64,000 nt of DNA from Oscillospiraceae bacterium. GTDB lineage: Bacteria; Bacillota; Clostridia; Oscillospirales; Acutalibacteraceae. The translations under genes were made by a program, and so were the position numbers. This document shows, piece after piece, positions 1-64,000 of the stretch. The stretch covers positions 1 to 64,000 of the forward strand of contig SVPH01000004.1 of assembly GCA_015065965.1 (NCBI GenBank), given 5' to 3'. The notes beneath the pieces are model-generated. The model had not been told where the DNA came from. It searched no databases and saw nothing but the letters and a program-made list of their open reading frames with translations. The stretch's first letter is position 1. Each line of letters starts with the position of its first letter.

Positions 1-1664
1 GTTGTTGCTCTGATGGTTTCGCAATCGGGAACAATAATTGCATCATATTCCATTTCGCCGACCTTAAGGGGTGCAGTTGCGTTTTCGCACTGAGAGGGGA
101 GAAGCGATTCGCTGATAAAGTTGAAATCTATGCTGCCTTTAAGAAGCCAACTTGTGAGATTCTGGAATTTTTCATCCATATTTTCTCGCATGAGAGCGGT
201 TTTATCATTGGGACCCCAATGAAGCCAGAAACTTTCAACAGGGTGGATTACGCCGACTTTGACAACGGGCTTACCTCTTGTCATTGCGGCATTTACTCTT
301 GCAAAATGGTCTTCAAGATATGAGAATTCTTTCCACCATGGTGACTGATAGTGGATTGAAGCGGGATAGTCACGCTTTGCTTCGCCTCCCATTGCATACC
401 ATGAAAGGTGAGGAACTCTTATGGTTACGCCGAGGCATGCCTGCCAGTCGCCGTGAAGTTTGTAGCCTCTGAAGTCATAGTCCCAGCCGGTAACACCGTA
501 TAGTTCGGAGAGCATACCTTCTCTGCCATACTGATGAACGGCGGATTGCGCCTGCTTTGCCGTTGTAAATTCAAAACTTGCACAAAGCATATCAATGCCG
601 GGCAGATCAAAGCCTCTGTATGAACGCATTGCATCGCCTAAAGCGGCAGTCTGGCTGTGAAGCGACGGTTCTTCCATCATGTGGCCCGTCAAAGCAATTC
701 CGTTTTCTCTGCACCAGTTACCGCAGACATCAGCAAAAGCCTCTGCAAAACGCTCTGAGATATGGTCATGATAATGATAACGTGTAACCGATGCCTTGTT
801 ATCGGGCAGTTCCCAGAAAATTTCGGGCAGAGAATTAATTATATCTTCGCCATACTGTGATTTATATGTATCGGGGAAATCATCTGTCCACGGCATGAGA
901 ATGTCATCGGTATCGGTTGAGTTGTTAAGAAGTTTCTTGCGTGTGAACTGAGGTTCATCGGTAAAGATTGCAGGAACAACGTTGCCGAAATGTTCACCGA
1001 TGGTTTCTTTATATCTCTCATGTGTAACTTCAACAAAGCGCTTAACCGCTTTGGGATTAAGCGTGTCAAGATATGTCTGGTTATTATACCACGGTGAAGG
1101 AGTGTGAATTTTAAGGTAGGCATACCACTTAGTACCTTTCGCTTCATCGTTTTCACCGATTACTTTGTAGTCGGCAAGGTAACCTTCGGAATCAAGAACA
1201 ACATCGTAACATGCAATAAGATGCCCTTTACCGTTTCTGCTGCCTTCTGCTCTTGAATCAACATAGTTTGAAGCGGTTTCACAGTTGTCGCAGGGAACGG
1301 TGGTCATAAGCAGACAGCGTGCTCTGTATTCCTCATCTTTTGTAACAAGACCGCCGGCTGCGCCTGAGGGCCATCTGTCCTCATCATAAAGCCATGCAAG
1401 CATGTGTTCTTTATCTGCCTTTTCGCAGCAGCACTTAATGAGTGACATGAATTCATCTGAAAGATAGTTTGTTGACATTCCTGTTCTTACATGCATATGG
1501 AAGCCGCCGAGGCCCATTTTTTTGAACACTTCAATCTGGCGGCAGAGTTCCTCAGCCTTGAGGTCGCTGTTCCATGCCCAGAAAGGAGTTCCTCTGTATT
1601 CACAGGTTGGATTTTTAAAGAGTTCGTCGCTCAGCGATGGAGCAGTATTCTTTTTATAAAGCAT
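1..1664 (-). CDS. GH106-like glycoside hydrolase (putative alpha-L-rhamnosidase), 3' end outside window
   Basis: The gene reads from ATG at 1664 (ribosome site GGAGGAAT just upstream) to the window edge with no stop, giving 554 residues of a longer protein. The N-terminus has the pattern of the GH106-like family: PFWAWNSDL near residue 25, then GGFHMHVRTG and AWLYDEDRWPSGAAGG around residues 50-105. Family members are large, often 800-1100 residues, and cleave terminal deoxy-sugars such as rhamnose from plant or bacterial glycans. No signal peptide is seen, so a cytoplasmic enzyme acting on imported oligosaccharides is likely. The downstream-facing phosphoesterase gene lies directly upstream with only 13 bases between them, so the two are probably co-transcribed. 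The fold class is a fair call. The exact sugar is not known from sequence. Confidence 0.75.
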   Translation of the reverse strand, partial: MLYKKNTAPSLSDELFKNPTCEYRGTPFWAWNSDLKAEELCRQIEVFKKMGLGGFHMHVRTGMSTNYLSDEFMSLIKCCCEKADKEHMLAWLYDEDRWPSGAAGGLVTKDEEYRARCLLMTTVPCDNCETASNYVDSRAEGSRNGKGHLIACYDVVLDSEGYLADYKVIGENDEAKGTKWYAYLKIHTPSPWYNNQTYLDTLNPKAVKRFVEVTHERYKETIGEHFGNVVPAIFTDEPQFTRKKLLNNSTDTDDILMPWTDDFPDTYKSQYGEDIINSLPEIFWELPDNKASVTRYHYHDHISERFAEAFADVCGNWCRENGIALTGHMMEEPSLHSQTAALGDAMRSYRGFDLPGIDMLCASFEFTTAKQAQSAVHQYGREGMLSELYGVTGWDYDFRGYKLHGDWQACLGVTIRVPHLSWYAMGGEAKRDYPASIHYQSPWWKEFSYLEDHFARVNAAMTRGKPVVKVGVIHPVESFWLHWGPNDKTALMRENMDEKFQNLTSWLLKGSIDFNFISESLLPSQCENATAPLKVGEMEYDAIIVPDCETIRAT

Positions 1665-1677
1665 ATTTATTCCTCCA

Positions 1678-3321
1678 CTATTCTTCGGGATGTTTTGAAA
1701 GAGGTTTATCCTCGCTCGAAGTGTTCCAGTTTATAAAATTATTGTGTTCGGCATAATACCATTCCATTTCAAACATTTTTGCGCTGTCATCAACAGGAAC
1801 AAAAAGTTGGTTTCTGTAAAAATACGGTTTGCCATGCATTTCTACTGTTCCGAGATCAGTTTTTACAAGTTGGCTGCCTTCGGTAAAAGTTGCCCTGTGA
1901 CCGTAGGATTCAACATAAAGGGTATCTTTTTCTTTGATAACTTTACCGCCGATAAACTGAATAACAACGCCGAACGGTGCATACCATATTCCGTCTTTTT
2001 TCTCGGGATAAAGTTCTCTTGAAATCAGTTCAAGCATCTGCCCCTTGAATGCCATTTTCGTCCAGTCATATGTCGGCGCAAGTGCATAAGGCGTGATTAA
2101 ATCCTTGCTTTTGTCAATTGTAAAAACATCAATTATTCTGCCGTCTGCAAGGTAAGCCGTTGCGGTGAGCACATTGCCGTCGATTTCAACAAGTGTGTAT
2201 GAACCCATGCGGATTTCCTGCGGATAGAATGCAGAGTGCCAAATTTTACGTGCGTTTGAATGGTAGATATTTCCGCCGCCGTTGCCTACTATATAATGAA
2301 CCGTTCCCTCTGAAGGCTTGTCAAAATGTTCATCACCTTTTGTAGGAAAAGTTCTTGCAAACGAATGCTCGTGACCTTCAAAAAGAATGTCAAGTCTGCC
2401 GTCTTCAATGGGTTTTCTCAGCCACGGATAGCCGTCATTATTCTGACCCTCAGGCATAACGGGATAAATCGGAAAATGGTATGCGCCGAGTTTCCATGTT
2501 TTGTTGCTGTTTTGCAAATCGTTATATGCCCAGTCTTCCACAATATCGGGTGCATTGATGCCGAGAACAAGGAAATGGGTGTTGCCGTAGTCAAATGAAT
2601 AGTTTTCACCTGTGTAACCTTCGGGTCCGTTTTCGGGGTATGCAGCGCCAAACTGAAAATCAAAGAAATCGGCATGTTCAAGATAGAATTTACCTGTCGG
2701 TTCGGGAAAGTATGTAATGAAACCTCTGTTATCATGGTTGCCTGTGCACATCATATACGGCTTGCTCTCAATGATACCTTTCAGACCCTCAAACATTCCG
2801 TTCCATTGCAGTTCGTTCTGCCCGTTATCGCAGTTATCGCCTGCTGTAAAGATGAATCTGCATTCGGGATGTCTTTCAAGCGCGACTTTGAGCATATTTC
2901 CAACAATGCTGTAATCGGGCAGGTGACAGGGATCACCTTTCTGATGGTCTGAGATTACTATAAAACTGAATTTTTCAAGGTTTTCAGGCTCGGTTTCAAA
3001 TGTGAAGTTTTCACTGCGATTTTTATCTGATCCGACATTGTAGACATATTTTGTGCCGGCTTCAAGTCCGCTGAGCCTTACTGACCAGTAGTTACTGATA
3101 TCAATATCGGTTTCCTGTGTTTCAAATTTTGCCGCTGCTTTTATCCATTCTGTTTCATTTTCTTTGCGAAAAAGAATGTATCCGCATTCAACATCAGTGC
3201 ATGTACGCCAGATAACAGCCATCTGTGTTTTTGCATCGCCGCAAAAGGCGAGCATGATATGGTCAGGCACAGCGGTTGAGCCGCGCTCTGGTTTATAAAA
3301 ATTTCCGTTTCCGTCAATCAT
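1678..3321 (-). CDS. Metallophosphoesterase with PAP-like N-terminal domain and copper-amine-oxidase-like C-terminal domain
   Basis: This 547-residue protein has three parts. Residues about 20-115 look like the fibronectin-like N-terminal domain of purple acid phosphatases. Residues about 115-340 hold the metal-site motifs of calcineurin-type phosphoesterases: ISDHQ, GDNCDNG, GNHDNRG, GAYHFP and GHEHS. The first motif is D-x-H, as expected. The last 100 or so residues, with YVESYGHRATF and PYFYRNQLFVPVDD, resemble the small domain of copper amine oxidase N1 type that occurs in many secreted Clostridia proteins. The oddity is that no signal peptide is present although both accessory domains are usually extracellular. 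It sits before the GH106-like gene and has its own promoter. It probably removes phosphate from an organic ester; the substrate is unknown. Confidence 0.8.
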   Translation of the reverse strand: MIDGNGNFYKPERGSTAVPDHIMLAFCGDAKTQMAVIWRTCTDVECGYILFRKENETEWIKAAAKFETQETDIDISNYWSVRLSGLEAGTKYVYNVGSDKNRSENFTFETEPENLEKFSFIVISDHQKGDPCHLPDYSIVGNMLKVALERHPECRFIFTAGDNCDNGQNELQWNGMFEGLKGIIESKPYMMCTGNHDNRGFITYFPEPTGKFYLEHADFFDFQFGAAYPENGPEGYTGENYSFDYGNTHFLVLGINAPDIVEDWAYNDLQNSNKTWKLGAYHFPIYPVMPEGQNNDGYPWLRKPIEDGRLDILFEGHEHSFARTFPTKGDEHFDKPSEGTVHYIVGNGGGNIYHSNARKIWHSAFYPQEIRMGSYTLVEIDGNVLTATAYLADGRIIDVFTIDKSKDLITPYALAPTYDWTKMAFKGQMLELISRELYPEKKDGIWYAPFGVVIQFIGGKVIKEKDTLYVESYGHRATFTEGSQLVKTDLGTVEMHGKPYFYRNQLFVPVDDSAKMFEMEWYYAEHNNFINWNTSSEDKPLSKHPEE

Positions 3322-3351
3322 TGTATCAGAATCTCCTTTTTTGATAACACA

Positions 3352-3380
3352 ATTTTAGTTGTTTTACACAGTTTTGTCAA
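3352..3380 (-). promoter_or_regulatory. SigA-type promoter for the phosphoesterase/GH106 operon
   Basis: On the minus strand TTGACA (3375-3380) and TAAAAT (3352-3357) are 17 bases apart, about 30 bases before the start codon of the phosphoesterase gene. The -35 is a full consensus match. Confidence 0.8.
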
Positions 3381-3420
3381 TAAAATCAAAAACAGATTTT
3401 AAAGATTATGACAATAATTA

Positions 3421-3449
3421 TTGATTTTTTACTTAAAATGATGTATAAT
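3421..3449 (+). promoter_or_regulatory. SigA-type promoter for the BspA-like gene
   Basis: TTGATT (3421-3426) and TATAAT (3444-3449) are separated by 17 bases. The transcript would start near 3456 and leave about 30 bases before the AGGGGGA ribosome site. This places the true start codon at 3486, since longer in-frame starts would lie upstream of the promoter. Confidence 0.8.
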
Positions 3450-3485
3450 TCAAAATGCGATACTATGATTACAGGGGGACAAACT

Positions 3486-5048
3486 ATGAAGAAAATCGCA
3501 AAAATATTAAGCGTTGCGCTTGCTGTTATGATTGTTTTTATCGGCAACGCAATTCCTGCTTCGGCAGCAGGTGAGAGTTACCTTACCATAAAGGATTACG
3601 GCGGATTTGCCATGGTAACCGATTGCAATACAACCGCATCGGGCACTATTGATATTCCGTCAACTTATGAGGGTGTGAGTGTTACACATATCGGTAACAA
3701 CGCATTTAAAGATTGCACAAGAATAACGCAGGTAAATATCCCTTCGTCAGTAACGAGTGTAGGCAGCAATGCGTTTGACAGTTGCGAGGTGCTTACAAAA
3801 GTTGTGTTTGAAGGCAGCACATGCGACATTAAAGCGGCAGCATTCAACAACTGCGGCATGCTTGAAAGCGTTACGCTTCCGTCTTCGCTTAAATCTGTTG
3901 CGGATAAGACATTCTACGGTTGCAGAACTCTTGCGTCAATCTCAATTCCGTCAACGGTAACTTCAATCGGCAAAGAGGCTTTCGGTCTGTGCAGTTCCCT
4001 TGCGTCAGTTACAATTCCCGCATCCGTTACATCAATCGGAAAGAACGCGTTTATAGGATGCAATTCAGTTTCATCTTACGGCGTTGCAAGCGGAAACTCA
4101 GTTTACAGCAGTGTCAGCGGCGTGCTTTACGGTCCTTATGAAGCAGGTGTTAACACAGCAAAAACACTTATCCAGTATCCCAACGCAAAAACGCAGACAT
4201 CATATACTGTAGCATCGGGCACAAAAATCATTGCAGATTATGCATTCGGTGATAATACAAATCTCACAAATGTTACGCTTCCGAGCGGACTTGAAAAGAT
4301 TGACAGTTACGCTTTCTATAACTGTAAAAAACTTTCAAGCGTAACACTTCCTTCAACCGTTACATATCTCGGCTCACAGTCCTTCGGCAGATGTCCTGCA
4401 CTTAAGAGTATAACAATTCCTGCAAGCGTTGAAACTTTTGAAAGTGCGTTTTACAAGTCGGGTCTGGAAACCGTTGTTATTTTAAACGGCGTAAAAACCA
4501 TTGGCACAAAAGCATTTGAAAACTGCACAAGCCTTACTTCGGTTGAAATTCCGGCAAGTGTAAAAACCATAGATATCGGCGCTTTTTACGGCTGTACATC
4601 ACTTGGGAATCTGAATGTTCCCGCAACAGTAACAACTTTAAACACAGGTGCTTTTCAGGGTTGTGACAATATTACTCTTTGGGTTGAAAGCGGTTCGGCT
4701 GCTCATACATATGCAGTGAATAATTCGGTTAACTACGAAATCGGTACTTACAAAATTGATAAAACGGTAAAATCAATTTCTGTTCTCAATTTACCAAGTA
4801 TAACAAGTTATTATTACAAGGACACGCTTGACACAACAGGTCTTGTACTCAGCGTTAATTATACCGACGGCACAAGCGAGACAGTTAAAAGCGGATATGA
4901 AGTAACACCGAAAAAACTCTCAAAGACAGGTTCTCAGGTTATTACCGTAACATATGAGGATTGCACTGCAACTTTCAGTGTTAATGTTTCATATGCATGG
5001 TGGCAATGGATAATCCGCATTTTATTGCTCGGATTCCTTTGGTATTGA
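3486..5048 (+). CDS. BspA-like leucine-rich-repeat surface protein
   Basis: A 520-residue exported protein. Start ATG 3486 follows AGGGGGA and gives a clean signal peptide (MKKIAKILSVALAVMIVFIG, cleavage after ASA). Most of the protein is a tandem array of LRR_5 (BspA, TpLRR) units of about 23 residues with the repeating theme IPSSVTSIGxxAFxxC, in two blocks split by a non-repeat stretch with YGVASGNSVYSSVSGVLYG. Residues about 425-500 look like a bacterial Ig-like group 3 domain (DTTGLVLSVNYTDGT). The tail ends in a short hydrophobic run, WWQWIIRILLLGFLWY, that may hold the protein in the membrane. BspA-type proteins bind host or bacterial surfaces. The ligand here is unknown. Single-gene unit with its own promoter and terminator. 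Confidence 0.85.
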   Translation: MKKIAKILSVALAVMIVFIGNAIPASAAGESYLTIKDYGGFAMVTDCNTTASGTIDIPSTYEGVSVTHIGNNAFKDCTRITQVNIPSSVTSVGSNAFDSCEVLTKVVFEGSTCDIKAAAFNNCGMLESVTLPSSLKSVADKTFYGCRTLASISIPSTVTSIGKEAFGLCSSLASVTIPASVTSIGKNAFIGCNSVSSYGVASGNSVYSSVSGVLYGPYEAGVNTAKTLIQYPNAKTQTSYTVASGTKIIADYAFGDNTNLTNVTLPSGLEKIDSYAFYNCKKLSSVTLPSTVTYLGSQSFGRCPALKSITIPASVETFESAFYKSGLETVVILNGVKTIGTKAFENCTSLTSVEIPASVKTIDIGAFYGCTSLGNLNVPATVTTLNTGAFQGCDNITLWVESGSAAHTYAVNNSVNYEIGTYKIDKTVKSISVLNLPSITSYYYKDTLDTTGLVLSVNYTDGTSETVKSGYEVTPKKLSKTGSQVITVTYEDCTATFSVNVSYAWWQWIIRILLLGFLWY

Positions 5049-5056
5049 TAAAAAAT

Positions 5057-5086
5057 AAAGGGCTGTGAAAACAGCCCTTTTTATTA
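5057..5086. terminator. Bidirectional intrinsic terminator
   Basis: Perfect 10-bp stem AAAGGGCTGT / ACAGCCCTTT around a GAAA loop, with T-rich flanks on both strands. It lies between the convergent BspA-like and phosphoesterase genes and can serve both. Confidence 0.9.
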
Positions 5087-5097
5087 TTGCCTGATGA

Positions 5098-6279
5098 TTA
5101 TTTTATGAAAAAGAAAACAGAAACAATCTTATGGAGTGTTGTAAGAAAACTGTCTACAGCCTTATAGAACTTGTACTCAAATGTGCTGAGTGCACCTTCG
5201 CATTCGGGAATCTTTGAACCTTCTGCAAGAGCAAAATCATACATGCGAAGTGCTTCATATTCATAAGTTGAAAGATCTTTTTCGTCAAGAGTGATAAGGC
5301 CTACGCCTCTGTTGATATCGTTTGAATAGGAGTTGCAGCCAACGGTGGGAACGGTTGTGATGTCAACGCCTTCATAGTTTGTGGTAAAGTCATTTACATG
5401 GTCGTGGCCATAGAATGTAGCCATAACATCGCCTGTTTCAAGCCATGCGTCCATCTGACCGCCGTTTACATAAGAGGGGCAGGGTGGCTCAAAAATGAAG
5501 CCTTCGTATGCTCCGAAATTGGGAACGGGGAGATAAGCCTGACCATCAAATGTAAAATCTTCGATGCCAAAGGGAATTTTCATCATTCCTACTGCCTCAT
5601 ATGCTTCTGTAACGATAATGTGCTGGAAACTGATAGCAGGAACTGTTTTGCCGCCGTTGAGATTTTTGAGAGCAGCAGCGGTATCCTTATACCATTTTAT
5701 CTGATCTTCTCTTACATAGTCATAGCCGCCGACTTCAGCAACGGATGTACCTGAATCGATAAACCAGAGATTGAATGCGATGCCTGTGCCGTCAGAAGCA
5801 AGAATGGGGAGGTTGTGGTTTCCGCAGCCGTAAAGCGAGGGAACAGCGTCATATGCAAGGCAACCGGGATATTTCTGATATTCTTTGAGAAGAACTTCCT
5901 TTTCAACATTGTGTTCCTGGTCATGGTTGCCGAAAACAAGAGTAAAGGGAACATTTCTTTCAACGCAGGGAGCAACAATGGCTTCGATAGCCTTTGCCTG
6001 ATTTTCATAGCCTTCTGCAACAGTGTTGTCGCCGAGGTAAACAACAAGGTCGGGCTTTTGAGCATCAAGTGCTTCTCTCATAAGTTGAGCGGTTGTTGCT
6101 TCAAGAGTTTCATCATCCTGGCTGTCAGCAAAGATCATGATTTTGAATTTGCCGTCTTCGTTGAATTTCAAAGCGGCGTTTGAAGTGCTGTTATCTGCAG
6201 CAAATGCACAAGGAACAAATACCATTGAGAGCATAAGAACAGACATGATCACTGCAAGAACTTTTTTGGTAAGTTTCAT
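5098..6279 (-). CDS. Secreted metallophosphoesterase with C-terminal hydrophobic anchor
   Basis: 393 residues with a signal peptide (MKLTKKVLAVIMSVLMLSMV, cleavage after CAFA). Calcineurin-type metal motifs are present in order: FADSQDD (the usual D-x-H first motif has Gln in place of His), YLGDNTV, FGNHDQEH, SFQHIIV and YGHDHVNDF. The last 15 or so residues are hydrophobic (IVSVFFFIK) and may act as a membrane tail. It is a clear paralogue of the phosphoesterase at 44180-45316, which shares the FGDxxExDD, LGDN, GNHxxEH and GHDHxNDF pattern. It likely hydrolyses a phosphate ester or nucleotide outside the cell; the substrate is unknown. It is transcribed alone from the promoter at 6313-6341. 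Confidence 0.85.
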   Translation of the reverse strand: MKLTKKVLAVIMSVLMLSMVFVPCAFAADNSTSNAALKFNEDGKFKIMIFADSQDDETLEATTAQLMREALDAQKPDLVVYLGDNTVAEGYENQAKAIEAIVAPCVERNVPFTLVFGNHDQEHNVEKEVLLKEYQKYPGCLAYDAVPSLYGCGNHNLPILASDGTGIAFNLWFIDSGTSVAEVGGYDYVREDQIKWYKDTAAALKNLNGGKTVPAISFQHIIVTEAYEAVGMMKIPFGIEDFTFDGQAYLPVPNFGAYEGFIFEPPCPSYVNGGQMDAWLETGDVMATFYGHDHVNDFTTNYEGVDITTVPTVGCNSYSNDINRGVGLITLDEKDLSTYEYEALRMYDFALAEGSKIPECEGALSTFEYKFYKAVDSFLTTLHKIVSVFFFIK

Positions 6280-6312
6280 AAGTTATCACCTTTCGTTTAA
6301 TTGATGTATCAT

Positions 6313-6341
6313 ATTATACCAAAACAAATTAAGTTTTTCAA
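6313..6341 (-). promoter_or_regulatory. SigA-type promoter for secreted phosphoesterase
   Basis: Minus strand TTGAAA (6336-6341) and TATAAT (6313-6318) with a 17-base spacer, about 35 bases upstream of the ATG at 6279. Confidence 0.8.
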
Positions 6342-6400
6342 GAACAGAGAGTAATAAAATTATAATATTGTTTTGATATGCATGTGTTTTGACAAAGAGA

Positions 6401-6430
6401 AACACCCTGAGTTAATCAACTCAGGGTGTT
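6401..6430 (-). terminator. Terminator of the ylxM-ffh-trmD operon
   Basis: 13-bp perfect stem AACACCCTGAGTT / AACTCAGGGTGTT with a 4-base loop. On the minus strand it is followed by TCTCTTTGTC, a weak T-tract. The trmD stop codon lies inside the stem. Confidence 0.7.
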
Positions 6431-7152
6431 TTCAATGTATCAAGATATTCTTTATCTTTTTTTGTCAGTTCTGCTTTTTCGAGCATATCGGGGCGGCGTT
6501 CGAGAGTGCGTTTGAGGCTTTGCTCACGCTGCCATTTCTGAATATTCGCATGGTGACCCGATATCAGAACCTCAGGCACTTTTTCTCCGTGCCATTCAAA
6601 TGGTCTGGTGTACTGCGGATATTCGAGCAAGCCCGAATAATGGCTTTCCAGCGTAAACGCATCTTCGTTTGCAAGCACACCCGGCAGCATTCTTGAAATG
6701 CTGTCTGCAAGAATAAGCGCAGGCAGTTCACCGCCTGTCAGAACATAATCTCCGATTGAAATTTCCTCATCAACGATTTCATCAATAACCCTTTGGTCAA
6801 TGCCTTCGTAATGACCGCAGAGCAGAGCGATATTGTCGAGTTTTGAGAGTTCCTTAACCTTTTCCTGTGTAAGGGTTTTGCCCTGAGGAGAAAGATATAT
6901 AAGGTGCGGTTTTGTCCCCGTTTCATCACAAAGCGCTGAGTAGCAGTCATAGATGGGCTGAGTCTGCATTATCATGCCCGTGCCGCCGCCGTATGGCGCA
7001 TCGTCAACCCGGTTATGCTTATCAAGAGTGTAATCTCTGATATTATGGCAGTTTATTTCAACGCAGCCGTTGGCGCGTGCCCTGCCGATAATGCTTTCGC
7101 CCAGAACGCTTTCGCACATTTCGGGGAAAAGGGTTAAAATATCAATCCTCAT
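6421..7152 (-). CDS. trmD: tRNA (guanine-37-N1)-methyltransferase
   Basis: A 243-residue SPOUT-class methyltransferase. It transfers a methyl group from SAM to N1 of G37 next to the anticodon and prevents +1 frameshifts. N-terminus [12 protein letters not shown] is typical; the start is ATG 7152, not the in-frame TTG two codons earlier. The SAM-binding trefoil-knot motifs are visible: [22 protein letters not shown] and [14 protein letters not shown]. Length matches the family. The gene overlaps the rimM stop by 11 bases and is the last gene of a six-gene translation operon, so coupled expression is likely. Confidence 0.97.
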
Positions 7153-7663
7153 CGTCAAAAATACCTTTCAGCGGTCTGATAACAATACGGTTTTGCGCAA
7201 CATCGGTTTCAATAACAACATCGGGGATAGAGGGGATAAGGTATTCCTTACCGTTGCTGTCCTTAATGTGCCATACATCGTTTGCCCCTGTTTCGCTGAC
7301 ATCTGACAGCGTGCCGTAAATCTTATCAGGGTTATCGGCATCATAAACCGTGCAGCCGATAAGTTCCGCAATGAAATATGTGCCCTCGGGCAGTTTTGCA
7401 TCGCTGCGTTTCATATAGAGAACTTTTCCGCGCAGTTTCTGCGCCTTTTCAACGGAGTCAACGTCTTTAATTGTCAACAAAACAATGTTGCCGTGCGGCC
7501 TCGCAGTTTTAATCTGCGCCGCACAGCCTCCATTGCTGTCGAAATATAAAGTTTTAAACTTTTTTACGAATTCGGGTGAATCGCACCACGGATTGAAGCG
7601 GATTTCGCCCCTAATGCCGTGAGTGCCTACAATTTCACCGATTTCAAGGAATTCTTTAATCAA
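7142..7663 (-). CDS. rimM: 16S rRNA processing factor RimM
   Basis: 173 residues, the usual size. RimM helps mature the 3' domain of the 30S subunit and binds ribosomal protein S19. The N-terminal RimM barrel has [15 protein letters not shown], and the C-terminal PRC-barrel domain has LIGCTVYD followed by [12 protein letters not shown]. The start is TTG 7663, which overlaps the khpA stop (TTGATTAA). No good ribosome site precedes it, so translation probably depends on coupling from khpA. Gene order rpsP-khpA-rimM-trmD is the classical Bacillota order. Confidence 0.95.
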
Positions 7664-7889
7664 TTTCTACAACAACCCTTGTATCCTGACGAGTTGCAGC
7701 GGCACGCATAACTGTGCGGATAGCCTTTGCAATTCTGCCCTGCTTGCCGATAACTCTGCCCATATCGCCCTCGCTAACGTGAAGGTGATAAACAACAGTG
7801 CCGTCCTCAGCAGGTTCGTCAACGGTAACGGTTACCGCTGCGGGATCATCAACAAGACCCTGAGCGATGCTGATAAGTAAATCTTTCAT
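7656..7889 (-). CDS. khpA: KH-domain RNA-binding protein KhpA (YlqC)
   Basis: 77 residues, one type II KH domain with the GXXG loop in RVIGKQGRIAKAI. KhpA proteins bind RNA, usually with KhpB/Jag, and affect cell division and RNA stability in Gram-positive bacteria. Start ATG 7889 has GAGAGG upstream. It lies between rpsP and rimM, as in most Bacillota. Confidence 0.93.
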   Translation of the reverse strand: MKDLLISIAQGLVDDPAAVTVTVDEPAEDGTVVYHLHVSEGDMGRVIGKQGRIAKAIRTVMRAAATRQDTRVVVEID

Positions 7890-7914
7890 TATTAACCTCT
7901 CAGACCTTTAAGGA

Positions 7915-8157
7915 TTAAAGAACGCCTTCTTTTTTAAGGATAGCCTTAACAGTGTCTGTGGGCTGTGCGCCGTTTGCAATCCACTGCTTTGCCTTTTCAG
8001 CGTCTACCTTTACTTCTGTGGGGTTAGCAACGGGATTGTAAGTTCCGATTTCCTCGATGAATCTGCCGTCACGGGGATATCTTGAATCTGCAACAACGAT
8101 GCGATAGAAGGGAGCCTTCTTTGCGCCCATACGACGAAGTCTGATTTTTACTGCCAT
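7915..8157 (-). CDS. rpsP: 30S ribosomal protein S16
   Basis: 80 residues, [20 protein letters not shown], with the S16 signature [21 protein letters not shown] 8157 is chosen because GGAGGA lies 8 bases upstream; a longer TTG start at 8172 would contain that ribosome site. It sits between ffh and khpA in the operon and is a structural part of the 30S body. Confidence 0.97.
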
Positions 8158-8223
8158 GATAAATTCCTCCAAAATAAATAATAAACAAATTAATAAAATA
8201 TATAATGTATCGGTTAAACCGTA

Positions 8224-9585
8224 TTACATTCCGAACTGTGAGGGGTCAAATCCTGCAGGCATCTGGAAACGCTGCTTTCTGCGGCGCTTACCGCCTTTTT
8301 TACCGCCGAGTTGCTTGAACATTTTTTGCATCTGTTTAAACTGACTGAGAAGCCTGTTGACATCTTCAATGCTCTGTCCGCATCCGGCTGCAATCCTCTT
8401 TTTGCGAGAGGGATTGATTATATCGGGGTTGGTGCGTTCTTTTTCCGTCATCGAAAGGATGATTGCCTTAAGACGGTCAAATTTACGCTCGTCTACTTCA
8501 ATATCCTTTGCTTTTTTACCGATGCCGGGGATAAGAGCAAGGGTATCCTGAAGTGAACCCATCTTGCGGATTTGCTCAAACTGGTCAAGCAAATCGTTAA
8601 GGTCGAATTTGTTCTGCAGAAGTTTCTTTTCAAGTTCTGCAGCCTTTTTCTCATCCATGGACTGCTCTGCTTTTTCAATAAGTGAAAGAACATCGCCCAT
8701 GCCGAGGATTCTTGAAGCCATTCTGTCGGGGTGGAAAACATCGAGATTTTCGAGTTTTTCGCCTGTACCGACAAATTTAATGGGTTTGCCCGTAACGGCT
8801 CTTGCTGAAAGCGCCGCGCCGCCTCGGGTGTCACCGTCAAGTTTTGTAAGGATAAGACCGTCAATTCCTAGTGCTTCATCAAATGATGTGGCAACATTAA
8901 CGGCATCCTGACCTGTCATTGAGTCAACAACAAGGAGTATTTCGTGAGGTTTAACTTCAGCCTTAACTGCCTTGAGTTCGTTCATGAGTTCTTCGTCAAC
9001 ATGCAGACGGCCTGCGGTATCAAGGATAACATAGTCATAACCGTGATCCTTTGAATAAGCAATAGCCTCTTTGGCGATTGTGACGGGGTTTTCCTGACCT
9101 TTTTCAAAAACAGGAGCGCCTACTTGCTCACCGACAACCTGTAACTGTTTAATAGCCGCCGGTCTGTAAATATCGCAGGCTACAAGCAGGGGACGGTGAT
9201 TTTGCTTTTTAAGCATAAGAGCAAGTTTTGCACAGTGGGTAGTTTTACCCGAACCCTGAAGACCGCACATCAGAATAACTGTTGGCGGATGGCTGGCATA
9301 AGCAAGGCGGCTCTGAGTTCCGCCCATAAGACTTACGAGTTCCTCTTTAACGATTTTGATAACCATCTGAGAGGGTGTAAGGCTTTCCATAACCTTTTCG
9401 CCGATTGCTTTTTCGGTTACGGTGTTTGTGAAATCCTTGGCAACTTTATAGTTAACATCGGCCTCAAGCAGAGCCATACGCACTTCACGCATTGCGCTTC
9501 TTACATCTGCTTCGTTAAGGCTGCCCTTACTGCGCAGGTTTTTAAACGCAGATTCAAGTCTGTCTGAAAGTCCTTCAAATGCCAA
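8224..9585 (-). CDS. ffh: Signal recognition particle protein Ffh
   Basis: 453 residues. Ffh binds signal sequences and the 4.5S RNA and delivers ribosomes to FtsY and the Sec translocon. The N domain begins MAFEGLSDRL, which marks TTG 9585 as the start: AAGGGG sits 8 bases before it, while the GTG at 9594 would overlap that site. The G domain has CGLQGSGKTT, DTAGRLHVDEELM and TKLDGDTRGG. The Met-rich M domain follows, ending in GGKKGGKRRRKQRFQMP. It is preceded by ylxM and followed by rpsP. Confidence 0.97.
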   Translation of the reverse strand: MAFEGLSDRLESAFKNLRSKGSLNEADVRSAMREVRMALLEADVNYKVAKDFTNTVTEKAIGEKVMESLTPSQMVIKIVKEELVSLMGGTQSRLAYASHPPTVILMCGLQGSGKTTHCAKLALMLKKQNHRPLLVACDIYRPAAIKQLQVVGEQVGAPVFEKGQENPVTIAKEAIAYSKDHGYDYVILDTAGRLHVDEELMNELKAVKAEVKPHEILLVVDSMTGQDAVNVATSFDEALGIDGLILTKLDGDTRGGAALSARAVTGKPIKFVGTGEKLENLDVFHPDRMASRILGMGDVLSLIEKAEQSMDEKKAAELEKKLLQNKFDLNDLLDQFEQIRKMGSLQDTLALIPGIGKKAKDIEVDERKFDRLKAIILSMTEKERTNPDIINPSRKKRIAAGCGQSIEDVNRLLSQFKQMQKMFKQLGGKKGGKRRRKQRFQMPAGFDPSQFGM

Positions 9586-9628
9586 TTGTTTCACCCCTTA
9601 TATATTTAATGTATGTAGAATTTTTCTT

Positions 9629-9994
9629 TTAACTTTCCAAAAGAGTCATTGCAGCGGCTTTGATGCGTACGCTGCAGTCATTGATTTCTTTTGAAAGGCT
9701 GTGGCGCAGGTTATATTCGGAAATCTGATTTGAGCATTCAATAATATCGTTAAGGCTGCGGCGCATTTCTTCAAAACGCCTTGCAACGCCTAATTTGCTT
9801 TCCATTTCCTGCAACTGGGTTTCGGCTCTTTTGATTGCATCGCGCACACCCTGACGGGTAATGCCTTCGTTTTCTGCTATTTCTGAAAGAGAGAGGTCGT
9901 CGTTATAATAATATTCCAAAAAATCACGTTGTTTTGCTGTAAGCATTTCGCCGTAAAAATCAATTAAAACAGCGATTTCATAATTTTTTGCCAA
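9629..9994 (-). CDS. ylxM: YlxM family (UPF0122) helix-turn-helix protein
   Basis: 121 residues. It has a sigma-70 region 4-like helix-turn-helix (LSLSEIAENEGITRQGVRDAIKR) at residues about 35-57, followed by a charged helical tail. YlxM is almost always the gene before ffh and is thought to act with the SRP pathway. The start is TTG 9994 behind a strong AAAGGAGGGG; the nearby ATG at 9998 is out of frame. First gene of the operon, read from the consensus promoter at 10081-10109. Confidence 0.93.
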   Translation of the reverse strand: MAKNYEIAVLIDFYGEMLTAKQRDFLEYYYNDDLSLSEIAENEGITRQGVRDAIKRAETQLQEMESKLGVARRFEEMRRSLNDIIECSNQISEYNLRHSLSKEINDCSVRIKAAAMTLLES

Positions 9995-10044
9995 TCATGC
10001 CCCTCCTTTCTCTTAAATCATAACGGAATATGTTCCGAAAAATC

Positions 10045-10080
10045 ATCCACCTGTAAAGTTTTCACACTTTACAGGTGGAT
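10045..10080 (-). promoter_or_regulatory. 15-bp perfect inverted repeat over the ylxM operon start site (operator or 5' hairpin)
   Basis: Arms ATCCACCTGTAAAGT and ACTTTACAGGTGGAT with a 6-base centre abut the -10 hexamer, so transcription would start inside the repeat. It contains the core TGTAAAG-N8-CTTTACA found at two other places. Position favours a repressor site, but an RNA hairpin at the 5' end is also possible. Confidence 0.6.
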
Positions 10081-10109
10081 ATTATACTAAAAATAATATG
10101 CATTGTCAA
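10081..10109 (-). promoter_or_regulatory. Consensus SigA promoter for ylxM-ffh-rpsP-khpA-rimM-trmD
   Basis: Minus strand TTGACA (10104-10109) and TATAAT (10081-10086), both perfect consensus, spaced by exactly 17 bases. This is among the strongest promoters in the window and drives the translation operon. Confidence 0.9.
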
Positions 10110-10283
10110 GCATAATTTTTACGACAATTGAGACACTTTTTCACCTTTTTCTCACGATTTATCCAAAAACGGGGTGAAAAACCCATAATTAGTGTAAAAA
10201 ATCGGTTTGAGCCACAAGATGTATTCACTTTTCCACACATTGAAAGTGGAAAAGTTTTTCACACGCAGTCGGTGTTCAGTGCT

Positions 10284-10305
10284 TGTAAAGCAATATAACT
10301 TTACA
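10284..10305 (-). repeat. Palindrome TGTAAAG-N8-CTTTACA, copy 2
   Basis: 7-bp perfect arms with an 8-base centre (CAATATAA), four bases after the mutS2 stop. It has the same arms and spacing as the repeat at the ylxM start site. No T-run follows, so it is not a typical terminator. Confidence 0.7.
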
Positions 10306-10308
10306 TTG

Positions 10309-12702
10309 TTACTTCAATGTAACTATTGTTACACCGTCTTCACCCTCTCCGTAAACGCCAAGACGGCTCGATTTTACAAACGGAGAAGCCTTCAGATAAC
10401 GTGTAACGGCGCTGCGCAGCGCACCCGTACCTTTGCCGTGAACAACAGTAAATTCATTAAGCCCTGTTCTGAGACCTTGGTCAATGAATCTGTCAAGTTC
10501 AATCAAACATTCGTCAACTGTCATTCCCCTTAAATCAAGCCTTGTTGAGGCTGCCATGTTGAGGCGGCTTTCACCCTGAAGCCTGACGGTGGATTTGTTT
10601 TCTTTTTTCTTCGGTGCATTTTCACAAAGACGCAGATTTGAAAGTTTAACCCTTGTTTTGATAGAACCTGCCTGTACCTCAACATTTCCGTTTTTATCAG
10701 CAGGAGAAAGAACTTTTGCGGATTTGCCGATATCGCGGATAATAACCGTATCGCCGGCAACAAGCGGACGCGGAAGAACATAATCCTTGTCATCATCCTC
10801 TATGCCGATAATCGGATCAGCGGCAGAATCAATTGACTCAATTCCCTTTTTGACAAGTGATTTTGCGCGCCTTGCAAGTTCCGCGGCATCTTTTGTTTTC
10901 TGCTGCTCTTTTTTGAGTTTATCAAGTTCCTGCAAAAGGGTATATGCTTCGCGCTTTGCCTGTTCAACAACTCTGAGTGCCTGAGATTTTGCTTTTTCCA
11001 TCTCTTTTTCTCGCAGTTTTGCAGCTTCCGCCTTAATCTTTTCGGCTTCTTCCTTTTCTCTGCTTGCTTTGTCAGAGAGTTGCTTTGCACGGTCATATTC
11101 ATCTTCCATGCGCCGTCTGGTTTCTTCAAGACGGTCAACAACATTTTCAAATGCCTTATTTTCACTTGAAACAAGGTCTTTTGCTCTGTTGATTACCGAC
11201 ATATCAAGCCCTAATTTTTCACTGATTGCAAGGGCGTTTGATTTGCCGGGCACACCGATAAGCAGACGGTATGTGGGTCTGAGAGTAGCAACATCAAACT
11301 CGCAACAGCCGTTTTCAACTCTCGGCGTTTCAAGAGCGTATGCTTTAAGTTCTGCATAGTGAGTGGTTGCGGCAATTTTTGCACCCTTAAAATGAAGTGC
11401 TTCAAGAATTGAGATTGCAAGTGCTGCACCCTCAACGGGGTCTGTGCCGGCGCCTAACTCATCAATAAGAATAAGGCTGCTTTCATCGGCTTCGTCATAA
11501 ATGCTGATTATGGTTTTCATATGCGCCGAAAAGGTTGAGAGCGATTGCTCAATTGACTGCTCGTCACCTATATCGGAAAGTATTTTGTCAAAAACAGATA
11601 TTTTGCTTCTGTCGCCGGCAGGAATCATAAGGCCGCACATTGCCATGAGTGAAAGCAAACCGAGCGTTTTGATTGAAACAGTCTTACCGCCGGTGTTGGG
11701 ACCTGTTATAACAAGCGTATCAAAATCCGCACCGAGCATAATGTCAACCGGCACAACTTTTTGAGGGTCAATCAGAGGATGTCTTGCCGCACGCAGATTG
11801 ATAATGCCTTTGTCATTTAATATCGGAGGAGCGGCTTTGAGTTTATAAGCATACTGTGCCTTTGCAAAAATAAGATTGAGTTCAACGGCGCATTCATAAC
11901 TGTTTTTGATGCTCTGCGAGAAATCGCCCGCACTTGCCGAAAGTTCGCTGAGTATTCTTTCAATTTCCTCGCGCTCTTTGGTTTGCAGCACACGGATTTC
12001 ATTATTCGCTTCAACAACCGCCATAGGTTCAATAAAAACGGTTGCACCGCTTGATGAAGTATCATGAACAAGACCTGCAACCTCGTTGCGGTGTTCGCTT
12101 TTGACAGGCACAACGTATCTGCCGTTTCGCTGGGTTATGATGTTTTCCTGCAAGAATTTTGAATGGGTCTGGGAACGCGAGAATTTTTCAAGTTGTTCTC
12201 TGACCTTTGATTCCTGAATGCGAATTTTTCGCCTTATATCTTTGAGCGTAGGCGATGCATTATCTGATATTTCTTCTTCTGAAATAATTGCGTTAAAAAT
12301 AGCAGTTTCAAGGAATTTGTTGGGTACGAGAGCGTTGAATATAGGGTCAAGCACAGTCTGAACACCTGCGTTTGATGCTCTCCATTGTGACAGTGTTCGT
12401 ATAACTCTCAGTACACCGCCGATATCAAGCAGTTCCTTTGTATTGAGAACGCTGCCTGCGTTGGCTCTGCTGAGAGCATTGTTTACATTTTTTAATCCGC
12501 CGAATGACGGCCCGCCGAAACGGGCGAGCAACATATGTGCATCGACGGTCTGGCTTTGCAAAGCCCTTGCGAGGTCAAGATTGCTTTCGGGTCTGAGATG
12601 GGTTGCGTTATAACGAGCATCGTCGCAACTTGTGAAATCCGCAAGCCTTTCAAGGACCTTGTCAAATTCAAGTGACTTTGCGTGTTTATCGAATGAATTC
12701 AT
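10309..12702 (-). CDS. mutS2: Endonuclease MutS2
   Basis: 797 residues, the usual size. The MutS2 core has the ATPase motifs TGPNTGGKTVSIKT (Walker A), LILIDELGAGTDPVEGAALA (Walker B and D-loop) and ATTHYAELKAYA. A long coiled coil follows (residues about 510-620, rich in Glu, Lys and Ala). The C-terminal Smr nuclease domain has LDLRGMTVDECL and VVHGKGTGALR. MutS2 limits recombination and in Gram-positive bacteria also acts on collided ribosomes. Start ATG 12702 follows AGGAGA. It is the last gene of the FHA-M16-proB-proA group. Confidence 0.97.
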   Translation of the reverse strand: MNSFDKHAKSLEFDKVLERLADFTSCDDARYNATHLRPESNLDLARALQSQTVDAHMLLARFGGPSFGGLKNVNNALSRANAGSVLNTKELLDIGGVLRVIRTLSQWRASNAGVQTVLDPIFNALVPNKFLETAIFNAIISEEEISDNASPTLKDIRRKIRIQESKVREQLEKFSRSQTHSKFLQENIITQRNGRYVVPVKSEHRNEVAGLVHDTSSSGATVFIEPMAVVEANNEIRVLQTKEREEIERILSELSASAGDFSQSIKNSYECAVELNLIFAKAQYAYKLKAAPPILNDKGIINLRAARHPLIDPQKVVPVDIMLGADFDTLVITGPNTGGKTVSIKTLGLLSLMAMCGLMIPAGDRSKISVFDKILSDIGDEQSIEQSLSTFSAHMKTIISIYDEADESSLILIDELGAGTDPVEGAALAISILEALHFKGAKIAATTHYAELKAYALETPRVENGCCEFDVATLRPTYRLLIGVPGKSNALAISEKLGLDMSVINRAKDLVSSENKAFENVVDRLEETRRRMEDEYDRAKQLSDKASREKEEAEKIKAEAAKLREKEMEKAKSQALRVVEQAKREAYTLLQELDKLKKEQQKTKDAAELARRAKSLVKKGIESIDSAADPIIGIEDDDKDYVLPRPLVAGDTVIIRDIGKSAKVLSPADKNGNVEVQAGSIKTRVKLSNLRLCENAPKKKENKSTVRLQGESRLNMAASTRLDLRGMTVDECLIELDRFIDQGLRTGLNEFTVVHGKGTGALRSAVTRYLKASPFVKSSRLGVYGEGEDGVTIVTLK

Positions 12703-12722
12703 TTTTTATCTCCTGTAACGGA

Positions 12723-13640
12723 TTACTCTTCTTCTGTTGTTTCTTCGTCGGAGGTTTCTTCACCTGTTACGGATTCATCGGCTTCGGTAGTTTCTTCGGT
12801 AACTGTTATGATTTCCGTTACGGTTTCACCGTTTTCATCTGTAACTTCTTCACCGTCTTCATCGGTAACGGGTACTGCGGTTGTAAGAGGAAGAGTTGTT
12901 TCTGTTTCAATTACTTCGGGCAGAGTTGTTTCCTCTTCGGTATCTCTGCGCTGAGTTGTACCTATAACTTCCTGAACATCGGTTGCCTGAATGGATGAAA
13001 CATATTTCATACCTTCGCGGTCACGCAATGTTATTTTCATAAATTTATCGGGTTCCGGTGCTTTATATTCACCGTCTTCAAGTTGTACCCATGCCTTGTT
13101 GCCGATGTAGCCGACACTGAGAATGAGCGAACTGCCCTGTTTCTGGATTTCATATACCTTGGGTGTGTAGGCTGATTCAATGCCCGTAATGGGAAGGATG
13201 TAACTCTGAAGCGCTGAATCATAGGTGATATCATACGCACTCATGTCGATTGTTGAGTGGAGCGATGCGATATCAATTTCAGTGCCGAAAAGGCTGATGA
13301 AATATTTTTCAATATCCGCCTGAGGAACAACAATACCGATGTTTTCACCTTCGGAATAGGGGTATTTATCGGCACCGTCATCACTCATAAGCAGAGCCCA
13401 GACTGCGCTGTTGAGCAGTTGCGAAACATCAGCCTGAGTCAAATCGTCAAACGGGTCAGGGTCAAACATGACAACGGGTGCGAGCATTTTTTCGTAAGCC
13501 TTTTTATCGGCTGTATTGTCTGCAAGATTTTTAACCGTGTCAACAGTAAAATTTATGACGGTTATAAAACCGATAATTGCAAGAACAAAAGCAATAACGC
13601 CTATCGGGAATGCTAATTTATTTTTCTTTGCCTTAGCCAT
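12723..13640 (-). CDS. Unknown membrane-anchored protein with acidic Thr/Glu-rich tail
   Basis: 305 residues, family not recognised. After a lysine-rich start (MAKAKKNK) one membrane helix spans residues about 9-30, which would leave the rest outside the cell. Residues 50-220 form a globular part with DPDPFDDLTQADVSQLL and YVLPITGIES-like segments (actual sequence SYILPITGIESAY). The final 75 residues are low complexity, mostly Thr, Glu, Asp and Val (TEETTEADESVTGEETS), typical of an extended extracellular stalk. It sits between proA and mutS2 with short gaps and has a good ribosome site (GGGAGG). I cannot assign a function. Confidence 0.75.
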   Translation of the reverse strand: MAKAKKNKLAFPIGVIAFVLAIIGFITVINFTVDTVKNLADNTADKKAYEKMLAPVVMFDPDPFDDLTQADVSQLLNSAVWALLMSDDGADKYPYSEGENIGIVVPQADIEKYFISLFGTEIDIASLHSTIDMSAYDITYDSALQSYILPITGIESAYTPKVYEIQKQGSSLILSVGYIGNKAWVQLEDGEYKAPEPDKFMKITLRDREGMKYVSSIQATDVQEVIGTTQRRDTEEETTLPEVIETETTLPLTTAVPVTDEDGEEVTDENGETVTEIITVTEETTEADESVTGEETSDEETTEEE

Positions 13641-13654
13641 AATATTACCTCCCG

Positions 13655-14899
13655 TTATCGGATTTGTCCGTTGCCGCTGATAATGTATTTTGAACTTACC
13701 ATGTGTGCAATGCCGAGCGGACCTCTTGCGTGAAGTTTCTGAGTTGAAATGCCGATTTCTGCACCGAATCCGAATTCTCCGCCGTCGGTAAATCTTGTTG
13801 ATGCATTAACATAAACTGCTGCGGCATCAACTTCTGCCTTGAATTTTTCGGCTGCGGCATAACTGTCTGTGACTATTGCTTCACTGTGACCTGTGCCGTA
13901 TTTGGCAATATGGGCAATGGCTTCATCAATATCGTCAACAACTTTTACACTGATTTTGTAATCAAGATATTCAGTTGCCCAGTCCTCATCGGTTGCAGCA
14001 ACGGCATAGGGGAGAATTTCGCAAACTGCTTCGTCACCTCTGATTTCAACATTCTTTTCCTTAAGTTTTTCGCCTATTGAAATGAGCGCAATTTCAGCAA
14101 TATCACGGTGAACGAGAAGCCCTTCACATGCGTTGCAGACAGAAACTCTTGATGCTTTTGCATTGGCAACAATCTGCGCTGCCATATCTATATCGGCATC
14201 GCTGTCAACGTAAACGTGGCAATTACCGACACCTGTTTCAATAACGGGAACCGTGGCATTTTCAACAACCGAGCGGATAAGACCTGCACCGCCTCTGGGA
14301 ATAAGAAGGTCAACATAGCCGTTAAGGCGCATAAGTTCCGTAGCGGCTTCCCTTGATATGTTCTCAATGAGAATAATACAGTCTTCCGGCAGACCTGATG
14401 CCGCGAGAGCATCTCTCATAACTGCAGCAACCGCTTTGTTTGAGTTTATTGCCTCTTTTCCGCCTTTGAGGATAACTGAGTTGCCTGCTTTGAGGCATAT
14501 TGCAGCAGCATCAGCGGTAACATTTGGTCTTGCCTCAAAAATAACCGCAATTACACCTATGGGAACACAGACTTTCTCTATCTTCATGCCGTTTGGACGT
14601 GCTTCTCCCCAAAGCACTTTGCCTACGGGGTTTTCGCTTGCCGCAACCTGACGCAGACCGTTTGCCATGCCCGAGATTCTGTCTGCAGTAAGGGTGAGCC
14701 TGTCAATCATTGCTTCGTTGATACCTGCATCTTTTGCGGCTCTGATGTCTTTTGAGTTTTCTTCAAGAATATAATGTGAATTTTTTTCAAGAGCAGATGC
14801 GATTGCAAGCAGCGCTTTATCAATTTCTGCACCGCCTGCTTTGGCAAGCATTCTTTGCGCTTCTTTTGAGCGTGCGCCGATATCTGTCATATTATTCAT
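13655..14899 (-). CDS. proA: Gamma-glutamyl phosphate reductase
   Basis: 414 residues, full length. It reduces L-glutamyl 5-phosphate to glutamate semialdehyde with NADPH in proline synthesis. Typical motifs: VIFEARPNVTADAAAICLK, NSVILKGGKEA, LLIPRGGAGLI and VCNACEGLLVH, where the Cys of VSVCNACE is the catalytic thiol. The start overlaps the proB stop by four bases (ATGA), so the two enzymes are co-translated and could hand over the unstable phosphate. Confidence 0.97.
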   Translation of the reverse strand: MNNMTDIGARSKEAQRMLAKAGGAEIDKALLAIASALEKNSHYILEENSKDIRAAKDAGINEAMIDRLTLTADRISGMANGLRQVAASENPVGKVLWGEARPNGMKIEKVCVPIGVIAVIFEARPNVTADAAAICLKAGNSVILKGGKEAINSNKAVAAVMRDALAASGLPEDCIILIENISREAATELMRLNGYVDLLIPRGGAGLIRSVVENATVPVIETGVGNCHVYVDSDADIDMAAQIVANAKASRVSVCNACEGLLVHRDIAEIALISIGEKLKEKNVEIRGDEAVCEILPYAVAATDEDWATEYLDYKISVKVVDDIDEAIAHIAKYGTGHSEAIVTDSYAAAEKFKAEVDAAAVYVNASTRFTDGGEFGFGAEIGISTQKLHARGPLGIAHMVSSKYIISGNGQIR

Positions 14900-15693
14900 T
14901 TTGATTCCCCCTGTGCTTTAAACAGTGTTCCTATCTGCCTGCCGTCAAGCAGTTTATATATTTCTTCAGGGTCTGAGCCGTTCATAACAACAGTGTCAAT
15001 GCCTGCTGCTGTGGCAATCTGAGCAGCGTGGAGTTTTGTTATCATGCCGCCTGTACCTCTGCTTGTGCCGCTGCCGCCGGCGAGGGCGAGAATTTCGCCT
15101 GTTATTGCATCAACGCTGTGAATGAGTACAGCGTTTTCGTCTTCTCTGGGATTCGCGCTGAAAAGACCGTCAATATCCGTAAGGATAATAAGCAAATCCG
15201 CATCAACAATTTTTGCAACATGAGCGGAAAGGCTGTCATTATCGCCGAAAACGATTTCATCAACGGCAACGCTGTCATTCTCGTTAATAACGGGAATTGC
15301 TCCGTATTCAAACAGTTTCATGAATGAATTATGGAGGTTGCGGTGACGTTCTTCATCGTCAAAGTCATCTTTCGTAACAAGGAGTTGACCCGTAATGTTA
15401 CCGTATTCGCCGAAGAATTTGTCATAAAGGAACATGAGTTCACACTGACCTACGGTTGCTGCAGCCTGTCTGCCCGGGGTGTCGTGCGGTCTTTCCTTTA
15501 ATCCGAGTTTGCCTACGCCTACTCCGATTGCGCCTGAGGTTACAAGAGCGATTTCAACACCTGCATTTTTCAGGTCGCTGAGTACCTGAGCAAGTTTTGA
15601 CATGCGGCGCAGATTTATTTTTCCCGTATCATAAGTCAATGTTGATGTGCCGACTTTTACTACAATTCTTTTTATTTCTTTTTTGTTAATCAT
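14896..15693 (-). CDS. proB: Glutamate 5-kinase without PUA domain
   Basis: 265 residues. It phosphorylates L-glutamate in the first step of proline synthesis. The amino-acid kinase fold is complete: VVKVGTSTLTYD, ALVTSGAIGVG, VINENDSVAVDE, FGDNDSLSAHVA and GTGGMITKLHAA. The C-terminal PUA domain found in the 370-residue enterobacterial form is absent, as in many Clostridia. Proline feedback cannot be judged from sequence. Gene order is proB-proA behind an M16 peptidase gene. Confidence 0.96.
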   Translation of the reverse strand: MINKKEIKRIVVKVGTSTLTYDTGKINLRRMSKLAQVLSDLKNAGVEIALVTSGAIGVGVGKLGLKERPHDTPGRQAAATVGQCELMFLYDKFFGEYGNITGQLLVTKDDFDDEERHRNLHNSFMKLFEYGAIPVINENDSVAVDEIVFGDNDSLSAHVAKIVDADLLIILTDIDGLFSANPREDENAVLIHSVDAITGEILALAGGSGTSRGTGGMITKLHAAQIATAAGIDTVVMNGSDPEEIYKLLDGRQIGTLFKAQGESK

Positions 15694-15706
15694 TTCGAAA
15701 ACTTCC

Positions 15707-16972
15707 TTAATGTATACCTAAAATTTCCTTATATGTTTTTTCACTTGTAACTTTGCCTGCCGTGCATAATGATATTTTTGAAATATCAAGCAGTTTAGCG
15801 GCTGTTTCTTTTAAATCTTCAAGTGTTATCGCTCTGATTTTTTCAATAACTTCTTCTTCGGATATCACTTTGTCAAAAAGTAAAACATTCCTGCCGTTAC
15901 GGGATGCGACGGATGATATGTTTTCGAGTCCCATAACAAAACTTGCAATTACTTGTTCTTTTGCCCGCAGAAGTTCTTTTTCCGTAACGGTTTCCGCAAA
16001 TTCGGAGATTATCTTAAGCGACTCCGTAATGGCTTTTTTCTCTGATTTTTCGCTAAGCCCCATGCAAATAATAAACACGCCTGCATCAAGGTGAGAAACA
16101 CTTGCGCAGTCAACCGAATATACAAGACCAAGTTCTTCTCTTATCCTTTGAAACAACCTTGATGACGATGCCGAGCCGAGAATTGAGGATATAAGCGAAA
16201 CGGCGTGACGGCGTTTATCTGTAAGCGTGATTCCGGGAAAGCCGAGAATAAGTTGATTCTGCATTAAATCCTTTTTTATACGGGTAATGCCTGCGTGATA
16301 ATCGGCTGAAACAGGTGCTATATCAAAGTTTGTATTTTTTAATTGTGAGAAATAATTTTTGCAGATTTCGACTGCGGCATTCTCATCAAAATTTCCGCTG
16401 AAACTGATAACCATACGCTCGGGGACATAAAATTTTGCCATATGAGAGACAAGGCTTTCTTTTGTTACATTGTCAACGGTTTCAGGGGTGCCGAGAATAT
16501 TGCTTGCAAGCATACTGCCTGCCCAAACGTTTTCATAATAAACATCGGCGCACAAATCCTCAGGACTGTCCTCGTACATTGCAATTTCTTCTTTTATAAC
16601 ACCTTTTTCAAGGTTTATATCTTCTTGCGAAAGTTTAGGGTTCTTTATCATATCGCAAAGGATATCAAGCGCTTTCGGCATATGTTCCGATAAAGTGTGT
16701 GCGTAAAAGCAAGTCATCTCTTTTGCTGTATATGCGTTGAGAAGCGCGCCGATTTCATCCATTTCAACTGCGATATCGAGCGCGGAACGTCGGCTTGTGC
16801 CTCTGAAAAGCATATGTTCAATAAAATGTGATGTTCCTGCAGTTTCGGGAGTTTCGTAACAAGAGCCGCTTGCTATCCATATACCCATCGAGCAAGTTTT
16901 TGCGTGGTCAGACTTCTGAATAACAATCCGTAATCCGTTATCAAGTTTTATAATTTTGGTTTTATCTGTCAT
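15707..16972 (-). CDS. M16 family zinc peptidase
   Basis: 421 residues, the size of the processing-peptidase group (YmxG/PqqL-like). The inverted zinc motif HFIEH is at residues 49-53, and the third ligand lies in EKGVIKEEIAMYEDSPED. The C-terminal half is the second, non-catalytic M16 domain. M16 enzymes degrade or trim short peptides. No signal peptide, so it is cytoplasmic. Its stop is 13 bases before proB, and it follows the FHA gene directly. Confidence 0.92.
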   Translation of the reverse strand: MTDKTKIIKLDNGLRIVIQKSDHAKTCSMGIWIASGSCYETPETAGTSHFIEHMLFRGTSRRSALDIAVEMDEIGALLNAYTAKEMTCFYAHTLSEHMPKALDILCDMIKNPKLSQEDINLEKGVIKEEIAMYEDSPEDLCADVYYENVWAGSMLASNILGTPETVDNVTKESLVSHMAKFYVPERMVISFSGNFDENAAVEICKNYFSQLKNTNFDIAPVSADYHAGITRIKKDLMQNQLILGFPGITLTDKRRHAVSLISSILGSASSSRLFQRIREELGLVYSVDCASVSHLDAGVFIICMGLSEKSEKKAITESLKIISEFAETVTEKELLRAKEQVIASFVMGLENISSVASRNGRNVLLFDKVISEEEVIEKIRAITLEDLKETAAKLLDISKISLCTAGKVTSEKTYKEILGIH

Positions 16973-17374
16973 TTATTTATCCTGCTTGTTATCAAAAATA
17001 AGTGTTATGTTGCCGAGAGTAATTTTATCGCCTGTTTTCAGCAGCGCCTTCTTTTCAGGCTTTTTGCCGTTAAGGAGAAGTTCGGAATCTGTTTTAATTC
17101 CTGTTAAGTACCAGCCGTTTTTTGTGCAAACTATAACGGCTCCGATTCTTGATACACTCGGATAATTAAGAATAATATCGCAATTTTTGTGGCGTCCGAT
17201 TGAGGTTTCTCTGCTGATAAGAGGAAAAACATCGCCATTTACTGTGTTAATTAATTTTGCTTTGCCGAGTGACGGCGGTTTGCGCCTTAAAAGTGCAGAA
17301 AGGCATAACGCAAGCACCGCAACCGCAAGAACGGGCAGTGCATAGTGTGATATCATCAAAACAAATTCGAGCAT
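16973..17374 (-). CDS. Membrane-anchored FHA-domain protein
   Basis: 133 residues. A membrane helix at residues about 7-27 is followed by a cytoplasmic forkhead-associated domain: SRETSIGRHKNCDIILNYPS, VSRIGAVIV and TGDKITLGNITLIF. FHA domains bind phosphothreonine. In the usual GRxxxNDI...SRxHA signature, the residues Arg (GRHKNCDI) and Ser-Arg (SRIGA) are kept while the His after SR is replaced by Gly. It ends next to the M16 start with no gap. It may anchor a Ser/Thr-kinase signal at the membrane; no kinase gene is in view. Confidence 0.88.
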   Translation of the reverse strand: MLEFVLMISHYALPVLAVAVLALCLSALLRRKPPSLGKAKLINTVNGDVFPLISRETSIGRHKNCDIILNYPSVSRIGAVIVCTKNGWYLTGIKTDSELLLNGKKPEKKALLKTGDKITLGNITLIFDNKQDK

Positions 17375-17404
17375 AAGCCTCTCCTGTATAATTATATTTA
17401 AATA

Positions 17405-17433
17405 ATGATACCATTATAATATCAAAATGTCAA
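17405..17433 (-). promoter_or_regulatory. Promoter for FHA-M16-proBA-mutS2 group
   Basis: Minus strand TTGACA (17428-17433) and TATCAT (17405-17410), 17-base spacer. It faces away from the plus-strand promoter at 17457. Confidence 0.75.
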
Positions 17434-17466
17434 CGGAATATTACCCCATTATTGCGTTGACATTTT
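17424..17466. repeat. 12-bp inverted repeat carrying both divergent -35 boxes
   Basis: Arms AAAATGTCAACG (17424-17435) and CGTTGACATTTT (17455-17466), 19 bases apart. Each arm contains one TTGACA box of the two divergent promoters. The symmetry extends three bases on each side beyond what two -35 boxes require. Confidence 0.6.
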
Positions 17467-17485
17467 CTTGCCGAAATAGTAAAAT
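17457..17485 (+). promoter_or_regulatory. Promoter for the YhiN-like flavoprotein gene
   Basis: TTGACA (17457-17462) and TAAAAT (17480-17485) with a 17-base spacer, 44 bases before the ATG at 17530. Confidence 0.75.
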
Positions 17486-17529
17486 ATACAATGGAAGTTT
17501 ATGCGGAATAAAAAGAAAGCGAGCACAGA

Positions 17530-18747
17530 ATGAAAAATTATGATTTGGCGGTTATAGGCGGTTGTTCGGCAGGGCTTGTTGCTGCAATCAATGCAAAACG
17601 CCGTGAGCCGAAACTTAAGGTTGCGGTTATTGAAAAACTGCCGAGGATAGGCAAAAAAATCCTTGCAACAGGCAACGGAAAATGCAATATTACCAATTTG
17701 TATGCTCTTGAACATGACTATGTGAACAAGGGTTTTGCAGAATATGCTCTTGGATGCTATTCTCCCGAAAAGATTATTGAATTCTTTTCAACGCTCGGCT
17801 TGATTACTTATTCCGATTCGTGCGGCAGAGTATATCCCGAAAGCAACACCGCAGCATCTGTTACGGATGCACTCAGGTTTGAAATTGAAAGACTGGGTAT
17901 AGATGTTTGTTGTGATACACCTGCTTCCGATATAAAGAAAAACAAAAATGGTTTTATCATTAACGGAGATATATTCTGTCAAAAAATGATTGTTGCGGCA
18001 GGCGGAAAATCATCTGCTCCGCAGGGATCTGACGGCAGCGGATATACACTTGCTGAAATGCTTGGTCATACCGTTACAAAAACAGTGCCGGCGCTTGTGC
18101 CGCTGTGTGCTTCGCCTGAAATTACAAAACCTTTGAAGGGTGCAAGAGCAAGAAATGTAAGGCTCACGCTCAAAGGTGATAAAATTTTGTCAAAAACGCA
18201 GGGCGAAATTCTTTTTACCGATTACGGCTTGTCCGGAATTGCCGCAATGGAACTTGCGGCATCGGCACAGAAATATATTGAATCTGTAAAGCAAAATCCC
18301 TTTACTTATATTGACTTTTTGCCCGATATGGCATATGATGAGTTGCTTGAATATCTCAAAAATCTCAATAAAATCAAAGGCTTTTGCTCGATTGATAATT
18401 TGCTTACGGGGATTCTTCCGAAAGCAGTCGGAATCGCAATTTGTAAAGTGTCAAAACTTTACAAATCCGAAAAAACAATATCAGAACTCAGCGAAAAAGA
18501 TTTGCGTGCAGTTGCTGAAAAAATCAAGAATTTTCCGCTTGAAGTTACAGGAACAAGAGGCTTTTTAAATGCTCAGGTAACAAGCGGAGGCATAAAAGTT
18601 TCGGAAATAAATGAAAAAACAATGGAATCAAGGATTTGTAAAAATCTTTATTTTGCAGGCGAAATAATTGATGTTGACGGCGGTTGCGGCGGCTTCAATC
18701 TTCAATGGGCATGGGCATCGGGAATGCTTGCAGGTGAACTTAAATAA
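17530..18747 (+). CDS. YhiN/HI0933-like flavoprotein (BaiN family)
   Basis: 405 residues. The HI0933-like FAD-binding family has two recognisable motifs here: KILATGNGKCNITN near residue 45 and GGCGGFNLQWAWASG near the C-terminus. The first dinucleotide motif reads VIGGCSAGL, where the family normally has GGGPAG: the middle glycine is Cys. Reactions of this family are largely uncharacterised; one member reduces a bile-acid intermediate. The third copy of TGTAAAG-N8-CTTTACA lies inside this gene. Start ATG 17530 has only a weak ribosome site. The next flavoprotein follows 19 bases later and is probably co-transcribed. Confidence 0.88.
   Translation: MKNYDLAVIGGCSAGLVAAINAKRREPKLKVAVIEKLPRIGKKILATGNGKCNITNLYALEHDYVNKGFAEYALGCYSPEKIIEFFSTLGLITYSDSCGRVYPESNTAASVTDALRFEIERLGIDVCCDTPASDIKKNKNGFIINGDIFCQKMIVAAGGKSSAPQGSDGSGYTLAEMLGHTVTKTVPALVPLCASPEITKPLKGARARNVRLTLKGDKILSKTQGEILFTDYGLSGIAAMELAASAQKYIESVKQNPFTYIDFLPDMAYDELLEYLKNLNKIKGFCSIDNLLTGILPKAVGIAICKVSKLYKSEKTISELSEKDLRAVAEKIKNFPLEVTGTRGFLNAQVTSGGIKVSEINEKTMESRICKNLYFAGEIIDVDGGCGGFNLQWAWASGMLAGELK
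18442..18463. repeat. Palindrome TGTAAAG-N8-CTTTACA, copy 3 (inside a gene)
   Basis: Same arms and spacer length as the two copies near ylxM, with the arms extending to ATTTGTAAAGT / ACTTTACAAAT. It encodes CKVSKLYK in the YhiN-like protein. Confidence 0.6.
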
Positions 18748-18766
18748 TTCCAAACGGAGAATAAAT

Positions 18767-20374
18767 ATGATAAGAATAAATGAAATAAAACTACCGCTTG
18801 ACAGTGATGAAGGTGAACTCAGAAGAGCGGCGGCGAAAGCGCTCAGATGCAAAGAGAATAAAATCACATCGCTTCAGATTGTCAAAAAAGCGGTTGATTC
18901 AAGAAAAAAAGATAATGTTCATTTTGTTTATAATGTCAGCGTTGAGGTGGATTCGGATGAGGCTTCGGTTGTTGCTCATGCCAAAAATCCTAAAGTTGAA
19001 ACTGCTGTTCCTTATAAATATGAAATGCCTGAAATCCGAAGAACAAGTACACTCCGACCCGTTATTGCCGGTTTTGGACCTGCAGGTTTTTTTGCGGCAC
19101 TTATTCTTGCAAGGGCAGGGTTCAAACCTCTTGTTATTGAAAGAGGTGCGGATGTTGACACAAGAACTCAGGATGTCAACAGATTCTGGGCAACAAAGAA
19201 ACTTAATCCCGAAAGCAATGTTCAGTTTGGGGAAGGCGGGGCAGGTACTTTCTCTGACGGAAAACTCACAACCGGTATAAAGGATCCTCTTTGCAGAAAA
19301 GTTGTTGAAGAACTTATCGTTCACGGTGCACCGCCGGAAATCGGATATTCCTCAACGCCTCATATAGGCACGGATAAACTCGGCGCAGTTGTAAAAGCGT
19401 TCAGAGAAGAAATTATTTCGCTTGGCGGTGAAGTACGCTTTGGCAGCAAACTGACTGACCTTATAGTTGCAAACGGTGTTATACAGGGAATAACCTGCCA
19501 AAATTCCAACGGCTCTGTTGAGGATGTTGAAACGGATACACTTCTGCTTTGTATAGGTCACTCGGCTAGAGATACTGTTGAGATGCTCTATAAAAAGGGT
19601 ATAAAAATAATGCAGAAACCGTTCTCTGTCGGCGTTCGTATTGAACACCCCAGAGAAATGATTGATAAATCGCAATACGGCTCTTTTGCGGGGCATCCTG
19701 CTTTGGGTGCGGCAAATTATAAACTTGCATGCCATCCCGAACACGGCAGGGGAGCATATACTTTCTGTATGTGTCCCGGCGGCACGGTTGTTGCTGCTGC
19801 ATCGGAAGAAGGTCATGTTGTTGTTAACGGAATGAGTGAGTATGCCCGTGACGGCGAAAATTCTAATGCCGCTTTGCTTGTAGGTATTGAACCTGAACAT
19901 TTCGGCAGCGACCATCCTCTTGCAGGCATCGAACTTCAAAGAAAAATTGAAAAAACTGCGTTTGAACTCGGCGGCGGTGATTACAGCGCGCCCTGCCAGA
20001 CTATCGGTGATTTCCTTAACGGAACACCTTCAAAAAAACTTTCTTATGTCAAGCCAACATGCGCAACGGGCGTTACTCCCGGCGATATCCGCAAGGTTCT
20101 GCCTGAAAAAGTAACCGATGTTATGGCAAAGGCGATTGTTAAAATGGATAAGAGCCTTAACGGGTTTGCGTTGCCCGACGGTGTGCTGACTGCTCCCGAA
20201 ACACGCAGTTCCGCACCTGTAAGGATAATCCGCGATGAACTCTATCAGGCAAATATCAGAGGCCTTTATCCCTGCGGTGAGGGTGCAGGTTACGCAGGCG
20301 GAATTGTCTCCGCGGCAGTTGACGGAATACGCTGTGCCCATGCGGTCCTTATTGATGAAAGTGATGAGTGGTGA
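18767..20374 (+). CDS. FAD-dependent oxidoreductase, COG2509 type
   Basis: 535 residues. An N-terminal domain of about 85 residues (MIRINEIKLPLDSDEGELRR) precedes a Rossmann FAD site, VIAGFGPAGFFAALILARAG. Further motifs are QFGEGGAGTFSDGKLTTG, EHPREMIDKSQYG and the C-terminal FAD segment GLYPCGEGAGYAGGIVSAAV. This matches the widespread uncharacterised FAD-dependent dehydrogenase group. Start ATG 18767 is preceded by CGGAGA; a longer in-frame start would overlap the previous gene and lacks a ribosome site. Function unknown; it may act on a cytoplasmic redox substrate. Confidence 0.9.
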   Translation: MIRINEIKLPLDSDEGELRRAAAKALRCKENKITSLQIVKKAVDSRKKDNVHFVYNVSVEVDSDEASVVAHAKNPKVETAVPYKYEMPEIRRTSTLRPVIAGFGPAGFFAALILARAGFKPLVIERGADVDTRTQDVNRFWATKKLNPESNVQFGEGGAGTFSDGKLTTGIKDPLCRKVVEELIVHGAPPEIGYSSTPHIGTDKLGAVVKAFREEIISLGGEVRFGSKLTDLIVANGVIQGITCQNSNGSVEDVETDTLLLCIGHSARDTVEMLYKKGIKIMQKPFSVGVRIEHPREMIDKSQYGSFAGHPALGAANYKLACHPEHGRGAYTFCMCPGGTVVAAASEEGHVVVNGMSEYARDGENSNAALLVGIEPEHFGSDHPLAGIELQRKIEKTAFELGGGDYSAPCQTIGDFLNGTPSKKLSYVKPTCATGVTPGDIRKVLPEKVTDVMAKAIVKMDKSLNGFALPDGVLTAPETRSSAPVRIIRDELYQANIRGLYPCGEGAGYAGGIVSAAVDGIRCAHAVLIDESDEW

Positions 20375-20378
20375 GATT

Positions 20379-20774
20379 ATGGAAACACGCCTTGAAAAAC
20401 TCAGCGATGAGCAACTGGCAAAGCGCATGTCAAAATATATTTCCGTGCTTGAGAGCATAGCCGTCAGAGCGGAATATTATTCAGACGGAGATTGTCCCGA
20501 AAAAGAACGCAGCGAACTTATCGCCGATTACATCAAAGTCCGTGATTCAATCCGTGAAGATGCAAGATATCTCAATTACGGCAAGGATAAAAAAGGCAGT
20601 GCGCTGCTATGGGATAAATATTATCCGAGTGTCAGTGAAGCATCTGCGTGGGGTCTTTATGCAAATCCCGAAGGGGAATTTGACCAAGAATATTTCAAGA
20701 GCATAGCCGATGCTGAAAAACGGTTGACAAAATATTACTCATACGATTATTGGCGTATCATTGCAGAGGAATAA
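20379..20774 (+). CDS. Unknown small cytoplasmic protein
   Basis: 131 residues, charged and helical, no family recognised. It starts METRLEKLSDEQLAKRMSKY and has DYIKVRDSIREDARYLNYG and an aromatic C-terminus (YYSYDYWRIIAEE). No signal peptide or membrane helix. ATG 20379 lies just after the FAD gene stop, with a GGTGAG partly overlapping that stop. An ATG at 20364 is an alternative. Probably translated by coupling with the FAD gene. Confidence 0.65.
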   Translation: METRLEKLSDEQLAKRMSKYISVLESIAVRAEYYSDGDCPEKERSELIADYIKVRDSIREDARYLNYGKDKKGSALLWDKYYPSVSEASAWGLYANPEGEFDQEYFKSIADAEKRLTKYYSYDYWRIIAEE

Positions 20775-20796
20775 GTAAAACCGGAGGAAAATCAGA

Positions 20797-21075
20797 ATGA
20801 TGAAGAAATTGAGAATATTATCATTGATTGCCCTGCTGATAACAACTTTTGTTTCGGTGGATTTGGGTGTGAATCTGCTATATAACCTTTTTTGGGAATA
20901 CCATGACGGTATTGCAGTTAACAGCATTCTCCATGGATTGTTCGGCATTTTTGGCGACAGCATGTGGTCTGTCGAACGGTTTTTTGATGCATTTAAAACC
21001 TCTGTTTGGATTTCGTTCCTTGTTTTTGCCGAAAATATTGTGTTGGCAATAGTTGATTTTTCAAAGAAAAAATGA
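20797..21075 (+). CDS. Unknown small membrane protein
   Basis: 92 residues with two hydrophobic segments, residues 5-29 and about 70-86, connected by an amphipathic stretch. Ends in a positively charged FSKKK. A strong GGAGGA precedes the ATG, and a terminator follows. No family recognised. Last gene of the flavoprotein unit. Confidence 0.65.
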   Translation: MMKKLRILSLIALLITTFVSVDLGVNLLYNLFWEYHDGIAVNSILHGLFGIFGDSMWSVERFFDAFKTSVWISFLVFAENIVLAIVDFSKKK

Positions 21076-21093
21076 TTTTCTAATACTGCAGAG

Positions 21094-21126
21094 AAAGGCA
21101 GGGTGTAAAAGCACCTTGCCTTTTTT
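21094..21126 (+). terminator. Intrinsic terminator after the flavoprotein unit
   Basis: 12-bp stem AAAGGCAGGGTG / CACCTTGCCTTT (one G-T pair) with a 6-base loop, running into TTTTTT. Confidence 0.9.
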
Positions 21127-21128
21127 AC

Positions 21129-21158
21129 GCATAATTTTAAGACTTGGTTTCATATAAT
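21129..21158 (+). promoter_or_regulatory. Possible SigE-type sporulation promoter
   Basis: GCATAAT (21129-21135) and CATATAAT (21151-21158) are 15 bases apart. This resembles the mother-cell SigE consensus (KMATATT, 14-15 bases, CATACAHT). It lies 32 bases before the SpoIVFA-like gene. A SigA reading (TATAAT without a good -35) cannot be excluded. Confidence 0.4.
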
Positions 21159-21190
21159 TGACCGAAAAAACTTTTTTCGGAGGAATTAAA

Positions 21191-22126
21191 ATGGACTATG
21201 ATTTTCAGTATCCGTCAAATCAGCGCACAGAGCGTGATGAATACAGAAGCCGATTCAGGTTTACCGATGAAGACGAGCCAAGAAAAAAGAACGGTTCAAA
21301 GCCGAAAACAAAAACCGATTATCTCATAAGACTTGTACTTCTGCAGTGCGTGCTGTGTATTTTGATTGTTTCGGGAGTTTTTATCGCGTCCAAAATCAGC
21401 CCTGCATCATTTGAACGCATGCGTGAAGATTACGGCAGAATCATGGGTCATGACATGTCTGCAGGGGAGTTTATTGACGATTTAAAGAATGCGGCGGACT
21501 TTGTGTTTGTTCCGAGTGGTGCGGTGCAGGCTTCATCGGGGAATGTTGAGCAATCCGAGATAAAAAAAGATGTTTCTGTTGAATCTTTTGAAGTGACAAG
21601 CGATGAAACGGGTGAAACGGTTGCTGTAGGCGAAATTGTTCAGGATGGTTCGGGCGGCGGAGATATTGAGGAGAAAGAAGCCGCAAAGGGAACGTCTTTT
21701 GCGCCTTATTATGTAAGCGTTGACCCTGTTTTGCCTGTTGAAAATGCACGCATAACATCAAGGTTCGGCTACAGAACAAACCCCGTTTCGGGCAATTACG
21801 GATTTCATACAGGCCTTGACCTTGCCGCTTCAGAGGGGACACCTGTTTCGGCTGCGTTCTACGGTAAAGTAACTGAAACAGGCAGCAGCGATGTGTGGGG
21901 GAATTATGTGCTTATGGAGCATTCCGACGGTTTCCATACCTATTACTGCCACCTTTCCGAAATATATGCGGAAGAGGGTGCGATTATAAGGCAGGGTGAA
22001 ACAATAGGTCTTGTAGGCTCAACCGGTTGGTCAACAGGCCCTCATCTGCATTTTGAGGTCAGGATAAACGGTGTAAGGGTTGATCCTGAAGCGCTTCTTT
22101 ATCCGGAGAATTCAAATGAAACTTAA
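21191..22126 (+). CDS. SpoIVFA-like membrane protein with M23 peptidase domain
   Basis: 311 residues. A cytoplasmic charged region (1-43) is followed by one membrane helix (about 46-67), a linker, and a LytM/M23 domain from about residue 178. All M23 zinc and catalytic residues are present: H206 and D210 in FHTGLD, H254 in YYCHLS and H285-x-H287 in GPHLHFE. SpoIVFA of Bacillus has the same layout and inhibits SpoIVFB. The start ATG 21191 follows TCGGAGG; an upstream TTG is less likely. It overlaps the M50 gene by 11 bases. Either a regulator of that protease or an active peptidoglycan endopeptidase. Confidence 0.8.
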   Translation: MDYDFQYPSNQRTERDEYRSRFRFTDEDEPRKKNGSKPKTKTDYLIRLVLLQCVLCILIVSGVFIASKISPASFERMREDYGRIMGHDMSAGEFIDDLKNAADFVFVPSGAVQASSGNVEQSEIKKDVSVESFEVTSDETGETVAVGEIVQDGSGGGDIEEKEAAKGTSFAPYYVSVDPVLPVENARITSRFGYRTNPVSGNYGFHTGLDLAASEGTPVSAAFYGKVTETGSSDVWGNYVLMEHSDGFHTYYCHLSEIYAEEGAIIRQGETIGLVGSTGWSTGPHLHFEVRINGVRVDPEALLYPENSNET

Positions 22127-22715
22127 TTTCGGCGAAACGGTTCTGAGAATTAACATGTCCTTTGCCGCTGCCGTAACGCTGACGCTTATCGTTGATGAAA
22201 GCGGGCTGTGTGCGGCAGCGCTTTTTTGCTGCATTGTTCATGAAACAGGACATATAATCTGTTTGCTTATTCTCGGCGAAAAGCCTAAAATTATTGAATT
22301 GTCATTTTACGGAGTTCGTCTTGAACGTAAAAGTTCATGCGTAGATACGGCAGAGGAAGTTGCTGTTTTTGCATCCGGCCCTGCCGCTAATCTTATTCTT
22401 TCTGCCGTTCTTTTTGTTTCCGGTCATTCCGCCGGAATAAAAACAGCGGCAGTTATAAGTTTGTGTGTGGGTGTTTTCAATCTTATACCGTGCCGACCGC
22501 TTGACGGCGGCAATATTCTGCACCTTATTCTTTGTAAAATAACGGATGAAGAAAAAAGTGATAAAATATGTTTTGCTGTATTTTGTGTTACAATCGTTCC
22601 GATGATGGTTGCAGGGCTTGGTCTTATGTTAAAAAACGGAAACATAACGCTTCTTGCCGTTTCGGGATATCTCACAGTTGTTACTTTATTAAATAAAAAG
22701 TGTAGATTTTCGTAA
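22116..22715 (+). CDS. SpoIVFB-like M50 site-2 metalloprotease
   Basis: 199 residues, mostly membrane helices. The zinc motif HETGH is at residues 42-46 and the third-ligand motif NLIPCRPLDGG at 122-132 (Asp130). This is the SpoIVFB branch of intramembrane proteases, which cuts pro-SigK during sporulation. Other M50 proteins release different sigma factors, so the substrate is not certain. Start ATG 22116 follows CCGGAGAA and lies inside the end of the SpoIVFA-like gene. No PDZ domain, in line with SpoIVFB. No CBS domain is seen at the C-terminus, unlike Bacillus SpoIVFB. Confidence 0.82.
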   Translation: MKLNFGETVLRINMSFAAAVTLTLIVDESGLCAAALFCCIVHETGHIICLLILGEKPKIIELSFYGVRLERKSSCVDTAEEVAVFASGPAANLILSAVLFVSGHSAGIKTAAVISLCVGVFNLIPCRPLDGGNILHLILCKITDEEKSDKICFAVFCVTIVPMMVAGLGLMLKNGNITLLAVSGYLTVVTLLNKKCRFS

Positions 22716-22765
22716 TATATTATGATATAATTGTAAAGATATGATTTTTGAACAGGAGAAAATGT

Positions 22766-24622
22766 ATGTATCCTAAGGAACTTGAAAAATTTTTGCTTAA
22801 GGTGCAGAAACCGGGCAGATATACGGGCGGAGAACTTAACAGCGTTGTTAAAGATAAGACAAAGGTTGATATCCGTTATGCGTTTTGCTTCCCCGATACT
22901 TATGAAATCGGAATGTCACATCTTGGCATGAAAATACTGTATTCCCTCATAAATTCAAGGGATGATGCATGGTGTGAAAGAGTTTTTGCGCCGTGGGTAG
23001 ACATGGAGCAGGTTATGCGTGAAAATAACATTCTGCTCTACGGACTTGAAAGCGGCGATGCAATCCGTGAGTTTGATATTCTCGGCTTTACCATGCAGTA
23101 TGAACTCAGTTATACAAATGTGCTCAATATGCTTGACCTTGCAGGTCTTCCCGTAAGGGCTAAGGACAGAACCGAATTGACTCCGATTGTTGTTGCAGGC
23201 GGTGCATGTGTCTGTAATGCGGAGCCTATGGCGGAGTTCTTTGATATAATTTTGCCCGGCGACGGTGAGGAAGTTACAAATGAACTGATTGATTTGCTCA
23301 AGGAATACAAAGCCAAAGGCGCAAGCAAACAGGAATTTCTCAAAGCGGCGGCGCAGATAAAGGGTGTTTATGTGCCGTCACTTTATGAAGTTGAATATAA
23401 TGAAGATAAAACCGTGAAAGCGATAACTCCTGTTTGTGGTGCACCCGAAAAGGTTGAAAAACGCAATGTTGCAGATCTTGATAAAATGTATTCTCCAACG
23501 GAGTTTGTTGTGCCTTTCCTTGAGGTTGTTCATGACAGAACAACTGTTGAGATTTTCAGAGGCTGCATAAGAGGTTGTCGTTTTTGTCAGGCAGGTTTCC
23601 TTAACAGACCGCTCAGGAGCAAGTCTCCCGAAGTGGTTGAGGAGCAGTGCCGTGCAATCTGCAACAATACGGGCTATGACGAAATTTCTCTTTGCTCTCT
23701 GAGCACAAGTGATTACAGAGGTCTTGAAAAACTCATCACAAATATGCTTCCGTGGACGATTGATGAAAAAATCAACATCGCTCTTCCGTCACTCAGAGCG
23801 GATAATTTCCCCAAGGAACTTATGGAAAAACTCAATGCCGTAAGACGCAGCGGGCTTACCTTTGCCCCTGAGGCGGGAACGCAGCGTCTGCGTGATGTAA
23901 TAAACAAAAATATTACCGAGGAAGAAGTTCTTTCAACTGCAGCTCAGGCTTTTGCAGGCGGCTGGACTGCTGTTAAACTTTATTTCATGATAGGTCTGCC
24001 AACCGAAACCGAGGAGGATATCTGCGGAATTGCAGACCTTGCTCAGGCGGTTGTTGATGAATTTTATAAGAATCCCGATAAACCCAAAGGCAAGAGTGTT
24101 AATGTCAGCATAAGCGTTGCATCGCTTGTGCCAAAGCCGTTCACTCCGTTTCAGTGGGAACCGCAGGATAAGCCCGAAGTTCTTATTGAAAAGCAGAATT
24201 ATCTTATTTCATGCGTTAAGACAAGAAAAGTCAGCGTTTCTCGCCATGTGCCTTGGACAAGTTTCCTTGAAGGTGTTTTTGCCAGGGGTGACAGACGGCT
24301 TGCTGACGTTATTGAAACCGCATGGAGAAAAGGATGCTCATTTGACGGATGGGCAGAATGCCTTAAGCCCGAGATATGGGAAGAGAGTTTTGCCGAAAAC
24401 GGAATTGACCCGTATTTTTATACTGCAAGGCGCCGTGAATACGATGAGATTCTTCCGTGGGATCACATGGATTATGGTGTAACAAAGAAGTTCCTTGTTA
24501 ATGAGAATAAAAAGGCTCATAAAGGAGAAACAACCGCTTGCTGCCGCGAAAAATGTGCAGGATGCGGTGCAAACAGGCTTAACGGAGGTGCGTGCGATGA
24601 AATCAGTAAGACTGTGGTTTAA
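22766..24622 (+). CDS. B12-binding-type radical SAM protein, TIGR03960 family
   Basis: 618 residues. The N-terminal half resembles a cobalamin-binding-like domain (RYAFCFPDTYEIGMSHLG, VVAGGACVCNAEPM). The radical SAM core has CIRGCRFC with cluster ligands C267, C271 and C274. The C-terminus has a further Cys set, CCREKCAGCGANR, that could hold a second cluster. The family is conserved in Clostridia, and its reaction is not known to me. Start ATG 22766 is preceded by AGGAGAAA. It overlaps the DUF2344 gene by 26 bases, the usual partner. Confidence 0.92.
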   Translation: MYPKELEKFLLKVQKPGRYTGGELNSVVKDKTKVDIRYAFCFPDTYEIGMSHLGMKILYSLINSRDDAWCERVFAPWVDMEQVMRENNILLYGLESGDAIREFDILGFTMQYELSYTNVLNMLDLAGLPVRAKDRTELTPIVVAGGACVCNAEPMAEFFDIILPGDGEEVTNELIDLLKEYKAKGASKQEFLKAAAQIKGVYVPSLYEVEYNEDKTVKAITPVCGAPEKVEKRNVADLDKMYSPTEFVVPFLEVVHDRTTVEIFRGCIRGCRFCQAGFLNRPLRSKSPEVVEEQCRAICNNTGYDEISLCSLSTSDYRGLEKLITNMLPWTIDEKINIALPSLRADNFPKELMEKLNAVRRSGLTFAPEAGTQRLRDVINKNITEEEVLSTAAQAFAGGWTAVKLYFMIGLPTETEEDICGIADLAQAVVDEFYKNPDKPKGKSVNVSISVASLVPKPFTPFQWEPQDKPEVLIEKQNYLISCVKTRKVSVSRHVPWTSFLEGVFARGDRRLADVIETAWRKGCSFDGWAECLKPEIWEESFAENGIDPYFYTARRREYDEILPWDHMDYGVTKKFLVNENKKAHKGETTACCREKCAGCGANRLNGGACDEISKTVV

Positions 24623-25259
24623 AAAAGACGGTCTTGCCGTTTATATCTCACATCTCGATATGAACAGGTGCATGACCCGTGCCGTAAGGCGTGCGGAAAT
24701 TCCGCTTTGGTATACAGAAGGCTTTAATCCTCATCCCTACATGACATTCCTTATGCCGCTGCCGCTCGGTCAGGTTGGTATGAGAGAGCCGCTTGATATA
24801 AGGATTGAAGGTGAAATAACCTTTGGTGAAATAAAGAAAAGACTTAATGCCGTAATGCCCGAAGGCATTGAAATTGTTGATGTTGCAAAGCCTGAGTGCA
24901 AGCCTAATGCAATTGCCGCCGCAGAGTATGAAATTATTGCGGAATTTGCAAGCGAGGGCGAAGCGGAGGGTTTTGCCGCAGGTGCAAAAAGTGTTATTGA
25001 CGGCGGCGTTCTGAATGCTGAAAAGCGCAGCAAAAAAGGAATAAAAACCGTCAATCTTTGCGAAATGGTGCGTTCGTTCAGTGCCGAAACCGATGAAAAA
25101 AATGTTTGCATCAGAACCGTTCTTGCTGCAGGCAATACGGTTAATTTGAATGCTGAACTGCTTTTGAATTCTCTTCTTTCGCAGTTTGCGGCTCAGGCGG
25201 AGAATGTTACTATTGTCAGAACTAAACTTTTACAGGAAGATTTAAGCATTTTTGAATGA
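24597..25259 (+). CDS. DUF2344 (TIGR03936) radical SAM partner protein
   Basis: 220 residues. The motif VRLWFKKDGLAVYISHLD at residues 3-20, then EIPLWYTEGFNPHPYMTF, is diagnostic for the TIGR03936/DUF2344 family. It follows the TIGR03960 radical SAM gene in most Clostridia and is sometimes fused to it. ATG 24597 follows GGAGGTG, inside the upstream gene, so the two are coupled. In many relatives rng, rplU and rpmA come next; here rplS follows. Confidence 0.93.
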   Translation: MKSVRLWFKKDGLAVYISHLDMNRCMTRAVRRAEIPLWYTEGFNPHPYMTFLMPLPLGQVGMREPLDIRIEGEITFGEIKKRLNAVMPEGIEIVDVAKPECKPNAIAAAEYEIIAEFASEGEAEGFAAGAKSVIDGGVLNAEKRSKKGIKTVNLCEMVRSFSAETDEKNVCIRTVLAAGNTVNLNAELLLNSLLSQFAAQAENVTIVRTKLLQEDLSIFE

Positions 25260-25337
25260 TTGAAAGCGGTCTGAAAGGTTGTTTTTGGTGAAAATTTATC
25301 AAAATATAAAAAATATTGCAAAAGAGCAAAAAAATGC

Positions 25338-25366
25338 TTGCAATCTTTGAAATGTTGTGATATCAT
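25338..25366 (+). promoter_or_regulatory. Promoter for rplS
   Basis: TTGCAA (25338-25343) and TATCAT (25361-25366) with a 17-base spacer. It leaves a leader of about 125 bases before the rplS start. Confidence 0.65.
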
Positions 25367-25374
25367 ATTATTCG

Positions 25375-25495
25375 CATTTGTGCCGTCATTAGAGTCTTTG
25401 TGCTCAAAGACGGGGTTTAATGCCAATAACATTAAAGCGGACGTTCCTCTTTCTGTTTAACAGTTACGAACTTCTGAAAAAATCGGAGGAAAATT
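25375..25495 (+). ncRNA. Structured rplS leader (probable L19 autoregulatory leader)
   Basis: The leader has at least two clean hairpins: GTCTTTG-tgct-CAAAGAC (25394-25411) and TTTAATG-ccaataa-CATTAAA (25416-25436). A third possible stem pairs GTTC with GAAC around CTGTT/AACAG before the ribosome site at 25486-25494. L19 leaders that bind L19 are known in Bacillota; the match to that family is inferred from position and structure only. Confidence 0.5.
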
Positions 25496-25498
25496 ACA

Positions 25499-25843
25499 AT
25501 GGATGCACTCAAGTTAATCGCACAGGATTCACTCAAATCCGAAGTGCCTGCAATCGAAGTCGGTGATACCGTAAAGGTTTCCGTTAAGATTCGCGAAGGT
25601 GACAAAGAAAGAATTCAGGCTTTTGAAGGCACTGTAATCGCTTGCAAGGGTTCAGGCGTTTCGGCAACCTTCACAGTTCGTCGTGTTTCTTACGGCGTAG
25701 GCGTTGAAAGGGTTTTCCCTGTTCACTCACCTAACGTTGCTAAGGTTGAAGTTATCAGACACGGCCGTGTTCGCAGAAGCAAACTTTACTACCTCAGAGA
25801 CAGAGTTGGTAAGGCTGCAAAGGTTAAGGAACAGATCAGATAA
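25499..25843 (+). CDS. rplS: 50S ribosomal protein L19
   Basis: 114 residues, full length, with the L19 signature [30 protein letters not shown]19 lies at the 30S-50S interface. Start ATG 25499 is preceded by GGAGGAAAA. It has its own promoter, leader and terminator. In many Bacillota rplS follows trmD; here the two lie about 18 kb apart on opposite strands, while rplS is still followed by lepB and rbgA as usual. Confidence 0.97.
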
Positions 25844-25856
25844 TTGTCTTGTAGAG

Positions 25857-25890
25857 GGTGTAACAATTTTCGTTGTTACACCTTTACTAT
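25857..25890 (+). terminator. Terminator after rplS
   Basis: 10-bp stem GGTGTAACAA / TTGTTACACC with a 6-base loop, followed by TTTACTATTATT. Confidence 0.8.
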
Positions 25891-25945
25891 TATTCTCATT
25901 AATTAATTACTTTAAATTGCATCTCTGTGCAGAAAGGAGGACACC

Positions 25946-26530
25946 ATGCGTAAAATCGAGGAATTCTGGATAGAATTTGAACCGGAAGAGAAAAAAGCGC
26001 CTGCTTTGATTTCGTTCATATTTGACCTTACGGATTCACTGAAGGGCGCGGTTATTGCGGCGTTTGTGGTGTTCTGCTTGGTGTTCAGAATTATAGGTGT
26101 TGAAGGCGGTTCAATGAACCCTACCTTGCATGACGGAGATTGGGTTGCGGTCTCAGGTATTAGTTTTGATATCGACAGAGGAGATATTGTTATTGCCACT
26201 CAGCCTTGGGAGAGGAATGTACCTATTGTCAAAAGAGTTATAGGTGTTGGCGGTGATACGGTTGACATTGATTTTATTCGCGGTGAGGTTTTTGTTAACG
26301 GGGTTATGCTCAATGAACCTTATATTGATGAGCCGACAACGCTAAGTTATGATGTTGACTTTCCCGTTACAGTGCCTGAGGGTCAGTTGTTTGTTATGGG
26401 TGATAACAGAGGAGATTCGCTTGACAGCCGTTCAAGCAAAATCGGCTTTATTGATGAAAGATATATACTCGGTAAAGTTGTATTCAGAATTTATCCTACG
26501 GGCGATTGGAAGATAGAAGATTACGAATAA
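25946..26530 (+). CDS. lepB: Signal peptidase I, copy 1
   Basis: 194 residues. It removes signal peptides from exported proteins at the outer face of the membrane. One membrane helix at residues about 33-50 precedes the Ser/Lys site: S56 in GGSMNPTL and K96 in IVKRVIGVGGD. Box E, GDNRGDSLDSR, is also present. Start ATG 25946 has AAAGGAGG upstream. Copy 2 follows at once. The N-terminal 30 residues before the helix are cytoplasmic and charged. Confidence 0.95.
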   Translation: MRKIEEFWIEFEPEEKKAPALISFIFDLTDSLKGAVIAAFVVFCLVFRIIGVEGGSMNPTLHDGDWVAVSGISFDIDRGDIVIATQPWERNVPIVKRVIGVGGDTVDIDFIRGEVFVNGVMLNEPYIDEPTTLSYDVDFPVTVPEGQLFVMGDNRGDSLDSRSSKIGFIDERYILGKVVFRIYPTGDWKIEDYE

Positions 26531-26545
26531 AGGAGAGTGCGTTCA

Positions 26546-27103
26546 ATGCCTGAAAATAAAGTTAAGGAAAAGAGCAGCCCTTTGTCAATGGCTTTTGATA
26601 TAGTTTCGACATTTGCAACTGCCGTTATTGCGGTTGCCGTTGCGTTTATGTTTGCATTCAGAACGGTAGGAGTTGTTGGCGAGTCCATGTTGCCCACACT
26701 AAACTCTAATGACAGAATTCTGCTTACCGCTACTTATTCCGAGCCGAAATGCGGCGATATAGTTGTTACCTGTCAGCCCAGTATCTCCGAAGAGATACCC
26801 GATACACTTGTAAAACGAGTTATTGCAACAGAAGGACAGACGGTTGATATTGATTTTGAAAAAGGCGTTGTATATGTTGACGGTGTTGCTCTTGACGAGC
26901 CGTATATCGCTGAAGCAACGAAGGACAGAGAGGATTTTAACGGTGCGGTGACTGTGCCCGAAGGCTGTGTTTTTGTAATGGGAGATAACAGAAACCATTC
27001 AACCGACAGCCGCGATAACAGGGTAGGTTTTATCAGAGAAGAGTATATTATGGGAAAGGCACTTTTCAGAGTTGCGCCTTTCGGTCAGTTTGAAATAGAG
27101 TAA
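26546..27103 (+). CDS. lepB: Signal peptidase I, copy 2
   Basis: 185 residues with the same layout as copy 1: helix at about 20-42, S47 in GESMLPTL, K90 in LVKRVIATEGQ, and GDNRNHSTDSR. Both catalytic residues are intact, so both copies should be active. ATG 26546 follows AAAGGAGAG; the GTG three codons earlier overlaps no better site. The pair probably arose by tandem duplication, and the two may prefer different substrates. Confidence 0.95.
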   Translation: MPENKVKEKSSPLSMAFDIVSTFATAVIAVAVAFMFAFRTVGVVGESMLPTLNSNDRILLTATYSEPKCGDIVVTCQPSISEEIPDTLVKRVIATEGQTVDIDFEKGVVYVDGVALDEPYIAEATKDREDFNGAVTVPEGCVFVMGDNRNHSTDSRDNRVGFIREEYIMGKALFRVAPFGQFEIE

Positions 27104-27118
27104 CGGGAATTATATAAT

Positions 27119-27970
27119 ATGAATGAGAATATGAGGGTTCAGTGGTTCCCCGGCCATATGGCAAAAACCCGCAGATTAATAAAAGAAAGCCTTTCAATGG
27201 TTGATGCGGTTTGCGAAATTGTTGATGCAAGAATTCCGGAGAGCAGCCGTAATCCCGAACTTGATGAGATTGTCGGTTCAAAACCCAGAATAGTTCTGCT
27301 CAACAAGTGCGATCTTGCAGATCCTAATGCAACTGCCCGTAAAATAAAAGAACTTGCTGAACAGGGAATAATCGCTTTGCCTGTTGATTGCAGGAGCGGA
27401 AAAGGTCTTGAAAAATTCCAGCCTGCCGTCAGAGAAGTTCTCAAAGAAAAAATAAGGGCGAATACAGAAAAAGGAATGGCAGGCAAATCCCTGAGGGTTA
27501 TGGTTGTCGGAATCCCTAACACGGGTAAATCCTCATTTATTAACCGTATGGCAGGCAAGAACCGTGCAAAGGTTGCGGACAAGCCGGGCGTAACACGCAG
27601 TAACCAGTGGTTTGCTATCGGTTCGGGAATAGAACTTCTTGATACTCCGGGTGTTCTTTGGCCCAAGTTTGAGGATCCTGAGGTTGGATTTAAACTTGCG
27701 TTTATCGGTTCGGTCAAGGATGAAATTCTTGACAGTCAGGAGATAGCGGTAAGGCTTTTGCTTGTTATGCAGAAGAATTATCCTGACCGCCTTGCGGAAA
27801 GATATAAGATAAGTGACTTTGAAGACCTTGAACCTTATGAACTGCTCGAACTCATAGGCGCAAAAAGAGGCATGCTTATTAAAGGCGGAGAAACAGACAC
27901 TGAAAGAGCGGCGGTTATGCTGCTTGATGAATACAGAAGCGGTAAATTAGGCAAATTAACACTCGATTAA
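27119..27970 (+). CDS. rbgA: Ribosome biogenesis GTPase RbgA (YlqF)
   Basis: 283 residues. RbgA is needed for late maturation of the 50S subunit. The GTPase is circularly permuted, with G4 (LNKCDLAD) before G1 (GIPNTGKSSFINR) and G3 (DTPGVLWP). The N-terminus VQWFPGHMAKT is diagnostic. Co-oriented with lepB copies, as in the classical rplS-lepB-rbgA-rnhB order. Confidence 0.97.
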   Translation: MNENMRVQWFPGHMAKTRRLIKESLSMVDAVCEIVDARIPESSRNPELDEIVGSKPRIVLLNKCDLADPNATARKIKELAEQGIIALPVDCRSGKGLEKFQPAVREVLKEKIRANTEKGMAGKSLRVMVVGIPNTGKSSFINRMAGKNRAKVADKPGVTRSNQWFAIGSGIELLDTPGVLWPKFEDPEVGFKLAFIGSVKDEILDSQEIAVRLLLVMQKNYPDRLAERYKISDFEDLEPYELLELIGAKRGMLIKGGETDTERAAVMLLDEYRSGKLGKLTLD

Positions 27971-27981
27971 GGAGTGAAATT

Positions 27982-29166
27982 ATGAAAAAAAGAATGACGG
28001 TCTTCTTGGCTGTTATCATGGTTATTGATATCGTTGCGCTCGTCGTTATTTTTGCGGGCAGAAACAGTTCGAGACCCGATATAGGTGTGAACTACAGCCC
28101 GATTACAGATGAAACCGCATCTTCAACCGAAAAAGCGGAATTGTTTTCAAGAGTAAGTTTCGCGGCAGTCGGCGATAACCTTATCCACGACACAATTTAT
28201 AAGCAGGCTGCGGCAAGAAGCAGTAACGGCTATGATTTTTCCGATGCATATGACAGAATTGCAGATAAAATTGCTGAGCCCGATGTTTCCATTCTTAATC
28301 AGGAAACAATAATTTCAACCGAGCACAATGTTTCAAATTATCCTATGTTCAATTCGCCTGTTGAAGTTGGCGAAGAGATGCTTGAAATCGGCTTTGATGT
28401 TTTTAATATAGCCACAAATCATTCGCTTGATTGCGGCGAAAAAGGTCTTATTTCTTCAATTAATTATTGGAAAGAGAAGAATGCAATAACATGCGGTGCG
28501 TATCTCGATAATGAGGATATGGCAAATATTCCGATGCACGAGGTCAACGGAGTAAAAATTGCATATCTCGGCTTTACGGAGTCAACAAACGGTCTTTCTC
28601 TGCCGGATGATTCCGAGGTTATTCTTGTTCAGGCGAAGGATGAAACTTTGCTTCACAGAAGAATAACCGAGGCAAAAGAAAGCGCCGATGTTGTTATAGT
28701 AAGCGCGCACTGGGGTAATGAATATACTCATGAGCCTACCGATGCACAGCGTGAACTTGCTCAAAAACTTGCATCGTGGGGAGCGGATGTTATAATCGGA
28801 ACCCATCCCCATGTTATTCAGCCTGTTGAATATATTACAAATACAGATGGCAGACGAACTCTTGTTGCATATTCGCTCGGCAACTTTATCTCAGCGCAGA
28901 ACAGAGGTCCGAGAATGCTCGGAGGTATGCTTAATTTTGAGGTTGTTAAGAATAACACTACAGGTGAGATTGCGCTTGAAAATGTTAAGTTTTCGGGTGT
29001 TGTAACTCACTTTGGATACGGTTATTCAAATATCAGGGTATATCCTCTTGATGCATATACAGAAGAACTTGCGTCAAAGCACGGTGTTCTGAGCAAAACA
29101 TCAGATTTCAGTTTGCAATATCTTTATGACTTGCTGAACGAAGTTATTGATAAGCAATTTCTATAA
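27982..29166 (+). CDS. CapA-family metallophosphatase-like protein (PGA_cap)
   Basis: 394 residues with an N-terminal membrane anchor (residues 5-26) and an extracellular CapA domain. Motifs: AAVGDNLIHD, LNQETI, FNIATNHSLDCGEKG, VSAHWGNEY and GTHPHVIQP. CapA-type proteins are linked to poly-gamma-glutamate capsule export, but many copies stand alone with other jobs. No capsule genes (capB, capC) are nearby, so a capsule role is not supported here. Preceded by GGAGTGA and followed by a strong terminator. Confidence 0.88.
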   Translation: MKKRMTVFLAVIMVIDIVALVVIFAGRNSSRPDIGVNYSPITDETASSTEKAELFSRVSFAAVGDNLIHDTIYKQAAARSSNGYDFSDAYDRIADKIAEPDVSILNQETIISTEHNVSNYPMFNSPVEVGEEMLEIGFDVFNIATNHSLDCGEKGLISSINYWKEKNAITCGAYLDNEDMANIPMHEVNGVKIAYLGFTESTNGLSLPDDSEVILVQAKDETLLHRRITEAKESADVVIVSAHWGNEYTHEPTDAQRELAQKLASWGADVIIGTHPHVIQPVEYITNTDGRRTLVAYSLGNFISAQNRGPRMLGGMLNFEVVKNNTTGEIALENVKFSGVVTHFGYGYSNIRVYPLDAYTEELASKHGVLSKTSDFSLQYLYDLLNEVIDKQFL

Positions 29167-29171
29167 TTAAG

Positions 29172-29210
29172 AAACTGAACGGCGAAATTTAAATCACCGT
29201 TCAGTTTTTT
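29172..29210 (+). terminator. Terminator after the CapA-like gene
   Basis: 11-bp stem AAACTGAACGG / CCGTTCAGTTT with a 14-base A/T-rich loop and a T-tract. Confidence 0.85.
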
Positions 29211-29229
29211 GAAATTCGGAGGGAATTTT

Positions 29230-29835
29230 ATGGATTTTCAATATGAAATAAGTGCTAAAGAAAAAGGATATAAAGCCGTTTGCGGTGTTGATGAAGCGGG
29301 CAGAGGTCCGCTGGCAGGCCCTGTTTTTGCTGCTGCGGTTATTTTGCCCGAAAACTGTGTTATTGAAGGGCTTAATGATTCTAAAAAAATATCCGAAAAA
29401 AAGAGAGATGCACTGTTTGACATTATCAAAGAAAAGGCGATAAGTTGGAGTGTTGCAAGCGTTGACGAAAAAGTTATTGATGAAATTAATATTCTTCAGG
29501 CTACATATCTTGCAATGCGAAAAGCCGTTGAGGGTCTTGATATTCCTGCGGATTATGCTCTTATTGACGGCAACAGAATGCCGCCTCTTTCAATTGAGGG
29601 TGAAACAATCATAAAGGGCGATGCAAACAGCCCGTCGATTGCTGCGGCATCAATTCTTGCCAAGGTCAGCAGGGACAGGTTTATGCTTGAACTTGCAAAA
29701 AAATATCCGCAGTATCAGTTTGAAAAGCATAAAGGTTATGGTACAAAACTACACTATGAAATGCTTGTTGAGCACGGCATATCAGATTGCCACCGTTTAT
29801 CTTTCCTCACAAAGTTCAACGGTGAAAAGAAATGA
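29230..29835 (+). CDS. rnhB: Ribonuclease HII
   Basis: 201 residues. It cuts RNA in RNA-DNA hybrids and removes misincorporated ribonucleotides. The catalytic [12 protein letters not shown] motif is near residue 16, followed by DGNRMP and KVSRDR. ATG 29230 follows CGGAGGG. It lies four bases into the yraN start, a coupled pair seen in most Clostridia. Confidence 0.96.
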
Positions 29836-30185
29836 TAAGAAATAAAACGGGAGTATGGGGCGAGGTGTTCACTGCGCGTTATCTGAGGGATAACGGCTAT
29901 AAAATTCTCAGTTCAAACTATGTTTGTCGCTTTGGAGAAATAGATATTATAGCGCAGATTGGTGATGTTGTTTGCTTTGTTGAGGTTAAAACAAGAAACG
30001 AAAAAACAGATATCAGACCCATGGAAGCCGTCGATGACGGAAAGCAAAACAGGCTTGAGATGACGGCAAAAAGTTTTCTTTCTTACACAAAAATTGAGGC
30101 GGAAACGCGCTTTGATGTATGTGAGGTTTATCTCAATGATAAGAATGAACTTTCAAACATAAACTATATTGAAAACGCTTTCTGA
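29832..30185 (+). CDS. YraN family (UPF0102) nuclease-like protein
   Basis: 117 residues with the restriction-endonuclease-like fold motifs of the YraN family: [11 protein letters not shown] and FVEVKTRN. The acidic and lysine residues of the PD-(D/E)xK site are present. Function in the cell is unclear. Overlaps rnhB by ATGA. Confidence 0.92.
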
Positions 30186-30195
30186 GGGTGATTGA

Positions 30196-31161
30196 ATGTA
30201 CCTTTTTGACCTTCATTGTGATACGGCAGGGGAGTGCTATAATCGAAAAATCCCTCTGCTTGACGGAGAACAGCATATAAATATTTGTAAAGGCAATAAC
30301 CTTGACAAATGGGCTCAGGTTTTTGCTGTCTGGATACCTGATACGCTTCGAGGCAAAGATGCACGGGTGTATTTTGAAAATGTACTTCTGAATCTCAAAA
30401 ATGAGATTTCAAAAAACGTCAAGAAAATTAAGATGTGTCAAGGTTTTTCAGATTTTGAAGAATGCATAATCAGCAAAAAATGTGCTGCGATTCTTGCTTG
30501 TGAGAGTGCATCGCCGTTTGCTGATTCAGAGGGTGCATACCGTGCTGAACACCTTGGTGTAAAGGTTATAACCCTTACGTGGGATGGCGAGAATGAGATT
30601 GGATTCGGATGCCAGACAGGCAGTGATTGCGGGCTGAAACCTGCCGGCAAATCTCTTCTTTCAGATATGGAAAAACTGAAAATAGTTGCAGATGTTTCTC
30701 ACATTAACAGAGCAGGGTTTTATGATGTGATTTCAAGCGGAGCAAAAGTAATTGCATCGCATTCAAACTGTGAAAAAGTTCTTATGAAAACCCGTGCGGA
30801 TAGTGATGAAAAATTCTTTGCCTGCCGCAGAAGTCTTAACGATGAACAAATAAAATTGCTTATTGAATGCAACGGGCTTATCGGTATAAATTTTTACCGA
30901 TGTTTTCTCGGTGATAAAGGCGATGACGGTTTTGAAGCAGTTTACCGGCATATGATGCATATTCTTGATTTGGGCGGCGAGAATGCTCTTGCAATCGGTT
31001 CGGATTTTGACGGTTGTGAAATACACCCCGAACTGGCAGGGGTTGATAAAATATGCAACTTACAGCAGTTTTTAATCAGCAAGGGTTTTGACAAAAAGAT
31101 TGTTGAAAAGATTTTTTTCAAAAATGCTGAAAAATTCTTCAAAAGTATTTTACAAAGTTAA
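30196..31161 (+). CDS. M19 membrane dipeptidase-like protein
   Basis: 321 residues of the renal dipeptidase fold. Zinc motif HCD near residue 7 (LFDLHCDTAGE), then CESAS-like ligand region, VADVSHI, ASHSNC and IGSDFDGCE. M19 enzymes cleave dipeptides, including some with D-residues. No signal peptide, so it acts in the cytoplasm. Eleven bases after yraN, so likely the same transcript. Confidence 0.9.
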   Translation: MYLFDLHCDTAGECYNRKIPLLDGEQHINICKGNNLDKWAQVFAVWIPDTLRGKDARVYFENVLLNLKNEISKNVKKIKMCQGFSDFEECIISKKCAAILACESASPFADSEGAYRAEHLGVKVITLTWDGENEIGFGCQTGSDCGLKPAGKSLLSDMEKLKIVADVSHINRAGFYDVISSGAKVIASHSNCEKVLMKTRADSDEKFFACRRSLNDEQIKLLIECNGLIGINFYRCFLGDKGDDGFEAVYRHMMHILDLGGENALAIGSDFDGCEIHPELAGVDKICNLQQFLISKGFDKKIVEKIFFKNAEKFFKSILQS

Positions 31162-31177
31162 AAATATATGATACAAT
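31149..31177 (+). promoter_or_regulatory. Promoter for thrC
   Basis: TTTACA (31149-31154) and TACAAT (31172-31177), 17-base spacer. The -35 lies in the end of the dipeptidase gene. Confidence 0.65.
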
Positions 31178-31211
31178 ATTATGAATTAATTTCCGAAAAG
31201 GATGATGTTTA

Positions 31212-32696
31212 ATGAATTATGTAAGCACAAGAGATACTGCGGTAAAGGTTTCTGCTTCTCAGGCAATCACCAAGGGTATATCTGCTGAGGGCGGTCTTTT
31301 TGTTCCCGAAAATCTTCCGAAAGTATCAATGGATACAATTTCAAAACTCTCTGAGTTAGATTATATCGGCAGAGCAAAGTCTATTCTTTCTCTGTTCCTT
31401 ACCGATTTTACTGATGCTGAAGTTGATTCATGCGTTAAGGGCGCATATGAAACAGGTTTTTCAGATGCAAAGGTTGCTCCTCTTGCAAAAATCGAAGACG
31501 GTGTTCATATTCTTGAACTTTTCAAAGGCCCTACATGTGCGTTTAAGGATATGGCTCTTCAGATTCTCCCCAGACTCCTTACCGTTTCAAGCGGCAAGGC
31601 TGCGAAGGGTACAAAGATTGTTATTCTTGTTGCAACCTCAGGTGATACAGGCAAGGCTGCGCTTGAAGGCTTCAAGGATGTTGAAAATACTCAGATTCTT
31701 GTTTTCTATCCCAGTGACGGCGTAAGCCCCATGCAGAAACTTCAGATGTGCACTCAGGAAGGAAACAACGTTGCTGTTTGTGCAATTGAAGGCAACTTTG
31801 ATGATGCTCAGAGCGGAGTAAAGAGAATATTTACAGATAAGGCAATCGGAAAAAAACTTGCTGAAAATTCAATGGCATTTTCGTCTGCAAACTCAATCAA
31901 CTGGGGCAGACTCTGTCCTCAGATTGTATATTATTTCTCTGCTTACTGTGATTTGCTTGCAAACGGCGAAATCAAAGCAGGCGACGAAATAAATGTTGTT
32001 GTTCCCACAGGAAACTTCGGCAATATCCTTGCTGCATATTATGCAAAGGAAATGGGTCTGCCTGTTAAGAAACTTATCTGTGCATCCAACAGCAACTCTG
32101 TTCTTACCGAGTTCCTTACAACCGGTGTTTACAACAGAAACCGTGAGTTCTTTACAACAATCTCACCCTCAATGGATATACTTATTTCAAGCAATCTTGA
32201 AAGACTTCTCTATTCCGTTAGCGGAAGTGAAAATGTAACCGCATGGATGAAGCAACTTTCAGAGAACGGTAAGTACGAAGTTGATGCCAAAACACTTGAA
32301 ACAATCAAGAGTTTGTTTGCTGCAGGTTGCTGTGACGACGATGAAACAAAAGCAACCATTGCAAAGATTTTCAAGGATAAGAATTATCTTTGCGATACTC
32401 ATACTGCAGTTGCCGTTAAAGTATACTACGATTATAAAGAGAAAACAGGCGATACAACTCCTGCAGTTATCGCTTCAACCGCAAGTCCGTTTAAATTCAG
32501 TGCAGCAGTTCTTGAGGCTGTTGAAGGCAAAACAGAAGGTCTTGACGAATTTGAAATGGTTGAGCGCCTTGCAGAGGTAACGGGCAAATGCTGCCCCGAA
32601 CAACTTGCAAATCTCCGCGATAAAGCGGTAAGATTTGACGGCTGTTGTTCAAAGGACAGCATGGACGGTGTTGTATTTAATATGCTGGGAATTTAA
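31212..32696 (+). CDS. thrC: Threonine synthase
   Basis: 494 residues, fold-type II PLP enzyme. It converts O-phospho-homoserine to threonine. The PLP lysine is K112 in GPTCAFKDMALQ, and the phosphate-binding loop is VATSGDTGKAA. The long form (about 490 residues) is the usual bacterial type. Start ATG 31212 follows AAAGGATG. hom and thrB are not in the window. Its stop overlaps that of the convergent DUF1540 gene by four bases. Confidence 0.96.
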   Translation: MNYVSTRDTAVKVSASQAITKGISAEGGLFVPENLPKVSMDTISKLSELDYIGRAKSILSLFLTDFTDAEVDSCVKGAYETGFSDAKVAPLAKIEDGVHILELFKGPTCAFKDMALQILPRLLTVSSGKAAKGTKIVILVATSGDTGKAALEGFKDVENTQILVFYPSDGVSPMQKLQMCTQEGNNVAVCAIEGNFDDAQSGVKRIFTDKAIGKKLAENSMAFSSANSINWGRLCPQIVYYFSAYCDLLANGEIKAGDEINVVVPTGNFGNILAAYYAKEMGLPVKKLICASNSNSVLTEFLTTGVYNRNREFFTTISPSMDILISSNLERLLYSVSGSENVTAWMKQLSENGKYEVDAKTLETIKSLFAAGCCDDDETKATIAKIFKDKNYLCDTHTAVAVKVYYDYKEKTGDTTPAVIASTASPFKFSAAVLEAVEGKTEGLDEFEMVERLAEVTGKCCPEQLANLRDKAVRFDGCCSKDSMDGVVFNMLGI

Positions 32697-32881
32697 TCGC
32701 AGCAGCCGCGTGCTTCATTAACGGCATTGTCATTGAGTTTGAAGGTTGAGCACTGTGTTTCGCCGCTTTTGCAGGCGGAAGAATTGCCAACTTCAATTGT
32801 GCCTGCCGTGCAAGCAGTGTTGCCCTTGTGGTAAATGCAGTTTTTTGCAAAGCATGTGATAGCACCGATTTCTTTATCCAT
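32693..32881 (-). CDS. DUF1540 small cysteine-rich protein
   Basis: 62 residues with eight cysteines: C10, C15, C24, C37, C44, and others in RGCCD. The pattern ITCFAKNCIYHKGNTACTAGTI matches DUF1540, common in Clostridia and linked by conservation to metal binding or sporulation, without known function. AAGGAG precedes the ATG. Confidence 0.85.
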   Translation of the reverse strand: MDKEIGAITCFAKNCIYHKGNTACTAGTIEVGNSSACKSGETQCSTFKLNDNAVNEARGCCD

Positions 32882-32971
32882 TTTTCTCGCTCCTTTTGTT
32901 GAATTACGGAAAATATCCGTGTTGTTAGTATTTACGGTTTTTGCTCAATTATTTTTGGAAAGGATATGTCT

Positions 32972-33658
32972 ATGGCTCTTTTTGCAATCGGAGATACTCA
33001 TCTTTCGCTTGCCACGGGTAAGTCAATGAATATTTTCGGCGGTTGGACAGATTATGAACAGCGGCTTGAAAAAAATTGGCGCAGGCTTGTGAGCAAAGAA
33101 GATACTGTTGTAATTGCGGGCGATATATCCTGGTGCATGAACCTTGAAGAAGGGCTTGAAGATTTCAGGTTTCTTGATTCTTTGCCCGGCAGAAAAATAA
33201 TTCTCAAAGGCAACCACGATTACTGGTGGGCAACAAAGAAAAAAGCGGATGAATTTTTTGAAAAATATTCTTTAAACACTTTGAATATCCTTCATAATAA
33301 TACTTACGCTGCAGGAGATTTTGCAATATGCGGTACGCGCGGCTGGTTTTTTGATGCTGAAAATGATGCGGATAAAAAAGTTGTTCTGCGTGAAGCAGGC
33401 AGGTTGCGTGCTTCCATTGCCGCGGCAAAAGAAACAGGGCTGGAGCCTGTTGTGTTTCTCCACTATCCTCCGCTGAATCTTACTCAAAAGTGTGACGAGA
33501 TTTATAATGTGCTTGTTGAGGAAAAAATAACACGGTGTTATTACGGACATTTGCATTCATATTCCCATACAGGAGCATTTATCGGCGAGAGTGACGGGAT
33601 CAGATTTTCGCTCATATCAAGCGATTTTTTGCAGTTCTGTCCTGCTTTGGTTTACTAA
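32972..33658 (+). CDS. Small cytoplasmic metallophosphoesterase
   Basis: 228 residues, no signal peptide. Metal-site motifs: AIGDTHLS, AGDISWCMNLEEG, KGNHDYWW, FLHYPPL and YGHLHSYSH. The type resembles the YkuE/serine-threonine phosphatase-related group of Bacillota. Start: ATG 32972 is 8 bases after AAGG, while the ATG at 32966 is too close. The substrate is unknown. No terminator is obvious after it. Confidence 0.85.
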   Translation: MALFAIGDTHLSLATGKSMNIFGGWTDYEQRLEKNWRRLVSKEDTVVIAGDISWCMNLEEGLEDFRFLDSLPGRKIILKGNHDYWWATKKKADEFFEKYSLNTLNILHNNTYAAGDFAICGTRGWFFDAENDADKKVVLREAGRLRASIAAAKETGLEPVVFLHYPPLNLTQKCDEIYNVLVEEKITRCYYGHLHSYSHTGAFIGESDGIRFSLISSDFLQFCPALVY

Positions 33659-33756
33659 AATATGTCATTTTAACCAAAAGAATGCGTAAAAATACAGAAA
33701 ATTTAACTAAACATAAGAATTTATAAATATATATAGAAATTCAAGAAAATATTTGT

Positions 33757-33762
33757 TATAAT
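33757..33762 (+). promoter_or_regulatory. Probable -10 box for tig
   Basis: TATAAT in an A/T-rich stretch 34 bases before the trigger factor ATG. The -35 17 bases upstream is weak (TAGAAA). Confidence 0.45.
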
Positions 33763-33795
33763 CAATGGGTAAAAGTAGAATTGGAGGAATTCTAA

Positions 33796-35220
33796 ATGAG
33801 TTTAGTATCAGCAAACAAAACAGAAACAAACACTTATTCAGTTGAAATTGCTATTGCGGCAGAAGATTTCAGAGCCGCTATTCAGCAGGCTTATCTCAAG
33901 CAGAGAAAGTCAATTCAGATTCCCGGCTTCCGTAAGGGTAAGGCTCCTCTTCAGATGATTGAGAAACTTTACGGCGCAGAAGTTTTTTATGAGGATGCTC
34001 TTGATATCGTTTTCCCCGGTGCAGTTCAGGCTGCTTATGAAGAAGCAGGTATTGAGCCTGTTGATTCACCCAAGGATTTTGATGTTAAGACAATGAGCAA
34101 AGAAGAAGGCGTTGTAATGACCTTCAACGTTACCGTTAAGCCCGAAATCACTCTTAAGGCTTACAAGGGTCTTACAGCGGAAAAGGCTGAGTCAAAGGTA
34201 ACAAAGGAAGAAATCGACCACGAAATCGAGCATATGCTTGAAAGAGGCGCAAGAATCATTAATGTTGATGACAGAGCAGCAAAAGACGGCGATATCACCG
34301 TTATTGATTTTGAAGGCTTTGTTGACGGCGTAGCATTTGACGGCGGTAAGGCAGAAAAATATGAACTTACAATCGGTTCAGGTTCATTCATTCCCGGTTT
34401 TGAAGAGCAGATTATCGGTCACTCAATCGGTGAAGAATTTGATGTTAACGTAACTTTCCCCGAAGCATACGCTCCCGAACTTGCTTCAAAGGATGCTGTT
34501 TTCAAGATTAAACTTCATGAAATCAAGGTTAAGGAACTCCCCGAACTTGATGATGAATTCGCTAAGGATATGGGCGAATACGAAACTGTTGATGAACTCA
34601 AGAAGGGCGTTGAGGAAGATATCCTCAAGAGAAAGCAGGACAGTGCTCAGCATGCGTTTGAAGATGCAGTTATCGAGGCTCTTGTTGCTAACGTTGAGGG
34701 CGAAATTCCCGAGTGCATGTATGACAACAAGGCTAAGGAAGATGTTGATTCATTTGCTCAGAGAATTGCACAGCAGGGCATTGACCTTGACACATACCTC
34801 ATGTATATGGGCATGGACAAGGCTGCTTTTGAGGCTCAGATGAAAGAGCGTGCAGTTTCAGAAGTTAAGATTGACCTTGCTATTGAAAAGATTATCGAAG
34901 CAGAAGGTCTTAAGGCTTCAGAAGAAGCAATCGCAGAAGAATATGCAAAGATGGCAGAAATGTATCAACTTGATGTTGAAAAGATTAAGGAACTTGTTCC
35001 CGAAGCAACAGTTGCTGCCGAACTTGCAAAGCAGGATGCATTCAAGGTTGTAATTGATTCAGCAAAGGCTAAGAAGCCCGCAGCAAAGAGAACAACAAAG
35101 AAGAAGGAAGCCGCTCCTGCAGAGGAAGGCGCAGCTGAAGAAGCAAAGCCTGCAAAGAAACCTGCTGCAAAGAAAACAACAAAAAAGGCAGCAGAAAAGA
35201 AGGAAGAAGTTGCTGAATAA
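33796..35220 (+). CDS. tig: Trigger factor with long Lys/Ala/Glu C-terminal tail
   Basis: 474 residues. Trigger factor is the ribosome-bound chaperone and prolyl isomerase. The ribosome-binding motif PGFRKGKAP is near residue 46, the FKBP-like PPIase domain follows (VIDFEGFVDGVAFDGG), and then the helical C-terminal domain. Residues 424-474 form a low-complexity tail of Lys, Ala, Glu, Pro and Thr with PAAKKTTKK units, which is absent in ordinary trigger factor of about 430 residues. ATG 33796 follows TTGGAGGAA. clpP and clpX follow, as in most bacteria. Confidence 0.96.
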   Translation: MSLVSANKTETNTYSVEIAIAAEDFRAAIQQAYLKQRKSIQIPGFRKGKAPLQMIEKLYGAEVFYEDALDIVFPGAVQAAYEEAGIEPVDSPKDFDVKTMSKEEGVVMTFNVTVKPEITLKAYKGLTAEKAESKVTKEEIDHEIEHMLERGARIINVDDRAAKDGDITVIDFEGFVDGVAFDGGKAEKYELTIGSGSFIPGFEEQIIGHSIGEEFDVNVTFPEAYAPELASKDAVFKIKLHEIKVKELPELDDEFAKDMGEYETVDELKKGVEEDILKRKQDSAQHAFEDAVIEALVANVEGEIPECMYDNKAKEDVDSFAQRIAQQGIDLDTYLMYMGMDKAAFEAQMKERAVSEVKIDLAIEKIIEAEGLKASEEAIAEEYAKMAEMYQLDVEKIKELVPEATVAAELAKQDAFKVVIDSAKAKKPAAKRTTKKKEAAPAEEGAAEEAKPAKKPAAKKTTKKAAEKKEEVAE

Positions 35221-35262
35221 TCAGCCGTAATCCTTACTATACTTAAATATGAGCATAAAAGG

Positions 35263-35288
35263 ATAAACCGGTGTCAAAGCCGGTTTAT
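35263..35288 (+). terminator. Hairpin between tig and clpP
   Basis: 9-bp stem ATAAACCGG / CCGGTTTAT with an 8-base loop. The T-tract is weak (TCATTCTTT), so partial read-through into clpP is likely. Confidence 0.55.
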
Positions 35289-35324
35289 TCATTCTTTAAA
35301 ATGCGGAGAAAGGATTGATTTTAA

Positions 35325-35906
35325 ATGGCATTAGTACCCTATGTTGTTGAACAGACAAACAGAGGCGAGCGATCATATGATATTTTCTCACGCCTTCTTA
35401 ACGACAGAATTATCGTTCTCTCCGACGAGGTTAACGATACAACAGCGAGCATCGTTGTTGCCCAACTTCTTTTCCTTGAGGGTCAGGACCCTGACAAGGA
35501 TATCAGCCTTTACATCAACAGCCCCGGCGGCTCAGTAACCGCAGGCATGGCTATCTATGATACAATGCAGTATATCAAGTGCGATGTTTCAACCATCTGT
35601 ATGGGTATGGCTGCTTCAATGGGTGCATTCCTGCTCTCATCAGGCGCAAAGGGCAAAAGATTTGCTCTTCCCAACAGCGAAATTATGATTCACCAGCCTC
35701 TCGGCGGTGCAAGGGGTCAGGCAACCGAAATCAAAATTGTTGCTGACCATATCATTAAAACAAGGGAAAAACTCAACAGAATCCTTGCTCAGAACACCGG
35801 CAGGTCAATTGAAGAAATCGCAAGAGATACAGAGAGAGATAACTATCTCACCGCTCAGGAGGCCATGGAATACGGTCTTGTTGATAAGGTGATAGAGAAG
35901 AGGTAA
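35325..35906 (+). CDS. clpP: ATP-dependent Clp protease proteolytic subunit
   Basis: 193 residues. The catalytic triad is S98 (GMAASMGA), H123 (MIHQPLGG) and D172. It forms the tetradecameric barrel that degrades proteins unfolded by ClpX or ClpC. ATG 35325 follows AAAGGA. clpX starts two bases after its stop. Confidence 0.98.
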
Positions 35907-35908
35907 TT

Positions 35909-37198
35909 ATGCCCAGAGATGACGATAGAAGGGTTTCGTGCTCCTTCTGCCACAAAACGCAGGATCAGGTTGAAAAACTTATTGCCGGTCCGAATGTATA
36001 TATATGTAATGAATGCGTAGAACTTTGCTGTTCCATAATCGAATCGGAGCCGAGCATTCATTCTCATGGAGATTTTGATGCGGATTCTCTCCCTAAGCCT
36101 CATGAAATCAAGGCAAAACTTGACGAATATGTTGTCGGTCAGGAGAGTGCTAAGGTTGCTCTCAGCGTTGCAGTTTATAATCATTATAAACGTATCGGCA
36201 GCAAGGGCAACACCGATGTTGAAATCCAGAAGAGCAATATCCTTTTGCTTGGCCCTACGGGCGTGGGTAAAACCATGCTTGCACAGACACTTGCTAAAAT
36301 TCTTGATGTTCCTTTTGCAATCGCAGACGCAACAACTCTTACCGAAGCAGGTTATGTTGGTGAAGACGTTGAGAACATTCTTTTAAGAATTATTCAGGCG
36401 GCTGATTTTGACATTGAGCGTGCCGAAAGAGGCATTATCTATGTTGATGAGATTGATAAGATTGCCCGCAAGAGCGAGAATCCGTCGATTACAAGAGATG
36501 TCAGCGGCGAAGGCGTTCAGCAGGCATTGCTTAAGATAATTGAAGGCACTGTTGCAAATGTTCCTCCGCAGGGCGGCAGAAAGCATCCGCAGCAGGAGTT
36601 TATTCAAATTGACACTTCAAATATACTTTTCATCTGCGGCGGTGCGTTTGACGGAATTGAAAAAATAATTGAAAAGCGCTCCGACGGTACAGCGCTCGGC
36701 TTTGGTGCTCAGATTAAGAGCAAATCCGAAGCGGCAAAGGAAAATATTATCGGCAAGGTAATTCAGCAGGATCTTGTTAAGTTCGGTATTATCCCTGAAC
36801 TTGTCGGCAGACTTCCTGTTATAACCACGCTTGAAGAACTTGATAAGGATGCGCTTGTTCAGATTCTGACAACTCCCAAGAATGCTGTTGTAAAGCAGTA
36901 TAAGGAACTGTTTAAACTTGACGATGTTGAACTTGAGTTTGATCTTTCTGCTCTTGAAGCGATTGCAGAGAAGGCACTTGAAAAGAAAACAGGTGCACGA
37001 GGACTGCGTTCAATTATTGAAAGTGTGCTTATGCCCGTTATGTATGATGTACCATCTGACACTACGGTTGAGAGAGTATGCATTACAGCATCAAGTGTTA
37101 ATGAAGGCACAGAGCCGATGATTGAGCGTAACCCCAACAGCAGAAGAGCCAAGATGGCTCCTCCTCCGAAAGTAACCAATCCCAGAAATGCAGGTTAA
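35909..37198 (+). CDS. clpX: Clp protease ATP-binding subunit ClpX
   Basis: 429 residues. The N-terminal zinc finger has C11, C14, C33 and C36. The AAA+ core has GPTGVGKT (Walker A), [11 protein letters not shown] (Walker B) and TGARGLRSI. The IGF-type ClpP loop is near [12 protein letters not shown]. Recognises and unfolds substrates for ClpP. The tail ends [17 protein letters not shown]. Confidence 0.98.
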
Positions 37199-37233
37199 CG
37201 GCGGATTGCCTTACGAACAGAAGAATAAAACAA

Positions 37234-37280
37234 GCGGTTTGCATTGGTTTTTTACCTTTGCAAACCGCCTTTTATTTTAT
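37234..37280 (+). terminator. Terminator after clpX
   Basis: 10-bp stem GCGGTTTGCA / TGCAAACCGC with a 15-base loop, followed by TTTTATTTTAT. Confidence 0.9.
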
Positions 37281-37281
37281 T

Positions 37282-37809
37282 CTATTTTTTGGACTTTTTT
37301 ATTATAACAATCGCAACCACAACCAAAACACATGCTGCGGCTATCTGTATAACTCTTGCCAATATATCCGCAGAAACATCTGCAACCAATATGGCTGTCG
37401 GTCCGTCTGCACCGCCAATTATTCCGATTGAGTGAGATTCTCTCCAAAACGGATAAATGAAATATGCCAAAATAATATTTAAGAGCATTAAGAAAGCCGC
37501 AATGAACATAATAACCGCAACCGCTGTCATAATTTTGCGCTTTTTGGATTTCTTTCTGCATGCAGTGCATTTATCCTGCTGAAATTCCTGCACAGTGTTA
37601 TCTTCTTGTTTGGAATTATCTTCTCCAAGCAGAGTGCCGACAGAAACCTCGAAAACCTCCGCAAGTTTAACGAGCATATCGGAATCGGGTACAGACAAAT
37701 TCTGCTCCCATTTTGAAACAGTCTGTCTTACAACATTCAGCCTGATTGCGAGTTCCTCTTGCGACAATCCTTTTTCTTTTCTGAAGTTTTTGATGTTATC
37801 AGATAGCAT
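37282..37809 (-). CDS. XRE-type regulator with two-helix membrane tail and GGADGPT loop
   Basis: 175 residues. An N-terminal HTH_3 domain (residues 4-60, SQEELAIRLNVVRQTVSKWE) is followed by a short linker with CTAC (C81-C84), a basic stretch, and two membrane helices at about 93-118 and 150-170. The loop between them, IGIIGGADGPTAILVA (128-143), matches the conserved motif in the beta subunit of Na+-translocating decarboxylases. This makes it a membrane-tethered DNA-binding protein that might respond to ions or membrane state. ATG 37809 follows AGGAGG. A palindrome covers its own -10 box. Confidence 0.85.
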   Translation of the reverse strand: MLSDNIKNFRKEKGLSQEELAIRLNVVRQTVSKWEQNLSVPDSDMLVKLAEVFEVSVGTLLGEDNSKQEDNTVQEFQQDKCTACRKKSKKRKIMTAVAVIMFIAAFLMLLNIILAYFIYPFWRESHSIGIIGGADGPTAILVADVSADILARVIQIAAACVLVVVAIVIIKKSKK

Positions 37810-37821
37810 TATTAATCCTCC

Positions 37822-37845
37822 TGTCATTGCAATTATACAATGACA
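37822..37845 (-). promoter_or_regulatory. Perfect palindrome over the XRE gene promoter
   Basis: TGTCATTG-N8-CAATGACA, 8-bp perfect arms. Its 8-base centre contains the whole -10 hexamer. A likely autoregulatory operator for the XRE protein. Confidence 0.6.
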
Positions 37846-37860
37846 ACATACTTTAAGCAA
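37832..37860 (-). promoter_or_regulatory. Promoter for the XRE regulator
   Basis: Minus strand TTGCTT (37855-37860) and TATAAT (37832-37837), 17-base spacer, 22 bases before the start codon. Confidence 0.7.
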
Positions 37861-37884
37861 GCAACGGAAATTAACATTTGTATT

Positions 37885-39255
37885 TTATTGTGCGATTTTG
37901 TCCCTCGTAACGGATTTAACCCAGTTAAATCTGTTGACCTTAACAACTGCAACGGCGCATTTGAGCACTTGGTCGGCTTTAAGGCATGCAAAGGTGACAA
38001 CAACGGGGAATTTAAAAACAAATGCACTCAGTGCGCTCAACGGCAGAACAATTAACCACATGAAGATAATATCATTTTTTAATACAAATGAAGTTTCTCC
38101 GCCGCCTGAAACAATTCCGCAAAGGCACGGCGCCTCATATGCGGTGCCTATGATTGTAACGCAAAGTACCCATATAAATTGGTTTGTAATTTCAACCGTC
38201 TGCGGAGTAGCGTTATAAAAATCTATGATAAGGTTTTTGAAAATGAGCAGAATTGCGCTTGATGTTATGCCGATTGCAAGGAAAATAAGTTGCAGGTTTT
38301 TGCTGCGGCTTTTAATGACTTCCATTGGCTTGTTTTCGCCTATTGTTTTGCCTATCAAAACGCATGCGACATTGCTTGATGCGTAGCATATAACTGTTGC
38401 CACTTGAAACAGAGTTGTAGCAATGCTGTTTGCTGCAATTGCGCTCTCAACAAGTCTGCCGATTATTGCGCCCTGAATGCTCATTGCAATTCCCCAGGAA
38501 ACACTGCTCATCATCAGCGGCAGACCTGTTTTAAAGTAATCCTTGAACATTCGCATGTCAGCGGCAAAGAGATCTTTGATTTTTATTTGCAGTTTCTTAT
38601 CTATAAATAAAATGTATATAATAACAACGGCAAGTTCAATTGCTCTTGATACAAGAGTAGCAACGGCTGCACCCCTTATGCCCATTTCAGGCGCACCGAA
38701 TTTGCCGTAAATGAGCATATAGTTAAGCAGAATATTGATTGCAAATGAAGAAAGCGAAACATAAAAGCCTATTTTAACTGTTTCAACGCTTCTCAGAATA
38801 GCAAGAAGTATGGTGGATAATGTAAATAATAAATATGTATGTTTTATAACATCAAGGTAAAGTACGGCTTGTTCAATAACTGCATCCTTATCCGTGAAAA
38901 GGCGGATAAGAGTATCAGGTGCCAATGCAGCAAAGGCAAAAATCAACATAGTGAAGATTATGCTTATCCACATTGCGACGGCAGAAACTCTGAAAATCGG
39001 TTTCTTTTCATTTTTACCCCAATATTGCGATGCGATAACCGTCATTCCTGAGGCAATGCCGGACGCTGCCATGTTGAGGAAAAACTGTATGTTGTTGCAT
39101 ATGCCGATACCGCTGAGCGCTGTTTCACTGTAAGCCCCCATCATAACAGAGTCTGCAAGGTTGACACCGAAAACAATAAGGTTTTGCAGAGCCATTGTAA
39201 TTGTCATGGTAAAAAACGCTTTGTAAAATGCTTTGTCTGATATTCTTGTTTTCAT
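37885..39255 (-). CDS. MATE family multidrug exporter
   Basis: 456 residues, about 12 membrane helices, two MatE domains. MATE exporters use Na+ or H+ gradients to expel cationic drugs and metabolites. N-terminus includes LIVFGVNLADSVMMGAYSETALSGIG and ASGIASGMTVIASQYWGK, both typical. The start ATG 39255 lies six bases after GGGAGA; the ATG at 39261 abuts it. It is directly upstream of the XRE gene but separated by that gene's promoter. Confidence 0.92.
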   Translation of the reverse strand: MKTRISDKAFYKAFFTMTITMALQNLIVFGVNLADSVMMGAYSETALSGIGICNNIQFFLNMAASGIASGMTVIASQYWGKNEKKPIFRVSAVAMWISIIFTMLIFAFAALAPDTLIRLFTDKDAVIEQAVLYLDVIKHTYLLFTLSTILLAILRSVETVKIGFYVSLSSFAINILLNYMLIYGKFGAPEMGIRGAAVATLVSRAIELAVVIIYILFIDKKLQIKIKDLFAADMRMFKDYFKTGLPLMMSSVSWGIAMSIQGAIIGRLVESAIAANSIATTLFQVATVICYASSNVACVLIGKTIGENKPMEVIKSRSKNLQLIFLAIGITSSAILLIFKNLIIDFYNATPQTVEITNQFIWVLCVTIIGTAYEAPCLCGIVSGGGETSFVLKNDIIFMWLIVLPLSALSAFVFKFPVVVTFACLKADQVLKCAVAVVKVNRFNWVKSVTRDKIAQ

Positions 39256-39283
39256 TTTCATTCTCCCATTCGGATTTCAAATT

Positions 39284-39312
39284 ATTATAACACCTGTGCT
39301 TATAAATTTCAA
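39284..39312 (-). promoter_or_regulatory. Promoter for the MATE exporter
   Basis: Minus strand TTGAAA (39307-39312) and TATAAT (39284-39289) with a 17-base spacer. Confidence 0.75.
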
Positions 39313-39392
39313 TAAAATAAACTTTGTTATTATAATGCTTAATAAGAAATAAAAATCTTTTGTGCATTGATATAATTAAATGGGTGAAAAGT

Positions 39393-39959
39393 ATGAATGT
39401 TTATGATTTTGATAATACAATTTATAAAGGTGAATCAGCGATAGATTTCTTTGTTTATTATCTTAAGCATGATCTTAAACTCTTGGCATATGTGCCTAAG
39501 GTGATTGTTGCTTTGTTCAGATACAAAGCAAGAAAAATATCAATAGATGAGGCACTGAGCGAATACGGCACGCTTGTAGAAAACTATTGCCGCGGTATAG
39601 AGGATTTGCAGGGGGATATTGAAAAATTCTGGGATATAAACATAAAGAAAATAAAGCCTTTTTATGCGGATATAAGAAAAGATGACGATGTTATTCTTTC
39701 GGCAGGTTTTGATGTTGTTCTTGAAGAAATGGGAAGAAGAATGAATATCAAAAATATTGTTGCAACCGAAACGGACAGGGAAAACTTTAAAATTCTGAAC
39801 TTCTGTTTCCGTGAAAATAAGGTAAAAGCATTTAAAGCGCGTTACCCCGATGCCGTTATTGAGAATTTTTATACCGATTCACTTAATGACCAACCCATAA
39901 TTGACCTTGCCCGGAATGCGTATCTTGTAAAAGGTAATAAGATAACCAAGATAAAATAA
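39393..39959 (+). CDS. HAD-IB family phosphatase
   Basis: 188 residues. The HAD nucleophile motif is YDFDNTIYKGES (D5 and D7), with a helical cap and the C-terminal TDSLNDQPIIDLA acidic motif. A related group acts on phosphoserine or on lysophospholipid and dolichyl-like phosphates. Second-motif Ser/Thr is probably SAGFDVV. Cytoplasmic. Start ATG 39393 is 6 bases after GGGTG; an in-frame TTG/GTG start earlier is unlikely. A TATAAT at 39371-39376 may be its -10. Confidence 0.82.
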   Translation: MNVYDFDNTIYKGESAIDFFVYYLKHDLKLLAYVPKVIVALFRYKARKISIDEALSEYGTLVENYCRGIEDLQGDIEKFWDINIKKIKPFYADIRKDDDVILSAGFDVVLEEMGRRMNIKNIVATETDRENFKILNFCFRENKVKAFKARYPDAVIENFYTDSLNDQPIIDLARNAYLVKGNKITKIK

Positions 39960-39963
39960 AAAG

Positions 39964-39992
39964 CAGGCTGTGTTTTTTGAGAACACAGCCTG
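39964..39992. terminator. Bidirectional terminator between HAD gene and trkH
   Basis: 11-bp stem CAGGCTGTGTT / AACACAGCCTG. T-rich flanks occur on both strands, strongest on the minus strand (CTTTTTATTTTAT). Confidence 0.9.
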
Positions 39993-39999
39993 TAAATTT

Positions 40000-41448
40000 T
40001 TAAGAATATTTTCTTGACCATGCATAGGGTGAGAATAGCATGAGCATGGGGATAAGTTCAAGTCTGCCCGCAAGCATATCAAAGCACAGTATGAGTTTGC
40101 TGAGAATCGAGAAATCGGCAAAATTACCGTAAGGTCCTACAGCGCCCAAACCCGGACCGATATTGCCGATACATGCAAACACAGAAGTGGCAGTTGTAAC
40201 AATATCTCGTCCGTCAAGCGCAACTATAAATATAGAAACGGCAGTTACTATCATATATGTTGCGAAGAATACGGAAACGCTTTTTACAACGGGTTCTTCA
40301 ACTGAAACTTTGTCAACTTTTACTGTTTCAATACTGCGCGGATTGATTGCTTTTTTGATATCACGCAAGCCGCTTTTTATAAGAATCATAAGACGGGAAA
40401 CTTTTATTCCGCCGCCCGTTGAGCCGGCGCATGCACCGATAACCATAAGGAAAACAAGAACAAACTTTGCGATAACGGGCCAAGTATCAAAGTTGGTTGT
40501 GGAGAAACCTGTTGTGGTGATAATTGAAGCAACCTGAAAGAAAGAATAGCGGAAGGAGTCGGCAACGCCGTGCTTTGTTGAAATAAGGCTCAGCGCTATA
40601 ATGATTACCGCAGCGGCAACTATGCCGATATACCAGCGTAATTCCTCGCTCTTAAGTGCCCGCTTGCCTTGTTTAATAATAATCATGTAATAGAGGTTGA
40701 AGTTGATACCGAAAATCAGCATGAATACTGCAATAACCATCTCTGCGTAAATGCTGTTGTATCCTTCAATGCTGTTATTAAGAATTGCAAAACCGCCTGT
40801 GCCGGCAGTGGCAAATGATGTTACTATGCTGTCAAACAAAGGCATTCCGCCGGCAAAAAGCATTATAATCTGAATTGCCGTCAAAACACAGTATATGCCG
40901 TAAAGAATTCTTGCTGTTGCTCTGAGTTTTGAAACGAGTTTGCCTACCGTCGGGCCGGGAACTTCAGCACGCATAACATGCATAGAATTGCTTTCTGTTT
41001 TCGGCATGATTGCAATAACAAAAACAAGAATACCCATGCCGCCGATCCAGTGAGTAAAACTGCGCCAGAAAAGCAGACTTTTAGGTAAATCTTCAATACT
41101 TCTGAGGATTGTTGAACCGGTTGTTGTGAAGCCTGAAACGGTTTCAAAAAAGGCATCAATAAAGTTTGGAATATAACCGCTGAAGAAGAAAGGCATTGCA
41201 CCGAAAAGTGACATTAAAATCCACGAAAGTGCTACGATTACATATCCTTCTTTTGCGTAAATGTTGTTTTTTTCAGGTTTTTTATTTATTGCAATAAGAC
41301 CTGTAACGGCAAGAGCGGCAATTGTAAGGGCAAAAGAAATCAAGGTGTTTTCGTTATACAGAAGTGCTCCTACTGCAGGGAAAACCAGAAGCGCCGCTTC
41401 AACAAGCAGAATTCTGCCGATGTAATATGAAATCATTCTGTAATTCAT
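40000..41448 (-). CDS. trkH: TrkH-type potassium uptake channel subunit
   Basis: 482 residues, four pore-loop repeats typical of TrkH/KtrB. Selectivity-filter segments are visible: TVSGFTTTGSTILR, TAGTGGFAI, TTTGFSTTN and ACIGNIGPGLG. With TrkA below it makes a K+ (Na+ or H+ coupled) uptake system. ATG 41448 follows GGAGGC. Seventeen bases after trkA. Confidence 0.95.
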   Translation of the reverse strand: MNYRMISYYIGRILLVEAALLVFPAVGALLYNENTLISFALTIAALAVTGLIAINKKPEKNNIYAKEGYVIVALSWILMSLFGAMPFFFSGYIPNFIDAFFETVSGFTTTGSTILRSIEDLPKSLLFWRSFTHWIGGMGILVFVIAIMPKTESNSMHVMRAEVPGPTVGKLVSKLRATARILYGIYCVLTAIQIIMLFAGGMPLFDSIVTSFATAGTGGFAILNNSIEGYNSIYAEMVIAVFMLIFGINFNLYYMIIIKQGKRALKSEELRWYIGIVAAAVIIIALSLISTKHGVADSFRYSFFQVASIITTTGFSTTNFDTWPVIAKFVLVFLMVIGACAGSTGGGIKVSRLMILIKSGLRDIKKAINPRSIETVKVDKVSVEEPVVKSVSVFFATYMIVTAVSIFIVALDGRDIVTTATSVFACIGNIGPGLGAVGPYGNFADFSILSKLILCFDMLAGRLELIPMLMLFSPYAWSRKYS

Positions 41449-41464
41449 TTTTGCCTCCGGTAAA

Positions 41465-42820
41465 TCAGACGAAAATATCGTGAAGGTCTTCGATTATTCT
41501 GCCTGCGGTAACAACAATGATGTTATCATTTGCTTTCATTACATCATCGCCGTTGGGGAAAATAATTTTTCCGTTTCTCATAATGCAACTTATAAGAATA
41601 TTCGGCAGGAGGTTGAGTTCCTTAAAGGGAATATTTTCATAACCTGCGTTTTCGGGAACGATAAATTCAACCGCTTCGACTTTGCCGTTAACCATTTTGT
41701 GCAAAGTCTGAATCTGTGAATTGCCTGCAGAGTTCTGAAGTGCGCGGACATACCGTGTAACAAGATTACCTGCAACAATCTGAGGGGAAACGACTGTTTC
41801 AAGTCCCAGTTCGCCGAGGATTGAATATGAATGGCGGTTAACCTTGGTTATAACTTTGTTAACGCCTTTAGATTCGGCATACATTGAAACAATAATGTTT
41901 TCTTCATCAATGCCTGTAAGCGCAACAAGGGCATCCTGAAGGTCGATATTCTGCTCTTCAAGCATATCCTGATCTGTTCCGTCACCGTGGATAACAGTAA
42001 CATCGGGCAATGTGTCTGCAAGGTGATGGCAGCGCTCATAATCATGTTCAATAAGTTTTATGTTTCTTCCCGTGTCGGAGAGAAGTTTTGAAAGGTAGTA
42101 GCCTATTCTGCCGCCGCCAACAATCATAATATTTTTTATTTTATGCTTATAAACACCTATTTGCTTCATAAATTGTGAAAGTTCAGACCTTGTACCTGTG
42201 ATGCTGATAACATCATCGCACTTTATAACAAAGTCACCTGAAGGGATATAAACCTGCTCATCGCGCTGAACGGCACAAACAAGCACTTTTGCTTTTGTCT
42301 TTTTACGAAGGTCATAAAGCGGCAAATCACAAAGAATGTTATCTGAGTGGATGCGTATGCTTGCCATTTCTATTTTACCTCTTGCAAATGAATCAAGATT
42401 TGCTGCAGAGGGGAAACGGATAACCCTTGATATTTCGTTTGCGGTTTCGTATTCGGGGTTAACAATCATGTTGATGCCGAGTTCGTTGCGCAAAAACTGC
42501 ATCTGAGCGGCATAATCGGGATTGCGCACTCTTGCTATGGTATGCTCTGTGCCCATTCTGTTTGCGATAAGGCAGCAAAGTATGTTGAGTTCGTCAGAAG
42601 CGGTTGCGGCGATTATAAGTTTTGCTTTTGATGCGCCTGCTACTTCAAGTGTTTCACATGTTGCGCCGTTACCGCACACACCCATAACATCGTAAGTGTC
42701 AACAGTTGTTGTGAGTTTTTCGTTGTTTATATCAACAACAGTAATGCTGTGGCCTTCGTGTGAAAGTTGTTTTGTCATTGTAATACCGAGTTTACCGAGG
42801 CCAACAATTATAATTTGCAT
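41465..42820 (-). CDS. trkA: Trk potassium system peripheral subunit TrkA
   Basis: 451 residues: two RCK units, each a Rossmann NAD-binding domain plus TrkA-C domain. Motifs: IIVGLGKLGITMTKQL (residue 3) and MIVGGGRIGYYLSKLL (residue 230 or so). It gates TrkH in response to nucleotides. Cytoplasmic. Directly before trkH. Confidence 0.95.
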   Translation of the reverse strand: MQIIIVGLGKLGITMTKQLSHEGHSITVVDINNEKLTTTVDTYDVMGVCGNGATCETLEVAGASKAKLIIAATASDELNILCCLIANRMGTEHTIARVRNPDYAAQMQFLRNELGINMIVNPEYETANEISRVIRFPSAANLDSFARGKIEMASIRIHSDNILCDLPLYDLRKKTKAKVLVCAVQRDEQVYIPSGDFVIKCDDVISITGTRSELSQFMKQIGVYKHKIKNIMIVGGGRIGYYLSKLLSDTGRNIKLIEHDYERCHHLADTLPDVTVIHGDGTDQDMLEEQNIDLQDALVALTGIDEENIIVSMYAESKGVNKVITKVNRHSYSILGELGLETVVSPQIVAGNLVTRYVRALQNSAGNSQIQTLHKMVNGKVEAVEFIVPENAGYENIPFKELNLLPNILISCIMRNGKIIFPNGDDVMKANDNIIVVTAGRIIEDLHDIFV

Positions 42821-42838
42821 GTCAAAAAACCTTCTTTA

Positions 42839-44173
42839 TTAGTTGTTTGCCGATTTTTGCTTTTTAAATTCCTTTGAAAGGAAAATAAGAGGAATAACAA
42901 TCAATGCACCTGTAATCGCTGCGGCAAGATAAATGTGCGGTGCCGGAATATTAACCATTTCGCCGTAATCGTTTGCATACTGTGCGGTAGCGTATATATC
43001 TGTGATTTTTGCAGCAATTCTTGGGCCGATAAGCATAGGCAGAAGAACTGAGAAAATCATTCTGATACCCTGCAACTGACCCGCTTTGTCTTCGGGAGTA
43101 AAGTCACGGACAGCAGCGTTAATCATAATCATGAGAAGTCCGTAACCAACCATGGCGATAACTGCGGAAAGTGCAAACCAAATGATATTTTTATCTGCAA
43201 AGTAAACAAGTACAAGTCCGATTACAAAGAATGCGGCTGAGGGGAAAAGGAAGGGTGCTTTACCTTTTTTATCGCTGAGAATGATGATGGAAACAAGGGC
43301 TGCAACCGCACCTGCAATAACAACAACTGCAAGGATGATTGTGGGAACAGTGAGTTTGAGAGTTTCCATATCAATATAATGTGCTACATAAATGAAAAGA
43401 TAAGGGAAGAAAATCTGGCTTGCAATGGAGAAAATACCCATGCATATAAGTGAAATATAAAGGCTCTTGTTGCTCTTTATAACTGAGGGCTTGAAGCCGT
43501 ATGTGAGGCATTCAATAAAACTGCTCGTTGATTTGATACCCGTTCTTGAATCTTTGATTGAAAAAATTCCTATTATACCGCATGCGGAAACTATAAGACC
43601 CAGACCGATGAAGCATGCAGGGTAGCCGAACCGGCCTGAAAGAGCGCCGAAAGCGGCTGTAACAACTACCATTGCAATAACGGGCAAAAGTGCAAGGAGT
43701 GATTCGGTTTTTGCTCTGTTTGAGGGTGAGGTGATATCAGTAATCCATGCGTTGAAAGCGGCATCGTTGCTTGTTGAACCCATGAATGTCATAATGCAGT
43801 CCATAACGATAACAATGGTTACGGTTGTTGCAATTGCTGCAACGGGAGTTGTGCCCATGATTTTTGCAACATTTTCGGGTGAGATAAAGGCAAATGCCAT
43901 AACGGTGATACCCCATATGATATAACCGCCGCAGATAAAGATTTTTCTTTTGTTGATTTTATCGCTGAGGCTGCCCATAAAAAGGGTTGTGAGAACGGCA
44001 ACTATCGAACTTGCGGCAACCATGTTTGAAATATCGGTTGAGTCACCGCCGATTTCGTTGAAAAGGAAAAGATTGAAGAAGTTGTTTTCAACCGCCCATG
44101 CGACCTGACCCATGAAACCGAAAAGAATAACATTGAGTATGAGCGATTTGCTGAGTTTAGCGTTTTTTTTCAT
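42839..44173 (-). CDS. MFS transporter
   Basis: 444 residues with 12 predicted membrane helices and an MFS loop MGSLSDKINKRKIFICGG after helix 2. The middle loop is short. It may export or import a sugar or drug; the N-terminal WAVENNFFNLFLFNEIGGD resembles the sugar/GPH-like MFS proteins found next to glycosidases or phosphoesterases. Seven bases after the phosphoesterase gene, so the two are probably used together. Strong GGAGG site before ATG 44173. Confidence 0.88.
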   Translation of the reverse strand: MKKNAKLSKSLILNVILFGFMGQVAWAVENNFFNLFLFNEIGGDSTDISNMVAASSIVAVLTTLFMGSLSDKINKRKIFICGGYIIWGITVMAFAFISPENVAKIMGTTPVAAIATTVTIVIVMDCIMTFMGSTSNDAAFNAWITDITSPSNRAKTESLLALLPVIAMVVVTAAFGALSGRFGYPACFIGLGLIVSACGIIGIFSIKDSRTGIKSTSSFIECLTYGFKPSVIKSNKSLYISLICMGIFSIASQIFFPYLFIYVAHYIDMETLKLTVPTIILAVVVIAGAVAALVSIIILSDKKGKAPFLFPSAAFFVIGLVLVYFADKNIIWFALSAVIAMVGYGLLMIMINAAVRDFTPEDKAGQLQGIRMIFSVLLPMLIGPRIAAKITDIYATAQYANDYGEMVNIPAPHIYLAAAITGALIVIPLIFLSKEFKKQKSANN

Positions 44174-44179
44174 TATACA

Positions 44180-45316
44180 TTAACCTCCGAAATTTTCTGT
44201 GATATATTTTATTGCAAAGCCGATCACGGCAACACCTGCGATGCCTGCGGCTATTCTTACACCGAGATTTATAAAGAAACTCTGCCTGTCCGAAATTCTT
44301 TTGAAAACAGGACCGAGGCATTCGCATTTAAGACCGAACTCTTTAAAATGTTTAAGTTCCTGCTCGAATTTTTCAGGATTTTTTTCATCTATGGTAACAA
44401 GTCTTACACAACTTCTGCAGCCATCGGTATATGCTCTGAAACCTGCTGTTTTATGCTGCGCAAGAAAGATTCCGTCTGTATAGCCCGAAAAATCGTTGAG
44501 GTGATCGTGACCGAAGAACGCGCCAAGTACACCGCCGACCTTTTTCCAACTTGCAAACTGCCCGTTGTTCACATCGGGCGAACAAGGACCTTCGCCGACA
44601 TATCCTTCTACGCCTTTTTTGCCGACATAGAAAGTGTCTTTTTTGGTGTTGTAACCTCTTACCGCAACGGGAAGTTCCCAAAATCTTGCTTTTCTGAGCA
44701 GGTTGTATTCCTCAGGAACGGGAGTGTGCTGAAAAACAAATGAGGGCATAGGTTTGCCGCCGTTTTGTTCTTTGAGTTTTGCACTCTCGTTTTCAAACCA
44801 CTCAATCTGATCCGTGTGAACATAGTCATAGTGAGAAATTTCTCTGTTTTCGTGGCAGTTGTTTGAGTCAATAAACCACAGGCAGAAAACAGGTTTTTCG
44901 CCGTCAGAGGAGTAAATCAGTTCTTTAAAGTTTGCGTTGCCCGTAACTTCGGGAGCGGTTTCGTTTCTCATTATACAGCCGTCAATGCTGCCGTAGATTT
45001 TTACAATTTCGTCTTCATTGCCGTGGTCATGTTCATGGTTACCGAGAACCGCAGCAACAGGGATGTTGCGGCTTGTTATCGGTGCGATTATATCACTGAC
45101 CATTTTTTTGAATTTTTCAGGATGCTCTTTAAAATCCTTTGTGGTGCAGTTATCGCCAAGAAGAACGCATAAATCAGGCTTATATTCTTCTAGCGCCGCA
45201 ACCATCAGTTTCTGCATATCTTTAAATTTAAGGCTTGTTTCATAATCGTCTGTTTCATGAATATCGCCGAAAAGCAGAATTCTGAATTTGCCGTCAGAAT
45301 TGAATTTGAGTTTCAT
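44180..45316 (-). CDS. Metallophosphoesterase with C-terminal membrane helix
   Basis: 378 residues. It is a paralogue of the secreted phosphoesterase at 5098-6279, with LFGDIHETDD, LLGDNCTT, LGNHEHDHG, FQHTPV and FGHDHLNDF. It has no signal peptide, but a C-terminal helix (residues about 350-370, AAGIAGVAVIGFAIKYI) may tether it. The GTG at 45328 is not used: AAGGTGA precedes ATG 45316. Between a YfcC carrier and an MFS carrier, it may act on a substrate carried by one of them. Confidence 0.85.
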   Translation of the reverse strand: MKLKFNSDGKFRILLFGDIHETDDYETSLKFKDMQKLMVAALEEYKPDLCVLLGDNCTTKDFKEHPEKFKKMVSDIIAPITSRNIPVAAVLGNHEHDHGNEDEIVKIYGSIDGCIMRNETAPEVTGNANFKELIYSSDGEKPVFCLWFIDSNNCHENREISHYDYVHTDQIEWFENESAKLKEQNGGKPMPSFVFQHTPVPEEYNLLRKARFWELPVAVRGYNTKKDTFYVGKKGVEGYVGEGPCSPDVNNGQFASWKKVGGVLGAFFGHDHLNDFSGYTDGIFLAQHKTAGFRAYTDGCRSCVRLVTIDEKNPEKFEQELKHFKEFGLKCECLGPVFKRISDRQSFFINLGVRIAAGIAGVAVIGFAIKYITENFGG

Positions 45317-45329
45317 TTTATTTATCACC

Positions 45330-46772
45330 TTATGAGTAGTTTATTGCAACTGCAATCAGCATGAGCACAACGGACAGTATGCCTTCAAGTGCAAACAGTT
45401 TCCATGAGAATTTGAGCCATTTGCCGTATGAAATGTTAACAAGACCTATTGCAACAATCATGATTCCGCTTGTGGGATAGAGCAGATTGGTGAAACCGTC
45501 ACCAAGGCAGAAAGCAAGAGTAACACTTTGCTCCGTAACGCCTACCATCTCTGCAAGGGGCAGAACAATCGGCATAACGAGAAATGCTTTAGCCGTGCCG
45601 CTGCCTACGAAAAATTCAAGGATAACTATGAATACAAACAGCATCAGTATCGCCGAATAGGGCGAAAGGTCTTTTATCAGGTTATATACAAAATTCAGGA
45701 TGGTGGGAATTATGTTGCCTTCGTCAAGGACATATGTAATCGAAAGGATAATGACGATTATGGGAATAATAGGTGCGATTGTCTTAACGCCTTCGCCAAA
45801 ACTTTTAAGCAGTGATTTGCCGTTCATGCCGGAAAATCTGCCTGCAAGAATGCCGCCAATAAGGAAAAGCACAGCCATGCCTGGCAGGGAAATTCCGCCT
45901 TCCGTACCAAGAATGAAATCAAGAATTATGCAAAGAAGCACACCGATAAGGCAATATATGAATGCTTTGGATGCTTTCTTTATCTGAGGATTCTGTAGAA
46001 CAGAAAGGCTGTCGTCAAGATTGTATTTTTCACGCAAAGCAAGGTCTGTTTCATAGCAGATAGATTTTTGCGGATTTTTCTCGATTTTCTTTGCGTACAG
46101 GGTCATAAAACCTGCAAGAACCGCATAAACGGCAACGAATACAACCACTCTGTATGCAGTGCCGGAAAAAACAGGTATATCCGCCATACGCTGAACGGTT
46201 GCAACGTTAAAAGGGTTAAAAGTTGCCGCTGTGAAGCCGAATGCAACCGCAATAAGACTCATGCCGAGGCCTACAAATGAATCCCATCCGAGAGCGAGTG
46301 AAATTGCAACGGCAATCGGAACGAGGGTTACGGATTCTTCAAGTATTCCTGCGGTTGAACTGAGAAACATGCAGGCAAGAATCATGAGGTTGAGAAGCAG
46401 GTACTTGCGGTTGCCAAACTTTTGAATGATTACCGACATTATGTATTTAAGTACGCTGCATTTATCAAGAATAAGAAATGTTCCGCCGATAAGAGTTATT
46501 ATGAGAATAATTCCGGCACCTGTCAGAGCAGTTTCTGTTCCGAACACAAGGATCGGTGCAAGGAGAATCTTCCATATTGGCAGTTTATCTTCAATCTGTG
46601 TGTAAGTACCGTTGATGATTGCACCGTCTGCATCGGTCTGATAAACTCCTCGGGGTAAAACCTGAGTAAGAACGCCTGCAAATGCCATAACCGCCGCAAG
46701 CAGAACGCATATTATTATAACGGTCTTTTTGTTTATCGTAAGACCTGCTTGCTTGTTTTCGGTGTTTGTCAA
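45330..46772 (-). CDS. YfcC family carrier (DcuC superfamily)
   Basis: 480 residues with about 12 membrane helices. YfcC proteins are ion-coupled carriers or antiporters of amino acids or C4-dicarboxylates. The N-terminal LTQVLPRGVYQTDADG and ILEESVTLVPIAVAISLALGWDSFVGLGM are typical. The start is TTG 46772, with AGAGGGTGA upstream. First gene of the YfcC-phosphoesterase-MFS-trk run. Confidence 0.9.
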   Translation of the reverse strand: MTNTENKQAGLTINKKTVIIICVLLAAVMAFAGVLTQVLPRGVYQTDADGAIINGTYTQIEDKLPIWKILLAPILVFGTETALTGAGIILIITLIGGTFLILDKCSVLKYIMSVIIQKFGNRKYLLLNLMILACMFLSSTAGILEESVTLVPIAVAISLALGWDSFVGLGMSLIAVAFGFTAATFNPFNVATVQRMADIPVFSGTAYRVVVFVAVYAVLAGFMTLYAKKIEKNPQKSICYETDLALREKYNLDDSLSVLQNPQIKKASKAFIYCLIGVLLCIILDFILGTEGGISLPGMAVLFLIGGILAGRFSGMNGKSLLKSFGEGVKTIAPIIPIIVIILSITYVLDEGNIIPTILNFVYNLIKDLSPYSAILMLFVFIVILEFFVGSGTAKAFLVMPIVLPLAEMVGVTEQSVTLAFCLGDGFTNLLYPTSGIMIVAIGLVNISYGKWLKFSWKLFALEGILSVVLMLIAVAINYS

Positions 46773-46797
46773 AAAATATCACCCTCTCATTGCGGGT

Positions 46798-46827
46798 ATT
46801 GTAACATAAATACACCTGATTTTGCAA
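46798..46827 (-). promoter_or_regulatory. Promoter for the YfcC-phosphoesterase-MFS-trk genes
   Basis: Minus strand TTGCAA (46822-46827) and TACAAT (46798-46803), 18-base spacer. Just upstream is the inverted repeat TTATATTA-aaa-TAATATAA (46831-46849). Confidence 0.6.
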
Positions 46828-46941
46828 CTATTATATTAAAATAATATAATTAAAAAAGAAATAAGTGTTGTGCTTTGGCAAAATTTATGATAAACTTAAT
46901 AAAAAAACAGGCGCAAAGCCTGTAAGTAAGGGATGATTTTT

Positions 46942-48492
46942 TTGAAAAAGTTTATTGCTGTTTTACTTTCAGCGGTTATGGTTTTCTCTCTTATGGCTCC
47001 TGCTTCGTTTGCCGTCAGCGGTGAATGTAACTGCGGAGTACTGCCTACTATCTATGTAGGTCCCCTCGGTAATACGGATATCTATGAAAATCCCGGTACG
47101 GCTGAAGAAAGAACACTTTTCAGGCCCTCAACAGAAACAATTATAGGTCTTGTTGTAAAACTTCTTCCTGCAATATTCGGTTCTGTAATTACGTTCAATC
47201 TTGACGTTTTGGGCGATGCACTTATTGAAGCGGTTAATGATGCAATGGGTGCAATGGCGCTTGACGGCAACGGCAACTCAGCAGAGAATGTTTCTGTTGT
47301 AATTGAAATGCCTACCGAAACCAAACACGGCAAAGGCGAGCAGTATTATTTTCACTATGACTGGCGTCTTGATCCTGTTGAAGTTGCAGGTCAACTTGAT
47401 GAATTTGTTGATTATATAAAAGAACTTACAGGTCACGACAAGGTGAATTTCCGCGCATCATCAATGGGCGGCGTTGTAACTCTTGCTTATTTCAATGAAT
47501 ACGGATATGACGATGTTGATGCATGTATTTTCCAGACCTGTCCATTGCTTGGCACTGACGTAGCAGGTGATTTGCTTTGCAGAAAGGTTGCTCTTGATGC
47601 AGATGCACTCCTTGCTTACGCAACCGACGGTTATCCGCCGTTCTCAGCAGGGGATACGGCACTCTGGACGCTTTTCAACTTCCTCTATTACAGCGGACTT
47701 GTTGACGTGGTTCTTTTTGCAGGCGACATAATTCTTGAAACTCTTGAAACCAGAGTTTTTGATGAACTTCTCACTCCTGTTTTCGGAACTTTGCTCGGTC
47801 TTTGGTCTTTTGTACCTGACAGTTGTTATGAAGAAGCAAAGAAAATTAACCTTGACCCCGAAACTCAGGCAGGTCTTATCGCAAAGGCTGATTATTACCA
47901 TTACAATATTCAGTGCAGGGCAGATGAAATCCTTAACGGAGCGGTTGATAACGGCGTTAGAGTTATGATTATTGCCGGTTACAATATTCAAAGAACTCCG
48001 CTTGTTGAATCAATGAATAATCACAGTGATGCAACTGTTGACACAAAATATGCATCGGCAGGCGCAACCGTTGCACCGCTTGACGGAACTCTCGGTGAAG
48101 GTTATGTTCAAAAGTGCAATGACTGCGGACACAATCATCTTTCACCTGACGGCGTAATAGATGCTTCAACCTGTATTTTGCCTGAATACACTTGGTTTAT
48201 AAAAGATATGCTCCATTCAAATGCTCATGACGGAATTATGGAAATGTATTATTGGTTTATGTATTCAGATGAGCACTATAATGTATGGTCAAACCCCATG
48301 TATACTCAGTTCCTTCAGAATGACAAACCCAATCTCAGAGTTATTCCTATGGGTAATTTTGCTCAGGGCGCAGTTGCTCCCGAATATGGAGAAGGCGACT
48401 CGTTCTATGACAAATTTGAAACATATGTTATGCCTGTAACGGACAGAATTTTCGGTTTTCTTGACAAATGCAGGGATTTTATAGGCCTTTAA
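46942..48492 (+). CDS. Secreted LCAT-like alpha/beta-hydrolase
   Basis: 516 residues with a signal peptide (MKKFIAVLLSAVMVFSLMAP, cleavage after SFA). The motif HYDWRLDP (about 138-145) is typical of lecithin:cholesterol acyltransferase-like enzymes, and the nucleophile elbow ASSMGG places the Ser near residue 174. Such enzymes act on lipid or ester bonds outside the cell. A CNDCGHNHLSPDG Cys/His motif is also seen. AAGGG lies 9 bases before TTG 46942, while it touches the ATG at 46933, so TTG is the likely start. The true substrate is unknown. Confidence 0.75.
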   Translation: MKKFIAVLLSAVMVFSLMAPASFAVSGECNCGVLPTIYVGPLGNTDIYENPGTAEERTLFRPSTETIIGLVVKLLPAIFGSVITFNLDVLGDALIEAVNDAMGAMALDGNGNSAENVSVVIEMPTETKHGKGEQYYFHYDWRLDPVEVAGQLDEFVDYIKELTGHDKVNFRASSMGGVVTLAYFNEYGYDDVDACIFQTCPLLGTDVAGDLLCRKVALDADALLAYATDGYPPFSAGDTALWTLFNFLYYSGLVDVVLFAGDIILETLETRVFDELLTPVFGTLLGLWSFVPDSCYEEAKKINLDPETQAGLIAKADYYHYNIQCRADEILNGAVDNGVRVMIIAGYNIQRTPLVESMNNHSDATVDTKYASAGATVAPLDGTLGEGYVQKCNDCGHNHLSPDGVIDASTCILPEYTWFIKDMLHSNAHDGIMEMYYWFMYSDEHYNVWSNPMYTQFLQNDKPNLRVIPMGNFAQGAVAPEYGEGDSFYDKFETYVMPVTDRIFGFLDKCRDFIGL

Positions 48493-48517
48493 TGGAATAA
48501 AAGCGCAGAACAGATAA

Positions 48518-48557
48518 AAAATAATCGGGAGGAATTATCCTTCCGATTATTTTTTTT
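48518..48557 (+). terminator. Terminator after the LCAT-like gene
   Basis: 16-bp stem, AAAATAATCGG plus AGGA paired to TCCT plus CCGATTATTTT with a G-T pair, ending in eight T. Confidence 0.9.
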
Positions 48558-48568
48558 GTGGTGATTTT

Positions 48569-49294
48569 ATGAATTCACGGATAAAACTTTCTGCCAAAGC
48601 GGCAATGAACGGTGCGGGTTTTAATTTTTTACCTGTGTGCACAGCGATAATGTTGCTTGTTTTTGTCTTTTCTGTTTTGAATGCAGCGGTAAATTATTTT
48701 TTTAAAAGTGCTGACAAACCGCTTCTCGCTGCAGTTGCAATGCTGAGTCTTCCGCTTTTTGTTGCCTCTGTTGCTCCGCTGCGGCTGATTATGCAGACAA
48801 AATTTCTGCTGCAAGCAAAAGGTACAAGAACAGGGATAAAACCTGATATAGGGTTTTCCGGTGCTTTAAAAGCATGTGAATTATGTGTCAGGCTGTTCTT
48901 TATCAAACTTTTTTGGTTTTGTGTTTTTGAGGCTGTGCCTGTTGTTGCCGGTGCGTTGTTTGTTTACGGCAATTATCAATCTGCAGTCAGTTTAAAGGCT
49001 GCATATACTGTTCTGGCAGGGCTTTCTCTGCTTGCGGTTGCCGGTCTGCTCTTTTACTGCGTTTTTGTCCAGAGATACTCAAAATCAATGTTTTTTCTCG
49101 CTTGCTATAAAGATTTTTCGGCAGGAGACGCAATAACTGAAAGTGTGCGCAGAACCCGAGGAAAACTTTCGGACATTTTTCTTTTCAAACTCAGTTTTGT
49201 TCCGTGGATGATGCTTTGCGCAGGTATTCTGCCTGCAATCTATGTTATCCCGTATTATAAACAAAGCCTTACCTGCTTGTATCTCAGCAGGTAA
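48569..49294 (+). CDS. Unknown integral membrane protein
   Basis: 241 residues, five or six membrane helices separated by short basic loops (SVRRTRGKLS). Eight cysteines, mostly in the helices. No family recognised. GTGGTGA precedes the ATG, 11 bases after the terminator of the upstream gene, so it depends on read-through or an unseen promoter. Its 3' end lies inside the next terminator. Confidence 0.65.
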   Translation: MNSRIKLSAKAAMNGAGFNFLPVCTAIMLLVFVFSVLNAAVNYFFKSADKPLLAAVAMLSLPLFVASVAPLRLIMQTKFLLQAKGTRTGIKPDIGFSGALKACELCVRLFFIKLFWFCVFEAVPVVAGALFVYGNYQSAVSLKAAYTVLAGLSLLAVAGLLFYCVFVQRYSKSMFFLACYKDFSAGDAITESVRRTRGKLSDIFLFKLSFVPWMMLCAGILPAIYVIPYYKQSLTCLYLSR

Positions 49295-49299
49295 GGCTT
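49264..49299. terminator. Bidirectional terminator in the 3' end of the membrane-protein gene
   Basis: 14-bp perfect stem AAGCCTTACCTGCT / AGCAGGTAAGGCTT around an 8-base loop, shared with the convergent yhcH gene. Confidence 0.85.
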
Positions 49300-49304
49300 A
49301 ACTT

Positions 49305-49745
49305 TTAAATCTTAATTTTGAAAACGGCTTTCTTTATTTTATCACTGCTCATTTTGATGCAGGGCTTGTGTGTGTCATCGGGAGCAAGAAATACGAATGT
49401 GCCCTCTGTAAGAGCAACTCTTGTTGCAGACGCTGCCTGCGATGTGAAAAATTCAATGTCGGGTTTGTAGCCTGTTGAATCTTTTGCAAATTCAATGGGC
49501 AGAACATCTATTGCTTCTTCACCTGTAATGGCAAGTTGCAAATCGTGATAATCTCTGTGTGCTTCGTAATCGCCGCCTGTTGCAGGTTCATATTCTGAAA
49601 TGCCGACCTTGATGCCTTCTGCAACGTCATAGCCGCCGCATTCCATGTTTTTGAGGTCGTTTTCTTCGATGAATTTTGCAATTGCATCAAAAGCAGGATT
49701 TAAAGACGAGTAAAGTTTCAGGTTTTTTGCGGTATCGTAAATCAT
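49305..49745 (-). CDS. YhcH/YjgK/YiaL family (DUF386) protein
   Basis: 146 residues of the small cupin-like DUF386 family, seen as the beta subunit of evolved beta-galactosidase and in sialic acid clusters. Motifs: YEPATGGDYEAHRDYHDLQLAITGEEAIDV and FVFLAPDDTHKPCI with the metal-binding His residues. Probably an anomerase or sugar-binding helper. Divergent from the GH30 glycosidase gene, which fits a shared sugar pathway. Confidence 0.92.
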   Translation of the reverse strand: MIYDTAKNLKLYSSLNPAFDAIAKFIEENDLKNMECGGYDVAEGIKVGISEYEPATGGDYEAHRDYHDLQLAITGEEAIDVLPIEFAKDSTGYKPDIEFFTSQAASATRVALTEGTFVFLAPDDTHKPCIKMSSDKIKKAVFKIKI

Positions 49746-49776
49746 TTCAAAATCTCCTTTGGATTGTTATGGTTTT

Positions 49777-49804
49777 ATTATAAAACTTCAGCAATAAATG
49801 TCAA
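49777..49804 (-). promoter_or_regulatory. Promoter for yhcH
   Basis: Minus strand TTGACA (49799-49804) and TATAAT (49777-49782), both perfect, 16-base spacer. Confidence 0.85.
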
Positions 49805-49812
49805 TATAATAA

Positions 49813-49841
49813 TTGACACTAATTTTTATACATGATAAACT
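49813..49841 (+). promoter_or_regulatory. Promoter for the GH30 gene
   Basis: TTGACA (49813-49818) and TAAACT (49836-49841), 17-base spacer. With the yhcH -35 it forms the inverted repeat TGTCAAT-ataata-ATTGACA, which may be bound by one regulator of both genes. Confidence 0.7.
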
Positions 49842-49870
49842 AACTGTATAACGGATGAAAGGGGAAAGAA

Positions 49871-51280
49871 ATGTTTAAAGCGATAATTTGTGTTATTCTT
49901 GCCTGGCTGCAGTCAATTACTTTTTCTATTTTTACTTCTGAGGAGGTACAGACAGTGGGTGTGAACAAATACGAAAAACATCAGACTTTTGAGAATTTCG
50001 GAACAAGTTCTGCATGGTGGTCGCAGACGATTGACAGTGAAGAAACCGCAAGGGAAATTGCAAGGCTACTTTATGATGATGAAACAGGACTCGGACTTGA
50101 TGTTTACCGTTATAACATAGGCGGCGGAGAAAAGGAAAACCCCAATACCCGAATCGGAGACCACAACAGACGCACAGAAAGTTTTTATGTTTTAAACGAA
50201 GAAACAGGGGAATATGAATACGATTTTACCCGTGATGCCAACGCGCGCAGAATGCTTGATATGGCAGTTGAATACGGAGCAAAGGAAGTTATCCTTTTTT
50301 GCAACAGCCCGCATTTTTCAATGACAGCAAGCGGTCACGCCTCGGGCGGACTTACCGATTACGCATCTAATCTTCCTAAGGAGAACTATCACGCATTTGT
50401 TGATTATGTTCTCACGATTGCAGATTGGTTTGTTGCTCAGGGATACCCCGTCAGCGCCATTTCGCCAATTAATGAACCTCAGTGGTCATGGGGCGGAGCA
50501 TGGGTCGGTCAGGAAGGCTGCCATTATTCTGCGGACGAAACCGTTGAGGTGCTTGAACTTTTCGCAACAGAAATGCAAAAACGCAATTCTCCGTATAAAC
50601 TCAGCGGACCTGAAAGCGGTCAACTTTCTCCCGAATATTACGAATACATTGATAAGTTTTTCGCAAGTGAAATTCTTAACGGTTTCTGCGATACATACAG
50701 CGGTCACAGTTATTGGATAGATAATAAACACTGGATAAAGGCGGATATCGGCAAAAAGTTTGCAGAGCAGTATCCAGATAAAAAACTCGAAATGAGCGAA
50801 TGGTGTGAACTGCCGCTTACTATTGATTCAACTACAATTGACAGCGGACTCTATATGGCCAATATAATTATTCAGGACTTTAATCTTATGAATGCTGTTT
50901 CATGGCAGAGTTGGACAGCCGTTAACGGTGACGGATTAATGGAAATCAAAGACGGCGAACTTGTTGTTTACAACAGGTATTATGCGTATAAGCATTTTTC
51001 CGGCTTTATCAAACCCGGCATGACAAGGATTAGCGTTCTTGACAGTTTTGAGGGTAACAGCAAAATTGTTTCAACTGCATTTACCGACGGTGAAGAAACC
51101 GTGTTGGTTCTCATAAACAACGAAGAAACAAGTCAGAATATTAGTTTTTACGGTTGCTATGATTCCATGGAAATTTATCTTACAGATTGTGAGCACGATT
51201 GCAAACAGATTCATTCCGGTAACTTTTTCAGAGAAACGAATCTTACACCGAAAAGCATAATGACAGTTATACTGAAATAA
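49871..51280 (+). CDS. GH30 family glycoside hydrolase (endo-beta-1,6-galactanase-like)
   Basis: 469 residues. The first 20 residues form a hydrophobic export signal (MFKAIICVILAWLQSITFSI). The catalytic residues of the (beta/alpha)8 barrel are E202 in SPINEPQWSW (acid/base) and E310 in EMSEWCEL (nucleophile). The C-terminal beta-sandwich is also present. The pattern FENFGTSSAWWSQTI and YNIGGG is closest to the GH30 group that includes endo-beta-1,6-galactanase and glucuronoxylanase-related enzymes, so it probably acts on arabinogalactan. Its own promoter and terminator; divergent from yhcH. Confidence 0.85.
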   Translation: MFKAIICVILAWLQSITFSIFTSEEVQTVGVNKYEKHQTFENFGTSSAWWSQTIDSEETAREIARLLYDDETGLGLDVYRYNIGGGEKENPNTRIGDHNRRTESFYVLNEETGEYEYDFTRDANARRMLDMAVEYGAKEVILFCNSPHFSMTASGHASGGLTDYASNLPKENYHAFVDYVLTIADWFVAQGYPVSAISPINEPQWSWGGAWVGQEGCHYSADETVEVLELFATEMQKRNSPYKLSGPESGQLSPEYYEYIDKFFASEILNGFCDTYSGHSYWIDNKHWIKADIGKKFAEQYPDKKLEMSEWCELPLTIDSTTIDSGLYMANIIIQDFNLMNAVSWQSWTAVNGDGLMEIKDGELVVYNRYYAYKHFSGFIKPGMTRISVLDSFEGNSKIVSTAFTDGEETVLVLINNEETSQNISFYGCYDSMEIYLTDCEHDCKQIHSGNFFRETNLTPKSIMTVILK

Positions 51281-51318
51281 AAACAAGCCGTTTCGCTTTT
51301 GCGTGAAACGGCTTGTTT
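51281..51318. terminator. Bidirectional terminator between the GH30 gene and the lipoprotein gene
   Basis: 14-bp perfect stem AAACAAGCCGTTTC / GAAACGGCTTGTTT with T-rich flanks on both strands. Confidence 0.9.
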
Positions 51319-51322
51319 GATT

Positions 51323-52243
51323 TTAATTATCATATACAAGGCTGGGATTATTGGTATAAACAATGTCAAGAGTTCTTAACGATTGGTTAAATAACATATA
51401 TACGCCATATGTGTAGTCGCCAATTGTTTTTTCAACGTCAACAGAAAGAATATTGCATCCGTCAACGGTTGATGATGTTATAACACCTGAAAAGTCCAAT
51501 TCACCGAGCAGAGTATAATATGCTTCAAATTCATCGTGCGAAACACCTACAAAGCCGTCGGCAAAGCGGAAAGACCAGTGCCAGTAGGGCGAGAAACCGG
51601 AATCAATGCTGTGAGTAAGAAAATTCCCGCCTGAATCATGTCCGCAGTATTCTCCGCTGCCTGCAGTGTATCCTTCAAATTTAGGGAAGTATTGCAAAAG
51701 TTGAGTCGGAAAATTGTCCGTGCAGGGCACAACATCAATAATTACGGTAAGATTACCATCGTCATCAAGTTGGCTGCTGTTTATCCTCACAATATGTTTA
51801 CCGTTTTGCCAGAATCCTTTAATACCGTCGGCGTAATATGTGCCGTCGGTTATCTCTTTGGCTGCACCGATGTATCCGAGGTCAATCATGGTGTTTGAAA
51901 AAGTAAAAAAACTTTGTGCAGGGCAGGTGAATTTAAGCCTTACCCAGTCGCTTTTAAAATTGCCATCGTCGGTTTCATGGTTGCCTTGTTCTATGATAAA
52001 TCCGAATGTGCCTTCAGGCGGCGCAGGAAAGTCCTTTGGTAACAGGTCTGTTCCCCAATCAGTGATTATAACAGGTGCGGCAGTTGTTTGTGTGGGAGTA
52101 ACAGGCAACGGCTTTATGGTTGTGGAAACGGATGAATCAGCCGCTGATGTTGTTGTTAAAGAATCAGGATTATTTTTGTTATCTGAACAAGCGCAGAGAA
52201 AAAGAATTGATATTGTAAGAATAATTGCAAAAAGTTTTTTCAT
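51323..52243 (-). CDS. Lipoprotein of unknown function
   Basis: 306 residues. Type II signal peptide with the lipobox LCAC (C19) and a Ser/Thr-rich linker (TTTSAADSSVSTTIKP), then a globular part from about residue 62. Two conserved-looking segments are TDWGTDLLPKDFPAPPEGTF and the aromatic WHWSFRFADGFVGVS. No family recognised. ATG 52243 follows TTGGAGAG; a longer in-frame start runs through the upstream terminator. No promoter was found; it may be read through from the gene above. Confidence 0.75.
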   Translation of the reverse strand: MKKLFAIILTISILFLCACSDNKNNPDSLTTTSAADSSVSTTIKPLPVTPTQTTAAPVIITDWGTDLLPKDFPAPPEGTFGFIIEQGNHETDDGNFKSDWVRLKFTCPAQSFFTFSNTMIDLGYIGAAKEITDGTYYADGIKGFWQNGKHIVRINSSQLDDDGNLTVIIDVVPCTDNFPTQLLQYFPKFEGYTAGSGEYCGHDSGGNFLTHSIDSGFSPYWHWSFRFADGFVGVSHDEFEAYYTLLGELDFSGVITSSTVDGCNILSVDVEKTIGDYTYGVYMLFNQSLRTLDIVYTNNPSLVYDN

Positions 52244-52264
52244 AATATGTTCTCTCCAAAACAA

Positions 52265-52294
52265 AAGGTGAACGGTATTTCTACCATTCACCTT
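52265..52294 (-). terminator. Terminator between secreted protein gene and lipoprotein gene
   Basis: 13-bp stem AAGGTGAACGGTA / TACCATTCACCTT with one mismatch, followed on the minus strand by TTTGTTTT. Confidence 0.7.
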
Positions 52295-52322
52295 ACCATA
52301 AATCGGCTGAATTTTCAATAGT

Positions 52323-53543
52323 TTATGCGAGGTAAAATTTTATAAGATCAAATGCTTCGGAAAAAATCTCCGTAAAACTGTAGAAGGAGATACTCAGATA
52401 ATATGCCGCATCGTCCAAACCGTACTCCGCAAGTTCTTCCAAGGAATAACAACTGAGTATTGTGGCGATTGCACGGCGGAAATAATATGACATGTCTTTA
52501 AGTGAGTTGGCGTTGCGCCATACAAGCGTTGCCCAGTTATCGCCCAAAGGAGCGTTATCTTTTTCGCATTCATATGATTTCAAATCGGTTTCCGCAATGT
52601 TGACAATTAATTTTGCATCACCATTATCAACGCTGAAATAAACATCCGGCCATACTTCTTTTCCGTTTGGAAGAGTTATTTCATCCTCACCAAAGACAAA
52701 ATCTTTCTTTGTGCCGTCGGTAAATGTAACGGTTGCTTTTTCTCCGTAGGGATAAATATAATCATAGGTGTTGTAATATTCTGTTACAAAAAGATAATCT
52801 TCAATGTTGTTTATTTCTATATCAGAAATATAATCGGTGATAAAAGCAACATCAATAACAAAATCAAAGTTTTTGCCGCAAATCTGAGTGGTTACGGTGT
52901 TTTCGCCTTTTATAAGTTCGTCGGCATCGGAAGTGCAGTAAAGTTCGGAACATTCAATTGCTTTGTCATTTGAAAAAGTAACAGTTATGTCTGAAAATAT
53001 CTCAACATAAGCGGTGTCATAATCGCTGTAAAAATACACTTCTTCGCCTTTGATGAGTTCACTCGTTGTAACAGATTTGATGTTTTCTCCGTAGTATTCA
53101 ACCGTGATTTCTATGCTTTCAGCGTTGGCATAGAATATGAACATGCCGATTATCTGTTCGCCTTTTTCAAAGTAGTAAAGAGTGCTGCTGAGGTCTTCTT
53201 CGTGTTCAAACCAGAAACCGATATTTTCATTATATGCTTTGCCGTTGGAATATGTTTCGGGTACAAAAATATAACCGTCCATATCATAGTAATTGTATGA
53301 GATTTCGTAGAAACCGGCGTTTTCTGCCGTAAAGGTGAAATAGAAATAACCTTCGTCAGTATCGCATGAAACGGTATTTTTACCATCTGTGAGTTCACCG
53401 GCATGCTCAAGATAAATGGTGTCGCCGTAGTAGTCCCATTCAATGGTGTTTTCCGGTTCGTCGGCTGCAAATGCTGCAAAGCCTCCGAAAGCCATAATGG
53501 CTGCAAGCATTACCGCAAGAACGGATTTAAGCGTTTTTTTCAT
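52323..53543 (-). CDS. Secreted protein of unknown function, aromatic and acidic
   Basis: 406 residues after ATG 53543, which follows AGGAGGG. Signal peptide MKKTLKSVLAVMLAAIMAF, cleavage after FAAFA. The mature part is rich in Asp, Glu, Tyr, Phe and beta-strand, with two similar Ig-like modules (residues about 30-150 and 150-290). The C-terminal 70 residues are helical (EYGLDDAAYYLSISF). No motif for an enzyme is visible. May be a cell-surface or binding protein. Confidence 0.7.
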   Translation of the reverse strand: MKKTLKSVLAVMLAAIMAFGGFAAFAADEPENTIEWDYYGDTIYLEHAGELTDGKNTVSCDTDEGYFYFTFTAENAGFYEISYNYYDMDGYIFVPETYSNGKAYNENIGFWFEHEEDLSSTLYYFEKGEQIIGMFIFYANAESIEITVEYYGENIKSVTTSELIKGEEVYFYSDYDTAYVEIFSDITVTFSNDKAIECSELYCTSDADELIKGENTVTTQICGKNFDFVIDVAFITDYISDIEINNIEDYLFVTEYYNTYDYIYPYGEKATVTFTDGTKKDFVFGEDEITLPNGKEVWPDVYFSVDNGDAKLIVNIAETDLKSYECEKDNAPLGDNWATLVWRNANSLKDMSYYFRRAIATILSCYSLEELAEYGLDDAAYYLSISFYSFTEIFSEAFDLIKFYLA

Positions 53544-53755
53544 AGTTTTGCCCTCCTTAGTTTTATGCGGAAAAATTTTCCGATTACAATTATAATTTAT
53601 CATAAAAATCTATTTATGTAAATAGAAAAATCAAATTGAAACCAAAATGTAAATTTTTGTAATCGGCTGTAACGGAATTGTAATTTTTTCTATACAACAT
53701 ATAAAATTTATGTTATAATCATTAATCGGACATTACCGAAGAACGGAGGTGCAAA

Positions 53756-54637
53756 ATGCCGAGAAACATTGACTATACGGTTCCGCCTGAATATGAAGGA
53801 CGAAAAGTAGTTCATTTTCTGAGGGGATATTGCGGATTTTCTGCAAGAATTATGCGTAAGGTAAAATATGCTCTGTTGTGTAACGGAGAAAAAGCAAGAA
53901 CTATAGACCGCCTGAAAAGCGGAGATATAATAAATGTAACCATACCCGATGATGATGTTGTGCCTGAGGCGCTTGAAGCGGAAATAGATGTTATTTATGA
54001 GGATGACGATATTCTTGTTGTCAATAAATCTCCTTTTATGGCAATGCACCCTACCCACAATCATCAGGGAGATACGCTTGCCAATGCGGTTTCGGCTTAT
54101 CTTGCCAAAAAAGGAAAAAACGCAGTGTTCAGAGCGGTAGGCAGGCTTGATAAAGGCACTTCAGGTGTGGTGGTGTGTGCGCTTAATCACCTTTCTGCAA
54201 GCAAACTTGCAGGTAAAACGGAAAAGGAATATTATGCGCTTGTAAAAGGTAATCTTACGGGTGAAGGCAGGGTGGATGTACCCATATACAGACCCGACCC
54301 GATGAAAACTTTGCGGGCATGCTCATATGAACTCGGTGTTGAGCCTGCGGTCACAAATTGGCGCGTGGAAAAGAGTTTTAACGGTGCAACGCTTCTCAGC
54401 CTGCGGCTTGAAACGGGCAGAACGCATCAGATAAGAGTCCACATGGCGTTCAGCGGCAATGCGCTTGCAGGCGATACCATGTATGGCGATTTTATGCCGG
54501 AAATCGGTCATCAGTTGCTGCACTGCCGAAAGTGCAGTTTTGAACATCCCGTAACCGGAAAAAATATGGAGTTTGAAGCACCGTTTCCGCCGGATTTTGT
54601 TACTGCAATGAAGTCAATTGACGGCATATCTGAATAA
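53756..54637 (+). CDS. RluA-family 23S rRNA/tRNA pseudouridine synthase
   Basis: 293 residues. The catalytic Asp is D132 in GRLDKGTSGV. An S4-like N-terminal domain (residues 15-60) precedes the synthase domain, as in RluD-like proteins, and the end GRTHQIRVH is conserved. It converts uridine to pseudouridine in rRNA. Which site is modified cannot be told. GGAGGTG precedes the ATG. A TATAAT lies upstream near 53714, without a good -35. Confidence 0.92.
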   Translation: MPRNIDYTVPPEYEGRKVVHFLRGYCGFSARIMRKVKYALLCNGEKARTIDRLKSGDIINVTIPDDDVVPEALEAEIDVIYEDDDILVVNKSPFMAMHPTHNHQGDTLANAVSAYLAKKGKNAVFRAVGRLDKGTSGVVVCALNHLSASKLAGKTEKEYYALVKGNLTGEGRVDVPIYRPDPMKTLRACSYELGVEPAVTNWRVEKSFNGATLLSLRLETGRTHQIRVHMAFSGNALAGDTMYGDFMPEIGHQLLHCRKCSFEHPVTGKNMEFEAPFPPDFVTAMKSIDGISE

Positions 54638-54672
54638 ATAAAACATTATTTTCTATAAAAATACATTTTTTC

Positions 54673-54701
54673 TTTACATTTACGGTTTATGATGATATAA
54701 T
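54673..54701 (+). promoter_or_regulatory. Promoter for the amino-acid ABC transporter
   Basis: TTTACA (54673-54678) and TATAAT (54696-54701), 17-base spacer, 33 bases before the solute-binding protein start. Confidence 0.8.
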
Positions 54702-54712
54702 AAATCTATTAT

Positions 54713-54730
54713 AAATAACGGAGGTTATTT
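54713..54730 (+). promoter_or_regulatory. Ribosome site in a hairpin loop before the SBP gene
   Basis: AAATAAC-GGAG-GTTATTT: a perfect 7-bp stem with GGAG in its loop and the ATG four bases after it. Such a structure could control access of the ribosome. Confidence 0.45.
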
Positions 54731-54733
54731 CCA

Positions 54734-55600
54734 ATGAAAAAATTTGTTAAAATTATTTCGCTTTTAATGGTTATCGCAATGCTTGCAGTAACTCTCTGCT
54801 CATGCGGCGATTCATCGGATGACACAGCAACTGAAGCAGTTAAGGTTGTTGATATCGAACTTACTCAGGAAGAATATGCTTTTGGTGTTGACAAAACTCA
54901 GCCCGAACTTCTTGAAACAGTTAACGCTTTTATTGCTCAGATCAAGGCTGACGGCACATTTGACGAAATCTGTAACAAGTATTTCGGCGACGGAACGCCC
55001 ACAGCGGTTAAGTCTGCCGCTCTTGATACAAACAAGGAGCAACTTGTTGTTGCAACAAATGCTGCTTTTGAGCCTTTTGAATACACAGTAGGCGAAGATT
55101 ACTACGGCATTGATATGGAAATTGCTGCTCTTCTTGCAGAGCATCTCGGTCAGGAACTTGTTATCAGCAACATGGATTTTGATTCAGTTTGCCTTTCGGT
55201 TGGTCAGCAGAAATGCGATATCGCTATGGCAGGTCTTACAATCAAGCCCGACAGAGAAGAGTATGTTAACTTCTCAGATTCATATTATGAGGCTTCACAG
55301 AAACTTATTGTTAAGGGTGATGATACCGCTTTTGATGCTTGCACTGATGCAGCATCGGTTGAGGCACTTCTTAATGCTCTTGCTCCCGAAACAAAAATCG
55401 GCGTTCAGAACGGCACAACAGGTCAGTTCTATGTTGAAGGCGACGAAGAATGGGGCTTTGCAGGATATGATGTTCAGTGCGTAGGCTATAAGAACGGTTC
55501 ACTTGCAGTTCAGGACCTTATCAACGGCGGCGTAAATTATGTTATCATAGACTCTGCTCCTGCTGCATGTATTACAGAAGCAATTAACGCAGTTCAGTAA
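54734..55600 (+). CDS. Amino-acid ABC transporter solute-binding lipoprotein, apparently circularly permuted
   Basis: 288 residues, lipobox LCSC (C24). Residues about 36-90 (DIELTQEEYAFGVDKTQPELLETV..., GTFDEICNKYF) look like the usual C-terminal tail of an SBP_bac_3 protein, placed before the normal N-terminal lobe. From residue about 100 the expected start of the domain appears (KEQLVVATNAAFEPFEY), then DIAMAGLTIKPDREEYVNFSDSYYEASQ, and the protein stops at SAPAACITEAINAVQ, where other members continue with the tail. This fits a circular permutation. It binds an amino acid outside the cell for the transporter encoded next. Confidence 0.85.
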   Translation: MKKFVKIISLLMVIAMLAVTLCSCGDSSDDTATEAVKVVDIELTQEEYAFGVDKTQPELLETVNAFIAQIKADGTFDEICNKYFGDGTPTAVKSAALDTNKEQLVVATNAAFEPFEYTVGEDYYGIDMEIAALLAEHLGQELVISNMDFDSVCLSVGQQKCDIAMAGLTIKPDREEYVNFSDSYYEASQKLIVKGDDTAFDACTDAASVEALLNALAPETKIGVQNGTTGQFYVEGDEEWGFAGYDVQCVGYKNGSLAVQDLINGGVNYVIIDSAPAACITEAINAVQ

Positions 55601-55625
55601 TTCTCAGTTTAAATTTAATTAATCG

Positions 55626-55653
55626 GTAACCTCACCATTTGCGGTGAGGTTAC
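55626..55653 (+). other. Intergenic stem-loop between SBP and permease genes
   Basis: 11-bp perfect stem GTAACCTCACC / GGTGAGGTTAC with a 6-base loop and no T-run. It probably protects the SBP messenger and lets SBP be made in excess over the membrane parts. Confidence 0.75.
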
Positions 55654-55674
55654 TCTGTCAAAAGGGATATTGCC

Positions 55675-56382
55675 ATGAATTTTGAAGCGAAGATAAATAA
55701 ATTTTTAGAGATACTTATTGATTACAAAGGTTATGTCAAAGTAATCGAAGGTCTTGAAAACACACTTAAAATTGCTATTATAGGTCTTATAATCGGCATC
55801 ATTATAGGTACGCTGATTGCAACAATAAGGGTTATACCCAAGTATAAACTTTTGCCCAGAGTACTCAATTCAATCTGTACGTTTTATGTAGGCTTTTTCA
55901 GAGGAACACCAATGGTTGTTCAACTGCTTTTGTTTTACTATGTTGCGCTGCCGCTTATGGGCATAAACCTTCCGTCGGTCAGCGTTGCAATAGCGGTTTT
56001 CGGACTTAACAGCGGTGCTTACATATCAGAGATAATGCGAAGCGGCATACAGTCCGTTGATTACGGTCAGACAGAGGGCGGACGCTCTGTTGGTTTGAGT
56101 TTTGCAACAACGATGATGAAAATTGTTATCCCGCAGGCGGTTAAAAATATTTTGCCAACTCTCGGCAATGAATTTATTGTTCTTATCAAGGAAACATCAA
56201 TTGTTTCTTTTATCGGTGCGGCAGACCTTTATGTTGCGTTTAATTATATAGGTTCAAACAGTTATGAGTTTATGGTACCGTATCTTGCAATGGCAATCAT
56301 CTATATTGTTATAGTTTGCCTTATTACACTGCTTATTAAATTCATGGAAAGGAGTTTGAAGAAGAGTGATAGACGTAACTAA
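55675..56382 (+). CDS. Amino-acid ABC transporter permease
   Basis: 235 residues, five or six helices. The His/Glu/polar amino-acid permease pattern: [12 protein letters not shown] at the start, [15 protein letters not shown] and the EAA-loop [20 protein letters not shown]. It forms the channel with the ATPase below. Substrate is probably a polar amino acid; the family covers Gln, His, Cys, Arg and Glu. Confidence 0.94.
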
Positions 56383-57160
56383 TCTGCGTAAAAGTTTCGG
56401 CAAGAATGAAGTCCTTAAAGGTATTGATATAACAATCAACAAGGGCGATGTGGTAGTTGTTGTCGGTCCTTCAGGCTCCGGTAAGTCAACGTTTTTGCGC
56501 TGCCTTAACTGTATGGAAGACCCAACATCAGGCAGTATAGTTTTTAACGGCGTTGATATTGCAGACCCAAAGGTTAACATAAATATACACCGCCGCAGAA
56601 TCGGAATGGTGTTCCAGCATTTTAATCTTTTTAATAACAAAACGGTTATTCAGAATATTATGCTTTCTCCTGTTCTTTGCGCAAAGGCTGACAGGAGAAA
56701 GGCTGTTATAAAAAATCTTTTCTCAAAGCAGAAAGAGCCTGTTCAGAGTGTTGCCGAAATAAAAAAAGCAGCGGAAGAAAATGCTCTCAAACTGCTTGCA
56801 AGAATTGGTCTTGAGGATAAAGCGAATGCTTATCCGTCAACGCTTTCGGGCGGTCAGAAGCAAAGGGTTGCGATTGTTCGTTCTCTTGCTATGAATCCGG
56901 ATGTTATTCTTTTTGATGAACCTACATCAGCCCTTGATCCGGAAATGGTCGGAGAAGTTCTTGAGGTTATGAAAGAACTTGCAGAATCGGGCATGACAAT
57001 GGTTGTTGTTACCCATGAAATGGGCTTTGCAAAGGAAGTCGGCTCAAGAGTAATCTTTATGGATGAAGGCGTAATAAAAGAAGAAAACAATCCGCAGGAT
57101 TTCTTCTCTAACCCTCAGCATCCGAGGCTTAAAGAATTCCTTTCAAAGGTTCTTATGTAA
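56366..57160 (+). CDS. Amino-acid ABC transporter ATP-binding protein with an insertion
   Basis: 264 residues. Walker [11 protein letters not shown]-loop VFQHFNLF, signature LSGGQKQR, Walker [12 protein letters not shown] and H-loop VTHEMGF. The GTG start at 56366 lies 17 bases inside the permease gene, so they are coupled. Between the Q-loop and signature there is an extra stretch of about 20 residues ([19 protein letters not shown]) compared with the usual GlnQ-type ATPase of about 240. All ATPase motifs are intact, so activity should be kept. Confidence 0.95.
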
Positions 57161-57186
57161 AATATTTGTTTTAAGGTGGTTAAAGA

Positions 57187-58413
57187 ATGAAAACAAAGGC
57201 TGCCAAACTCTTTTCGTGCTGTAAATATGAACTTATAATATTTGCCGTGCTGTTAATTCAGGCCGTATCAAATCTCTTTACATTCGGCGGAGTAGGCGAA
57301 TATACGAGCATTTATTATTTGTCGGATTACTCAATCGGAATAAACACCAGGCTTTTGGTTGGCTCAATAGTAGGTTTAATTAATGACAGCCCGACAATTG
57401 AGTGGATAACCGGTTTTGCAATTGTTGTTTTGGTGTTAACACTTTTGGCTGTTGCATTTTTGACAGGAAAGGTTATCCGCAACACTGATGATGAAATGAG
57501 ACCGCAACTTTATGTAATTATTGCATTTATGCTTTCCGGCTCTTTCACTTTTAGTTTCTTTTCAATTTTTCTTGGTTCACTTGACATTTATACATTTATT
57601 GTGGCAATGATAGCGGTTGTTTGCTCATTAAGCAAAAAAACGCGCTGGCTGGTTCCGATTCTTTGTGTAGTAGGTGTTTTAACTCACAATATTTTTGCGG
57701 TATCATACTTTCCTATGGTATTTCTTGTGTTGTTTTACCTTCTTTTAAAGGAAGACAGCAAGGTTTACAGCGCGGCTGTACTTGTAGTATCCTTAGTTGC
57801 GACTGTTGCCATTACAGTTAATTTTATGTTGTATGCCGGCAAAAACATGAACATTTCATTTGAAGAGTTCTGTAAAATAATAAATGAAAAAAGCAGCATT
57901 AAAATTGATGAATACGGTTTTTACGGAATAGGTTTCCATCTGTTTAGTATAGTCGGAGATGATGTTGTTGAGGGATTTACCATAGGAGAGCAATTCAACT
58001 TGACATTAGTTGAACTTATAAAAGGGCTTGTACAATATATAAGTTATTCAATGTCATTAGAGAATGCTTTGCCGATTCTTGTGGTATATGTTCTTATTTA
58101 TGGCGCTTTAATATTTATATGGGCAAAATGCGCGAAAAATTCCGAAACAAAAATGAAGAAACTGTCTTATATTGCATTTATGTTGGCTCCTTTGACGGCA
58201 TTAATAGGATTTGTGGTTACAACAGACTATGTGCGTTGGGTTCAAGCGGCGGTTCTGTCACAATTCGCTTTTGCTCTTGTTATGTATATTAAAAAAGACG
58301 AGGCGTTTTTCAAAACAATGCAGCAAATGCGCGAGTATTTCGGCAACAAGAAACTGATTTTGGTTGTTATTTATATAATTTACGCATTTACAACGAAAAG
58401 AACGATTGTTTAA
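57187..58413 (+). CDS. Polytopic membrane protein of unknown function
   Basis: 408 residues, about ten membrane helices. It has an ordered alternation of helix and short loops, with a larger loop around 240-285 (ISFEEFCKIINEKSSIKIDEY) outside the membrane. The general shape resembles EpsG/Wzy-type polysaccharide polymerases or glycolipid synthesis proteins, but no signature is visible. No signal peptide. GGTGG precedes the ATG. Read in line with the ABC genes but probably separate in function. Convergent with the SDR gene. Confidence 0.7.
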   Translation: MKTKAAKLFSCCKYELIIFAVLLIQAVSNLFTFGGVGEYTSIYYLSDYSIGINTRLLVGSIVGLINDSPTIEWITGFAIVVLVLTLLAVAFLTGKVIRNTDDEMRPQLYVIIAFMLSGSFTFSFFSIFLGSLDIYTFIVAMIAVVCSLSKKTRWLVPILCVVGVLTHNIFAVSYFPMVFLVLFYLLLKEDSKVYSAAVLVVSLVATVAITVNFMLYAGKNMNISFEEFCKIINEKSSIKIDEYGFYGIGFHLFSIVGDDVVEGFTIGEQFNLTLVELIKGLVQYISYSMSLENALPILVVYVLIYGALIFIWAKCAKNSETKMKKLSYIAFMLAPLTALIGFVVTTDYVRWVQAAVLSQFAFALVMYIKKDEAFFKTMQQMREYFGNKKLILVVIYIIYAFTTKRTIV

Positions 58414-58415
58414 AA

Positions 58416-58441
58416 AAAGGATGCATAAGAATGCATCCTTT
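58416..58441. terminator. Bidirectional terminator between 57187-58413 and the SDR gene
   Basis: 11-bp stem AAAGGATGCAT / ATGCATCCTTT with an AAGA loop. Confidence 0.85.
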
Positions 58442-58444
58442 GAA

Positions 58445-59380
58445 TCAAATATTTGAGTATTGATCATTTTTAATTATCTGATATGCTTTTATAAGTTCTC
58501 GTATTCCGTCATCAAGTGAATATTCCGGCTTCCAACCCAGACTTTCTATTTTGTCGTTTGATACGATGTAGTTTCTTTTATCAGGGTCTTCTCCTATAGG
58601 AGCCTCAATATAGACGAATTTCGGAATAATGGCTTTGATTTTTTCGCAAAGTTCTAATTTTGAAAGGTTTGAATCGGAAAGACCGCAGTTATGTGTTCCG
58701 CCTTCCATTCTTTCAAAATTTTCAATCGCAAACCAAAATGCGTTTGCAGCATCTCTTACATGAAGGTAGTTGCGTTTGAAGTTGCCTTCAAAAACAACAA
58801 GAGTTCTGTCAAAAACCGCTCTGTAAACAAAATCGTTTACAAGCAGATCGGTTCTCATTCTCGATGAAGCACCGAAAAGCGTTGCAAACCTGAATGCAGT
58901 TGTTCCGCTTTCGCTTAAAACGGCGGCTTCTGCTTCAACCTTGCTTTTGCCATAAATTGAAATAGGATTTATAGGTGAATTTTCTGTGCAGAATTTTTCA
59001 CCTTCACCAAGGCCGTATCCGCTGTTAGTGCAAGGAAAGATAATTCGCTGACCTTTTTCTCTCAGGCGAAGAATCATCTTTATTGCGTCAAGGTTTATTG
59101 AATATGCAGAGCAAGCCTCTTTATCACAGATCGGGAACCCGGCAAGGGCTGCAAGAGGAATGATATAGTCTTTGTTCTTCATTGCTTCGCGAACAGCATT
59201 TTCGTTGCGTGCATCTGCATTTATCATTGTAAAATTCGGGTTTGCACAGCATTCAAGCAAAGGGCTTTGTTTATAAAAAAGATTGTCAAGCACCGTAACA
59301 CGGCATCCTTTTGACAAAAGAAGAGGTACAAGCACAGATCCTATGTATCCTGCACCGCCTGTAACGAGAATGTTAAGCAT
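58445..59380 (-). CDS. NAD-dependent epimerase/dehydratase (extended SDR)
   Basis: 311 residues. The Rossmann motif TGGAGYIGS is at residues 7-15 and the catalytic pair is Y143-x3-K147 in SIYGKSK, with PCTNSGYG just before. NAD-dependent epimerases of this shape act on nucleotide sugars. It is also close to the group of GDP/UDP-sugar 4,6-dehydratases and reductases. Position in a cell-surface-like cluster suggests a role in making a deoxy or amino sugar. Confidence 0.88.
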   Translation of the reverse strand: MLNILVTGGAGYIGSVLVPLLLSKGCRVTVLDNLFYKQSPLLECCANPNFTMINADARNENAVREAMKNKDYIIPLAALAGFPICDKEACSAYSINLDAIKMILRLREKGQRIIFPCTNSGYGLGEGEKFCTENSPINPISIYGKSKVEAEAAVLSESGTTAFRFATLFGASSRMRTDLLVNDFVYRAVFDRTLVVFEGNFKRNYLHVRDAANAFWFAIENFERMEGGTHNCGLSDSNLSKLELCEKIKAIIPKFVYIEAPIGEDPDKRNYIVSNDKIESLGWKPEYSLDDGIRELIKAYQIIKNDQYSNI

Positions 59381-59421
59381 AAAAAGTCACTTCCGTTTTT
59401 GCATAATGTTACTTTGTAACT

Positions 59422-59450
59422 ACTTTAGCACATTTTTTTGAGTTAGTCAA
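59422..59450 (-). promoter_or_regulatory. Promoter for the SDR gene
   Basis: Minus strand TTGACT (59445-59450) and TAAAGT (59422-59427), 17-base spacer. Confidence 0.65.
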
Positions 59451-59474
59451 ACGGTCACGCAATTTTTTCTTTTG

Positions 59475-59503
59475 TTGACACAAATTGTCATAGGCATTAT
59501 AAT
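59475..59503 (+). promoter_or_regulatory. Consensus promoter with palindromic -35 for membrane protein gene
   Basis: TTGACA (59475-59480) and TATAAT (59498-59503), 17-base spacer, both perfect. The -35 forms half of a TGACA-caaat-TGTCA inverted repeat, a possible repressor site. Confidence 0.85.
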
Positions 59504-59543
59504 AAATCAGTTGAATTCAATGAATAGGGGGCGCCCGATAAAA

Positions 59544-60431
59544 ATGTTGAAAAATATATCATGGGACACCAAAGATAAAATTAAGATTTCGTTGTTAATT
59601 TTTCTTGCGGTGGAAGGAAAGATGCTTTTTGAAACGGTAGAAATGGGACTAATCAGAACACCTGTTATTCTTATTGCGCTTGCAGCAGGAGCGGCTTTTA
59701 CTTTGTTTTTGCTGTTTAATATTACGGAAAAGAGTGTAAAATCGCTGTCTGCACAAGGCGTGTTTGTTGCGTTAACCGTTATTTTTGCTTTGGGTGCGCT
59801 GATAACATACAAATTTGTTTCAAAAGAAACACTTTTGGTTTTACTTTTGGCATCGATTATGGCTATTTGTGCGAAGAAACTTTATTTGTTACCCGTTGCT
59901 GTTGCGTTTGGTGTGGTGACGGTTTTCAATGTTTTTGGTGAAATACATGACTTTATCGGTCTGAGTTGTATCCCTGCGGTAATTGGTATTTCATGCGTTT
60001 GCCTCTCGTCAGAGATCAAACAGTCTTCAGTGTGGAAAAAAATTGTTTTTGCGGTGCTTGAATTAGCGTTGACAGCGTTGGCTGTTAAATCGTTTTATAA
60101 CCGTCGATTTACGATTTCGTTAGCATCGCTGTTCACACATGTGTGGGATACAATAGGTGTTTTTATTGCGGCTCTTATTTTTGTTGCACTTATAGTTTAT
60201 TCAGTTGTAAACAGTAAAAATATAATTGAGATTTTCGGATATACAGCGGTTGCTTTGTTTGGTATTGTTACAATGGCTATGGAATCCGTTCACGCACTTT
60301 CTTCAGCGATGACCATGTTTATGGTACTTGCTTCAGTCTCAAAAGAAGGCTCTTCGGCTGATATTGCTGCTGAAGAAGCATTGAAATCAATTGCATCTTT
60401 ATCAAAGAAGAGTAAAAAACGCAAAGCATAA
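59544..60431 (+). CDS. Polytopic membrane protein of unknown function
   Basis: 295 residues, about eight membrane helices and a basic C-terminal tail (SKKSKKRKA). It starts at ATG 59544, ten bases after AGGGGGCG; longer in-frame starts run through the promoter. Possible relation to 57187-58413 by shape only. A strong consensus promoter suggests it is well expressed. No family recognised. Confidence 0.7.
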   Translation: MLKNISWDTKDKIKISLLIFLAVEGKMLFETVEMGLIRTPVILIALAAGAAFTLFLLFNITEKSVKSLSAQGVFVALTVIFALGALITYKFVSKETLLVLLLASIMAICAKKLYLLPVAVAFGVVTVFNVFGEIHDFIGLSCIPAVIGISCVCLSSEIKQSSVWKKIVFAVLELALTALAVKSFYNRRFTISLASLFTHVWDTIGVFIAALIFVALIVYSVVNSKNIIEIFGYTAVALFGIVTMAMESVHALSSAMTMFMVLASVSKEGSSADIAAEEALKSIASLSKKSKKRKA

Positions 60432-60433
60432 TT

Positions 60434-60459
60434 AAAGAGAGCCATTAAAGGCTCTCTTT
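60434..60459 (+). terminator. Terminator after the membrane protein gene
   Basis: 10-bp stem AAAGAGAGCC / GGCTCTCTTT with a 6-base loop and a short T-tract. Confidence 0.75.
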
Positions 60460-60515
60460 CTGCATATATATTGTATTTCATGAAAATGATTACATATTAA
60501 ATATGTTGTTTTTTG

Positions 60516-60544
60516 TTGACTTGATTTTGATTATAGTATAAAAT
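60516..60544 (+). promoter_or_regulatory. Promoter for the B12 radical SAM cluster
   Basis: TTGACT (60516-60521) and TAAAAT (60539-60544), 17-base spacer, 55 bases before the first gene. Confidence 0.65.
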
Positions 60545-60598
60545 AATAAGAAGATTTATTTATAAAAAGCAAAATGCTGAACATATAGGTGATTAATA

Positions 60599-62074
60599 AT
60601 GAAAGTAATGCTTGTTAATCCGGCTCCTGAACGCTACACAAGAGCGCGCTGTGCTCCGCTGGGAGTTTTGTCGATTGCCAGTTATTTGGAGGCAAAAGGT
60701 CATACGGTTAAAGTTCTCAACAGACCCATAAAATCAACGAATATCAATGATGAACTTGATGAATTTAAACCTGATTTCATCGGGTGTTCTCTTTTGACAA
60801 ACTTGGCTGTAAGAGATTGCATCACTGTTTCAAAAGCGGCTAAAAAACGCGGAGTATGTGTTGTTTGGGGTGGTCCTTATGTGTCGGCTATACCCGAAAT
60901 TGTTCTTCAACTCGACTGTATTGATTTTATTTCGATAGGAGAGGGTGAAGAAACCTGGCTTGAACTTGTAAACACTGCCGAAGCAAACGGTGATCTGTAT
61001 TCAATCAAAGGTCTTGCTTACATTAAAGACGGAAAGTTTGTTAAAACCCCTGAAAGAGAATTTACAGATCTTTCAACACTCGCTCCGCTGAATTATGATC
61101 TTATTGATGCTCAGAAAACGCTCTATACAAACTATGATTATGACGGAATAATGGGCATGTACCTTTCAAAGGGTTGTACGGGCAGATGTACTTTCTGTTA
61201 TAATCACGATTTCCATAAGAGTTGTCGCCGTTCAAGACCTATTGAGGTCTTTATTCAGGAAGCAAAGACGGTTAAAGAAAAATATGGTGCAAAGGCAATT
61301 GCTCTTGCTGATGAACTTTTTGGATATGACAAAGAAACTCTTCGTGAATTTTGTGATGCCATGAACGAAGCAAACCTTGGCTTTCACTGGGGTGCTATGA
61401 CAAAAATCGGTATCTTTGACAGAGAAGATTTTCAGATGATGTATGATGCCGGCTGCCGTTGGCTTGAGTTTGGTGTTGAGAGCGGCGCCCAAACTACTCT
61501 TGGCAGAATGAAAAAGGGAATGAAACTCAGCAGGGTAGAGGAAGATTTACAGATATGTAAGGAAGTAGGCATTATAACTCTCTGTTATTTCATTGTCGGT
61601 TTTCCGGATGAAACAGAGGAGGAACTGAGAGAAACTTGCCGACTCGTTAATAAAATAGATTATACAAGATTTGTAAGTTCATATTTCAGCCCTCTTCCCG
61701 GATCTGAAATATTTGATAAACTTGTTGCTGAAGGCAGAATAAATCCGCCGAAAACAATGAAGGAAAGCATGAAGACGAAGATATTGTATTCGCCTCATCC
61801 GAATCTTTCAAATGTTAAAACGCTGGATCTCAAAGTAGTTCGTTCACACATGCTTTGGAGAAGTTTTACAAAGAAAAAATTTAACCAAAACGGTAAACTT
61901 AACTATGCAACTGCGAGAAAGGATATATATGACGTACTCAAAAGCCTTAAAGGTCATGGTTTTAAAAACGGCATTGAGCAGTTGTTCGTAAGCGGATATG
62001 AATTTTTGGATATTTTCTTTTATGCAAATTTCTTTCCTCGCATACTTAAAAAATATGAACTTAACAAGAAGTAA
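60599..62074 (+). CDS. B12-binding radical SAM protein, array member 1
   Basis: 491 residues. N-terminal cobalamin-binding-like domain (PAPERYTR, PLGVLSIASYL, EAKGHTVK, VVWGGPY, ISIGEGEETW), then the radical SAM core with CTGRCTFC (C193, C197, C200) and a C-terminal helical tail that ends GYEFLDIFFYANFFPRILKKY. B12-binding domains in such enzymes methylate or rearrange unreactive carbons. No DxHxxG lower-ligand motif is seen, so cobalamin would bind base-off without His, if bound. ATG follows AGGTGA. The reaction is unknown. Confidence 0.92.
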   Translation: MKVMLVNPAPERYTRARCAPLGVLSIASYLEAKGHTVKVLNRPIKSTNINDELDEFKPDFIGCSLLTNLAVRDCITVSKAAKKRGVCVVWGGPYVSAIPEIVLQLDCIDFISIGEGEETWLELVNTAEANGDLYSIKGLAYIKDGKFVKTPEREFTDLSTLAPLNYDLIDAQKTLYTNYDYDGIMGMYLSKGCTGRCTFCYNHDFHKSCRRSRPIEVFIQEAKTVKEKYGAKAIALADELFGYDKETLREFCDAMNEANLGFHWGAMTKIGIFDREDFQMMYDAGCRWLEFGVESGAQTTLGRMKKGMKLSRVEEDLQICKEVGIITLCYFIVGFPDETEEELRETCRLVNKIDYTRFVSSYFSPLPGSEIFDKLVAEGRINPPKTMKESMKTKILYSPHPNLSNVKTLDLKVVRSHMLWRSFTKKKFNQNGKLNYATARKDIYDVLKSLKGHGFKNGIEQLFVSGYEFLDIFFYANFFPRILKKYELNKK

Positions 62075-62100
62075 ACTCATCTGACAGAAAGGAAATAGCG

Positions 62101-63576
62101 ATGAGGGTTTTATTTGTTAACCCGTCCATGGAGCGCTACACGCGTCAACTCGGTTTTCCGCTTGGACTGGTTTCAATTGCAACTTATCTTAAAGCAAACG
62201 GACATACCGTTAAAATTATTGACAGAACAATAAAAACAACGAACATACGCAAAGAGATTGAATCGTTTGCTCCGGATGTGGTTGGTGTTTCCGTTATCTC
62301 AACGAAGTCATTCAGAGATGCTGAAAAGATATCGCTTGCAGCAAAAAAATACGGCGCAAAAGTTGTGTGGGGCGGAATATTTGCTTCACTTGATACGGAG
62401 TTTATATATAACAACATAGATATTGATTTTATTTCAATCGGTGAAGGTGAGGCGACTTGGCTTGACCTTGTAAATACGCTTGAAAACGGAGGCGACCCCA
62501 CTAAAGTTGCGGGTCTTGCATATAAAAAGAACGGCAAGGTTGTTTTTACACAGCAGAGAGATTTTATTGATCTTGCATTGCTTCCGCCCATGGATTTTAC
62601 GCTTATTGATGTTGATAAGTACTTAGGCCCTATGTACGGATGCAAGAAAACAGCGCTTCTCTATATGTCCAAAGGCTGTTTCGGAGATTGTTCGTTCTGC
62701 TTCAACAAGGAGTTTCACCGTCGGTGTTACAGAATGCGTCCGGTTGAAACATTTCTGGAAGAGGTCAGATATCTTGTTGATAATCACGGCGTTGACTGCA
62801 TTTATCTTGCGGATGAACTTTGGTGCAGAAACAGAAATGAGATGCTTTATCAGTGCAAGGCATTTAAAGAGTCCGGCATAAATTTTAAATGGGGAATTGA
62901 AACACGAATCGGTATTTTTGAAAAAGAAGATTTTGAAATTATGAAAGATGCAGGTTGCATCTGGATAACATTTGGTGTTGAAACGGGTTCACGCTCGATG
63001 CTAAAAACTATCAACAAAGGCATTCCTTACGATAAAATTGATCAGACTTTCAAGGACTGCAAAGCGGTTGATATTGTTTCACTTGCTAATTTTATTATCG
63101 GTTTTCCTGATGAAACCGAGGAGCAATTGAGGGAAACGATTGATATGGCAATGCGCATCGAATCTACACAAAGGACATTCTTTTTCTTTATGCCCGGTCC
63201 GGGTTCAAAACTATATAACGAACTTGTGGCGAGCGGAAGGTATACTCCGCCAAAAACATTTAAAGAGTATACCAATGTACAGTTTTACTATTCGCCAAAG
63301 CCCAATTTTTCTAAAATTCCTTCCAAAGAACTTAAAGCGATAAGATCGTATTTTTTGTGGAAAGGATTTTCAAGAAAATATTTTTCTCAAACAGCGCGAA
63401 CTTATGATATAGCAAAAAAAGATATAGTTGATGTTTTAAAGCAGTTTAAGGGTCATGATCTTCGCTTTGCAATCCAACTTATTCTTATTTCGGCTTATGA
63501 GTTTCTCGATATTTTTTGTTATGCGCATTTTTGTCCGTCGGTATATAAAAAATATAATCTGAAAGTGGACGAATAA
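62101..63576 (+). CDS. B12-binding radical SAM protein, array member 2
   Basis: 491 residues, the same length as member 1. The same motifs lie at the same positions: PSMERYTR, PLGLVSIATYL, VVWGGIF, CFGDCSFC (C193, C197, C200), IGFPDETEE and the end SAYEFLDIFCYAHFCPSVYKKY. The two clearly arose by tandem duplication but have diverged. ATG follows AGAAAGGAAAT. It lies 26 bases after member 1 and is surely co-transcribed. Its role may be a second step on the same product or a second substrate. Confidence 0.92.
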   Translation: MRVLFVNPSMERYTRQLGFPLGLVSIATYLKANGHTVKIIDRTIKTTNIRKEIESFAPDVVGVSVISTKSFRDAEKISLAAKKYGAKVVWGGIFASLDTEFIYNNIDIDFISIGEGEATWLDLVNTLENGGDPTKVAGLAYKKNGKVVFTQQRDFIDLALLPPMDFTLIDVDKYLGPMYGCKKTALLYMSKGCFGDCSFCFNKEFHRRCYRMRPVETFLEEVRYLVDNHGVDCIYLADELWCRNRNEMLYQCKAFKESGINFKWGIETRIGIFEKEDFEIMKDAGCIWITFGVETGSRSMLKTINKGIPYDKIDQTFKDCKAVDIVSLANFIIGFPDETEEQLRETIDMAMRIESTQRTFFFFMPGPGSKLYNELVASGRYTPPKTFKEYTNVQFYYSPKPNFSKIPSKELKAIRSYFLWKGFSRKYFSQTARTYDIAKKDIVDVLKQFKGHDLRFAIQLILISAYEFLDIFCYAHFCPSVYKKYNLKVDE

Positions 63577-63598
63577 CTTTTAGTGAGTTGAATAAAAA

Positions 63599-64000
63599 AT
63601 GAGGATTATTTTGATTAACCCTGCAACCGTAGGGTATTCAAGGTCTGTTACAACGCCGCTCGGACTTTTATCCATAGCGAGTTGTTTACAGGCTAAAGGT
63701 CACAAAGTAAGACTTTATGACAGAACGGTTGAAAAGGCAAAATTAGAAAATGTCTTCAGGGATTTTTCGCCTGAACTTGTCGGTGTTTCATTGGTTTCAT
63801 TTAAGTCTGTTCATGATGCATTGGCTGTTTCCGAGTATGCCAAGGGATTTTCTCTTCCCGTTGTTTGGGGAGGTCCGCTGGCATCTGAAATTCCCGATGC
63901 GGTTTTAAAAAATAACTGTGTTGATCTTGTTTCAATAGGCGAGGGCGAGGCAACATGGGTTGAGATTGCAGAAATATATCAGAATAGAGGTGCTGATTTT
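63599..64000 (+). CDS. B12-binding radical SAM protein, array member 3, cut by window edge
   Basis: First 134 residues only. ATG 63599 begins MRIILINPATVGYSRSV, then PLGLLSIASCLQAKGHKV, VVWGGPL and VSIGEGEATWVE, the same N-terminal domain as members 1 and 2. The CxxxCxxC cluster lies beyond the edge, so its radical SAM domain is inferred from homology. A weak ribosome site (GTGAGTTG) precedes it, 23 bases after member 2. Confidence 0.8.
   Translation, partial: MRIILINPATVGYSRSVTTPLGLLSIASCLQAKGHKVRLYDRTVEKAKLENVFRDFSPELVGVSLVSFKSVHDALAVSEYAKGFSLPVVWGGPLASEIPDAVLKNNCVDLVSIGEGEATWVEIAEIYQNRGADF

Follow-up and report, generated by a model that had tools for sequence, protein, structure and literature searches.

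Three tandem radical SAM genes

The window analysed here comprises positions 1–64000 (64,000 nucleotides) of contig SVPH01000004.1 from Oscillospiraceae bacterium (GCA_015065965.1; genome G000), and gene coordinates past 64000 continue its numbering. ORF calling, carried along the contig beyond the window, reveals three complete B12-binding radical SAM genes arranged head to tail on the forward strand between 60599 and 65086: A (60599–62074; 491 aa), its sister lineage B (62101–63576; 491 aa), and C, which starts at 63599, runs off the window at 64000 and ends at contig position 65086 (495 aa at full length). The intergenic gaps are 26 bp (A–B) and 22 bp (B–C). Each exceeds its Pfam threshold both for Radical_SAM and for the B12-binding domain (PF02310; 63.0, 76.4 and 63.3 bits for A, B and C; cut-off 32.1), bearing out the tandem paralogues of the initial annotation, and CxxxCxxC is present in all 41 A-family members compared, A, B and C included. 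Having both domain and motif, A, B and C are classed from sequence as cobalamin-binding radical SAM enzymes. The features first noted for A and B are confirmed in both (491 aa; CxxxCxxC from residue 193; C-terminal EFLDIF at 468 in A and 467 in B); C has CxxxCxxC from residue 195, and EFLSIV. The array, put at 'at least three' members, has exactly three on its strand: six further radical SAM genes start 42 bp past it on the other strand and reach 77451. The single promoter proposed for the array is not demonstrated, amounting to a sigma-70-like match upstream of A (TTGACT-17-TAAAAT; 60516–60544, forward strand; score 10/12) of a kind no commoner in the stretch than in shuffles (4 found versus 4.3).

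None of A, B and C reaches the NCBIfam equivalog cut-offs for BchE, HpnR, HpnJ or MgmA, and their identification as BchE, HpnR or HpnJ was rejected on these scores: the best are 172.9 for BchE (B; cut-off 481), 144.6 for TIGR04014 (A; cut-off 360) and 140 for HpnJ (C; cut-off 577.6), with HpnR at most 91.7 (cut-off 650). Computational structure comparison of A gave Z scores of 30.4 with AprD4, 29.1 with MgmA, 27.8 with OxsB and 27.6 with TsrM, and the first Foldseek match was MgmA; as far as such comparison can tell, no one function is picked out for A. MgmA, the methyl-coenzyme M reductase glutamine C-methylase (22% identity), and AprD4, a 1,2-diol dehydratase (19%), catalyse reactions that differ from one another. 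One alternative is that A, B and C are not methylases and instead perform an AprD4-like radical step on a sugar, such as dehydration, epimerisation or oxidation. We regard this as distinctly unlikely, given that the methylase MgmA stands close behind AprD4 and comes first in Foldseek, and that the B12-binding domain exceeds the Pfam cut-off in A, B and C.

An island of radical SAM and heptose-type genes

The array lies within a 24-kb island (57187–81128). Of the 37 radical SAM matches in the genome, 9 are packed into 17 kb here, and the island recurs in eight related genomes, bordered by the same flanks. At its left end, TMa (57187–58413, forward strand) encodes a 408-aa polytopic membrane protein, a candidate polyprenyl-phosphate-sugar-using GT-C glycosyltransferase. 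Homologues of TMa occur in 18 of 43 clustered loci, with a median of 9 hydrophobic segments. Among the 11 scanned with Pfam, the window's TMa gave the one GT87 match (E 0.0021, 18.3 bits; cut-off 25), alongside weak matches to DUF6057 in three (best 0.0026) and TgpA_N in one (0.00095), and fold prediction for TMa from a four-sequence alignment produced no confident fold (pLDDT 43.6); the GT-C assignment is accordingly weak, a single weak match among other weak ones. TMb (59520–60431, forward strand; ORF listed from TTG at 59472), a polytopic membrane protein of ~300 aa, has no Pfam match; 9 of the 43 loci encode homologues of it, with 8 hydrophobic segments at the median.

Between the two membrane proteins, on the reverse strand, lies the gene (58445–59380) that had been described as sugar epimerase-like, a description that can be sharpened: its product, an SDR, matches Cj1427 over its full length (PDB 6vo6; E 1.4e-105, 355.8 bits over residues 3–310), and we predict it to be a GDP-D-glycero-D-manno-heptose C4-dehydrogenase. 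In the alignment, the active-site motif YxxxK reads YGKSK, versus YGIDK in Cj1427, and the protein is 89–94% identical in 12 congeners and 65–67% in 4 more. Cj1427 is described in one report as a GDP-heptose C4-dehydrogenase whose oxidation is ping-pong and driven by 2-oxoglutarate (PMC10680097).

Beyond the six opposite-strand radical SAM genes, the same contig carries genes of GDP-D-glycero-D-manno-heptose type, an HddC-GmhB fusion and an HddA-like kinase. The top NCBIfam matches of these two genes are the HddA, HddC and GmhB models, and a GmhA-like isomerase gene occurs elsewhere in the genome; each of the four enzymes thus has a best-match homologue, all under curated cut-offs (HddA 132 versus 600, HddC 182 versus 300, GmhB 148 versus 149.6, GmhA 131 versus 276). 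With the capsular heptose pathway of Campylobacter jejuni (GmhA, HddA, GmhB, HddC, Cj1427) the island has in common kinase, guanylyltransferase and phosphatase types of like name and a Cj1427-like enzyme matching over its full length. The island differs in the fusion of HddC and GmhB and in its radical SAM enzymes, none of which is named for the C. jejuni pathway in the accessible part of PMC10680097; the Campylobacter-type C3/C5 epimerase and C4 reductase were not identified in the window's island.

Four of the six additional radical SAM enzymes are TokK/KedN5-like (K type). K1, the K protein that was aligned and scanned, matches TokK over most of its length (E 9.5e-100; K1 21–588 against TokK 21–610), with scores of 257.4 for NCBIfam KedN5 (cut-off 700) and 30.2 bits for Pfam B12-binding (cut-off 32.1). 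The lower-face Trp76 of TokK (place 76 of K1) and the three cysteines, which the K proteins share with the TokK/CysS/KedN5 C-methylases, are conserved in all 101 K proteins retained after exclusion of those under 600 aa or 30% identity and of identical copies; the K genes differ from these relatives in having sugar-nucleotide and glycosyl transfer genes as neighbours. In three of 43 loci (L030, L029, L076), CrtI-like oxidase (phytoene-desaturase-like) and 2Fe-2S reductase (ferredoxin-like) genes lie beside K genes, a pairing easier to reconcile with a lipid or pigment-like substrate than with a sugar.

For the enzymes D and E the highest-scoring model is TIGR03975, which describes RiPP C-methyltransferases (118 and 127 bits; cut-off 281.85), which is what speaks for a cluster that C-methylates a ribosomal peptide. 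We consider such a cluster highly improbable: the island leaves little room for a precursor, with 12 of 17 intergenic gaps below 45 bp and a maximum of 167 bp (taking the TMb start as 59541), and apart from the radical SAM genes no peptide-maturation gene was recognised among the genes scanned.

Co-occurrence of heptose-type and radical SAM genes

Of 19 HddC-GmhB ORFs, 14 are contiguous with K4, which encodes a TokK-type enzyme, in the same orientation (gap −83 to 45 bp), 4 more have K4 within three genes together with the Cj1427-like gene and HddA, and the remaining 1 is without K4. The Cj1427-like gene was found in 16 of 36 congeners, all with K-type enzymes (present in 19 of 36), and a strong A-family match (best E at most 1e-70) in 13 of 36, all 13 carrying the Cj1427-like gene; Fisher tests on these co-occurrences, which ignore kinship and genome incompleteness, gave 1e-7 and 2e-7. 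The three genomes with K but not Cj1427-like genes (G013, G030, G033) encode a large HddA-cluster protein near the K genes, which in G013, where it was scanned, has fucose pyrophosphorylase and GHMP kinase domains. In two others (G006 and G014; 81 and 76% complete), the Cj1427-like gene and K enzymes are accompanied by the HddC half of the fusion only, with no HddA match. The smallest form of the island consists of K4 (its one TokK-type enzyme), HddA, a cupin, HddC-GmhB, the Cj1427-like gene and both membrane proteins. We think it probable that the island, with K4, is linked to a GDP-heptose-like sugar; the heptose link of A, B and C is less supported than that of K4.

Histories of A, B and C

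In the tree, A and B form sister lineages and C lies in another branch, the three falling in separate clades across genomes; pairwise identities are 47% (A–B), 40% (A–C) and 43% (B–C). Tree and identities reject a recent tandem duplication. The draft state of G000 (56 contigs, 86% complete) speaks for a duplication or assembly artefact without shared function, yet A and B are adjacent on one strand in six of the seven genomes having A, including goat, roe deer and buffalo MAGs; tree and conserved order refute the duplication or artefact reading, which we find scarcely credible. A, B and C appear instead to be three old, separate radical SAM enzymes, A and B being old sister lineages.

Island-type genes accompany 21 of the 41 A-family members, and none occurs in the fetched stretch (5 to 21 kb) of the other 20, which include all three proteins (A, B and C) from RGIG4537 as well as B from record L045. 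(The A-family set excludes identical copies, rows below 26% identity and rows shorter than 430 aa, apart from a single truncated one, and in order-wide searches only the first few candidates per genome were scored.) The fraction with island-type genes in the fetched stretch is 5 of 7 for A, 6 of 9 for B and 3 of 3 for the closest C proteins; L042 and L043 each have a C-type gene immediately after TMa-like, small membrane, SDR and HddA-like genes. In G023, C lies about 17.5 kb from A–B. Of the shared pathway first suggested, the setting is supported (one sugar-linked locus with epimerase-like and membrane protein genes); the idea is weakened by the placement of C in another branch, by its distance from A–B in G023 and by the 20 members lacking island-type genes in the fetched stretch. 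A/B/C-type genes are looser guests of the island.

A proposed pathway for a modified surface sugar

The position of the array beside heptose-type genes suggests a heavily modified surface sugar or glycolipid of a novel kind. Our tentative reading, to which we give somewhat less than even weight, is a GDP-heptose pathway in which successive radical steps, mostly methyl transfers, modify the sugar or its lipid-linked glycoside for a surface glycan; the A/B/C relatives that lie elsewhere weaken it slightly. By homology, the HddA-like kinase, HddC-GmhB fusion and GmhA-like isomerase would produce GDP-D-glycero-D-manno-heptose, and the Cj1427-like enzyme would oxidise GDP-heptose at C4. K4, encoded beside HddC-GmhB, may act first, introducing a methyl group or other radical change, after which the other K enzymes, D/E and A/B/C could modify unactivated carbons of the heptose or lipid-linked glycoside. 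GT2, a dolichyl-phosphate-mannose-synthase-like protein whose gene has a radical SAM gene as its immediate neighbour in 20 of 21 cases, would load the sugar onto polyprenyl phosphate, and TMa would deliver it outside the membrane, yielding a surface glycolipid or glycan. That the radical SAM enzymes methylate heptose is something we infer; methylation is given as the commonest chemistry of this enzyme class in the abstract of PMC13142503.

A competing explanation, somewhat unlikely in our estimate, has the radical SAM enzymes building or methylating a lipid, polyprenyl or secreted aglycone to which heptose is merely attached. It would suit the apolar, aromatic-rich C-terminal segments of A, B and C, the resemblance of GT2 to DPM synthase, the pantetheine-bound, non-sugar ligands named in the titles of the TokK and CysS structures, and the CrtI-like and reductase genes. 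The last are limited to the three loci named above, however; the smallest islands (G002, G022) contain only sugar-type genes, a dehydrogenase, membrane proteins and K4, and no PKS/NRPS gene was recognised in the subset of island genes scanned.

In the heptose model, the core enzymes stay the same from species to species whereas the complement of radical SAM enzymes changes, so that each species would make branched sugars of its own. A bolder version, which we hold to be unlikely, is a modular series of cobalamin-type radical SAM enzymes, one to eleven in each island, that decorates a lipid-linked heptose and yields a heavily C-methylated sugar, branched or chain-extended, on the surface of ruminant-gut Clostridia, with reshuffling of the set generating surface variation.

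The families involved are already known; their combination was not found in the open-access literature searched (titles and starts of abstracts). Cobalamin radical SAM methylases are known mostly from antibiotic pathways, with one to a few per pathway. GenK, GenD1 and MoeK5 target sugar carbons, MoeK5 on a phosphoglycolipid, and their pathways have one or two such enzymes each. PMC8992657 presents the three as cobalamin radical SAM methylases that act in the gentamicin and moenomycin pathways; likened to them by description, the island differs in having nine radical SAM enzymes. If the proposal is true, B12 demand in these gut bacteria would be large and vitamin import may be needed, CobS having no match in the 86% complete G000 genome. 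The proposal would also mean a surface glycan whose methyl branches are bonded to carbon, which is chemistry one would hardly look for in such a place. In 98 kb from five loci, no cobalamin riboswitch reached Rfam's gathering score. The paralogues of the island, in addition, form a natural series in which to study what determines where radical methylation occurs.

A conserved gene island around the radical SAM array

The tandem B12-binding radical SAM genes described in the initial annotation (A, B and C; 491, 491 and 495 residues) are real, lie head to tail and are all complete, C (63599-65086, plus strand) running past the window's end into contig coordinates that continue its own. All three exceed the Pfam cut-offs for B12-binding and Radical_SAM domains, share 40-47% pairwise identity and carry a CxxxCxxC motif beginning at residue 193 in A and B and 195 in C. 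The common promoter claimed for them fared less well: a 10/12 match exists at 60516, but shuffled sequence yields sites of this kind at least as often. Extending the sequence to the right, as had been proposed, placed the array in a larger locus, whose further genes after C lie on the minus strand: a radical SAM gene, D611 (65129-66964), a GT2 glycosyltransferase (66961-67707), the TokK-like radical SAM gene K1 (67723-69648), the radical SAM gene E610 (69681-71513), three further K-type radical SAM genes, K2 (71528 to about 73450), K3 (73443-75380) and K4 (75541-77451), an HddC-GmhB fusion (77454 to about 78800), a cupin (about 78709-79077), an HddA-like kinase (79172-80152) and a 2-hydroxyacid dehydrogenase (80166-81128). 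The stretch 60.6-77.5 kb holds nine of the genome's 37 Radical_SAM matches. Homology shows one island to join putative GDP-heptose-like synthesis genes, a Cj1427-like gene and radical SAM enzymes.

The island is real, conserved and made of known enzyme families, in a combination not found in the literature searched. The same flanks bound it in its own genome and eight congeners (G002, G008, G011, G017, G020, G022, G023 and G028): beside the membrane protein gene TMa, what we take to be an ABC-transporter ATPase gene, and beside the dehydrogenase or A-B, presumably a membrane protein and a galactokinase-like gene, the latter lying outside the stretch fetched for G017. The smallest islands (G002, G022) comprise dehydrogenase, HddA, cupin, HddC-GmhB, K4, a second membrane protein gene (TMb), Cj1427-like gene and TMa; others additionally carry K, D, E, GT2 and A-B-C, with as many as eleven radical SAM genes in G023. 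The array's neighbours TMa, TMb and the Cj1427-like gene are therefore the far end of a heptose island. Four genomes (G004, G007, G010, G031) hold a second form, with K4 still near Cj1427-like and HddA genes (65-67% and 45-48% identical to the window's, respectively).

We searched 60 genomes: the island's own, 36 others of its genus and another 23 from the order. K-type matches (E<=1e-30) turned up in 20, Cj1427-like matches (1e-25) in 17 and HddA matches (1e-20) in 15, own genome included and all within the genus; the own genome and 13 congeners have strong A-family matches (best E 1e-70 or lower). Among 394 order genomes, with the first few candidates per genome scored, A and the Cj1427-like gene (each at 1e-60) were found in the own genome only, and K4 (E<=1e-40) in two, the second being G273, from another genus of the family. 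There, K4 neighbours a TMa-like gene (23% identity), a gene of unknown kind, and glycosyltransferase-like and nucleotidyltransferase-like genes (labels partly from reading). On G273 contig C2 (L101 9520-12299), a K5-type gene, 63% identical, is immediately followed by a GT2-like gene and preceded by a run of genes resembling glycosyltransferases and ABC exporters (labels again from reading). Five relatives of A among 15 contig loci reach at least 65% identity, all from Clostridia MAGs, and the titles of four name gut samples of goat, roe deer or water buffalo.

Predicted sugar pathway

The product of 58445-59380 matches Cj1427 (PDB 6vo6) over residues 3 to 310 (E 1.4e-105; next PDB match 1.7e-24). 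Cj1427 uses 2-oxoglutarate to oxidise GDP-D-glycero-D-manno-heptose at C4, and GmhA, HddA and GmhB precede it in the pathway (PMC10680097). For the island genes the top NCBIfam models are HddA, HddC and GmhB, each hit falling under the curated cut-off; so does that of a GmhA-like gene on contig C33 of the same genome. GT2 best matches, among PDB chains, dolichyl-phosphate mannose synthase (E 2e-6). The island's enzymes might carry out radical C-methylation of a sugar or its lipid-linked form, which GT2 would load onto polyprenyl and TMa would transfer. PMC8992657 names cobalamin radical SAM methylases from two antibiotic pathways, GenK and GenD1 for gentamicin and MoeK5 for moenomycin.

Two features count against a pathway acting purely on sugar. 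CrtI-like and ferredoxin-reductase-like genes occur in three genomes, and A, B and C each end in an apolar C-terminal segment (its best 19 residues average 1.00, 1.58 and 1.24 in hydropathy, respectively), although these values do not clearly exceed those elsewhere in A. The phytoene-desaturase-like flavoprotein and 2Fe-2S reductase lie amid or near radical SAM genes (L030 13677-16276, L029 8905-11477, L076 3-2118).

Between the Cj1427-like gene and TMb lies a 12/12 sigma-70 consensus promoter (59475-59503); because it overlaps the TTG listed as that gene's start, the true start of TMb probably lies further downstream, at 59520 or 59544.

Evolution of the radical SAM enzymes

A paralogue tree built from 41 A-family proteins joins A and B as sister clades and puts C in another branch. 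The seven A and nine B rows form two fully supported clades (sister support 97/89). B follows A on the same strand, at -4 to 26 bp, in six of the seven genomes with A, and in the seventh the two are divergent across a 253-bp gap; in three of the seven, C comes immediately after B on the same strand. In G023 and RGIG2077 the A-B pair borders the island at its opposite edge, G008 and RGIG4510 carry it in a second radical SAM cluster, and in RGIG4537 the surrounding genes have no island labels, so that the pair seems to move as a cassette. Island-type genes lie near five of seven A, six of nine B and all three closest C proteins; 20 of the 41 A-family proteins have none in the stretch fetched, which counts against a fixed tie to the island. 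A short A-family C-terminal fragment, with a stop reported inside its frame, adjoins the Cj1427-like gene of G014 (L083 2133-2600), perhaps a remnant of a lost member. A fourth member, A2 (36% identical to A), stands isolated on contig C7 of the own genome (L025 9263-10750); the gene two on from it has, to our eye, the look of an alpha-L-fucosidase.

K1 matches TokK at E 9.5e-100, against 2e-46 for CysS, and all 101 K proteins share the position of TokK's Trp76 and the Cys triad. All 12 D and E proteins carry Cx4CxxC; for the island's D and E the top-scoring models are RiPP C-methyltransferase and PhpK, below cut-off. Since the Pfam scan gave no B12-binding match for D611 and a K1 score just under the cut-off, cobalamin use by the D, E and K enzymes is predicted from homology. 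A quick-method tree of the 101 K proteins shows old K lineages: K3 and K5 are single groups, and each of the four remaining multi-row groups requires 2 to 5 label changes. A further TokK-type pair, K5 and K6, lies away from the island (L023 6860-10993; contig C52:46860-50993 of the own genome). K-type clusters in G013, G033 and G030 (L085, L086, L089) have, instead of heptose genes, a large HddA-like-cluster protein, which in G013, the one scanned, contains fucose pyrophosphorylase and GHMP kinase domains; perhaps the same machinery there acts on another GDP sugar.
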